Source: Anaerolineae bacterium (GTDB taxonomy: Bacteria; Chloroflexota; Anaerolineae; Aggregatilineales; Phototrophicaceae). Taken from it: 41,278 bases of DNA. Where the stretch lies: NCBI GenBank assembly GCA_023382675.1, contig JAHDWN010000050.1:1-41278 (forward strand). Direction: 5' to 3'. The notes below the pieces were generated by a model. That model searched no databases and was not told where the DNA came from. It worked only from the letters and a program-made list of their open reading frames with translations. Positions 1 through 41,278 of the stretch are shown one piece after another; position 1 is the stretch's first letter; every line of letters begins with the position of its first letter. A program made the translations under genes and the position numbers.

Positions 1-305
1 CGCCAGTGCCACCGACGAACACACCCGAGCCGCCGACGAACACGCCGGTGCCGCCGACCAACACACCCGAGCCGCCGACCAACACGCCGGTGCCGCCGAC
101 GAACACACCCGAGCCGCCGACCAACACACCGGTGCCGCCAACCAACACGCCAGTGCCGCCAACCAACACGCCGGTACCGCCGACGAACACGCCGGTGCCG
201 CCGACCAACACGCCGGTGCCGCCGACGAACACGCCAGTACCACCGACAGCAACGCCGGTGCCGCCGACAGCAACGCTGGTGCCGCCGACGAGCACCTCCG
301 TGCCG
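1..305 (+). repeat. Coding minisatellite, 21-bp units encoding PPTNTPV/E
   Basis: About fourteen tandem 21-base units (type ccgccgaccaacacgccggt plus g) encode a Pro/Thr linker. Units alternate between PPTNTPE and PPTNTPV early on and become uniform, then decay to PPTATPV and PPTSTSV. They lie in frame within the surface-protein gene. Such arrays can change length by slippage or recombination without breaking the frame. Confidence 0.9.
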
Positions 306-2078
306 GGCGGTCCAAGCTTCTACCGGGCGATCAACCTTAATGGAACGCCAGTTGTGATCGATGGCAACAATTGGGAAGGCAGCGGCGCGCCGAACTTCAC
401 CACCAATGGCTTCGGCGGGTGCAATTCGTGGACGCCTGTGGTGCCGTCGACCGACTCAGCGCGAACGACCATGATCCAGTGTTACGTCCAGCATTGGTCC
501 CAAAGCATGGTCATGACGAACGTGCCCAATGGAACCTACCAGGTGTACCTGTACGTTTGGCTTGACTGGGCTGATCCGAACCAGCAGCCGTTCAACGTCC
601 AAATCGAGGGGCAAACTGTTGCTACCGGAATTCTCCTCTCAGGGGTAGGTGAATGGCAGCGAGTCGGGCCATACACGGCGACCATTGCCGATGGCGGCAT
701 CAACATCACGACAAGTGACGGCTTGCCCAATATCTCCGGTCTTGAGGTGTGGCAATCTTCGGGCGGCCAATCGACACCAGTGCCAGCGACGAACACGCCG
801 GTGCCAACACTGCCGCCATTCGACACACCGACACCTGCCCCAGCAACGGACACGCCGGTGCCAACGCTGCCGCCGTTCAATACACCAACTCCTGCGCCGT
901 CTACCAGCACACCGGTGCCGCCGACGAACACGCCACTGCCGGGCGGGCCGAGCTTCTACCGGGCGATCAACCTCAATGGAACGCCGGTCGTGATCGATGG
1001 CAATAGCTGGGAAGGCGGCACCGCGCCGAACTTCACGACCAACGGTTCTGCAGCCTGCAATCCGTGGATACCTGTGGTGCCGTCGACCGACGCGGCACGC
1101 ACGACCATGATCCAGTGTTACGTCCAGCAGTGGGCGCACAACATGGTCATGTCGAATGTGCCCAACGGAACCTACCAGGTGTACCTGTACGTCTGGCTGG
1201 ACTGGGTAGATCCGAACCAGCAGCCGTTCAACATCCAGATCGAAGGGCAGACGGTCGCCACTGGCATTCTACTGAGCACGGCCGGTGAATGGCGACGGAT
1301 AGGGCCGTATGCGGCGACTATCGCCGATGGCAGTATCAACGTTACCACCAGTAACGGCTTGCCCAACTTGTCTGGTCTTGAGGTGTGGCAATCGACAGGT
1401 GGTGCGCCGCCGACCAATACGCCAGTGCCGCCGCCAACGAGTACGCCTGTTCCTGGGACAAGCACACCGGTTCCGCCAACAAGCACACCGGTGCCAACCC
1501 TGCCACCAATCGATACGCCAACACCTGTCCCGGCAACGAGCACACCTGTTGCGCCAACGAGTACGCCGGTGCCACCCACTGCAACGCCGATCCCGGCGAC
1601 GAATACACCGCCACCAAGTGGGCCGAGCTTCTACCGGGCGATCAACCTCAATGGAACGCCGGTCGTGATCGATGGCAATAGCTGGGAAGGCGGCACCGCG
1701 CCGAACTTCACCACCAATGGTTCTGGAGCCTGTAATTCGTGGACGCCGCTGGTGTCGCCGACCGATGCGAATCGAACGACCATGATCCAGTGTTACGTCC
1801 AGCATTGGGCGCACAACATGGTCATGTCGAACGTGCCCAATGGGACGTACCAAGTGTACCTGTACGTTTGGCTCGATTGGGCTGATCCGAATCCGCAGCC
1901 GTTCAACGTCCAGATCGAAGGGCAGACGCTCGCTACCAACATCCTCGTGACAGGCGCAGGTGAATGGCGACGCGTGGGTCCTTACACAGCAACCATCGCT
2001 GATGGCAGCATCAACGTGACGACCAGCGATGGCTTGCCTAATCTCTCCGGCCTCGAGGTGTGGAGGGTAGGTAGCTAG
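1..2078 (+). CDS. Large secreted surface protein, 3' part, with three repeated beta-sandwich-like modules on Pro/Thr linkers
   Basis: The reading frame is open at the left edge, so the true start lies upstream; about 690 residues are visible. It begins with a linker of about fourteen 7-residue PPTNTPV/E units (to about base 305). Three copies of a roughly 150-residue module follow (about 309-762, 949-1395 and 1620-2066), separated by further Pro/Thr-rich linkers. Each module opens with [17 protein letters not shown], has a conserved CN-W...MIQC cysteine pair and ends with SGLEVW. The module resembles carbohydrate-binding or malectin-like beta-sandwich domains, but this is inference and I do not recognise a named family. 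The same module occurs in the protein at 29482-33705, so the missing N-terminus may resemble that protein. It is probably extracellular. A hairpin terminator follows the stop codon. Confidence 0.85.
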
Positions 2079-2119
2079 TATCCACACAATTATCGATCAC
2101 GTGTGTGACTGATGACGAA

Positions 2120-2145
2120 TGCCCGCCGCTGTTACACGGCGGGCA
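2120..2145 (+). terminator. Hairpin terminator after the surface-protein gene
   Basis: A perfect 9-bp GC-rich stem (tgcccgccg at 2120-2128 paired with cggcgggca at 2137-2145) encloses an 8-base loop, 42 bases after the stop codon. The sequence ctatcttt follows. The T-tract is short, so termination strength is uncertain. Confidence 0.6.
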
Positions 2146-2451
2146 CTATCTTTGTACAACGCGTTTGGCATGAGCTACGCAGGTGCGCGCGGAAATCTCA
2201 AGCGGCCGAATCATCCTCAGCCAACAGCGACACAGATATCGCGGAACATTTGCCCAACCTCTTTTTCAAGTTTCGGGCGGATAACTATGCCAATCTGTTG
2301 GTTAGCACGTATGTACTAAACCATCAGTATGCACTTCCACGAGTTATCAATCACACCTATTCCACATCAGTAACCCGCCATTACACCCGTCGAGCGTTGC
2401 TCTCTACAATCCGTGAACGGTATGTAGGGTATGAACGGTTTGCACGGTTAT
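2146..2451. other. Intergenic stretch with no recognisable gene
   Basis: About 300 bases, more AT-rich than the neighbours. Open frames here show no recognisable protein pattern. Near 2411-2450 the motif gaacggt/cacggt recurs three times within about 40 bases, which could be a vestige of an element boundary or simply chance. Confidence 0.4.
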
Positions 2452-2904
2452 TCAGCGTGTGTCATCAATGATTGGCACGTCGTAGCGGCGTATCATGTCG
2501 ACTACTTCAAACGAGCGCACTGCGTAGGCGATACCGTCCATCCCGCGCTTGCGCCCTCCCTCGTCGATCAGATGCAGCCGCTTGAGGATGTGCCCGATCC
2601 ACTGCGCGTCGCCCAGCTTCTCGACTGGCTGCCCCATCAGCCGCGCCACTTTCTCCCGCAGCGCCGACGCCTTGATCCAGACGATGCTTTGCTCACCGCG
2701 CGTGATCAACTCCAACGCCTGTGGTACCGCTTCCTCACGCTCGCTCAAGGCCTTGCCATCGCTGATCTGTTCGTCGGTCTCGGCGGCGGTGGCAATCGCT
2801 GCAAGCAGTCCGCTGATGCCGCCCTGCTCCTCGAAGAACGCTGCCAGCGCGACCAGCGGTGACCAGAGTTCGCCTGAGCTGAATCTCTGTTGCTGGAGTG
2901 ACAC
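2452..2904 (-). pseudogene. C-terminal remnant of a primase/helicase-type (DUF3631/DUF927-like) protein
   Basis: A 150-codon frame opens with GTG directly after the livF TAA stop (TAA-GTG) and has no visible Shine-Dalgarno. The protein starts in the middle of what looks like a domain: an ELWSPLVALAAFFEE stretch, like the lid after the ATPase core of integrated-element primase/helicases. It ends in a winged-helix-like segment with DAQWIGHILKRLHL and a closing RRYDV. That C-terminal pattern is known from replication proteins of plasmids and phage-like elements. The ATPase core (Walker A/B) is absent, so I infer a 5'-truncated relic of a mobile element whose break lies at the livF end. It could instead be a small expressed ORF. 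The family assignment is from memory and moderate. Confidence 0.45.
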
Positions 2905-3612
2905 TTAGCCGAGATAAGCAGCCAGAATGTGGGGATCGCGTCGGAGTTGTTCGGCAGAGCCTTCGCGCGCAATCACGCCGCGTTCCAGGACATAGGCATA
3001 ATCCGCAATCTGAAGCGCCTTGCGGGCGTTTTGTTCGACCACCAGAATGGAGATGCCCTGACCTTTGATGTCCGCGAGCAGGTTGAAAACTTCGTTGACC
3101 AGCAGTGGAGACAGACCCATGCTCGGTTCATCCAGCATCAGCAGGTCGGGTTGCATCATCAACGCTCGACCGACAGCCAGCATCTGCTGTTCCCCGCCAC
3201 TGAGCAACCCAGCTCTTTGATTGTGGCGCTCGCGCAGTCGCGGGAAGCGCTGGTAAATCTGATCAGGCAGCGTTTCGACGTTGGCAGAGCGGTGCAAGTG
3301 TGCGCCGATGATGAGGTTTTCATGCACCGTCATGGTAGCGATAATCTGACGTCCCTCAGGAACCTGTACCAAACCCAGCGCCGCGACTCGATCCGCCCGC
3401 CCACCGGTAATGTCCTGACCTCGAAAGATAATCCGCCCACCAATTGGCTTGAGCAGGCCACTAATGGCGTTGAGCGTGGTGCTTTTCCCGGCACCGTTTG
3501 CGCCGATCAGGCTGACTGTCTGGCCTTCATCGATGTGAAATGAGACTCCGCGCAGTGCCCGAATCGATCCATAGCTTACGTGTAGATCCTGGATGTCAAG
3601 CTGATGTGTCAT
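2905..3612 (-). CDS. livF: Branched-chain amino-acid ABC transporter, ATP-binding protein LivF
   Basis: ATPase of the second type in the LIV (hydrophobic amino-acid) importer, acting on the cytoplasmic face of the LivHM pore. Walker A GANGAGKST, signature LSGGEQQM, Walker B LLMLDEPS and the switch His region (ILVVEQN) are all present. The 235-residue length and the AAYLG end are typical of LivF. I choose ATG at 3612 over GTG at 3618 because AGGAAG lies at good spacing before it. The gene overlaps the end of livG by 17 bases, so translation is probably coupled. It is the last gene of the liv operon. Confidence 0.95.
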   Translation of the reverse strand: MTHQLDIQDLHVSYGSIRALRGVSFHIDEGQTVSLIGANGAGKSTTLNAISGLLKPIGGRIIFRGQDITGGRADRVAALGLVQVPEGRQIIATMTVHENLIIGAHLHRSANVETLPDQIYQRFPRLRERHNQRAGLLSGGEQQMLAVGRALMMQPDLLMLDEPSMGLSPLLVNEVFNLLADIKGQGISILVVEQNARKALQIADYAYVLERGVIAREGSAEQLRRDPHILAAYLG

Positions 3613-4363
3613 CGTCACTTCCTAAATAAGCTTCAATGACATTGGGATCAGCCTTGATTTCATTCGGCGTGCCATGCGAGATAACCTGGCCGAAGTTGAG
3701 CACATAAACCTCGTCGCAGACTTGATGGATGAGTGACATATCATGCTCGATCACCAGAATCGCAATGCCATCATCGCGCAGCGTGAGGATTTGCTCGCCC
3801 AGAGTGCGGGTTTCCGTCGGATTCATGCCCGCTGTCGGCTCATCCAGCAGGAGCAGTTTGGGCCTTGTTGCCAGGGCGCGCGCGATTTCCAACCGGCGTT
3901 GATCGCCGTAGGGCAGATTCCCGGCAGCAGTCTGTGCTACACCTTCGAGGCCAAAGCGCTTGAGCAGCATCTGCGCGTGCTGATACAGATCGCGCTCTTC
4001 CCGGCGATAACGCGGGGCAAAAACCATCGCGTCCAGCACACTGGCGTGCCCGCGCGCATGTTGGCCGATGATCAGGTTTTGCAGGACAGTCATCTCACTG
4101 AACAGACGAATATTCTGGTAGGTGCGCGCGATTCCAAGGCGCGTAATATGGTGTGGTGCGGTGCGATGAAGCGGCTCCCCATCAAACATGATGCTGCCGC
4201 CTGTGGGGTGGCTGAGGCCGCTGATGATATTGATCAGCGTCGTTTTTCCCGCCCCATTTGGCCCGATCAAGCCGACGATGCGCCGCTCAGGCACGCACAG
4301 CGTCACATTGGACAGTGCTTTCAGACCGCCGAAACTCTGTGAAACACCGCTTAGCTCCAGCAT
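3596..4363 (-). CDS. livG: Branched-chain amino-acid ABC transporter, ATP-binding protein LivG
   Basis: First ATPase of the LIV importer, pairing with LivF. Walker A GPNGAGKTT, signature region LPYGDQRRLEIARAL, Walker B LLLLDEPTAGMNP and the LivG-type end (VIEAYLGSD) are visible. A longer frame reaches 4426, but the family homology begins at MLELSGVSQSF. ATG at 4363 lies two bases after the livM stop, so I take it as the start (255 residues, the usual length). The signature motif reads LPYGDQ rather than LSGGQ, which is normal for LivG. Confidence 0.95.
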   Translation of the reverse strand: MLELSGVSQSFGGLKALSNVTLCVPERRIVGLIGPNGAGKTTLINIISGLSHPTGGSIMFDGEPLHRTAPHHITRLGIARTYQNIRLFSEMTVLQNLIIGQHARGHASVLDAMVFAPRYRREERDLYQHAQMLLKRFGLEGVAQTAAGNLPYGDQRRLEIARALATRPKLLLLDEPTAGMNPTETRTLGEQILTLRDDGIAILVIEHDMSLIHQVCDEVYVLNFGQVISHGTPNEIKADPNVIEAYLGSDDDTSA

Positions 4364-4365
4364 GG

Positions 4366-5334
4366 CTAGTCGGCCCCGGTGGCTGGCGAAGGACTGACTG
4401 GTCGCGCTCTGCTCAACCAGCGCCATAAGCGGGTCCAGCCTGCAGGATTAACCAGACCGCCCGGCAGATAAACGATGACGATCAGCAGCACGAGGCCGTT
4501 GAAAACGCCGCGAAATTCCTTGAGAAATCGCAGCACCTCGGGCATTGCAGTCAGCACCATTGCGCCGATGATGGGGCCGATCCAGGTCGAAGTGCCGCCC
4601 AACACCGCGAAAGCCAGAATATCGACGGCTTTGTCGAAACCGAAGGCAGCAGGAGTGACGATGCGGGTCAAATGCCCGCTGAACACCCCGGCAGCCCCCG
4701 CCAGAACGGCGCTCATGATGAACACCATGTTCTTCACATAAACCACGTTAATGCCCATATTCGCGGCGACGGTTTCATCCTGGCGGATGGCTGCCATAGC
4801 GCGGCCAAAGCGTGACCGGTGCAGTCGGGTCAACAGATAGCCCAGAATGATCAGGAACAGAATCAGGTGCCAAGTTTCCGTGAGGGTGGGGATACCTTTG
4901 ATGCCGCGCGCACCTTCGATCAAACGAAAGCGCACGCGTTCACCCTGAAGCGCGGTCAGGATAGAACCTACAATGTCGTCGAAGTTCAGAATGAGGACAC
5001 GCACAACTTCGCCAAAACCAATCGTCGCTATCGCGAGGTAAATATCGCGCAAACGCAGGGTCGGCAGGCCGATAGGCACAGCGATCACCCCGGCGGCGAT
5101 CATGCCGCCCAGCAGCGCGGCCCACAGCGACCAGCCTGCCTGCTGAGTCAGGATCACACCGACGTAAGCCCCGATCGCCATGAAGCCAGCATTCGCCAGC
5201 GAAAACATCCCGGCGTACAGCGTCAGGTAAATGCTGACCCCCAGGATGGCATTGACCAGCATAAACTGTAGTACTGGCTCGGTAATACCAATGGGCCGCA
5301 GAATATCCAAAAGCGCGTTCAGCAGGGGATCCAT
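4366..5334 (-). CDS. livM: Branched-chain amino-acid ABC transporter, permease LivM
   Basis: Polytopic inner-membrane permease, 322 residues, forming the translocation pore with LivH. The family pattern is clear: LYAGMFSLANAGFMAIGAY near the N-terminus, the LRLRDIYLAIATIGFGEVVR segment, and GRAMAAIRQDETVAANMGIN, the cytoplasmic loop that docks the ATPases. The family's GGxGTxxGPxxGA motif appears as GGTSTWIGPIIGA. The start ATG lies three bases after the livH stop, and livG starts two bases beyond its own stop, which shows a tight operon. Confidence 0.95.
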   Translation of the reverse strand: MDPLLNALLDILRPIGITEPVLQFMLVNAILGVSIYLTLYAGMFSLANAGFMAIGAYVGVILTQQAGWSLWAALLGGMIAAGVIAVPIGLPTLRLRDIYLAIATIGFGEVVRVLILNFDDIVGSILTALQGERVRFRLIEGARGIKGIPTLTETWHLILFLIILGYLLTRLHRSRFGRAMAAIRQDETVAANMGINVVYVKNMVFIMSAVLAGAAGVFSGHLTRIVTPAAFGFDKAVDILAFAVLGGTSTWIGPIIGAMVLTAMPEVLRFLKEFRGVFNGLVLLIVIVYLPGGLVNPAGWTRLWRWLSRARPVSPSPATGAD

Positions 5335-5337
5335 AGG

Positions 5338-6243
5338 TCAGGCTCTCGTGCTTTCGGGCTGGCCCAGCAGTCCTTGTGGGCGGACCAGGAGAATAATGAA
5401 CAGCAACAGGAAAACCACGGCATTGCGGAAGCTGCTGCCGCCGATCACGATGCTAAAAATCTGCAACCCGGCTACCAGAAAGCCGCCCAGCACCGCTCCG
5501 GGAATGCTGCCCATGCCGCCCAGGACAATGGCGGTCAGGCCAATGAGAGCGACGTCCTCGCCAATGAAGGGGGTGACGTTCAGGAAGACCACGCCGTAGA
5601 ACATGCCTGCTGCACCGCCCAACACCCCGGCCAAAAAAAAAGTGAAGATGAAGATCTGGCTGACATTGATTCCGAACAGGGCCGCGATACGTTGGTTAAA
5701 GGCGACGGCGCGCATATGCTGACCGACCCGAACCTTCGTCACGAGGTATTGCAGCAGCACCATTAGCACGAGGGCGATGACCACGATCAGCATGCGCACC
5801 GGCTGCACGCGCAGCCCCAGACCCTCGATGATGATGGGATCAGACGGGATGAGGTCACGCGGAAGGTAGGCTTCGGTGCTGCTGTAGATCTGCCTGAAAA
5901 TCAACTGTGTAATGTTGACGATCAAGATGGCAGCGCCGATACTGCTGATTAACTGCGAGATGCGGGCGGCATTCCGTCTGCGGAGGGGACGAAATGCAAC
6001 CAGTTCCAGCCCAACGCTTACTAAACCTGCACCTAGCATGGCGATGGGAAAAGCCAACCAGAGTGGTAAGTTCCACTGGTCGATGGCGATTAGGCCAAAA
6101 AATGCGCCGAGCATGAAGATGGCGCTGTGCGCCAGATTCAGCACGCCAAGGATGCTAAAAACCATCGCATAGCCCAGGGCAAACAGGCTGTAGATAGCGC
6201 CTAGCGATATCGCATTGATGACCTGTTGGACAAGCGTATCCAT
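5338..6243 (-). CDS. livH: Branched-chain amino-acid ABC transporter, permease LivH
   Basis: Membrane permease of 301 residues. Landmarks are INAISLGAIYSLFALGYAMV at the N-terminus, GVLNLAHSAIFMLGAF, the RVGQHMRAVAFNQRIAALFGIN ATPase-docking loop (split here as RVGQHMRAVAFN then QRIAALFGIN) and GLTAIVLGGMGSIPGAVLGG near the C-terminus, all typical of LivH. It heads the livH-M-G-F block and lies 68 bases downstream of livK, separated from it by a strong hairpin. The Shine-Dalgarno before the ATG is weak. Confidence 0.95.
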   Translation of the reverse strand: MDTLVQQVINAISLGAIYSLFALGYAMVFSILGVLNLAHSAIFMLGAFFGLIAIDQWNLPLWLAFPIAMLGAGLVSVGLELVAFRPLRRRNAARISQLISSIGAAILIVNITQLIFRQIYSSTEAYLPRDLIPSDPIIIEGLGLRVQPVRMLIVVIALVLMVLLQYLVTKVRVGQHMRAVAFNQRIAALFGINVSQIFIFTFFLAGVLGGAAGMFYGVVFLNVTPFIGEDVALIGLTAIVLGGMGSIPGAVLGGFLVAGLQIFSIVIGGSSFRNAVVFLLLFIILLVRPQGLLGQPESTRA

Positions 6244-6269
6244 GTGCGTGGAGCCGGTCTTTGAATGGC

Positions 6270-6295
6270 GCAGAAGGGCACAACGGCCCTTCTGC
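6270..6295 (-). terminator. Hairpin between livK and livH (attenuator or mRNA-stabilising stem)
   Basis: A perfect 10-bp stem (gcagaagggc at 6270-6279 with gcccttctgc at 6286-6295) encloses a 6-base loop in the livK-livH gap. There is no T-run on the minus strand, so full termination is unlikely. Such stems between a binding-protein gene and its permease genes often give higher binding-protein expression by partial termination or 3' protection; that role is inferred. Confidence 0.6.
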
Positions 6296-6311
6296 CCAAC
6301 TGCTAAATCTA

Positions 6312-7502
6312 CTACATACCGTCGTCAGCACCGAGGACGCCGAATGCGCCATCCTGGGCGAGCTGCACCACTGGCGTATGAACCGGGTTCCGATCTTCAC
6401 TGAAGCTGAAGGAACCGAGCGGGCTGGGGAAATCCTGAATGGCGGCCAGGGCGTCGCGCACTGCTGTGCGGTCGGCGGAGTCACCACAGCGAATTGCTGT
6501 CGCCATCAGCCACGCGCCGGTGTATGCCTGGGTTGCAAACTGATCCGGGCTGGCATCATAGGCGGCCTGATAGTTGCTGACCCAGACTTCACTCAATGGA
6601 TCCGGGCTGGCGATGTTCCAGGCTGCGCCGACAATCACGCCATTCGAGGCATCACCGCTTTGCTCCAAAACTGCCGGAGAATTCAAGCCGTTGCCACCGA
6701 TGATCGGACCTTCGTAGCCGAGGTCACGCGCCTGGATGATGATCTGCACCGCTTCGGCAGCCAGCGCCGACACGACCAGCGCGTCGGGATTATCGGCAAA
6801 CAGCGCCGTCAGCTGCGGGTTGAAGTCGACATCGCCGCGAGCGAAGGTCTGCTCGTTCGTGATCTCGACGTTGTTGTCTTCCAATGCCTGCACGAAAACG
6901 TCATAACCACTGAGGGTAAAGTCGTCGTCGTTACCATACAGCACGCCAACTTTTTCCAGGCCGAGGACTTCGGTTGCCTGCGCAATGGTACCGGGAATCA
7001 CGGAGCTTTCCGGCAGGCTGTCACGGAAGACGTAATCGCCCATATCCGTGAGACCGCTGGCCGTGTTGCTCACACCCATGACAGGCGTGCTGTTTTCCTG
7101 GGCCACCGGATCAGCGGAAAACGCCTCGGTAGACAGTGTCGGGCCGATGACAGCGACCACCTGGTCTTCTTCGACCAGTTTGGTCATGGCCGCAATCGCC
7201 TGTTCAGCGTCGCCAGCCGAATCTTCAAACATGGCAACCAGAGTTGTGCCTTCACCCAGATAGCCGGACTCGTTGATTTCGTCCACTGCCAGTTGAACTG
7301 CCTGCTGCTGCGGGCCGCCGTAAACGGAAATAGGACCTGACAGGCCGAAGATGACGCCGATCGTGACCGTTGCTGGCAAGTTCTCCGGGGTTGGACATGC
7401 ATCCCACAGACCCATTCGAGGGGTTTCCATGTCCTGCGCCAGTACCGGCAGCGCCAGCACAACAATCACTAAGAGGCTCAAACCTAAGCAGACTTTTCTC
7501 AT
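6312..7502 (-). CDS. livK: Branched-chain amino-acid ABC transporter, substrate-binding protein LivK-like
   Basis: Extracellular solute receptor of the type I periplasmic-binding fold (Peripla_BP_6 family). The start is ATG at 7502, preceded by AGAGGG; the open frame further upstream looks non-coding. The 396-residue product has a Sec signal (MRKVCLGLSLLVIVVLALPVLA/QD) without a lipobox cysteine after the cleavage site. Family landmarks are TIGVIFGLSGPISVYG, AAMTKLVEEDQVVAVIGP, the substrate-proximal TPVMGVSNTA and a late LGYEGPIIGGNG. It is the first gene of the operon with livHMGF. The exact ligand (Leu/Ile/Val or another amide or amino acid) cannot be told from sequence alone. Confidence 0.92.
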   Translation of the reverse strand: MRKVCLGLSLLVIVVLALPVLAQDMETPRMGLWDACPTPENLPATVTIGVIFGLSGPISVYGGPQQQAVQLAVDEINESGYLGEGTTLVAMFEDSAGDAEQAIAAMTKLVEEDQVVAVIGPTLSTEAFSADPVAQENSTPVMGVSNTASGLTDMGDYVFRDSLPESSVIPGTIAQATEVLGLEKVGVLYGNDDDFTLSGYDVFVQALEDNNVEITNEQTFARGDVDFNPQLTALFADNPDALVVSALAAEAVQIIIQARDLGYEGPIIGGNGLNSPAVLEQSGDASNGVIVGAAWNIASPDPLSEVWVSNYQAAYDASPDQFATQAYTGAWLMATAIRCGDSADRTAVRDALAAIQDFPSPLGSFSFSEDRNPVHTPVVQLAQDGAFGVLGADDGM

Positions 7503-7538
7503 GATATAACCCTCTGCTGAAAGAGATCTGTCTCCCAG

Positions 7539-7567
7539 AGTGTAGATACAATTCGAGCATTTGACAA
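7539..7567 (-). promoter_or_regulatory. Candidate promoter of the liv operon
   Basis: On the minus strand TTGTCA (7562-7567) and TACACT (7539-7544) are separated by 17 bases, about 36 bases before the livK start codon. It is a reasonable sigma-70-like match, but found by eye only. Confidence 0.3.
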
Positions 7568-7646
7568 CAATTGCCGTGCCGGAACAATGTGCTCTGAGGG
7601 ACTTTCCGGCGCTAACATTGGGCGCAGATCGATTTGTCTGAGTTTG

Positions 7647-7684
7647 CCCCGATTCAATGGAGGAACCGGTAGACTGAATCGGGG
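7647..7684. terminator. Inverted repeat between the PDZ-protein gene and livK
   Basis: A perfect 10-bp stem (ccccgattca at 7647-7656 with tgaatcgggg at 7675-7684) has an 18-base loop and lies 32-69 bases after the stop of the minus-strand gene ending at 7716. No T-run follows on either strand. It may be a weak terminator for that gene or a protein-binding dyad upstream of livK. Confidence 0.4.
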
Positions 7685-7715
7685 AGCAGTGGTTGCGCTG
7701 AAATTTCAGCACGGC

Positions 7716-9974
7716 CTAATCATCCACGTCTACAACCAGGCTGAATTCCGCAGACTGCGCCGTGTCATCGTTGACTGCGCTAACAATCACCACAAGCTGC
7801 TGCCCTCGCGCCAGGGCAAACGGCCAGTCGCCCTCGGTCTCGTGATCTTCAGGCCCAATGACAGGCTGCACTGACAGCGGAGTCGACTCCGTCGGCGATG
7901 AAATCGCCTGCACCAGGAACTGCTGTTCGACGCTGTTGGTCGTCTGCACCCAGCCGTCAGAAGTCCAGGTATCGATTTGGTCCCCCCCGTCGGCAAAATT
8001 GATCTCCGGGATGTCCAGATTATCCAGCGCGAACCCTTGATGCTCCAGGCCGGGGAGTGTGACCGTCTCGAAACGCAGCAGAACTTCCTGCCCGGCATAA
8101 GCCGTCAGATCGACTTCCTGATGCCGCCAGAGCACATCCGGTGTGAGGGTGCGGGTTGGATGTACCGCCAGCTCGACCGGGATGTTCAACTGTTCTGCGG
8201 TGTCCCCCGTACCACGGCGGATCATGAGCGTGATCACGTCGCCGGGTGCATAGTCGAGCAGGACTTCGATGATGTTCGGCACACGCTGCCATTCCTGCCC
8301 ATCGTAGCCGATGATGACATCGCCGGGCTGTACACCCGCCACGGCGGCAGGGCCCTCAGGCACGACATCGCCAATCGTAATGCCATCGCCACCAATGACA
8401 ACACCCAGGTAGGCGAAAGACCGTGGCGGTTCGGGATTGCTGACGCCGGTGAACCCAGCACCGTAGGCTGCGCCATAGGGATTGCGAGTCGTGGTATCCG
8501 TGGCTGGCAAAATCGTCCAGGTTGCGCCCGCATCGGTTGAGACACTGGCATAGGTGTAGTTGAGATCGTCCGGCAGCGCATACCAGGCGTCAAAACTCAA
8601 CGTGGCAGACGTAACGGCGCGCAGGTCGATGGCGCGCGTCAGCGTGAGATCAGCATCTTTTGCCTCGCCCGACCAGTAGAACGAATCATTGTGATCTCGA
8701 TCTTCCGGCATGGGCAGGCGTGCAGTATGAGCGTTGCCCTGGAAATGCAGCGTCAGGGCGCTGTCTTCCTGTGTGTCGTTCGTGATCAAGAGATAGTAGC
8801 TGCCAAACTGACCGACATGACGGTTGCTGATGGTCGTGTCGCCATAGCCAGCCAGCGGCGTGACGCGCGCGCGCACGCTGTCTGGAAACTGCAAGGTGGT
8901 ATATTGATAGCGTCCGTCACCAATAGAGCGATTCAACAGGTTTGCCACAACGAAATCGGCGAAGACCGCCCGTGCTGTGACTGGCGCACTTGTGATCGGG
9001 TCGTGCACATCTGCTTCGGCAAGCGCCGCATCGACCGCAGCAACACCGGCACCGGATTGGCTGAACAATGGACGGAACACAGCCTGCCCAAAACGCTGAA
9101 CGAAGTAACTCATGAAGAGCAGATGGCCGCCATCGTGCCGGGAGCGCGTGGCAAAATTGCCCGTCTGGATCAGCGACGTGCCTGGATCATCCAGGTACGC
9201 CACCACACCGCCGAAGGACGGATCGGTGTTCAGGAAGCTTGAAACCATGATGTCGGCAAGGACACGCTGAAGCCAATCTGCTTGTTCCGGATCATTGAAT
9301 TCGGCGATGGTATCGTAGTAAGTGCGCACCAGACTGCTGGTATACAGGCCGTCCGTGAGCGGCACATCCGGGAAAAGCGTCGTATCGACCAGCAGAAGTT
9401 CGCGTTCATTGCTATACCCCCCAGCGACGAGTGCGGACGGGATACTGTCTACCGGGTTGTAGCGCACGACCACATCCTGGAGCAGATCGCGCGCATACAA
9501 GACACTGATGCGATCAACGCCATCGACATCGGGCGAGGCCATGAAATCCTCTGGCAGCGGTTGTTCACCCTGCTGAAGCTGAAGCTGTTCACCGCCATAA
9601 AACATGCGCAGGCGCAGTGATGTTAATGCGCCCTCAAAAGCCTGAGCCAACGCCAGCATGTCCGCCTCGTCGTAGACAATGCCTTCCTCGACCCAGAAAT
9701 CGATGTCGGTCGCGGATGCAACCAGAGTCGCCGTGATCTGTTGCGGTGTGTCACTGCCGCGCTTGGGCACCCAGAACTGCGCCTGCTCGCCCACCTCGAC
9801 GGGCAGGGCAGGTAGTCCAAAGGCGAACTCGCTCTGGAAGCCCAGGAAGCGCTGCGCCAACGCCAGCGGATCGCGCTGGGGTAGTGTTAGCGCTTCCTGG
9901 GCCGCAGCCAGCGTAGGCATCAGCGCTGCAAGAAAGGCAAGCATACAGGCAAGGATGAAATGACGTTTGAGCAT
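7716..9974 (-). CDS. Secreted immune-inhibitor-A-like (M6-like) protein with internal PDZ domain, probably catalytically inactive
   Basis: A 752-residue exported protein starting at ATG 9974, with signal MLKRHFILACMLAFLAALMP and cleavage near AAA/QE. Residues about 200-330 match the layout of secreted Chloroflexota M6-like peptidases: NERELLL, then the place of the zinc helix, then HDGGHLLFMSYFVQRFG. Where HEFQH and a later NEG normally stand, this protein reads RTYYD and LQRVLADI, so the zinc ligands seem lost. Residues about 480-680 hold the M6-type beta-sandwich (TLSFDAWYALPDD, YAYAS-like VSTDAGATW, NPYGAAYG, ending in GFALDNLDI), interrupted by a PDZ domain at about 520-605 (LGVVIGGDGITIGDVVPEG, GVQPGDVIIGYDG). 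It is divergently placed from the kinase gene, with 138 bases between start codons. Confidence 0.75.
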   Translation of the reverse strand: MLKRHFILACMLAFLAALMPTLAAAQEALTLPQRDPLALAQRFLGFQSEFAFGLPALPVEVGEQAQFWVPKRGSDTPQQITATLVASATDIDFWVEEGIVYDEADMLALAQAFEGALTSLRLRMFYGGEQLQLQQGEQPLPEDFMASPDVDGVDRISVLYARDLLQDVVVRYNPVDSIPSALVAGGYSNERELLLVDTTLFPDVPLTDGLYTSSLVRTYYDTIAEFNDPEQADWLQRVLADIMVSSFLNTDPSFGGVVAYLDDPGTSLIQTGNFATRSRHDGGHLLFMSYFVQRFGQAVFRPLFSQSGAGVAAVDAALAEADVHDPITSAPVTARAVFADFVVANLLNRSIGDGRYQYTTLQFPDSVRARVTPLAGYGDTTISNRHVGQFGSYYLLITNDTQEDSALTLHFQGNAHTARLPMPEDRDHNDSFYWSGEAKDADLTLTRAIDLRAVTSATLSFDAWYALPDDLNYTYASVSTDAGATWTILPATDTTTRNPYGAAYGAGFTGVSNPEPPRSFAYLGVVIGGDGITIGDVVPEGPAAVAGVQPGDVIIGYDGQEWQRVPNIIEVLLDYAPGDVITLMIRRGTGDTAEQLNIPVELAVHPTRTLTPDVLWRHQEVDLTAYAGQEVLLRFETVTLPGLEHQGFALDNLDIPEINFADGGDQIDTWTSDGWVQTTNSVEQQFLVQAISSPTESTPLSVQPVIGPEDHETEGDWPFALARGQQLVVIVSAVNDDTAQSAEFSLVVDVDD

Positions 9975-10066
9975 GATCGAGTCCGTGATTGATTGGCATG
10001 TACAAGTGTATCTACCCACAGCGCGCGTGTACAGTTTTATGCAAACCGACGATCCAGAGATACGTC

Positions 10067-10072
10067 TATAAT
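10067..10072 (+). promoter_or_regulatory. Candidate -10 box of the kinase gene
   Basis: A consensus TATAAT lies 40 bases before the chosen ATG at 10113. The expected -35 position is poor (AACCGA), so only the -10 element is supported. Confidence 0.25.
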
Positions 10073-10112
10073 GGAGTGGTGGATCGTTACAGGAACGTCG
10101 AGGCAGACGATT

Positions 10113-12527
10113 ATGGATGTTGGAGTCGAGTTCTCATATTATCGGGTGATCGAGCACATCGGTCGTGGTGGCATGGCCGATGTCTGGTCGGCGCGTGATA
10201 AACGGCTGAACCGCGTCGTCGCCATCAAGACGGTGGCGCGCGACCTGTCCATCGATACCGACCCGGTCAAAATGTTCGAACAAGAGGCGCGCACGATTGC
10301 GGCGCTGGAACACCCTCATATCCTGCCGATTTACGATTTCGGAGAATATGACCGCCAGCTTTACATTGCCATGCGTTATGTCGCCGGCGGGTCACTAGAA
10401 GATGTGCTGCATCAAGGACCAATGCCGGTCGATGAGGCCTTGCATATGGCGCGCTCAATTGGCACAGCGCTTGATCATGCACACCGCAACAAAGTCATCC
10501 ACCTCGATCTTAAGCCGTCCAACATCTTGCTCGACAGCCAGGGCCAGCCCTATCTGGCGGACTTTGGGCTGGCCGCAGTCATGGATTACGAAGGGCGTGC
10601 GCTCAACCCCGGCTCTGGCACACTGCTGTATATGGCTCCAGAACAAGTTACCAGTGATCTGCTCGATCATCGTGCTGACGTGTACAGCTTTTGTGTGCTC
10701 CTGTTCCATATCTTCACCGGCACGCTGCCCTTCGATGGATCGACGCCGGTGGCGCTGGCGCAGCTCCAGATGGGCGAGGAAATGCCGGATATAAGCGCAA
10801 TCCAGCTTGGGCTGCCTTATGAGATGACACTGCTGCTGCGACATGGCACCCAGGTGGACATCGAGCGTCGCCCCAACAGTGTGATGGAGATCCTCGAACA
10901 GCTTGAAACACTGCTCACGCCGAGCACCGTCACGGTCAGCGCTGCGCCGCCATCACCAGAATACACGATCACAGGCCCGAACGCCGGTAAAACGATAAAC
11001 CTGAATGCAGGCAACACTATTCCGCTCGATACCGCCGAAGGCTTGGCGCTGCGCGAGGCAATTGAGATTTACCAGCGCGCTCGGCGTGCCTGGGCTGGCG
11101 GCCAGGGGCGGTTCATCCTCGGCATTACCGATTTCATTCTCATCAACGATTACTACAGTCAAGCAGATATATACGGGCTGGAATTGGATGATATCGGTCG
11201 CCAGATGATGCTGCGCGGCGCGCTCGAATACGATTATGAGGTCGATTTCTGGTGGGCGCGTCTCGGCGAAGATGCGCAGCGCCGAGTTGCGCTGCACGTC
11301 GTTCGCGGCCAGAATGCTGCCGCACGTGTCCGCGCCCTGCGCCGGTTGGAACATCTGGCCGATACCGAGCCGCCGCAAATCCCAAAGCTTGTGGCGCAAG
11401 CCCTGAACCTCGAAAACAACCACGCTGCGAAGATGGCCGGTATTCAGGTGCTCAACGCGCGCGCGCAATATGTCGAGTTGTCGCATATGACTCTAAACGC
11501 CAATACCGGGCGGCTATCCCAGACGGCATCTGTGCTGTTCACACGGACGTTGAAACTGTGGACACCGGGAGAATGGCGCGATAACGTCTATGGCACCGAA
11601 ATCGACAATACGCTGGCGACACTGGCGCTTGATCGACGTGATGCGAGCGCTGCCGAGCTTGCGGCACGGACGATTGGGCGGATTCGCTCAAAAGCGGCGC
11701 TCAAACAAATCACCAGGGCGCGGGAAGAGCACGTCAAAGGCTCCCTACGTGCGCTGGCGTTGATTCGTGACGAAGCCCCATCACTGCCGGGCGTTGGCTT
11801 GGATGGACGCATCTACGCATGGTGGGCGAACACGCTGCGCCGGTTGGGAGATCAACCGATGCGCATGGTCTGGCGTTTCGTCTGGGCTTTCATCGGCGCG
11901 GCGCTCGGCATCGCTCAGTACGTATGGTTCACCTTCGAACAACAGCCCCTGTTCGATCCTGATCGATGGCGCTTTACGGTGTCACTGGGGTTGTTCATGG
12001 GGTTGTTCATGGGCATCCTGGTCGTGCTGGCAGGCGAATTACCATCACGGCTGCGCGGTTTCTGGCCCTGGTGGGCGCGCCTGCTGCTCAGCGCTGTCAT
12101 CGGCATACCGCTAGCGATTTTTATCTGGGGCTTGTACACGTATATGTTCCTGAGCTTTACGCCGGAATGGCAGCCGCTCATCCCCGCTGGAATTGGTCTC
12201 GCGCTGGCTTTGGTTTTGAGCAGCATTTACCGGATGCCTGGCTGGATGCTGACCCTGATTATGGCGCTGGCAACCTTCGTTCCGCTGTATACGGCCTATC
12301 AGAGCAGCCGCCTGGAGGGTTCGGCGGCGGTGCTGTGGATGCGCCCCGTGGTCGAAATCGTCGATGGTTTTCAAACGCCGGTGCTGGATGCCGACGGCAA
12401 CCCGGCTTTCAACCCGGCGATGTTCACCCTCGGCATTCCGCTCGCGCTGTTGTTCGCCCTCGGCGCATTCATGCAGAAGCTTTGGCGTGAGCTACGCGGT
12501 GGACTCAGACGTCGCCCGGCGGATTAG
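10113..12527 (+). CDS. Membrane-anchored Ser/Thr protein kinase with C-terminal multi-span domain
   Basis: An 804-residue eukaryotic-type kinase. ATG 10113, preceded by GAGG, places the kinase fold at residue 9; the longer open frame upstream adds nothing recognisable. Residues about 9-275 are the kinase: glycine loop GRGGMADVW, VAIKTV lysine, HLDLKPSN catalytic loop at about 130, DFGLA at about 150 and APEQ. The catalytic loop has Leu where most have Arg (HLD, not HRD), so it is a non-RD kinase. A middle region (about 310-560) with GRFILGITDFILINDYYSQA is not one I can name and looks helical. About six hydrophobic spans follow from residue 590 to 790. There is no PASTA domain, so it probably senses something in or near the membrane. 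It ends two bases from the convergent YbjN-like gene. Confidence 0.92.
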   Translation: MDVGVEFSYYRVIEHIGRGGMADVWSARDKRLNRVVAIKTVARDLSIDTDPVKMFEQEARTIAALEHPHILPIYDFGEYDRQLYIAMRYVAGGSLEDVLHQGPMPVDEALHMARSIGTALDHAHRNKVIHLDLKPSNILLDSQGQPYLADFGLAAVMDYEGRALNPGSGTLLYMAPEQVTSDLLDHRADVYSFCVLLFHIFTGTLPFDGSTPVALAQLQMGEEMPDISAIQLGLPYEMTLLLRHGTQVDIERRPNSVMEILEQLETLLTPSTVTVSAAPPSPEYTITGPNAGKTINLNAGNTIPLDTAEGLALREAIEIYQRARRAWAGGQGRFILGITDFILINDYYSQADIYGLELDDIGRQMMLRGALEYDYEVDFWWARLGEDAQRRVALHVVRGQNAAARVRALRRLEHLADTEPPQIPKLVAQALNLENNHAAKMAGIQVLNARAQYVELSHMTLNANTGRLSQTASVLFTRTLKLWTPGEWRDNVYGTEIDNTLATLALDRRDASAAELAARTIGRIRSKAALKQITRAREEHVKGSLRALALIRDEAPSLPGVGLDGRIYAWWANTLRRLGDQPMRMVWRFVWAFIGAALGIAQYVWFTFEQQPLFDPDRWRFTVSLGLFMGLFMGILVVLAGELPSRLRGFWPWWARLLLSAVIGIPLAIFIWGLYTYMFLSFTPEWQPLIPAGIGLALALVLSSIYRMPGWMLTLIMALATFVPLYTAYQSSRLEGSAAVLWMRPVVEIVDGFQTPVLDADGNPAFNPAMFTLGIPLALLFALGAFMQKLWRELRGGLRRRPAD

Positions 12528-12528
12528 A

Positions 12529-12993
12529 TTAGATACGCGTGTAAAGCCGCCCGCCGAATTCTTCGAGCAGCTTGTCATCCAGATCATCGGCATATTGCGC
12601 GACGGTATTGATGATCTGGTTGGCCTCTACCGCGTCCAGGCCATCGAGTGGGCGCTCGTTGAAGACGTAGATCACGTCCAGGTAGACGCCAAAGGCCGCG
12701 TTGGTCAGCTGCAGATTCATTTCCAGCAAGCGGCGGTAGAGCGGCAGCAGACCTTGCAGCGGCAGGTGCAGAATCGGCGCGAGCACCTGCAAGTATCCCA
12801 CACCGGCATTCTGCGTGATGTAGACCTCAATGATCGCCGAGCCGCGCCGGAAGCTCCATCCGTAACCCTCCTGAGTGTTCATACGCGCCTGTCCCGGATC
12901 GATGCCCAGGTTGAGCAGCATCTGCTCGACAGTCTGTGCGTAAACATCCAGTCGTGGCCCGGTTTGCGGCTTGTGCCCCCCTAATCCAAACAT
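12529..12993 (-). CDS. YbjN-domain (type III secretion chaperone-like) protein
   Basis: A 154-residue soluble protein. An alpha/beta pattern with GYGWSFRRGSAIIEVYI, a hydrophobic LQVLAPILHLP strand and LLPLYRRLLEMNLQLTNAAFGV fits the YbjN/CesT-like fold, where LPELYRxLLELNxxLxxAxFxL is typical. Its role is unknown; proteins of this fold often act as chaperones or regulators. AAGGA precedes the ATG. It is the last gene of the tam-TPR-murB-YbjN block, 30 bases after murB. Confidence 0.7.
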   Translation of the reverse strand: MFGLGGHKPQTGPRLDVYAQTVEQMLLNLGIDPGQARMNTQEGYGWSFRRGSAIIEVYITQNAGVGYLQVLAPILHLPLQGLLPLYRRLLEMNLQLTNAAFGVYLDVIYVFNERPLDGLDAVEANQIINTVAQYADDLDDKLLEEFGGRLYTRI

Positions 12994-13023
12994 AAGCAGT
13001 TTTCCTTGTTCAGCGAAAGGCTG

Positions 13024-13935
13024 TTAATCTGCCGATTCGCTGTCGATGACCTCAATCTCCGTTTCCAATTCTACCCCGGTTTGGCGCGCAACCTCAGACT
13101 GAACGCGACGCACCAGCGTCAGATAGTCGGCGGCGGTAGCACTGCCGGTATTGATGAAAAAATTGGCATGTACGGGTGATACTTGCGCGCCACCGATAGT
13201 GAAGCCTTTGAGGCCACAGCTCTCGATCAGACGTCCGGCGTAATCACCGGGCGGGTTCTTGAAAATACTGCCCAGGCTGGCGCCCGGCGGTTGTGTTCGC
13301 TTGCGATGGGCGATGAACTCGTCCATGCGTGCTTCGATGGTAGCGCGCTCGCCCGGCGTAAAAGCCAGTCGCGCGCTCAGCACGAGAAACCGGCGGTCGG
13401 CGCGCGCCTTGAGCGCCGAGCTGCGATAGCCATAGCCAAGTGCATCCAGGGGCAGCATATGACGGCCTGTCTCGTAGTCGAGCAGATCAACCGAGTACAC
13501 ACTTCCCGCCATGTCACCGCCGTGTGCGCCCGCATTGTTGACGACCGCGCCACCGATGGTGCCCGGTATGCTCACCGCCCACTCGAACCCGGACAGCTCA
13601 CGCGCGGCGCATTTGCGCGCCAGCACCGTCAGGCTGTGTCCGCTCGTGACGTCGCAGGTGTGATCAGCGTGGAAATCGGCCTGGCTGACGCTGTTGATGA
13701 CGACCAGGCCGCGAACACGCGTGTCGTTCACCAGCACATTCGCGCCGCCGCCCAGCACCCGGACGGGCAGCGCCTGCGCCCAGGCCGACTGAACGACCGT
13801 TGCCAATTCGTCTGTCGATTCGCGTGCGATGTAAAGATAATCCGCAGGGCCGCCCAACCGAGCAGCGGTATATTTCGCCAGCGGCTCGTGCTGCAGCAGC
13901 CGCTGATGATACGGATCAGGCAGGGTGAGAGCCAT
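13024..13935 (-). CDS. murB: UDP-N-acetylenolpyruvoylglucosamine reductase MurB
   Basis: FAD enzyme that reduces UDP-GlcNAc-enolpyruvate to UDP-MurNAc with NADPH, in cytoplasmic murein precursor synthesis. The 303-residue protein carries the FAD-binding motifs [19 protein letters not shown] and [21 protein letters not shown]. The active-site serine segment [10 protein letters not shown], the [19 protein letters not shown] stretch and [17 protein letters not shown] near the end are also present. The start ATG is five bases after the stop of the TPR-protein gene, so the two are co-transcribed. Unusually, murB is about 3 kb from murC and in a separate transcription unit. Confidence 0.95.
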
Positions 13936-13940
13936 CGGCG

Positions 13941-14471
13941 CTACTGCCCATTCTGCTGTGCCGAGTGCTGATTGCGATATTCTTCAATCGCATCGTCGAT
14001 CATTTTCAGCCCGGCTCTGGCCTGCTCACTGTGTGGAAACTCGGACAACGCCTGTTCATAGAAAGCCCTGGCCTGCCGGGCGTCGCCTTTACGCGCGTAA
14101 TTGTAGGCGATGTTACACAGCGCCATCTCACGATACGGGATCGCCGAAGAATCGAGTGCGACCAGCCAGCGCAAGCGGTCAATCCACGGGCTGCGACTCA
14201 GGAAAGCATAACTTTGCTCGAAGGCTTTGATGGCTTCGTCGTGCCGCTCAAAGAGCGTCAGCCGAACCCCTTGTCTGTGCTCACGAAAGAGCAGCGTCTT
14301 ACTGAACACAGACCACGTCAGGTAAAAGCCCCCGGCCAGCACCAGCACCAGCGTCAGATCGCTTTCCGGCATCAGCATCGTGAATAAGACGACCAGCAGC
14401 GCCTGGAGTATCACCTGTGCAGCAAAGAATGCCCAGTTGATGCGATTAGTAGTCTGTACGCGGTTCGCCAT
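13941..14471 (-). CDS. Small membrane protein with C-terminal TPR-like repeats
   Basis: A 176-residue protein of unknown function. Two hydrophobic spans (about residues 13-33, FFAAQVILQALLVVLFTML, and 40-58, LTLVLVLAGGFYLTWSVF) are followed by a helical region. Its last 60 residues look like TPR units: MALCNIAYNYARKGDARQAR, FYEQALSEFPHSEQARAGLK. It probably anchors a protein-binding scaffold in the cytoplasmic membrane. A very strong Shine-Dalgarno (GGAGGAGGT) precedes the ATG. Its position between tam and murB, with gaps of 17 and 5 bases, shows operon membership but does not reveal the partner. Confidence 0.75.
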   Translation of the reverse strand: MANRVQTTNRINWAFFAAQVILQALLVVLFTMLMPESDLTLVLVLAGGFYLTWSVFSKTLLFREHRQGVRLTLFERHDEAIKAFEQSYAFLSRSPWIDRLRWLVALDSSAIPYREMALCNIAYNYARKGDARQARAFYEQALSEFPHSEQARAGLKMIDDAIEEYRNQHSAQQNGQ

Positions 14472-14488
14472 CTGTGTACCTCCTCCGA

Positions 14489-15247
14489 CTAACGAGAGCG
14501 GTGTGCCGCGAACAGCATTCGCCGGAAGGGATAGAATACCGGGCTGCCCGGAAATGCTTCACGCAAGCGCGCCCGATAGGCCGCCATGAAATTGTCGCGC
14601 AAATCGCCCAGGCGTTCAAAATACGGCACCAGCAGTGTCCCGCTCGTCCACTCTGCAATCGAGTCGGCGTCTTCCAGCACGTGAGGGTAGATTTTCTCCA
14701 GCACTATCATATCTTCCGCGCCAAGATCGAACAGCATCTGCGCGTAGCGATCCATCGGCAGCACAGGCGGGATGCGCACCCAGCCGTTCAACGCCGTTCG
14801 AAACGGTGCTTCCGCCGCCAAGTCGCGGGCGAACACGTGCGATGGGTGATGGTGATTGGCAGGTTGCTGAATTGCGATCTGCCCGCCCGGCGCGACCAGC
14901 CGCCAAAGGTGCGGGATCAGCGCTGCGTGATCGTCTACCCACTGGATAGCCGCGTGCGAGAATACCAGATCCCACTCACCCTCGACCTCAGCCAGGTCAG
15001 CCTGTTCGAACCGGAGACCGGGACGGGCGTGCGGCTGCGCTTTGGCGAGCATCTGAGCCGAAGAATCGACACCGAGCACGTCACTCTCAGGAAGTGCGTC
15101 CGCCAGTCGTGCGCTCAATTCGCCGGTGCCGCAGCCCAGATCGATCACACGCAGGTTGGGGCGTACCGCAATCATGCGCAACAGATCTTCGAACGGCGCG
15201 GCCCGCTGAGATTGGAATTTGTGGTATTGGTCGGGGTTCCAGGGCAC
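14489..15247 (-). CDS. tam: Trans-aconitate 2-methyltransferase-like SAM-dependent methyltransferase
   Basis: A 252-residue class I methyltransferase. The SAM-binding motif I is VIDLGCGTGEL, followed by the acidic D of VLGVDSSAQML. The N-terminus (PWNPDQYHKF) and the segment DLVFSHAAIQWVDDH are characteristic of Tam, which methylates trans-aconitate, an inhibitor formed spontaneously from the TCA intermediate cis-aconitate. The start is GTG at 15247, with AGGAT about 8 bases upstream. It heads a four-gene minus-strand unit (tam, TPR protein, murB, YbjN-like). Other small-molecule carboxyl methyltransferases of this subfamily are possible. Confidence 0.85.
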   Translation of the reverse strand: MPWNPDQYHKFQSQRAAPFEDLLRMIAVRPNLRVIDLGCGTGELSARLADALPESDVLGVDSSAQMLAKAQPHARPGLRFEQADLAEVEGEWDLVFSHAAIQWVDDHAALIPHLWRLVAPGGQIAIQQPANHHHPSHVFARDLAAEAPFRTALNGWVRIPPVLPMDRYAQMLFDLGAEDMIVLEKIYPHVLEDADSIAEWTSGTLLVPYFERLGDLRDNFMAAYRARLREAFPGSPVFYPFRRMLFAAHRSR

Positions 15248-15417
15248 GAGCTTATCCTATGGGCGTGTTGTCATCTCGTCCTCAGACCAACGACATCGTT
15301 TTCATATGCCATGTGTCCGGATCATCAGCGCTCAAATCAAGTATACCGAACACTCCATTGCCATGCAGCGCAATTATCAGTTGTGCGCAACTCTGAGGCA
15401 CTTGCATACGCGCTGCG

Positions 15418-15446
15418 TAGACATTCACGTCGGATTATCTTATAGT
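15418..15446 (+). promoter_or_regulatory. Candidate sigma-70-type promoter of the Uma2 gene
   Basis: TAGACA (15418-15423) and TATAGT (15441-15446) are separated by exactly 17 bases, each matching the consensus at five of six positions. The predicted start of transcription lies about 20 bases before the ATG at 15473. Confidence 0.5.
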
Positions 15447-15472
15447 CTAGGGAGTTGTGAAGTACGGGACAC

Positions 15473-16033
15473 ATGATGGTCGTCAGAGAAAAACTTTACA
15501 CAATCGAAGAGTTTCTGGAACTGGCACAAGCGCCAGAAAATGCGACGCGCCGCCTTGAACTGGCCGATGGAGTGATTGTGGAAATGCCTCCTTCAAGCCG
15601 TCTCAATACGATCACTGCCGGACGACTGATTCACTTTTTGAACGCGTTTGTCATCCCGCGTGACTTAGGCTACATCACCGTACCGGATGGCGGCTACCAG
15701 CTTGGCCCAAACACTTACCGCCAGCCGGACGCCGCCTTCATTGCTAGAGCGCGCTCAGTCGATCTTGATGGCGTTGTGTTCGAGACCGCGCCGGATCTTG
15801 CGATTGAAGTCGTTTCTCCAGGCGAAGACATCCTCAAAAAAGCCTATGAATATCTGCTGGCAGGCACGCAGATAGTGTGGGCGGTTTACGCCGAAGACAA
15901 ACTCATCCGTGTTCTCCGTCTGGATGAGAACGGCGATTTACACAGCAAGCAGTACGGAGTCGAAGATATACTCGACGGCGGCGAGGTACTGCCCGGCTTC
16001 AAGCTGGCAGTGCGCGATGTGTTTCCGAGCTAA
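15473..16033 (+). CDS. Uma2-family (DUF820) PD-(D/E)XK nuclease-like protein
   Basis: A 186-residue protein of the DUF820/Uma2 family, abundant in cyanobacteria and Chloroflexota. The restriction-endonuclease-like core is present: YTIEEFLELA at the N-terminus, RRLELADGVIVEMPP, RQPDAAFIAR (the PD), and the APDLAIEVVSPGED catalytic Glu region. The K position is followed by KKAYEYLLAGTQIVWAVY, and it ends with VLPGFKLAVRDVF. ATG occurs at 15473 and 15476; either may be used. The gene stands alone on the plus strand between two minus-strand cell-wall blocks, consistent with a later insertion. The biological role of the family is unclear, though association with mobile elements is often assumed. 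Confidence 0.88.
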   Translation: MMVVREKLYTIEEFLELAQAPENATRRLELADGVIVEMPPSSRLNTITAGRLIHFLNAFVIPRDLGYITVPDGGYQLGPNTYRQPDAAFIARARSVDLDGVVFETAPDLAIEVVSPGEDILKKAYEYLLAGTQIVWAVYAEDKLIRVLRLDENGDLHSKQYGVEDILDGGEVLPGFKLAVRDVFPS

Positions 16034-16069
16034 GCCATTGAAACTGGTCTTTGCTCCTCTGAGATAGAC

Positions 16070-17146
16070 TCATCTTGTCTGCGGAGCAAGATAGTCCTGC
16101 CGCAGCAGCCCGAAGATCGCGAGATCGTGAAACTCGCCATCTTCATAATACTGCTGGCGCTGAAGACCTTCACGCACGAAGCCAATTTTGGTGAGCACCC
16201 GCTGAGAAGCAGCGTTGCTGATGCTGGCGTCAGCATCGATGCGATTGAGCTGCATCCGCTCGAAACCAAACTGGACGACGGCGTGCAGCGCTTCCGGCAT
16301 CAGACCGTGCCCCCATAAGGCGCGCGCAAGATCGAAACCGACGGCAGCGCGATGATCGCGCCGCGCCCAATAGTTGTAACCGATCTGCCCGATGACCGCA
16401 TCATCCGGCTTCAACGTGATGCCCCAGCGTAAGGTGCGGCGGGCAGTGAACTCTTCAGCGATGCTGTCAATAATGGCCTGGGCTTGAGCAATGTCCTGAT
16501 AGGGAGCACCTGAGTTGTATCGGGTTACTTCGTAATCGCCGCGGAATAGCATCACGCCCTCGGCGTCCGAGGGGACAAGCTCCCGCAGGCGCAGGCGTGC
16601 CGTCTCCAGAATCGGAAACTCGGCGAAATCGAAGACAGCGACGGTCGGTACCCAGGTCATGACAGCGATCTGGTAGTCATTCTCGTCGAAAACGCCGTGC
16701 TGTTCAAAACCCAAAGACTCATAGTAGGCACGCAAGGCGTGATTCCCGGCCCAGCAATCGAGCGCCAGCGCGCCGTTAGGTTCGATTGCCATTCTGCGCT
16801 GTATTTCGCGGACAATCTGCTCGCCCAACCGTCGCCCCTGGTAATCCGGGTCGAGCATGAGCCGGCTCAAGAACCAGAAGCGCCGGTCGCTAGCGACGAG
16901 ATTCCACGCGGCGTATTGCGCAAAAACCAGCGGCTCCAGAAAGACACTGCCGATCAGTCTGTCACTCAGCTCGATCACATAAGCATTGCCACTTCTGATC
17001 ATGTGCTGCAGGGTGTCGGGCGCAAGCGGGCCAATCTGCTGAAGACTTCCAGAGTTCGTCAGCTTCTGCTGGACGCGCGCCGAGAGCGCGATCACCATCG
17101 GGATATCGGCAGGTTCGGTGTGCCGGATACGAAAATCGTTATTCAT
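16070..17146 (-). CDS. Tandem GNAT acetyltransferase (two fused domains)
   Basis: A 358-residue protein with two GNAT folds. Domain 1 (about 5-165) has the acetyl-CoA loop region DPDYQGRRLGEQIVREIQRR and the closing ALRAYYESLGFEQHG. Domain 2 (about 180-350) is RimJ/RimL-like: ETARLRLRELVPSDAEGV, VIGQIGYNYW, ALWGHGLMPEAL, NAASQRVLTKIGFVREG. The acyl acceptors are unknown; RimJ/RimL relatives acetylate protein N-termini or small amines. Its first 8 bases overlap the end of murC, so it is probably translationally coupled to murC. Confidence 0.88.
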   Translation of the reverse strand: MNNDFRIRHTEPADIPMVIALSARVQQKLTNSGSLQQIGPLAPDTLQHMIRSGNAYVIELSDRLIGSVFLEPLVFAQYAAWNLVASDRRFWFLSRLMLDPDYQGRRLGEQIVREIQRRMAIEPNGALALDCWAGNHALRAYYESLGFEQHGVFDENDYQIAVMTWVPTVAVFDFAEFPILETARLRLRELVPSDAEGVMLFRGDYEVTRYNSGAPYQDIAQAQAIIDSIAEEFTARRTLRWGITLKPDDAVIGQIGYNYWARRDHRAAVGFDLARALWGHGLMPEALHAVVQFGFERMQLNRIDADASISNAASQRVLTKIGFVREGLQRQQYYEDGEFHDLAIFGLLRQDYLAPQTR

Positions 17147-18542
17147 CGTGTTTGCCGCCTGACTTTGCCCACAGCCGCCGCAGAAACTCGCTGCCGATCT
17201 GAGGCGCGTCGCCTGCGCTCATGATGATGACCACGGCGGGGGAGTGGGCTTCGCGCTCCAACAGGTCAATCGCAGTCTCAAATCTAGACACGTGTCGCAC
17301 ATCGACATGTTGGATCACCCTTGCTGCTCCTGCGCCCGATACGCCAGCCAGTGGTTGCTCGCGCGCCGCATAGATTTCTGTCACCAGCACGTGATCGGCC
17401 TCAGCAAAAGCACGCGCGTATTCATCGAGCAGCGCCTGCGTGCGGCTAAAGGTGTGCGGCTGCCAGATCGCCCAGAGAGCATGGCCGGGATAGCGCGCAC
17501 GCGCCGCCGCCAGTGTCGCTTTGATGGCGGTCGGATGATGGGCATAATCGTCGATAATGACGATACCCTCGCACTCGCCACGGACATCGAACCGCCGTCC
17601 CGCGCCTTCGAAGATGGCGAGCGCCGCCGCTGCCTCTGCAAAGGGCACGGCCTGAGTTGTGGCGGCTGCGAGCGCCGCAAGCGCATTCAGCACATTGTGC
17701 CGTCCGGGAACACGCAAGCTGACCTCGCCCTGCCGCACATCGCCCTGCATGACCGTGAAGCGGGTCGCATCGGGCTGGATGTCGATCTCCACCGCGCGCC
17801 AGGCCGCCAGCGGATGATCGATGCCGTAGTAGGTGACTGGAATGCCTGCTAATGTGCGCGCCGCACCGATGGCACGCGCGCCGCCGTCATCAGCACAGAC
17901 GATCAGTTCGCCATCCTGGGGGATGAGCGCGGCAAAACGTTCGAATGCCTGCGTCATGGCGTCGGGCGTCGGGAAGAAATCCGGGTGATCCCACTCGACG
18001 TTGGCGATGACCACTACCTGAGGACGCAAGCCCAGGAACATATGATCGTACTCGTCGGCTTCGATGACAAAGGCAGGGCCGCGCCCAAAAGCGGCGTTGA
18101 CACCGGTAGTACGCAGCACCCCACCAATGATGTAACTGGGATCACGTCCCGCCTGAAGCAAGATGTGAGCGATCATGGACGTGGTCGTCGTCTTGCCATG
18201 CACACCGGCGACGGCGATGCACACTTGACCGGCCATGATCTCGGCCATCAGATCGGAACGCTTGTAAACCGGGATCGAAGCGGCCTGCGCGGCGGCGACT
18301 TCGACATGCGCAGGCGGCACGGCCGAGGTAATCAGGACGAGATCTGCGCCGTTGACGTGGGCTGCATCGTGGCCGATGTGGATGGTCGCGCCCATCTGTG
18401 CCAGCGCGCGGGTGAAGTCGTTCTCCTGGCGGTCGCTGCCAGAGATGAGATAGCCCTTTTGCAGCAGCACGCGGGCGATAGCGCTCATACCGCTGCCGCC
18501 GATGCCGACGATATGAATATGTTGATCGGGCTTGAGACGCAT
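17139..18542 (-). CDS. murC: UDP-N-acetylmuramate-L-alanine ligase MurC
   Basis: ATP-dependent cytoplasmic ligase adding L-Ala to UDP-MurNAc. The 467-residue protein shows the Rossmann motif IVGIGGSGMSAIARVLL, the ATP loop GVHGKTTTTSMIA, FVIEADEYD, VANVEWDHPDFF and the C-terminal IIDDYAHHPTAIKATLAAAR, all MurC hallmarks. The start is ATG 18542 with a weak ribosome-binding site. It is 132 bases downstream of the CvpA-like gene, in the ftsW-murG-CvpA-murC unit. ddl, ftsQ and ftsA, frequent neighbours in division clusters, are not present. Confidence 0.96.
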   Translation of the reverse strand: MRLKPDQHIHIVGIGGSGMSAIARVLLQKGYLISGSDRQENDFTRALAQMGATIHIGHDAAHVNGADLVLITSAVPPAHVEVAAAQAASIPVYKRSDLMAEIMAGQVCIAVAGVHGKTTTTSMIAHILLQAGRDPSYIIGGVLRTTGVNAAFGRGPAFVIEADEYDHMFLGLRPQVVVIANVEWDHPDFFPTPDAMTQAFERFAALIPQDGELIVCADDGGARAIGAARTLAGIPVTYYGIDHPLAAWRAVEIDIQPDATRFTVMQGDVRQGEVSLRVPGRHNVLNALAALAAATTQAVPFAEAAAALAIFEGAGRRFDVRGECEGIVIIDDYAHHPTAIKATLAAARARYPGHALWAIWQPHTFSRTQALLDEYARAFAEADHVLVTEIYAAREQPLAGVSGAGAARVIQHVDVRHVSRFETAIDLLEREAHSPAVVIIMSAGDAPQIGSEFLRRLWAKSGGKHDE

Positions 18543-18674
18543 AGGAATTTTGGCTTTCAGCCAATTAAAAAGCGTGTATGTCGAAAGTCGCTAACTAACG
18601 CGGTACGCGGCCAAGCTCAGGTACACCCTGAAAACGCATCACCCATCACTCATTACGCATCACTTTGGCTTCAT
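18543..18674 (-). other. Gap between the CvpA-like gene and murC with short direct repeats
   Basis: A 132-base gap within the cell-wall unit. The 9-base sequence ACGCATCAC occurs twice, 12 bases apart, around 18634-18663, with a third partial copy (CATCACTCAT) between. No clear promoter or terminator was recognised. Confidence 0.4.
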
Positions 18675-19217
18675 TTAGATGCGGATGAGCACGAGCAAGA
18701 ACAGCACGATCACCGCCACAGCCAGCAGATCGCCGGTGCCATTCGGGCCGCCGCCGAGGATGACCAACGGCAGCAGACTGCGCGCCTGATCGCTTGGGGA
18801 GCCCGGCGCAGGTGCGATGATATAGGGCGCGAGCGGGTATTCGTTGATGTCCATGAAATACCAGATCGAACCCCAGATCAGGTAGCCATTGATGAAGCCG
18901 ATGATCGCACCGACGAAACCGTCCTGCAAACGATCACGCCCATCACGCCCGCCGCGCCGGTCTTCGCCGATGAGGGCGCGTGTCTGGTAGGCGAAAAAGA
19001 CAACCGCGCTGAAGATCAGCGACTGGACGATGAAGACCTGATCGCGGCTGACATTGCGCAGTAATGTTCCCCGGATGAGCGTGTCGAACTGAAAAAGCGC
19101 GAACAGGCCGAGGACGATGCCCGCCGTCGAGATGAGTTCTTTCGTACTGCCGCGCAGGTAGCCGCTGACTGCGAAAAACAGCGCCAACACCACCATCATC
19201 GTTGAGAGTTGGATCAT
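18675..19217 (-). CDS. CvpA-like membrane protein
   Basis: A 180-residue polytopic membrane protein. Four or five hydrophobic segments are visible (residues about 5-20, 27-45, 63-80, 103-120 and 163-179). The opening MVVLALFFAVSGYLRGSTKELIS resembles the CvpA (colicin V production) family, whose members have GxxRGxxKE in the first loop. A loop rich in Arg/Gly/Asp (about 86-96) separates spans three and four. The function of the family is not settled, though it is linked to envelope integrity. The gene sits three bases after murG and before murC. CvpA assignment is moderate. Confidence 0.6.
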   Translation of the reverse strand: MIQLSTMMVVLALFFAVSGYLRGSTKELISTAGIVLGLFALFQFDTLIRGTLLRNVSRDQVFIVQSLIFSAVVFFAYQTRALIGEDRRGGRDGRDRLQDGFVGAIIGFINGYLIWGSIWYFMDINEYPLAPYIIAPAPGSPSDQARSLLPLVILGGGPNGTGDLLAVAVIVLFLLVLIRI

Positions 19218-19220
19218 GGA

Positions 19221-20330
19221 TCAGCCTTCACCTGTAGCCAGCCGCATCAACGCCTCTGCTGCTCGGCGCGCGCCATCCGGCTGTGCCAGTGCCTTCGCCT
19301 GGGTTTGCATCTGCGCCAGCCGTGACGGATCATCGAGCAATGTTTCGATTGTACACAATAAATCACGCCCCATATCGGCATCATTCATAACGATTGCCGC
19401 TCCATGCCCTGCCAGAAAATCGGCATTCACTTTCTGGTAGCGCCAGGCATAAGGATAGGGCACAAGAATAGCAGGCAATCCAAAAAAGGGGAATTCGCCG
19501 AGAATGCTTGCCCCAGCCCGGCTCAAAACCAGATCGGCAGCGGCAAAGGCCAGGCCCATCTCGCGGTGCAGATAGGGGAACGCGTGATAGTGGGGCAGAG
19601 CGCCCATCGTCTTGCGCCGCTGGTCGATGTCGTCCCAATCGAGCGTGCCGGTCACGTGGATGATTTGTAAGTCAGGGCGCGCCATGAGTGCAGGCAGCAC
19701 GTCGAGCAGAGCCGTGTTGATCGTGCGCGCGCCCCGGCTGCCGCCGAAGACCAACAGTGTCTTGCGCCTGGGATCGAGGGTGAAGTGGGCTTGCGCCGTG
19801 TCCCGGCTGGCGGCCATCACGTCACGGCGCAGGGGGTAGCCAGTGGCAACCGTCTGCCCCGCAGGGAAATAGCGCGCGCTTTCCGGCGCGGTAATCGCCA
19901 CACGGCGTACCAGCCGCCGCAGCACCTGTATCGCCAACCCCGGTTCGATGTCCGGCAGATAGATCATGCCGGGCACACGCAGCAGCCAGGCCGCCAACCC
20001 CACAGGCAGCCCGACCCAACCGCCGGTCAGCAGCAGCGCTTGCGGACGCCACGACAGGATCAAGCCGACAGCTTGCAGCGTGCCGATAACGATTTGTAGA
20101 AGGCTGAAGACAATACGCAGCGGGCTTACCCCATGCAGCGGGCCGGCATAGACCTCGTATTGACGCTCAAATTGGACGCCCGATTCTGCGATGAGAGGAC
20201 GTTCGAAACCGCCAACACTGCCGACAAAAGCGAGCTTCGTCCCCGGCTGCACACTCTCAATCGCTTCGGCGATAGCCAGTGCCGGATACACGTGTCCCCC
20301 GGTTCCACCAGCCGCGATTAAGATTCGCAC
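19221..20330 (-). CDS. murG: UDP-N-acetylglucosamine-N-acetylmuramyl-(pentapeptide) pyrophosphoryl-undecaprenol GlcNAc transferase MurG
   Basis: Membrane-associated GT-B glycosyltransferase (GT28) that converts lipid I to lipid II. The N-terminal loop AAGGTGGHVYPALAIAEA, the LTGGWVGLPVGLAAWLL region, LLVFGGSRGARTIN, the donor-site ADLVLSRAGASILGEFPFFG and PAILVPYPYA are all diagnostic. The start is GTG at 20330: AGGAAG lies eight bases upstream and the glycine loop begins at residue 7, so no later start is possible. The gene therefore overlaps the 3' end of ftsW by 74 bases. Length (369) is normal. Confidence 0.96.
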   Translation of the reverse strand: MRILIAAGGTGGHVYPALAIAEAIESVQPGTKLAFVGSVGGFERPLIAESGVQFERQYEVYAGPLHGVSPLRIVFSLLQIVIGTLQAVGLILSWRPQALLLTGGWVGLPVGLAAWLLRVPGMIYLPDIEPGLAIQVLRRLVRRVAITAPESARYFPAGQTVATGYPLRRDVMAASRDTAQAHFTLDPRRKTLLVFGGSRGARTINTALLDVLPALMARPDLQIIHVTGTLDWDDIDQRRKTMGALPHYHAFPYLHREMGLAFAAADLVLSRAGASILGEFPFFGLPAILVPYPYAWRYQKVNADFLAGHGAAIVMNDADMGRDLLCTIETLLDDPSRLAQMQTQAKALAQPDGARRAAEALMRLATGEG

Positions 20331-21603
20331 TCGGATTCTTCCTTTTCGGGTTTGCCGCCTGCCTGGCCGTCACGCGCACGACGCTTAACAGCAGTCCGAC
20401 GCCCACCGTCAAGGACAGGAGCGAAGAACCGCCATAACTGATGAACGGCAGCGGCGAGCCAGTTTGCGGTAAGAGATTCAAATTCACGGCAATATTCAGG
20501 AGCGCCTTTAACCCAACCCACAAAGCGATGCCTGCCGCCAGCAGCGTGCCGAACGCATCCGGCGCGCGCCGCGAAATATACAGTCCACGCAGGACGAAAG
20601 CGAGATAGAGCGTGATGACCACGCCCGCGCCGACAACGCCTAACTCCTCACCAATCGTCGCAAAGATACTGTCCGTGTGAGGCGCAGGCAGTGGGCCATA
20701 TTTTTGCAGGCCGTTGCCCAGACCGCGACCAAACCAGCCGCCGTTCATGAAGGCGATCATCGCCTGCTGAGTTTGATAGCTCGTTTGAGTCACGTCAGTC
20801 AGACCCGCGCTGAAATCGACAATGCGCTCCTGGGCATATTCCGGCAGCAGGCCGGCACGATCAGCAGCGAAGATAGCCGATACCAGCAAGAGGAGAATAA
20901 CGCCCAGATGCCAGAGATTCGCCCCGGCGATGATATACATCAAACCGGCGACGGCGACGACCATCAAGGCAGCGCTCAAGTCCGGCTGCAAAATCACCAG
21001 GAAAGCGACCGTGCCGACGATGACGCTAAAAGGTAGCAAGCCGCGTGTAAGACTGCCCAGGCGGGCGTTCTTCGCGCTCAACCAGGCGGCCATATAGATC
21101 ACAATCGTCAATTCGGCCAACTCGGACGGCTGATACGAACCATTGAGGAAGGCACGGCGCGCGCCAAAACGCTGATCGCTGAACAACCAGACAGCCACCA
21201 GCGCCGCGATTGCGACCAAGAGCAAGGGCACGGCAAACCGCCGCCAGATGCGATAGTCGATCAGCATGAAGACGATGGAGACACCAACGCCGATCAATAT
21301 CCAACGGAACTGGTTGAAAAAGAGCGCCGCCGGGTTGCCGAAATCCTGATAGCCCCAGTCAAAAGTCGTGCTGTAGACCATCATGCCGCCAACGGCCAAC
21401 AACACCACTACGATTGCCGCCAGATAGGGATCGACATACGCTAGCACACCGCGGCGCTGCTGTTCGGCGGCGCGTGGCAGTGCCGTGGCTGTCTGCGGCT
21501 CACGTTTGCGCCCGACCACAGGGGGTGCGCTCACGGGATAATGTTCTGTGTCTACAAATTCCGGGGCAACAGGATGATCTGCCATCGTCGCGATGACCTT
21601 CAC
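20257..21603 (-). CDS. ftsW: Lipid II polymerase / SEDS protein FtsW
   Basis: Polytopic SEDS-family glycosyltransferase that polymerises lipid II at the division site. About ten spans are visible, with YQTQQAMIAFMNGGWFGRGLGNG, the catalytic-region APHTDSIFATIGEELG and the C-terminal TGSPLPFISYGGSSLL, all diagnostic. The N-terminus has a roughly 55-residue polar extension. Start is either GTG 21603 or ATG 21585, and ATG seems likelier if the TATACT box at 21621-21626 is the -10. The C-terminus runs 24 codons into murG in another frame. Pairing with murG favours FtsW over RodA. Confidence 0.93.
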   Translation of the reverse strand: MKVIATMADHPVAPEFVDTEHYPVSAPPVVGRKREPQTATALPRAAEQQRRGVLAYVDPYLAAIVVVLLAVGGMMVYSTTFDWGYQDFGNPAALFFNQFRWILIGVGVSIVFMLIDYRIWRRFAVPLLLVAIAALVAVWLFSDQRFGARRAFLNGSYQPSELAELTIVIYMAAWLSAKNARLGSLTRGLLPFSVIVGTVAFLVILQPDLSAALMVVAVAGLMYIIAGANLWHLGVILLLLVSAIFAADRAGLLPEYAQERIVDFSAGLTDVTQTSYQTQQAMIAFMNGGWFGRGLGNGLQKYGPLPAPHTDSIFATIGEELGVVGAGVVITLYLAFVLRGLYISRRAPDAFGTLLAAGIALWVGLKALLNIAVNLNLLPQTGSPLPFISYGGSSLLSLTVGVGLLLSVVRVTARQAANPKRKNPSANLNRGWWNRGTRVSGTGYRRSD

Positions 21604-21842
21604 GATAAGACTCTTCGTAGAGTATAACGCAAAAGGTGAGATAAACGAGATAAGGGTTTAGAAAATTAAACGCTGTCGGATAGTGTTGATGCGTGCGTAT
21701 TTCAACCACTAGAGGCAAGCGAGACAATTACAAGCCTGCTGTGAATCGTGGCGCAGACGTTACAATCATGAGGCACAACGCCGGAGCGAATGACCGGAAG
21801 CAGCCAGACGAGACAGCGGGGCAATAGGCAGGAGTTTGCCAT
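21604..21842. promoter_or_regulatory. Divergent promoter region between ftsW and the solute-binding-protein gene
   Basis: A 239-base non-coding gap between divergent genes. On the minus strand TATACT (21621-21626) is a plausible -10 for ftsW, without a good -35. A second candidate is TTGAAA followed 17 bases later by TATCCG near 21680-21710. On the plus strand only the ribosome-binding site GCAGGAG before 21843 is clear. Confidence 0.3.
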
Positions 21843-23159
21843 ATGATCAGACGAATAATGACCGGTATCCTTCTACTGGTTATCCCAGTGCTCGGTCTGG
21901 CTACTGCCCCTGCTGGCGCCCAGGAAGACATCACGATTACCTGGCGTACCCGGCCTGACAGCGGCTTGGAACAACAAATCTATATGGCGTTGAGCGAGAG
22001 CATCGATGCGCGTCTCGATGGCATTACCCTGGTTTATGAGGCAGGCAGCGATGCGACTACGGCCAGTTATCGAGAAACTTTGCTGACTCAGGCCGCTGAT
22101 CATGCCACGCCGGACATCTTCTGGATTCGCGGGATGGACCTGGCGACGTTCGTCAGCGCGGGTGCGATTGCGAATCTGAATGCGCTGGCAAGTGCGGACG
22201 CGGACTTTGATATTGACGCATTTTACCCGCAGATTATCCATGAGTTGACGTATGATCCCGTAACAGGTATAAGCGACATCGCCACCGCACTTTGGGGTTT
22301 ACCACGTGACGTATCCAGCTTTGCCCTGTATGTCAACCTGGATCTGTTCGAACAGGCCGGGCTGGAAAGCCCGATGGATCGCCTCGAAGCCGACGACTGG
22401 AACTGGGACACGTTTGCTGAATCGGCCGCTGCCATTAGCGCCCTGGGCCAAGACATCTATGGCTTTGGCATGAACACCGGCTGGGCAAACTGGTGGCTGT
22501 GGTTCAGCGAAGCGAGCGGCAGCTACTTCAATGCAGATAGATCGCAATGCGCTTTGAACAGCGAAGCGGTCAATAGCGCGCTCAATTTCCTGGGCGGCCT
22601 CTATGAAACCGGGGCGGCTGCACCTTTAAGCACGGACAGCGAGCGGTTGTTTACTGCGGGCAAACTCGGTATGTTCTTGAATGGCCGTTGGGGAACGCCG
22701 AACATCCTGGCGCAAGCCACCTTTAGCTGGGATTATGCCGAAGTGCCCGCCGGGCCTGCAGGGCAAAGCAACTGGATGTTCTGGGGTGCCTATGTCGTCA
22801 GCGCTGACTCTGCCAAGGATACTGAACGCGGCGAAGCTATCTGGCGGGTGCTGAAGGAATTGACCAACGTCGAATCACAATCGCTGTTGGCAGCGCTCGG
22901 CGCCACCATCCCCAGCCGCAAAAGTGATGACGCGATCAGCGCTTTCCTGGCGGCGATCCCGGATAAGAACAGCGCTGCGTTCACTCAGGCGCTGGCAAAT
23001 TATGCCCTCGCCGAAGCACCGCTATGGAACAGCAGCTTTGAAGCCTACGACGCCATCGCCAACCAGGCATTGACACGCGTCATCAATGGCGATATGACCG
23101 TGGATGAATTCACGGCGTCGATCTGCGACGACCTAAATCCGTTATTGGAGGGTGGGTAG
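21843..23159 (+). CDS. Extracellular solute-binding protein, family 1 (sugar ABC transporter type), orphan
   Basis: A 438-residue exported binding protein. Signal MIRRIMTGILLLVIPVLGLA, cleavage near AGA/QED, and no lipobox cysteine. The mature part follows the family 1 (MalE/UgpB-like) plan: ITWRTRPDSGLEQQI, DIFWIRGMDLATFVSAGAI, GLPRDVSSFALYVNLDLFEQ, DDWNWDTFAESAAAI, GKLGMFLNGRW and NWMFWGAYVVSADS. The ligand is probably a sugar or glycoside, but sequence does not say which. No permease or ATPase gene is nearby, so it must work with a distant transporter or as a sensor. It has a good ribosome-binding site (AGGAG). Confidence 0.9.
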   Translation: MIRRIMTGILLLVIPVLGLATAPAGAQEDITITWRTRPDSGLEQQIYMALSESIDARLDGITLVYEAGSDATTASYRETLLTQAADHATPDIFWIRGMDLATFVSAGAIANLNALASADADFDIDAFYPQIIHELTYDPVTGISDIATALWGLPRDVSSFALYVNLDLFEQAGLESPMDRLEADDWNWDTFAESAAAISALGQDIYGFGMNTGWANWWLWFSEASGSYFNADRSQCALNSEAVNSALNFLGGLYETGAAAPLSTDSERLFTAGKLGMFLNGRWGTPNILAQATFSWDYAEVPAGPAGQSNWMFWGAYVVSADSAKDTERGEAIWRVLKELTNVESQSLLAALGATIPSRKSDDAISAFLAAIPDKNSAAFTQALANYALAEAPLWNSSFEAYDAIANQALTRVINGDMTVDEFTASICDDLNPLLEGG

Positions 23160-23266
23160 CGTTCCGGCGTGGTCATGATGGTGTATCGACGATGCTCAGG
23201 AATGTCTGATCGACGTACACACAAACAGTGCCGGGCGCACGCCCGATCCCTGTTTGCGGACTTCGC

Positions 23267-23908
23267 ATGATGCGGCAATTAGTGCGCGGCGCAGCCGTGA
23301 TTATGTTCGGCTTCGGGCTGCTCGTGAGCATTCTGCGCGCCGGTGCTGCCGACGACGAGGCGTTGCGCACTTTCTTGCTGCCCGCCGCCACATGTCCTGC
23401 GCCATGTTGGCAGGGCATTCGCCCCGGTGCATCTCATGCCGACGAAGCCCAGGCGCTGTTGATAGCGAATCCGTGGATCACGAGCGTCAACCGTACACCA
23501 ACCCACATCTCCTGGCGCTGGAGCGGCGCACAGCCGGCGTACATTGATGCCGACGCCCAGGGTATCCTGTATCTGGCAAACGAGCGCGTTGCCACAATCG
23601 TTGTCGGCCTGACCGCGCAGTATGGTGACATCTGGGCACTGTTTGGCGCACCCCCGTCGGCAATTATGGTGCGCCCGGCCAGCCGTTCCACGGCCTATCA
23701 AATCGTCAATTACCCGGCTCTAGGGGTGGAACTCGTATCATCGCTGAGCTGCCCGGTGCGGCCAGACATCTTCTGGGCGGGAGAAACCGCCCTGCGCCTG
23801 GGGACTCACACCTTCAGCGAAGCGATGAACGGCGTTCCCTACGCCATCTTTGACGAGCCAGGCTGGTGGCGCTGGTTGCACACCTGTCAGCGACGAGTCG
23901 CAAACTGA
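23267..23908 (+). CDS. Small secreted protein with CPAPCW motif, function unknown
   Basis: Start at the double ATG 23267/23270, giving about 212 residues; the open frame upstream of it looks non-coding. The N-terminus (MMRQLVRGAAVIMFGFGLLVSILRA, split as signal then cleavage near AGA) is a Sec signal or anchor. The mature start has CPAPCWQGIRPGASHADEAQALL, a Cys-Pro-x-Pro-Cys-Trp pattern followed by a helix, and a second cysteine pair occurs near the C-terminus (SLSCPVRP, LHTCQRR). I recognise this pattern only loosely from other Chloroflexota secreted proteins and cannot assign a function. It follows the solute-binding-protein gene by 107 bases, so it may be co-transcribed. Confidence 0.65.
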   Translation: MMRQLVRGAAVIMFGFGLLVSILRAGAADDEALRTFLLPAATCPAPCWQGIRPGASHADEAQALLIANPWITSVNRTPTHISWRWSGAQPAYIDADAQGILYLANERVATIVVGLTAQYGDIWALFGAPPSAIMVRPASRSTAYQIVNYPALGVELVSSLSCPVRPDIFWAGETALRLGTHTFSEAMNGVPYAIFDEPGWWRWLHTCQRRVAN

Positions 23909-23940
23909 CGTGCGGCTCAAGCCGATCCTTCTGTGCGTTT

Positions 23941-24477
23941 CTAGCGCGAACGGATGGCGAAATCTTCGAAGGTGGTGGTAAAGCCATCGCCAGTCGGCGA
24001 ACAGCACATCATCCCGACCTGGACGGACGGCTGCATCAGGAGAGATGCCTGGCGCATCAGATGATACTGCCTGTCATCCAGGGAGTATTCCACCTCGATG
24101 GTCGTGCTGTGACGGCGCACCCGCAGCCAGAGTGACGGTGGATCTTGCGGCAGAGCAATCACTGACCAATCAGAAAAATCGCGCGTCATGACCACGCTGG
24201 CTTGTTGAACGCCATTGAGTAATTCGACGCCGCATTTCATCCAGTTTGCCTCATCGACACGCACCATTGCGCCCGCCTGGTCATAGAGTTCACTGTAAGC
24301 GCCGCTCACCTTGAGCTGTAGTTCAAAATCCCCTTCCACTTCCTGATAGTAAAAGTGGCCTGTGTCACGGATGCCACCATCATGCGTCTTGCGCCAGAAG
24401 TCAGTACGCGCACTGGTGGTCACGGTCAGTCGCCGATCATCTTGATGCCAGCTTGTAGGGGGATTGAGCCAATTCAT
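23941..24477 (-). CDS. DUF1349-family protein (concanavalin-like beta-sandwich)
   Basis: A 178-residue cytosolic protein without signal peptide. WLNPP, TDFWRKTHDGGIRDTGHFYY, VEGDFELQLKVSGAYSELYDQAGAMVRVDEANWMK (read in pieces) and GMMCCSPTGDGFTTTFEDF are standard DUF1349 signatures; the family has a jelly-roll fold related to concanavalin-type lectins and lies close to YeaB/regulators in yeasts and bacteria. No enzymatic role is established. Its ATG overlaps the FHA gene stop (ATGA), so the two proteins are made from one message. Confidence 0.88.
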   Translation of the reverse strand: MNWLNPPTSWHQDDRRLTVTTSARTDFWRKTHDGGIRDTGHFYYQEVEGDFELQLKVSGAYSELYDQAGAMVRVDEANWMKCGVELLNGVQQASVVMTRDFSDWSVIALPQDPPSLWLRVRRHSTTIEVEYSLDDRQYHLMRQASLLMQPSVQVGMMCCSPTGDGFTTTFEDFAIRSR

Positions 24478-25271
24478 GAGCGCGTCTCCGAGAAATAGAA
24501 GTGAACTATCATAACCAGGCGTCCCAGGCGCAGTTCATCGCCATGGCGCAGGACGCGCACCTCTTGTGGGTGGAGTCGAACGCCATTGATAAAGGTGCCA
24601 TTCGTCGTATCCATGTCCGTGATGCTGAGAGTCGATTGCTTGGCGTCATAGTGAACGGTCAGGTGCATCCGCGAAACGCCCAATTTTGCCGCATCCAGAG
24701 CAGTCAGATCGACATCCGGCGCGAATGACGCATCGCCACGGCCAATGACGAGGTCATGCTGATGGAGCTGTGGCCGGACTTTGAGCGAAATATTGGTGTT
24801 CGGATCGGTCAAAGACATCACAGACTCGGCGGTAAAGAAGGTGTCCCAGCCTGGCTCACGATCACCGAGATCGTGCGTGCCGGTCATAGCGCGCGCTTTA
24901 AGATCAACCTTGATCTGCTGCAGTATCTCTGGCGCAACCGGCAGTGTCTTCGATCCATCGCTGGGTTTCTGAGCGGCCGCTGTGTTCGGTTTCTTTTCGA
25001 TGTGTTTGATCTTCGGGCGGGTGTCGTCGTTGGCGCGCGCCTCGGCCCTGCGTGTTTCCCACTCTCGCACCTGGCGCACGAATTCGCCCTGTTCCGGAGT
25101 GGGTAGTGAAGCGATCTTCAAACGCAGGATTTCCAGAGCACGCTTGCTGTCATTGCCTTGTGTTCGCAGTCCAGCGTAGATTTCGATTAGTTCCTGCAAC
25201 GCGCTCAAGATAATTCCTTCTTTCATTCTATGATCTTCATTCTCGCTAAAGCGCGCCATGGCGTCAAGCAT
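24474..25271 (-). CDS. FHA-domain protein
   Basis: A cytosolic protein of up to 265 residues. The N-terminal 90 residues are predicted helical and charged, followed by a Pro/Lys/Ala linker. The C-terminal forkhead-associated domain (about 172-258) has the binding residues of the fold: VIGRGD, VSRMHLTV (S-x-x-H) and TTNGTFINGVRL, ending GDELRLGRLVMIV. It should read phosphothreonine, and the membrane kinase at 10113-12527 is one possible source; that link is inferred. Starts at 25271, 25259 or 25226 are possible; only the last has a passable ribosome-binding site (GAAG), so the true protein may be 250 residues. Confidence 0.88.
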   Translation of the reverse strand: MLDAMARFSENEDHRMKEGIILSALQELIEIYAGLRTQGNDSKRALEILRLKIASLPTPEQGEFVRQVREWETRRAEARANDDTRPKIKHIEKKPNTAAAQKPSDGSKTLPVAPEILQQIKVDLKARAMTGTHDLGDREPGWDTFFTAESVMSLTDPNTNISLKVRPQLHQHDLVIGRGDASFAPDVDLTALDAAKLGVSRMHLTVHYDAKQSTLSITDMDTTNGTFINGVRLHPQEVRVLRHGDELRLGRLVMIVHFYFSETRS

Positions 25272-25377
25272 GTCACTATGAAATGTATGAAGATCGTAGA
25301 ATTGACCGGGTGTGGCACGGTAGAAAGCGAGACGCTATACTGCTTGTGTCTATCGTGAGCCAATCGAGGAGATACCC

Positions 25378-25686
25378 ATGCAGATGTCATTGCTCGACGT
25401 CAGAATCGAATACTGCGCGGTTTGAAAGTACACCCCCCGCGTCGTCAGTTTGACGACTGAAATTCTCGGCCAGCGTACATTAGAAGTATTTGTCCGTTCC
25501 TGGACCTTGATCCCTGACAAAGGCGGCAAGTTCGAAGTCAGTGTCAATGGCGATCTCATCTTCTCCAAGAAGCAGCTTGGCCGCCATGCGGAACCGGGTG
25601 AGATACTGGCACTTTTCCGTCAGAAACTGTTCGAGATCTATCCCGATGCCGAGCGCATCATGGCAGCAGCAGAAGAAAGCGACTAA
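25378..25686 (+). CDS. SelW/Rdx-family thioredoxin-like selenoprotein (UGA read as selenocysteine)
   Basis: ATG 25378 follows a strong Shine-Dalgarno (GAGGAGA, then 5 bases). The frame reads MQMSLLDVRIEYCAV, then TGA at 25423-25425, then KYTPRVVSLTTEILG and on to a stop at 25684-25686, 102 codons in all. The rest matches the Rdx (SelW/SelT/SelH) fold: IEYC at the end of strand 1, helix PRVVSLTTEI, FEVSVNGDLIFSKKQLGR and HAEPGEI. Cys13-A-V-X16 sits exactly where the family has CxxC or CxxU, so the TGA is best read as selenocysteine. A perfect stem-loop starts 15 bases after it. Family members are thiol/selenol redox proteins. If UGA were a true stop, the downstream conserved 86 codons would have no normal start. 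The machinery genes selA/B/C/D are not in this window. Confidence 0.88.
25423..25457 (+). promoter_or_regulatory. Sec UGA codon with downstream SECIS-like hairpin
   Basis: The UGA (25423-25425) is followed after 15 bases by GTCGTC (25441-25446), loop AGTTT (25447-25451) and GACGAC (25452-25457): a perfect 6-bp stem with a 5-base loop. Bacterial SECIS elements lie inside the coding region just after the UGA and show a guanosine among the first two loop bases; here it is the second. The loop starts 21 bases after the UGA, within the usual range. Confidence 0.75.
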
Positions 25687-25722
25687 AGCGACAATCATCG
25701 CTTGATCCAGGTAGCAGCGCCC

Positions 25723-26349
25723 ATGTTGATGGCAGACAGCTTCTATCGTGTTTATCCCATGGTTTTTGTGCCTGACGATGCCGAAATCGACGATTTCGTC
25801 ATCCTGGGTAAACCGCCGCGCGGCGAGAAACCGGGCGCGCTGTCCCTGATTCTGGGCGCAAGCTGTATCATCCGTTCGCACACAGTCATTTATGCCGGTA
25901 ACAAGATCGGCACGGGCTTCCAGACCGGGCATCATGTCGTCATTCGCGAGTCGAATACTATCGGCGACAATGTGAGCATTGGCACACACAGCATCGTCGA
26001 GCACCACGTGACCATCGGCGACCGGGTGCGTCTTCACAGCCGGGTGTTCGTGCCGGAATTCTCCACGCTGGAAGAAGGCTGTTGGCTAGGCCCCGGCGTT
26101 ATGATCACCAATGCGCGCTATCCGATCAGTCGTGGCGTGAAAGATCGCCTGTACGGCGCGCATGTCGAAGCTGGCGCTATCATTGGCGCGAACGCGACGC
26201 TTCTGCCCGGTGTGCGTATCGGCGCTCGCGCCCTGGTTGGCGCAGGCGCAGTCGTTACCAAAGACGTACCACCGGGCAGTGTCGTCGCCGGCAACCCGGC
26301 CACCATCATCAATCAAGTCGATAACATCGAGTTCTACCAACCCGAATAG
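25723..26349 (+). CDS. Hexapeptide-repeat (left-handed beta-helix) acyltransferase
   Basis: A 208-residue protein from ATG 25723 (or 25729), 36 bases after the selenoprotein gene. Repeated [LIV]-G-x4 units form a left-handed beta-helix: ASCIIRSHTVIYAGNKIGTGFQTGHHVVIRE (in pieces), NTIGDNVSIGTHSIVEH, TIGDRVRLHS. The C-terminal IIGANATLLPGVRIGARALVGAGAVVTKDVPPGSVVAGNPA is the standard end of WlbB/PglD/NeuD-type N-acetyltransferases acting on nucleotide-amino sugars. The acceptor is unknown. No amino-sugar genes lie next to it, so its link with its neighbours is unclear. Confidence 0.88.
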   Translation: MLMADSFYRVYPMVFVPDDAEIDDFVILGKPPRGEKPGALSLILGASCIIRSHTVIYAGNKIGTGFQTGHHVVIRESNTIGDNVSIGTHSIVEHHVTIGDRVRLHSRVFVPEFSTLEEGCWLGPGVMITNARYPISRGVKDRLYGAHVEAGAIIGANATLLPGVRIGARALVGAGAVVTKDVPPGSVVAGNPATIINQVDNIEFYQPE

Positions 26350-26397
26350 CCTCTCTCTCCTTGGATCAATTCGTGATGAACACGTGTTCGGTTGACT

Positions 26398-26425
26398 TTG
26401 AAGCGCTCAAACGTGTCGCTATAAT
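26398..26425 (+). promoter_or_regulatory. Candidate promoter of the deaminase gene
   Basis: A perfect TATAAT (26420-26425) has a TTGAAG (26398-26403) 16 bases upstream. The predicted transcript start is about 25 bases before the TTG start codon at 26457, with GAGGAGAG between them. Confidence 0.4.
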
Positions 26426-26456
26426 TCGCGTTGACTTCATGAGGAGAGATACCACT

Positions 26457-27806
26457 TTGACCACGCTGCTGCTCAAGAACATCCATACGCTCGCGACCAT
26501 GGACGATGCCCGCCGTGAGCTTCATGACGCCTGGATCACCGTGCGTGACGGCGTGATTGAGGCAGTCGGCAACGGTCAGGCGCCCGCGACTGCCGCCGCC
26601 GAGATTTACGATCTGCATGGTCATGTCGTCCTGCCAGGGCTGGTCAACACCCACCATCACATGTACCAGACACTGACTCGTGTGATCGCCCAGGATCGTG
26701 AGTTGTTTGGCTGGTTGCGCGCGCTCTATCCGATCTGGGCACGCATGAACGGCGAGGCGGTCTACGTCAGCGCCAAGCTGGCGATGGCGGAGCTGATGCT
26801 GAGCGGCTGCACGACGAGCAGCGATCACCTCTACATCTACCCCAATGACGTGGCCATCGACGACGAAATCCGAGCCGCGCAAGAAATCGGCATCCGCTTT
26901 CACGCAGCACGCGGTTCGATGAGCGTTGGAGAAAGCAAAGGCGGGCTGCCGCCGGACAGCGTCGTCGAGCAGGAGGATGACATCCTGCGCGATACGCGCC
27001 GCGCGATTGAGACATATCACGACGCCAGCCGTTTCGCCATGCTGCGCGTTGTCGTCGCCCCGTGCTCGCCGTTCAGCGTGTCGCAGGATTTGATGCGCGA
27101 AGCGGCGGCGCTGGCGCGCAGCTATGGCGTGCATTTGCACACGCATCTGGCAGAGAACGCCAATGACGTGAGCTACAGCCTGGAGACATTCAAGCAGCGC
27201 CCTGGCCCGTGGGCGGAGAGTGTGGGCTGGGTCGGTGATGATGTCTGGCACGCCCACTGTGTCAAACTTGACGGCGATGAGGTCGATCTGTTCGCGCGCA
27301 CGCATACAGGCGTTTGCCACTGCCCCAGCAGCAATATGCGCCTTGCCAGCGGCATCGCGCCAGTGCGCAGGATGATCGACACGGGCGTGCCGGTCGGGCT
27401 GGGTGTTGACGGATCAGCATCAAACGACAGCAGCCACCTGCTGGCTGAGGCGCGCCAGGCGATGCTGCTCCAGCGCGTGAACGGCGATCCGGCAGGACTG
27501 AGCGGGCGCGAAGCCCTCTGGATGGCGACACGCGGCGGCGCGGACGTGCTCGGACGCGACGACATCGGCCAGATCGCGCCAGGTATGGCGGCAGACATCA
27601 TCGCCTACCGGCTGGATACGCCGGCGATGGCCGGCGCTCAGCACGATCCGGTGGCGGCGCTCGCGTTTTGCCAGCCGGGTAACGTTGGCCTTTCGATCAT
27701 CAACGGGCGTGTCGTCGTCAAAGAAGGCGAACTGCAACCGCTCGAACTGCCGCTGCTGATCGAAGCACACAACGGCATCTCACAGCGGCTAATTCGTGGC
27801 GATTAG
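26457..27806 (+). CDS. 8-oxoguanine deaminase (amidohydrolase superfamily)
   Basis: Cytosolic metal-dependent deaminase converting 8-oxoguanine to urate and ammonia; 449 residues. Metal ligands are visible: NTHHHMYQTLTR (HxH, about residue 66), LHTHLAE (about 228), HAHCVKLD (about 265) and GLGVDGSASND (Asp, about 316). The stretches SGCTTSSDHLY, GSMSVGESKGGLPPDSVVE and CHCPSSNMRLASGIAPVR are typical of the 8-oxoguanine deaminase subgroup, close to AtzB-type enzymes, which remain an alternative. I place the start at TTG 26457 because GAGGAGAG lies eight bases upstream and homology begins at TTLLLKN; ATG 26439 overlaps that site. The stop overlaps that of the convergent membrane-protein gene (TTAG). 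Confidence 0.88.
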   Translation: MTTLLLKNIHTLATMDDARRELHDAWITVRDGVIEAVGNGQAPATAAAEIYDLHGHVVLPGLVNTHHHMYQTLTRVIAQDRELFGWLRALYPIWARMNGEAVYVSAKLAMAELMLSGCTTSSDHLYIYPNDVAIDDEIRAAQEIGIRFHAARGSMSVGESKGGLPPDSVVEQEDDILRDTRRAIETYHDASRFAMLRVVVAPCSPFSVSQDLMREAAALARSYGVHLHTHLAENANDVSYSLETFKQRPGPWAESVGWVGDDVWHAHCVKLDGDEVDLFARTHTGVCHCPSSNMRLASGIAPVRRMIDTGVPVGLGVDGSASNDSSHLLAEARQAMLLQRVNGDPAGLSGREALWMATRGGADVLGRDDIGQIAPGMAADIIAYRLDTPAMAGAQHDPVAALAFCQPGNVGLSIINGRVVVKEGELQPLELPLLIEAHNGISQRLIRGD

Positions 27807-28360
27807 CGCGCCAACCTGCCGTACAGCCAGATGATCAGCCCGACCAGCGCATAGAGCAGTCCCAGCCCGACAAGGCCAAACTTGATCGCTGCACAAATGG
27901 CGGCGATAGCGGGCGCTGCCTGTATAGATGCGGCGGTGTCTGTCGTCAGCGTAGTGAGGACGTGAGACAGCATGGCATTCTCGATCCAGTCGAAGATGCC
28001 CGCCGCCCATGCGCCCCATGCCAGGGCAAAACCGACGATCACCCACCAGCGCCGCCCTTTGAGCGCCCCGGTCGCCAGGGCGCAGGCCAGGCTGATGGCT
28101 GTCGCATAGCACGGTATCCAGGCATTGTCGACAGACAGGCTGAATCCGGCATTAGCGACATAGTCCACCTCTGTCGTACTCGCACTACGCCAGGCATCGA
28201 CGACAATCTCGGCGCGTGACCAATCGCCAGCGAACTCGAACCCGACAATCCCGTAGGGGAACAACGGACGCGAATTCATGTAGAGATAAATGACAACAGT
28301 AAGTATCAAAGCGATGAGAAATAGTGGCAATCGCAGTCTTTGAGGGATGGGATAAGGCAT
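27803..28360 (-). CDS. Small integral membrane protein, function unknown
   Basis: A 185-residue protein with four hydrophobic spans (about residues 11-28, 83-101, 105-125 and 160-182). The roughly 50 residues between the first two spans (FEFAGDWSRAEIVVDAW and onward) are polar and probably face outside. I do not recognise the family. WSRAEIVVDAWR and the WGAWAAGIFDWIENAML span give it a look seen in other uncharacterised bacterial membrane proteins. It is convergent with the deaminase gene and divergent from truB. Confidence 0.65.
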   Translation of the reverse strand: MPYPIPQRLRLPLFLIALILTVVIYLYMNSRPLFPYGIVGFEFAGDWSRAEIVVDAWRSASTTEVDYVANAGFSLSVDNAWIPCYATAISLACALATGALKGRRWWVIVGFALAWGAWAAGIFDWIENAMLSHVLTTLTTDTAASIQAAPAIAAICAAIKFGLVGLGLLYALVGLIIWLYGRLAR

Positions 28361-28528
28361 TTATCGATCCTGACGCTGGTAGACATTCGTTCTCATGCGC
28401 AGCAACAGCACACAGTAGATAATAGCGCAGATCAGCCATTGCCGGCGCACGCGCGCTCCCTGGATACCGCGGAACCAGGTTCACACAGCGCGCTCCTCGG
28501 CCATTGTCTGGCGTGGTATGATCGTGTG

Positions 28529-29410
28529 ATGGACAGACAGATTTTCGGCTTTCTCAATATTGATAAAGCACTGGGCGTGACCAGCCACGACGTGGTCGCG
28601 CGCATCCGGCGCGAGCTGAAGCTGCGCAAGGTCGGGCACGCAGGCACCCTCGATCCTTTGGCGACGGGTGTGCTTGTGATCTGCCTGGGGCCAGCAACCC
28701 GTTTGAGCGAGTACGTCATGCACTCGACCAAGCGATATATTGCGCAGGTGCGCTTCGGCAGTGTGACGACAACCGACGACAACGAAGGCGAGATCGTCGC
28801 CGAATACCACACCGACAAACTCACCCGCGCAGATGTCGAGGCTGCCTTGCCGGCGTTTACCGGTGACATTCTGCAGAAGCCGCCGGTCTTCAGCGCCATC
28901 AAGCAAGGTGGACGCAAACTCTACGAGATGGCCCGGGCTGGCGTGGCTGTGGATGTACCTACACGCCAGGTGCGGATCGACGCGATCTTGTTTCAAGACT
29001 GGCAGCCGCCCGTGGCTGTGCTCGACGTAACGTGCAGCTCAGGCACATACATTCGCAGCCTGGCCCGCGACCTGGGGGAAGCCCTCGGTGTCGGCGCGCA
29101 TCTCGCCGGATTACGCCGTGTGATGAGCGGCGGCTTTCTCATCGAAGATACGCTGGCGCTAGATGCGGTACTCGCTGACCCGCAGTGGACTCGTCACCTC
29201 GTTTCACCAGCGCGAGCACTGGCGAACTGGCGGCGCATCGATCTCGACGCTTCAATGGCGACGATCATCGCCCACGGCGGCGCGATCCCTGCCGAAGCAG
29301 GCGCTGAGAACGAACTGGCACTGACCTATGCACCGAGCAGTGGTTTGCTGGCGGTTGTCCGGCGAGAACAAGCGATGTGGGTGCCTCAGAAAGTCTTCTG
29401 GCGCGATTAG
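28529..29410 (+). CDS. truB: tRNA pseudouridine(55) synthase TruB
   Basis: Makes pseudouridine 55 in the T-arm of tRNAs. The 293-residue protein starts at ATG 28529 (GTG 28526 is adjacent). It has the N-terminal GFLNIDKALGVTSHDVV, the catalytic GHAGTLDPLATGVL with Asp42, KRYIAQVRFGSVTTTDDNEG, PPVFSAIKQGGRKLYEMARAG and the SSGTYIRSLARDLGEALG motif, all diagnostic. The last 60 residues form a short PUA-like tail. It is normally next to rbfA/ribF in many genomes; here it stands alone, ending in a strong bidirectional terminator. Confidence 0.96.
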   Translation: MDRQIFGFLNIDKALGVTSHDVVARIRRELKLRKVGHAGTLDPLATGVLVICLGPATRLSEYVMHSTKRYIAQVRFGSVTTTDDNEGEIVAEYHTDKLTRADVEAALPAFTGDILQKPPVFSAIKQGGRKLYEMARAGVAVDVPTRQVRIDAILFQDWQPPVAVLDVTCSSGTYIRSLARDLGEALGVGAHLAGLRRVMSGGFLIEDTLALDAVLADPQWTRHLVSPARALANWRRIDLDASMATIIAHGGAIPAEAGAENELALTYAPSSGLLAVVRREQAMWVPQKVFWRD

Positions 29411-29420
29411 CTGAACACAA

Positions 29421-29451
29421 AAAACCGCCGCACGATATGTGCGGCGGTTTT
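29421..29451. terminator. Bidirectional intrinsic terminator between truB and the large surface-protein gene
   Basis: A perfect 13-bp stem (aaaaccgccgcac at 29421-29433, loop gatat, gtgcggcggtttt at 29439-29451). The A-run on the left and T-run on the right give it termination potential on both strands, serving truB (plus) and the gene ending at 29482 (minus). Confidence 0.9.
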
Positions 29452-29481
29452 GCTATACCGGATCTTCAGGTGGAGCGACTG

Positions 29482-32400
29482 TTAGTTCAGTCGCCAGACC
29501 TCGATACCGGAGATATTCGGCAGGCCGCCATCGGTGGCGATATTGATCGCCCCGTCGCTGACGGTCGCGTCGAACGGCCCCAGCTTGATCCACTGCCCGC
29601 CCTGGTTGAGCAGCACATTCGACTGCACAACCTGTCCTTCTAATTGGACGCGGAAGGCAGTGGCGTTGGGATCGGTCCAGTCCTGCCAGGCGTAGAGATA
29701 GACGCGATAGGTGCCGTTGGGAACACTGCTCATCGTCAGCACGTGCGCCCAGTGCTGCACCGAGCATTGGATCATCGACGTGCGATTGGCGTCCGTCGTC
29801 GGATTAAGCGGTGTCCACGGGTTGCAGGCAGCAGTCCCGTTGGTCGTATAGTTGGCTGCCGTCTGGCCTTCCCAGTTGTTGCCATCGACCACAACGGCAC
29901 TGCCACCCAGGTTGATCGCCCGGTAGAAAGTACCCGCACCTGGCACCGGCGTGTTCGTTGCCGGAATCGGGGTGCTGGTCGGCGGCACTGGCGTATTCGT
30001 CGCTGGCACCGGCGTGTTCGTCGGTGGAACCGGCGTGTTCGTGCCCGGTACTGGCGTGTTGGTCGGCGGCACCGGCGTGTTCGTGCCCGGTACTGGCGTA
30101 TTCGTCGGCGGCACCGGCGTGTTCGTCGCCGAACCACCACCTGCCGTCCAGACCTCGATACCGGAGATATTCGGCAGACCACCATTGGTCGTGATATTGA
30201 TCGTCCCGTCGCTGATCGTGGCTGTCCATGGGCCTAGTTTCGCCCACTGGCCAGCCTGGTTGAGCAGAACACCTGTCTGAACGGTTGTGCCTTCAAGCGC
30301 CACACTGAAGGCGCTCGCGCCCGAATCGGTCCAGTCCTGCCAGGCGTAGAGATAGACGCGATAGGTGCCGTTGGGGACGCTGCTCATCGTCAGGACGTGT
30401 GCCCAGTGCTGCACCGAGCATTGGATCATCGACGCGCGGTTGGCATCCGTCGTCGGATTGAGCGGTGTCCACGGGTTGCAGGCAGCAGTCCCGTTGGTTG
30501 TGTAGTTGGCTGCCGTCTGACCTTGCCAGTTGTTGCCATCGACCACAACGGCACTGCCACCCAGGTTGATCGCCCGGTAGAAAGTACCCGCACCTGGCAC
30601 CGGCGTGTTCGTTGCCGGAATCGGGGTGCTGGTCGGCGGCACTGGCGTATTGGTCGCTGGCACCGGCGTATTCGTTGGCGGCACCGGCGTGTTGGTCGGC
30701 GGCACCGGCGTATTCGTGCCCGGTATTGGCGTATTCGTTGGCGGCACCGGCGTGTTCGTTGGCGGAACCGGCGTGTTCGTGCCCGGTACTGGCGTGTTGG
30801 TCGCCGGTACTGGCGTGTTCGTCGCCGGCACTGGTGTGTTCGTCGCCGGCACCGGTGTGTTCGTCGCCGAACCACCACCCGCTCTCCAGATCTCGAACCC
30901 GGACAGATTGGGCAGACCACCATTGGTCGTGATATTGATCGTCCCGTCGCTGATCGTGGCTGTCCATGGGCCTAGTTTCGCCCACTGGCCAGCCTGGTTG
31001 AGCAGAATGCCGGTCTGAACGGTTGTCCCTTCAAGAGCAACACTGAAGGCGCTTGCGCCCGAATCGGCCCAGTCCTGCCAGGCGTAGAGATAGACGCGAT
31101 AGGTGCCATTGGGGACGCTGCTCATCGTCAGAACGTGCGACCAGTGCTGTACCGAGCATTGGATCATCGACGTGCGGTTGGCGTCCGTCGTCGGGTTGAG
31201 CGGTGTCCACGTGTTACAGGCTGCAAACCCGTTGGTCGTGTAGTTCGAAGCTGTTTGCGCCTCCCAGTTGTTGCCATCGACCACAACGGCACTGCCACCC
31301 AGGTTGATCGCCCGGTAGAAGCTGTCCCCGCCGGGCAGCGGTGTATTCGTCGGCGGCACCGGCGTGTTTGTGGCTGGCACCGGTGTATTGGTCGCGGGCG
31401 CAGGTGTGTTCGTTGGCGGAACAGGTGTGTTCGTCCCCGGCACCGGCGTATTCGTCGGCGGCACCGGCGTGTTCGTTGGCGGAACAGGTGTGTTCGTCCC
31501 CGGCACCGGCGTATTGGTCGGTGGCACGGGTGTATTCGTCGAACCGCCACTGGTATTGCGCCAGACCTCTAAGCCAGACAGGTTCGGCGAGTAGCCATTG
31601 GTGCCGATGTTGATGGTGCCGTCGGTGATATTCGCCTGGAATGGCCCCAGCTTGACCCATTGGCCACCGGTCGTGATGAGAATGTTGGACTGAACAGTTT
31701 GTCCCTCAAGTGTCAGGCTGAAAGGCGTGACACCAGGATCCGACCACGTTTGAACCGCATACACATAGACAGTGTAGGTTCCGGAAGGCACGCTGCTCAT
31801 CACCAGGTTGTGCTGCCAGTGCTGGACGAAGGAGCGGATCATGTCGGCCTTGGCACCGGTGGCAGTGGGATTGAGTGTCAGCCAACTGGCAACGGTTTCG
31901 GTGCCGTTGGTCGAATAGTTCGGCGCAGTCTTGCCCTCCCAGTTGTTGCCGTCAATCACAGCCGCATTGCCCGCCAGGTTGATCCCTCGGTAGAAAGTGA
32001 GGCCGCCCGGCACGGGTGTCAGGGAAGGTGTAGTCGTCGGTGTGAGCGATGGCGTATTGGTCACTTGCGACCCACCGGTAGCGATCATCTGGTTGAGAAC
32101 GTTGCGGGTCATCTGCTGGACACGTGCATCCTGCGGCCAGATCCAGCTTCCCAGGAGCAAAGCCGACCAGTAGTTGGTCGATGCGTTGAAGACGTAAGCA
32201 CCACTGGAAGCCTGATAGATCGAGGCTTGATGCAGGCTGTCCACCTGCAAGGCGGGGTTGACAAACGGCGAGTTTGATAAGAGCGTGACGTTCGCGGGCG
32301 CACGCCCATTGTTGAAATAGCGGTCAACTTCATAGCCAACGAGCGTATTGATCTGCGCCCCATTGGTCAAGCCCGTGCCGTTATAGAACCAATGGCTCGC

Positions 32401-33705
32401 ATTCGTGACCACCCAGGGGCGGTGCTCACCATAGCCCATCAGGTTGTCGAACATCACACCCAGAAATTCGTTCTCTGGCATGTTGACGATTGGATCGCGG
32501 AACAACACCGTGGTCAACTGCGGGCTGATGTTGCGCATCGGATCGAGGTTGGCATCTTTGTAGCAGACCATGACACGGTTGGCTACACCCCCGCTCGATG
32601 CCTCGTAGCGAATTTGCCAGTAGATGTTGTTCGATGTGAAAAAGGCAGCATCAATACCGTTGTTGCGGGCATTGATGATGTTGTTGTACATGTTCATCGA
32701 CCAGTATTCGTCATGGAAGTTGGTCAGGAACACTTTGGAGCCGGTCAAAGCGCCCTGGGTTTCCATGTCTTCACTGGAGATGTACTTGACGTCGTAGCCT
32801 TCTTTCTCCAGCCACATCACCATGATGTAGTCGCCGGGGAAGTAAAGACCTGCGCCATCATTCTGGGTGTAGGGACGGTCGAACGAGACTTTGTATGCAC
32901 GTCCCCCGGGTGAGTTATAGTCGTAGAGGCTCTTGCCGCCCCATTCGTTATAAGCCTGGGAAGTCGTCAGTGGCAATTGGTAGACGATGTCGGCTGGGCG
33001 GCCGTCATCACGCACGATGAAGATAATGTAGGAGGTATAGTTGTCGTTGCCAACAGGGGACAAGCGCGCAAGATAGACACCGCTCACCCAGCTCGATGTG
33101 GTTTGCAGGGTGTAGGCAACCGGCCAGTTCAACGCAACCATGCCCGTCACCGGGTCCGGTGCGGGAGCCGAATAGAAAGTGCCCGGCAAATTGAGCACTT
33201 CAGCCACCTGCGTACCGCCGTTGCCCCCATACCAGCCCTGGCGGTAGACGCGTATGTTGTAGGCACCGATGCTCGAACTGACGTGGAAGGTGATCGATTG
33301 GCCTTTGTTGATGCTGCTGCGGCTGGCGTAACCTTCGATCTCTTTGGTGCGTGTCCATTGAGATGTTTGTGCGAAAGCGCCGCCCGAATCCGCATAGCTA
33401 CGCCGGTAGGCCTCACTCTGATTCTGCATCAGCAGCAAGGTCTGCGCGTAGCTGTCCATGTTCGGGGACTTCCATGCGTCTGTCCCCTCTCTCTGGTTCT
33501 CAACCACAACCGGGTTGTCCGGGGCTGAGATGGCATGATCAAGCGGGACGCCATCGACTTCGCTTCCCTGATATTGAGTGATCAAGACACCGCCGAGCGC
33601 CAAGATCGCCAGCAGAACAATCAAGAACACGGCTAAGCCGCGTTCATTGCGTCTGCTGCCTGCGCTAGAAGCGGGCACTCTCCTTCTGGCATAAGTATTG
33701 GACAT
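29482..33705 (-). CDS. Membrane-anchored multidomain protein: N,N-dimethylformamidase-like domain plus four repeat modules
   Basis: A 1407-residue protein. After a basic start, residues about 23-45 ([18 protein letters not shown]) form a signal-anchor. Residues about 110-545 match the DMFase beta-subunit-like C-terminal domain: [71 protein letters not shown]. Four copies of a module of about 150 residues follow, joined by Pro/Thr linkers of PPTNTPV and PGTNTPV type (modules at about 31553-31998, 30888-31326, 30140-30590, 29488-29932). The last three share the cysteine pair CNxW...MIQC; the first lacks both. The modules match those at 1-2078. Whether the first domain is a true amidase is not shown. 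AGGGGAAG precedes the ATG. Confidence 0.88.
29488..31326 (-). repeat. Three near-identical ~650-750-bp tandem coding repeats (module plus linker)
   Basis: Three copies of the C-terminal module with their linkers are nearly identical at the DNA level. For example, the stretch around 29866-29990 recurs almost base for base at about 30516-30640, and both module ends repeat at 30888-31326. Linkers differ in unit number. The similarity across synonymous positions suggests recent duplication or gene conversion. Confidence 0.85.
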
Positions 33706-34400
33706 AGTAAAACTTCCCCTGTCGTATTGACCAGTAACAAGGGTGAATCAAAGCCCTTTGTCAGGAATGAGCGGGCAACCAATATGAAAAGTGGCTGATT
33801 ACACTCTATTACGTTAAGCGTGCCGCCTTGCTTAGGGCTAAAACGTTTGGCGCGGAGAAAGTTGGCTTTTGATTTACACCTAGTATGGAACGTTATTGGC
33901 CAATCGTGAGTGTTTGTCAGACCTTGCACAACAAGGCTGGTGCAGTCTGTGAAACCAGTGGAATGTAAGGTAGACAATCGCGATCATTCTGTTATGGTGC
34001 AACCAGAAACAGAGACTCGATCCGAGTAAACATATGCTAATTTGGCAGCATATCGGGGAAAATTGGCGCTGTGCAGCGGTTGTCTTCTACGCACATCATA
34101 TAAATTTTCTGTGCCGTTTGAGTCGTCCAACGGAAAACGGGATCGACTGGCACAACTAACAAAGCGTAATTTTCACCGGCGTCAGTCGTCCTATGTCCTT
34201 GCAAGCACCTAATAAATAGCACATAGAAGATATTCAAGTCGCCCCATGAATTTACGTTTGATAGGATTTGTACAATGACAAAACCCAGCTATCCGTACAA
34301 AAGCACAGGAAAAGCAGCCAGCATGAAGGCTGATTAACGATTCATCGGCAAAAGAAACAAGGCCAAATTTACACTTTCACTAAAAGCGCCACACCAAAAC
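33706..34400. other. Long intergenic region with several hairpins, no gene recognised
   Basis: About 700 bases, AT-richer than the coding surroundings, with no convincing ORF. Hairpins: 33918-33949 (10 bp with a 2-base bulge), 34032-34053 (7 bp, atatgct/agcatat) and 34111-34153 (10 bp with a 5-base bulge). The right part should hold little but the end of the GH5 transcript; the left part must hold the promoter and leader of the gene starting at 33705. Confidence 0.5.
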
Positions 34401-34431
34401 AAGCCCTGCACTCATGATAAGTGCAGGGCTT
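34401..34431 (-). terminator. Intrinsic terminator after the GH5 gene
   Basis: A perfect 12-bp stem (aagccctgcact at 34401-34412 with agtgcagggctt at 34420-34431) and 7-base loop, 28 bases beyond the stop of the minus-strand gene. On the minus strand it is followed by GTTTTGG. Confidence 0.8.
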
Positions 34432-34458
34432 GCTATCAAATGAACCGTATGCCTTTCA

Positions 34459-37263
34459 TTATTGTGGCTGCGTATCGCCCCAGTCGATAGGGCCGGTGCT
34501 GCGCAGGTTTTCCGCCAGCGCCAGCAGGTCGCCGATACCTACACGGCCATTTTCGTCGAGGTCGGCAATCATCCCGTCACCCGTCGTCTGACCATAGGCG
34601 ATGGCGAGTTGTACCACGTCCAGTTCGTCGATAACCGGCTCCGGCTTGAGCACCAGGTAACCAGCGAGCAGAACGACTTCCGGCTTGTTGGAGTTCAAGC
34701 AACCAGCAACCGTTAGCGTCCCCTGTGCGGGCAGGTGCCCGGCTGTCTCAGCCGTGATGGTGTAATTGCCTGTCGGAATTCCGGTCATGGCGTAGCTGCC
34801 AGTCGCATCTGTGGTTGCAGTCGCGACAACCTGTCCATTGCCATCCAACAACGTGATCGTGATGTTAGCATCGGCAGCGTGGGAGCGCAGAACCGTACCG
34901 AAAATACTGCCTGTCGTCTCGGTGCAGGTCGGAGGCTCGACGCTGGGTTCCACAGTCGGCACTTCCGGTGTATTGGTCGGCGGAACCTGCGTCGGAGGTA
35001 CAGCCGTCGGTGGAATCGGCGTTGGCGGCACAACCGTCGGCGTGATCTCAGCTGGTGGGATCGGCGTCGGCGGCACAGCCGTCGGCACGTCGGTCGGTAC
35101 AGGCGCTGCATTCACCTGGATCGAAACCGGCGCGTAGGCGATTTGAATGTTCTGGCGGTTGCCGTCAATTGCATCAATCGTGCAGTTCAAGGCAGCCACG
35201 CCAGGCGCGAGCGCCGCCACAGTCGCCGTCATCACGATACCACTGTTCGTGACCGGCAGGCCATTCGTCTGCGAGGTCGCATAGGTAAATGTGCTGTCCG
35301 GGCGGAATGACGTGTTGACGGTCACGGCATCCGGGCCGAAAGCAGCGCCGCCACTCACAGTTTGACCGAAGAGGACACCCACCGGCTGCAACGCGCAGTT
35401 TGCTTCCAGAGCCAGGATACTGCCGCCGCCCGCGAGTTGCGGATTCTCCAGGTGCAGGTCGATGTAGACGGTTTCACCCGGCAGCGCCTGTCCCGTGCTC
35501 GACATAGCGCGCACGAGCAGATCTGTGCCCGCAGGCACTTCGGCTGTCGGTGGCACAGTCGTGGGCACGACCGCAGTCGGTGGCACCACGGTGGGCACGA
35601 CCGCAGTCGGTGGCACCACAGTGGGCACGACGGCTGTCGGTGGCACGGCGGTGGGTGGCTGCTGCACAGCCTGATCGGTGACATTCACAGTCAGGGAATA
35701 GGTCGCGCCTGGTGTTCCTGCGCCCCACTGACCACTGTAAGGCGTTGCCATCAGGGTGTGGGTGCCGTTGCCAAGCCAACTGTTGTAATAGGCACCACCT
35801 TCATCGCCATCCAGGGTGTATGGCGCAGCAACATCGACACTATAGTTGGTCTGGCCATTCACACCAAAAACGACGCTTCCTGGCGTGCCAGCGACATTGG
35901 CACGGAAGGCATAGTTCCAGGTCGTCATGGGCAAGGAGATGGTTGCGCCATTCGGAATAGGATCGAAGCCGGGCACTGGCTGCTGCGTGTCAATGTTGAT
36001 GAGCGTAAAGCTGTTGACCGTAGCTACGTCCGCCGGCACCTGGACGATTTGTGTGGGCTGTGGTGTCTGGTTCACTGGCGTCGGCACCACCTGAGTGGGA
36101 ACAACCTGCGTCGGCACGACCTGTGTCGGTGGCACGCCGGTCGGCGGTTGGCTGGTGGGCAGCGGAGTCGTGCCCTGACCACTGAATAGGGCGCTCACCA
36201 CCTTGGGATGCTGTTTGATGCCAAAATTGTGGTGCCATTCATAAGCTGTGTAACCCACGCCATGTTCACGGAAAATCGCGGCGAGATCACCCAGGTAGCG
36301 TGCGCGCACATCTTCATTGAGCGCATCAGCCGTGCCGAATTCACCCATGTTGACGAACACACCGCGTTGATCGCGCCACTGCCAGAGACTGGACAGCAGG
36401 CTATTGATAAAGGCTTTGTCCCAGTAATTGGTTCCGCGCCAGGTTTGTTCTGTACCTGGATAGGCCTTGCCGGGACAATTGTTCGCCATACCCGGAAAAG
36501 TGCAGTGACTCAGCCCGATAGGTTCATAGAAGTGAACATCCACGATGATGGGTTCTGAGAATGCGGACAAATCCAGGTGAGCGACGGTTGCATCCGCGCC
36601 TTGCCAATCGTCAGCCATGACCATGACGGTGCAGTCTGGGCACGCAGAACGGATGCTGGCAAACATGCGCCGCTGGTAGTCATACCAGGTGGGTTGGTCA
36701 ATCGGCTCGTTTGCTGGTTGGAGGACAAACCGGTCGCGTGGGACATCGCGGTAGAGTCTGGCAGCCAGATCGGTCACGACCCCTGTGTGCCGCGCTTCAA
36801 TCGCCGGGTTGCCAATGCCCCACATATAGTTGTTCGTCCAATCGGAGCTTCCGGGTTCGCGCATCCCCGTGTTATGCACGTCAACCGTCGTGACCAACCC
36901 GTATGACCATGCAAGGTTGACGAATTCCAGGACCTTGGCATAACGGTCATCACGCAAACGTCCGCTTGTCCCTTGCTCAAGCGTATCCATTGAGCAGGTA
37001 TACCGGACATGGCCTGCGCCTGCCGCCGCAATGAGGGGCAATTCGGCGTCGAATTCATCCATGTCTGGACTGTCAGAATTGTAGCAGCCAAACACGAGCG
37101 CAACGCCACCCTTGAGCATAGCATTGCGGATGGTTGCCGGTACCTGGGTTGCGCCCTGCACAGCCGACGCAGATAGCAGTAGTTGCACGAGCATTAGGGC
37201 GGCGAGGGCACTCATTACAAGACGACTCCATCGGTGATGGTGATCGCGTTTGCCTATATGCAT
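34459..37263 (-). CDS. Secreted GH5-family glycosidase with Ig-like, cohesin-like and dockerin-like domains
   Basis: A 934-residue exported protein; ATG 37263 is chosen because AGGAG lies eight bases upstream. The signal peptide covers about residues 1-38. The GH5 (cellulase A) barrel runs from about 45 to 365, with acid/base Glu186 in QPANEP and nucleophile Glu308 in NMGEFG, plus VHFYEP and YEWHHNFG. After a PPTQVVPTQ linker comes an Ig-like domain (about 410-540). A cohesin-like domain follows (about 590-735; QALPGETVYIDLHLENPQLAGG to LNCTIDAIDG), then a PTxVPPT linker and a carboxypeptidase-regulatory-type domain (GSIFGTVLRS, GSYAMTGIPTGNYTITAE). It ends with a dockerin-like Ca-loop (ADLDENGRVGIGDLLALAENL, split). 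The substrate is probably a beta-glucan or mannan, unproven. Confidence 0.88.
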   Translation of the reverse strand: MHIGKRDHHHRWSRLVMSALAALMLVQLLLSASAVQGATQVPATIRNAMLKGGVALVFGCYNSDSPDMDEFDAELPLIAAAGAGHVRYTCSMDTLEQGTSGRLRDDRYAKVLEFVNLAWSYGLVTTVDVHNTGMREPGSSDWTNNYMWGIGNPAIEARHTGVVTDLAARLYRDVPRDRFVLQPANEPIDQPTWYDYQRRMFASIRSACPDCTVMVMADDWQGADATVAHLDLSAFSEPIIVDVHFYEPIGLSHCTFPGMANNCPGKAYPGTEQTWRGTNYWDKAFINSLLSSLWQWRDQRGVFVNMGEFGTADALNEDVRARYLGDLAAIFREHGVGYTAYEWHHNFGIKQHPKVVSALFSGQGTTPLPTSQPPTGVPPTQVVPTQVVPTQVVPTPVNQTPQPTQIVQVPADVATVNSFTLINIDTQQPVPGFDPIPNGATISLPMTTWNYAFRANVAGTPGSVVFGVNGQTNYSVDVAAPYTLDGDEGGAYYNSWLGNGTHTLMATPYSGQWGAGTPGATYSLTVNVTDQAVQQPPTAVPPTAVVPTVVPPTAVVPTVVPPTAVVPTTVPPTAEVPAGTDLLVRAMSSTGQALPGETVYIDLHLENPQLAGGGSILALEANCALQPVGVLFGQTVSGGAAFGPDAVTVNTSFRPDSTFTYATSQTNGLPVTNSGIVMTATVAALAPGVAALNCTIDAIDGNRQNIQIAYAPVSIQVNAAPVPTDVPTAVPPTPIPPAEITPTVVPPTPIPPTAVPPTQVPPTNTPEVPTVEPSVEPPTCTETTGSIFGTVLRSHAADANITITLLDGNGQVVATATTDATGSYAMTGIPTGNYTITAETAGHLPAQGTLTVAGCLNSNKPEVVLLAGYLVLKPEPVIDELDVVQLAIAYGQTTGDGMIADLDENGRVGIGDLLALAENLRSTGPIDWGDTQPQ

Positions 37264-37660
37264 TGAATCCACTCCTGATATGGATACATTAAATTAGAGT
37301 TAACAGAGGTTTGCGAATCCGTATATCGCCAACTATTTGGCATCATATCATTTACGCATTTCACGGGTCAATCGATCTGCTAGGATTTAAGTACCAGGAA
37401 AAGTGAATTTTCCATGCAAATCCCGTAATTCCTCAATTCTTCTAGTGGAAAGCAGCCGTCTTGCCCAGTAATAGGTCTTCGATGTTGCCACAAGCTTGCG
37501 GCTGTTAGCGCCTTGAAAGGAAAACACCGGAACACTCCAACGACTTTTAGTTTTACGATAGGGCATCCGATCTAACGTAGTAAAGCATTGGTCGCAGGGT
37601 GCGCTGCGCTTATCCTGCGAGACTTTGTCTGAATCGGAAATCTTTCAGGCTTGGGGAACT
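37264..37660. promoter_or_regulatory. Divergent intergenic region between the GH5 and glycosyltransferase genes
   Basis: About 400 bases without a convincing ORF, AT-richer than its neighbours, presumably containing both promoters. I could not define -35/-10 pairs with confidence. A short palindrome CAAGCTTG lies near 37490. Confidence 0.35.
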
Positions 37661-38656
37661 ATGGATACAGCAAAGAATCTACGCATACTGACTCTTGTGT
37701 GGGCGCCTTCCGAAACGCGCACCGCTAACTACGCACGTCAACTGAACTCGCCCTTATACTTCATTCACTATTTGCTCTACAAGCGCCCCTGGATTGCGCC
37801 ATTCAAATATCTCTTGCAGGCGGCAAAGACGTTTCAAGTTCTGTTCAAGAACCGTCCACGCGTCGTCTACGTCACTAACCCACCCGTGTTTGCGCCGCTG
37901 TGCGTGCTGGTCTACTGCAAGCTGACCGGCGCACAATTTGTCATGGATACGCACCCGCCGTCGCTTTATGCTGATCGTTGGCGCTGGAGTGTTCCTCTAC
38001 AGCGCTTTGTGTCGCGCTTTGCGCTGATGAATGTGACCGATCAAGAACGCTTCAAAGCGCTGTTTGAAAGCTGGGGAGCGAAGGCGCTGGTGTTGGAAAA
38101 TCCGCCGAAGACCCCCCAGTTCAACGCCGTTAAAAGCGAGGAACATGCTGACCGTTTCAAGGTTGCGGTGGTCAACACCTTCGCCGTCGATGAACCGCTT
38201 GACATAATCCTGCAAGCCGCCAGGCAGCTCCCAAACGCGCACTTTTACATCACCGGGGATAAAGGCCTGGCAAAACCCGGCGTCATCGAAAATGCACCCG
38301 GCAACGTCTCTTTTACCGGCTATTTGCGCGGCGATGACTACTGGAATTTGCTCAACAATGCGCGTGCGGTGATGGTGCTCACCACCTATCCCTATTCGCT
38401 CCTGGGGGGTGCTCAGGACTCCGTCTCCCTGCACGTGCCGATTATCCTGTCCGATCAACCTGTATTGCGCGAATACTTCACTGGTGGCACTGTGTTCGTC
38501 GAAAACACAACCGATGGCATCGTAAAAGGTGTTCGCCAGATGATGGAGAACGAAGAGCAGTTTAAGCGCGAGGTCGTTGATTTGCGACAGGTCCAGAAAG
38601 ATAAATGGGAGCACAACTTCCAACAGCTCCTCACCCTGATCGACGCTGTCAAATAG
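37661..38656 (+). CDS. Glycosyltransferase, GT-B fold (family 4-like)
   Basis: A 331-residue protein starting at ATG 37661 with GGGGA just upstream; the open frame before it looks non-coding. The N-terminal half has a Rossmann pattern (ILTLVWAPSETRTANYARQL, PRVVYVTNPPVFAPLCVLVYCKL, FVMDTHPPSLYADRW); the C-terminal half has VAVVNTFAVDEPLDIILQAA, HFYITGD, NVSFTGYLRGDDYW and the GAQDSVSLHVPIILSDQPVLREYF acceptor/donor region. It probably transfers a sugar during exopolysaccharide assembly. It is convergent with the flippase gene, with a hairpin between the two. Confidence 0.85.
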   Translation: MDTAKNLRILTLVWAPSETRTANYARQLNSPLYFIHYLLYKRPWIAPFKYLLQAAKTFQVLFKNRPRVVYVTNPPVFAPLCVLVYCKLTGAQFVMDTHPPSLYADRWRWSVPLQRFVSRFALMNVTDQERFKALFESWGAKALVLENPPKTPQFNAVKSEEHADRFKVAVVNTFAVDEPLDIILQAARQLPNAHFYITGDKGLAKPGVIENAPGNVSFTGYLRGDDYWNLLNNARAVMVLTTYPYSLLGGAQDSVSLHVPIILSDQPVLREYFTGGTVFVENTTDGIVKGVRQMMENEEQFKREVVDLRQVQKDKWEHNFQQLLTLIDAVK

Positions 38657-38684
38657 ACGGATTATTGGATTGAAAGACGATAAT

Positions 38685-38716
38685 TGCGGTCATGAGTCAT
38701 CCGGCTCATGGCCGCA
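38685..38716. terminator. Bidirectional hairpin between the glycosyltransferase and flippase genes
   Basis: A 12-bp stem with one G-U pair (tgcggtcatgag at 38685-38696 with ctcatggccgca at 38705-38716) and an 8-base loop. TTGGTTTATT follows on the plus strand; on the minus strand there is no clear T-run. Confidence 0.6.
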
Positions 38717-38721
38717 TTGGT

Positions 38722-40029
38722 TTATTCTGTGCCGAAGACCGTCTGTTTCTGAATCTCAGATTTGCGACGGGGGAACTTGATCCGCTTCGACAGCCAGAGC
38801 TGCACGGGGAAAGCAATCACGGCCGCACACCCGGTGATGAGGCTCATGAGCGCCGCACCGCGTACCCCCAGCATAGGAATGAGGATCAGCCCGATTACAG
38901 GCATCAGGACAATGGGGATGAGGCGGTTCACACTGTCCACACTCGCGCGGTTGGCGCCGATGACGGCCTGCGAAATGATGCCTTGTAACCCCCACGCCGT
39001 CTGCGCCAGCGCCATGACTAATACGATGTCGTTAGCCAACTCGTATTGAGGATAGAAGGTGTCGATGAACCAGGGGTATACCAGCAGAAAAACAACCAGG
39101 ACCACGGCATTCGCCACCACCGTTATCCCAAGTGCCAGCGCAATCAACCGCATGCGCGTGCGCCGGTTGTCTGCCGCTGCCACCTTGGGCATCAGAACCG
39201 TATAAAGTCCCATCGGCAGAAAGTCGAATATGATACAAACCTGGCGCGTGAAGGCATACAGCCCTACGGCGGCATTGTTGAGCAACTGCTGCAGCAGGAA
39301 GAAGTCTATGAAAGTGGAAAAAGCATAACCCGCTTGCGAAATCCACAGCGGGATGCTTGCCCGAAGCATTTCTTTCATGCGCGGCCAGCTCACATGGCGA
39401 CGTCTGAAACCAACGGGGAAGGGGTAGAACGCCAAAAGGACGCCGACTGGTGCGAGGTAGGAGAGACCATACACTGCCAGAGCCGGCAAGCCGGACTGCA
39501 ATTTCAAAACATGATAGATGAAAAGAATCAGGATGAGCTGGATGGCATTGCTGGCGACGAAGACCATCGCTAAGCGCACTGAGAAGACAAAGCCGCGCGC
39601 CATGCCATAATAGCTGTAGAAAACCGTCACCCCGAAGAAAATCAGCAGCGCACCAAGGTTAAACGTGCCCGTCAAGATGAATATCGGCACCACAACCAGG
39701 AGTGTGAGGATGAACAAACCCACCATCATCACGTAGAAATTGGATGCAATTTCCTCCGATTTTTGCTGATCCTCAGCGTGAACACTGATCTGTCGTGCCA
39801 GTAAATGCTGTGCAACCGGCATAGTGACGATACCGACGATTAGTGCCAATGAAATGCTGTACTGGATGTAGCCATATACATCCGGATGGATCGCGCCCGC
39901 AAGGGCGAACGAGAAGCCAATACCAAGCGCGCGCGCAAGAGTGAACCCAACAGCAACAATAGCAGAGTTCTTGATGAAACTTCCTTCAGTGGATTGGGAT
40001 TGGAATCGTTGGCGTAGTCGTTTGATCAA
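38722..40029 (-). CDS. Polysaccharide flippase, Wzx/MOP family
   Basis: A 435-residue polytopic membrane protein with about twelve spans, of the oligosaccharidyl-lipid flippase family that moves undecaprenyl-linked repeat units across the membrane. Near the N-terminus FIKNSAIVAVGFTLARALGIGFSFALA is a typical opening, followed by YGYIQYSISLALIVGIVTMP. The start is TTG at 40029 with GGGAAG six bases upstream; no ATG precedes the first span. It lies 139 bases from the end of the polymerase-like gene, so co-transcription on the minus strand is likely. Confidence 0.88.
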   Translation of the reverse strand: MIKRLRQRFQSQSTEGSFIKNSAIVAVGFTLARALGIGFSFALAGAIHPDVYGYIQYSISLALIVGIVTMPVAQHLLARQISVHAEDQQKSEEIASNFYVMMVGLFILTLLVVVPIFILTGTFNLGALLIFFGVTVFYSYYGMARGFVFSVRLAMVFVASNAIQLILILFIYHVLKLQSGLPALAVYGLSYLAPVGVLLAFYPFPVGFRRRHVSWPRMKEMLRASIPLWISQAGYAFSTFIDFFLLQQLLNNAAVGLYAFTRQVCIIFDFLPMGLYTVLMPKVAAADNRRTRMRLIALALGITVVANAVVLVVFLLVYPWFIDTFYPQYELANDIVLVMALAQTAWGLQGIISQAVIGANRASVDSVNRLIPIVLMPVIGLILIPMLGVRGAALMSLITGCAAVIAFPVQLWLSKRIKFPRRKSEIQKQTVFGTE

Positions 40030-40168
40030 TGTTGTCTTCCCGGTGAGTTACTAGATGTATCCGTCGCCGCTGCATGATGTTGCCACAACTGACGTATGAT
40101 GAAGAGGCTAGCGGAAAAATCAGGCAGCGCAAGTCCTTTTGCCAAACTTGACTGCTTCATCTCATGAG

Positions 40169-41278
40169 CTACGAGTCGTTAATGCCAGCTTTGACCGTCA
40201 ACCCCAGGAGCATCCAGTAATAGTCGATGGACCCGGAGTTGGTGAAGACCTCGTTGGTCATGCCCATGATCCCCAATGTAACCATTAAGGTAAAGCAGCC
40301 AAGCGCAAGCGCATGGGCGAATGTGCCTACCGTGGCGCGACGCATTTTGCGGTACAGCCAGACCATGGTCATCGCCATCCAGATAAGATGCGCCACGAGG
40401 GAAATAATCCCCGACCGAATCAATAGATACAGGTACTGGTTTTCCGTCCAGCCCCAGGTGAAGATGCCGCTGGCGGCGAGATTAGGTGTGATACCCCAGA
40501 TCCAGTTGTTATTGCGCTCCAGCGCCGGAAAGAAAAGCGTCTCCCAGAGTTTGAAGCGATGTGCCAAGGTACTGGGGACAACGCCACTGCCGCTGCCGCC
40601 AAACTGGTAATCCAACCGCGTCGTGATGAGGGGGGCCATAACAAGGCCAACCACCGCCATTATTGCAGCCAAACGCAGCGTTTGTTTCAAATTGCGTCTG
40701 TCAAAATAGCGGGTGATGATGAACGCGATCAGCAAGCCGCCCACACTGGCGAACGAACCGCTGAGGAAAAGCGCCAGCAAGCCAAGGAGGCCCGCGATAA
40801 TGGTATTAATTCGGTGCCAGCGCTTCTTGACCAGCGGAAACGTCAGGATGATCAACAGCAGGATGATCATCAGAAAATTGCCGAGGGAATTCCAGGCATT
40901 CAGAATCGACGTGACACGGCCATATTGCGCCGCCGTTTCGGTCTGGATCGATGGATAGAAACGAAAGATGAAACTGGTGACAAAACCGACATTCAGGAAC
41001 TGGCCGACGGCCGACAGTGAAACCATGGTGCTCCCCAGGTACATCACCTGAAGAATCTCCATCCGCTCATCGTCATTCTTCGGCAAGTTAGCAAACAACC
41101 ACAAAACGATCAGATACTGCACCGGCGCAACCAGGCCAAAAATATCGCCGATGCCCATCTTGAAACCGCGCAACATGAAAAGCATCGTCGGCAAAATCGA
41201 AGTGCCGACGATGAAAATCGCCAACGCCGCCACCAGACGTGCCGGCGTTTGACCTGAGCGATTGCTCAGAATGATAAT
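40169..41278 (-). CDS. O-antigen polymerase/ligase-like (Wzy/WaaL) membrane protein, 5' truncated by the window
   Basis: The frame remains open through the right edge (41278), so the N-terminus is outside; about 369 residues are visible. Around nine hydrophobic spans are present, with a large extracytoplasmic loop (about base 40430-40620) carrying TRLDYQFGGSGSGVVPSTLAHRFKLW and LERNNNWIWGITPN, then GWTENQYLYLLIRSGIIS, a pattern common in the Wzy/WaaL superfamily. It should polymerise or ligate the polysaccharide units flipped by the neighbouring Wzx-type protein. Confidence 0.85.
   Translation of the reverse strand: MIILSNRSGQTPARLVAALAIFIVGTSILPTMLFMLRGFKMGIGDIFGLVAPVQYLIVLWLFANLPKNDDERMEILQVMYLGSTMVSLSAVGQFLNVGFVTSFIFRFYPSIQTETAAQYGRVTSILNAWNSLGNFLMIILLLIILTFPLVKKRWHRINTIIAGLLGLLALFLSGSFASVGGLLIAFIITRYFDRRNLKQTLRLAAIMAVVGLVMAPLITTRLDYQFGGSGSGVVPSTLAHRFKLWETLFFPALERNNNWIWGITPNLAASGIFTWGWTENQYLYLLIRSGIISLVAHLIWMAMTMVWLYRKMRRATVGTFAHALALGCFTLMVTLGIMGMTNEVFTNSGSIDYYWMLLGLTVKAGINDS

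Follow-up and report, generated by a model that had tools for sequence, protein, structure and literature searches.

In the window, the whole stretch of 41,278 nt of Anaerolineae DNA that was analysed, a short selW-like reading frame runs from an ATG at 25378 to a TAA at 25684-25686 (Table 1). The only in-frame stop ahead of this TAA is a TGA at codon 16. Upstream of the ATG the frame is closed by a TAG at 25321, with no start codon in between. On the minus strand a gene with a C-terminal FHA domain diverges from selW, and a gene for a hexapeptide-repeat protein follows downstream. A sequence-only reading of this DNA had proposed that, on read-through, the frame encodes a full-length Rdx/SelW-type protein with the TGA at the second redox position, preceded by a ribosome-binding site and free of further stops. 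All of these points were recovered in our analysis. The 78-codon ORF from a TTG that the same reading expected from gene callers also exists, as the first in-frame start past the UGA is TTG 25450. Gene callers that treat UGA as a stop would probably miss selW or leave a fragment that lacks the active site.

Table 1. Features at and around the selW-like gene (positions in the window)
Feature	Position	Strand	Basis or remark
Predicted selW-like selenoprotein gene, 102 residues, UGA codon 16 as putative selenocysteine	25378..25686	+	sequence, profile matches
Shine-Dalgarno-like GAGGAG	25366..25371	+	6 nt upstream of ATG 25378
CxxU redox motif Cys13-Ala-Val-Sec16	25414..25425	+	TGA = 25423-25425
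Bacterial SECIS-type hairpin, 7 pairs, loop GUU	25441..25457	+	comparison of homologues
Divergent gene with C-terminal FHA domain (PF00498, 51.8 bits)	24474..25271	-	106 bp from selW
Hexapeptide-repeat protein gene, downstream of selW	25702..26349	+	context only

The read-through product matches Pfam Rdx (PF10262) with 59.7 bits (cut-off 22.6) and NCBIfam TIGR02174 (CXXU_selWTH) with 50.8 bits (cut-off 34.2); with 76 bits it stays below the cut-off of 88 of the equivalog NF041051 (SelTWH_Campy). It is the sole Rdx match of its genome (E 3.7e-13, one TGA inside), and its CxxU follows the first strand, the placement by which Rdx/SelW-like proteins are recognised. In an AlphaFold2 model built with 30 sequences (mean pLDDT 85.7), a strand spans residues 6-13 and a helix 19-30, with the CxxU ending the first strand and preceding the first helix. 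In Foldseek, the top 21 PDB matches were bacterial chains of 2fa8, 2obk, 2oka, 2p0g, 3dex and 2ojl; then came mouse SelW. Three of these SelW-related structures (2fa8, 3dex and 2p0g) resemble the product in both sequence and fold, the best structural match being 2fa8 (E 3.1e-7), yet the alignments show Cys in 2fa8 and 3dex where our product has Sec. Mouse SelW (2npb, E 4e-4, 22% identity) shares the Rdx-type fold, and its eukaryotic SECIS sits in the 3' UTR. The model thus points to a SelW-type thioredoxin-like fold. The product would be a small thioredoxin-fold thiol/selenol oxidoreductase acting via Cys13 and Sec16; selenium incorporation, redox activity, a partner and a cellular role are put forward here as predictions.

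The hairpin and the decoding machinery

Past the UGA, and within the coding sequence, positions 25441-25447 can pair with 25451-25457 around the apical loop GUU (25448-25450). The distance from the UGA is 15 nt to the stem and 22 nt to the loop, and the folding energy is -7.8 kcal/mol for the hairpin alone and -9.2 with flanking bases. Passages of a 2026 review (PMC13188914) give the rules for a bSECIS as a loop of 3-9 nt with G as its first or second base, a stem of 4-16 bp, a UGA-to-loop distance of 16-37 nt and an MFE of <= -7.5. The selW hairpin falls inside each of these limits (3-nt loop, G first, 7 bp, 22 nt, -7.8 kcal/mol). Measured against shuffled sequences, the 40-nt stretch past the UGA was more stable (z -2.28), and the stability of the 48-nt (z -0.29) and 50-nt (z -0.52) stretches was ordinary. 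Folding energy alone is therefore not decisive, and the hairpin rests on comparison.

For this comparison, 112 UGA loci were reduced to 102 sequences that differ from one another within the first 48 nt. All five core pairs were present in 91 of the 102, as against a mean of 20.2 and a maximum of 31 in 500 trials of synonymous resampling, which drew on codons outside the hairpin. On average, 4.83 of five core pairs formed in the true register and at most 3.14 in ten other in-frame registers. The loop G was invariant (102/102). Where its codon encodes Ser, it is AGT (73) or AGC (2) in all 75 sequences and never TCN; for Arg it is AGG in 20 of 25 and CGT in five, whereas AGG accounts for only 7 of 167 Arg codons elsewhere in the same genes; for Gly, GGT and GGC occur once each. 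In a gap-free alignment of 56 diverse sequences, 95.2% of hairpin cells pair (89.5 when shuffled) and 25 cells have changed on both sides (5.1 when shuffled), a count that 0 of 500 shuffles reached. When the partner was shifted by 1 to 3 columns, pairing fell to 50% or less. Eight Cys homologues retain 1 to 4 of the five core pairs. Codon choice dictated by the hairpin, together with its decay in Cys homologues, makes this a clean comparative case. Neither the hairpin nor the commonness of the gene had figured in the sequence-only reading.

That reading had also called for a search of the genome for selA, selB, selC and selD, and profile searches detected all four: selA on C11 (549.9 bits), selB on C6 (367.6 bits, positions 2-579 of 581), tRNA-Sec on C34 (72.4 bits, anticodon tca) and selD on C17 (35438-36373, L086; 370.1 bits, one TGA). 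Together with selW they occupy five different contigs. The UGA of selD lies within the motif CAG-U-ASK, and so the genome holds at least two UGA-containing genes. With this machinery, SelB and tRNA-Sec would insert selenocysteine at UGA codon 16 of selW, presumably directed by the hairpin, the apical-loop G of which lies 22 nt downstream of the UGA.

Among the 15 genomes of the genus, selB scored over the cut-off in nine, selA in eight and selD in nine, eight of the latter with one TGA. The SelD motif has U in seven of these eight (the motif of the eighth, G012, was not printed), and Cys takes this position in G006 (C448, L087), a genome without selB over the cut-off. tRNA-Sec was over the cut-off in 9/15 genomes and reached at least 58 bits in eight; G005 has selB, and its best tRNA-Sec match in the profile search of the genus was 47.9 bits. 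In G003, selW, selB, tRNA-Sec and selD were present, with no selA over the cut-off. Unlike in our genome, selW and tRNA-Sec share a contig in G003 (C174, L032) and G007 (C155, L033), 4.3 and 4.8 kb apart, respectively.

The UGA column and the spread of selW

Within the genus, selW is present in 5/15 genomes with one TGA in each. The nearest relative (81% identity) and three more (51-53%) carry this single TGA in the same column, so the in-frame TGA of our gene is not a matter of chance. In the taxonomic family, Rdx was detected in 68/98 genomes with 71 matches, 66 of them with one TGA and five stop-free (G338 twice, G264, G362 and G158). The class sample has Rdx in 179 of 396 genomes, the UGA form being present in 155 of the 396. 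At E<=1e-8, Rdx was found in 96 of the 201 genomes of a phylum sample, in both TGA and stop-free forms.

We fetched 123 class loci (L011 and L110 represent the same gene). They are made up of the top-scoring matches of the class, those of the family and a hand-picked set of others, and are thus not a random draw. At the second motif position, 113 of them have TGA, the sole TGA of the domain, and the remaining 10 have Cys (TGT/TGC in eight, plus L092 and L093). In the alignment that the sequence-only reading had proposed, the column accordingly holds UGA or Cys in all 123 loci, and the in-frame UGA aligns with the Cys of homologues, as is typical of a selenoprotein. A frame degenerating past the UGA, named there as a refuting sign, was not seen among the 113 UGA loci: none has a second TGA inside the domain, and the domain match continues in them. 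Tyr12 and Cys13 ahead of the UGA belong to the Rdx motif and are invariant across 30 aligned sequences. Two of the Cys-form frames, L092 (G338) and L093 (G264), are letter-for-letter identical, each being a long open frame that ends in the Rdx domain; G264 has selB, and G338 gave no selA or selB match.

Named genomes contained 332 stretches that encode relatives, of which 80 were kept. By their titles, 78 of these belong to Chloroflexi or groups taken as Chloroflexota; the other two, L233 and L236, carry the labels Actinobacteria and Gemmatimonadota, respectively. The best relative among the 80 was 'Anaerolineae bacterium isolate SJ143' (81% identity). U occupies the column in all 78 named loci that were read (the 80 without L240 and L242).

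The distribution of selW was compared with that of selB. In the genus, selW occurs in 5/9 genomes with selB over the cut-off and in 0/6 of the rest. It is dispensable, as it is missing from 10 of the 15 genomes, four of these with selB. At the class threshold for selB (E<=1e-75), 310 of the 396 genomes have selB: 165 have selB and Rdx, 14 Rdx only, 145 selB only and 72 neither. TGA status was legible for 159 of the 179 Rdx genomes, with that of family members supplied by the family search, and the other 20 were excluded from the count of form against selB; 19 of these 20 have selB, and one, G049, has the TGA according to the phylum sample. selB accompanies the UGA form in 146 of 155 genomes and is found in none of the four with stop-free copies only (G147, G158, G165 and G338), all of which have Cys in the column. 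Fisher's test gives p = 2.8e-5, a value that is too small because the genomes are related and the counts not independent. Seven of the nine UGA-form genomes without selB at E<=1e-75 have a selA match (that of G070 spans only half the model), and in eight of the nine the assembly is below 94% completeness or split into many contigs. G290 (7 contigs, 96% complete) carries UGA-form selW and selA with no selB at E<=1e-75; its selB may be divergent, broken or missed. Among the Cys-only genomes, selA was found in G147 and G165, in which a missed selB is therefore possible, and none was matched in G158 and G338.

A tree of 116 domains requires four changes between U and Cys. It is based on only 75 columns and is therefore rough, with 39 of its 113 inner branches left open and the bootstrap unsettled, and it leaves the direction of change undecided. 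The Cys copy of G158 falls within the clade of the own family, on a long branch beside the UGA copies of G428 and G429 (93/84), and no selA or selB match was obtained in this genome. This copy is likely a natural Sec-to-Cys replacement. In G338 and G362 the Cys copies make up a separate branch and thus look like paralogues.

Readings of the in-frame UGA

An Rdx pseudogene at an early stage of decay, hit by an ordinary nonsense mutation, or a base error in the assembly would likewise show a single in-frame stop. However, 113 of 123 loci, drawn from many assemblies, share the TGA at this column, the domain continues beyond it, and both the residues past the UGA and the hairpin are conserved. This conservation refutes the pseudogene or error reading, which we regard as highly improbable. 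Even less credit can be given to a genome-wide reassignment in which UGA is an ordinary sense codon, for example for Trp or Gly. It too would open the frame once the TGA is read as a residue, but among 26 long ORFs selected from the window six end with TGA, Cys fills the column in all 10 stop-free loci, and tRNA-Sec, SelA and SelB are present; the TGA stops, the Cys column and the Sec machinery refute it.

The UGA might instead serve mainly as a selenium-dependent switch, at which synthesis mostly ends with residue 15 and passage beyond the UGA is regulated. Its place at codon 16 would tie full-length synthesis to the selenium supply, although nothing in the data separates such a switch from ordinary Sec decoding, and the invariance of Tyr12 and Cys13 is that of parts of the Rdx motif. 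We consider a switch very improbable, if slightly less so than a decaying gene. The in-frame UGA of the selW-like gene is almost certainly read as selenocysteine, judging from the comparisons made here. We put at about 97% the probability that 25378-25686 is a functional gene for a selenoprotein of the SelW-like (Rdx, CxxU) family, with UGA codon 16 decoded as selenocysteine.

Known SelW-like proteins and the neighbourhood of selW

The SelW-like CxxU family is already established and abundant in bacteria. The parts of the GOS marine survey consulted report 427 sequences of SELENOW-like (PF10262, CxxU) selenoproteins and describe the family as generally the most abundant selenoprotein family in these samples (PMC2398784); passages of a review also list it with PF10262 and CxxU (PMC13188914). 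Our gene has in common with them the family, the CxxU with Sec in second place and the bacterial SECIS rules. By word counts, 'Chloroflexi' and 'Chloroflex' are absent from both papers, whereas here the gene was traced through Anaerolineae. For Campylobacter jejuni SelW (CJnc60), excerpts describe translation past the UGA backed by Ribo-seq and proteomics (PMC11955535). That protein, too, is a small SelW that had escaped annotation and has a Sec UGA, but with 80-81 residues it is shorter than the 102-residue product described here.

In the sections available of the respective papers, Sec-containing formate dehydrogenases and SelB were reported from single-cell genomes of Anaerolineales and other Chloroflexi (PMC4959059, PMC5736913). 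For Chloroflexi, a survey of 2006 gives three selenoproteins belonging to three families (PMC1794560). The portion of that survey on SelW-like proteins states that their Cys homologues are few or absent in bacteria that use Sec (PMC1794560), and our class data agree with this scarcity. An open-access literature search returned no paper recognisable as being on SelW in Anaerolineae. What is new here is the spread of selW in this class and the head-to-head FHA gene. With the UGA form in 155/396 class genomes, the selenoproteomes of the mostly uncultured Anaerolineae have probably been under-counted. One paper, in the part seen, notes as an oddity that Anaerolinea thermophila has SelB without a selenocysteine dehydrogenase (PMC4959059). 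selW is a candidate explanation for Anaerolineae with this combination.

A homologue of the FHA gene, divergent from selW, was found at 20 of 30 UGA-form loci of the own family (own locus counted; flanks of up to about 1.5 kb per side), although in four of the 20 the match is limited to the FHA part and lies farther from selW. None was found at 30 class loci outside this family (27 UGA and 3 Cys forms) or at the own-family Cys loci L092, L093 and L119. Divergent homologues also occur at 12 of the 80 named loci, a set that overlaps the own-family set. As read from these sequences, the arrangement of the FHA gene and selW appears as an association only. One could speculate that in this family SelW cooperates with the head-to-head FHA protein, a selenium redox switch and a phosphothreonine-binding signalling protein sharing a promoter region, but we consider this unlikely. 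Homologues of the hexapeptide-repeat protein and of an amidohydrolase, both encoded downstream of selW in the window, stand beside selW in the nearest relative (G009) only, among the loci searched.
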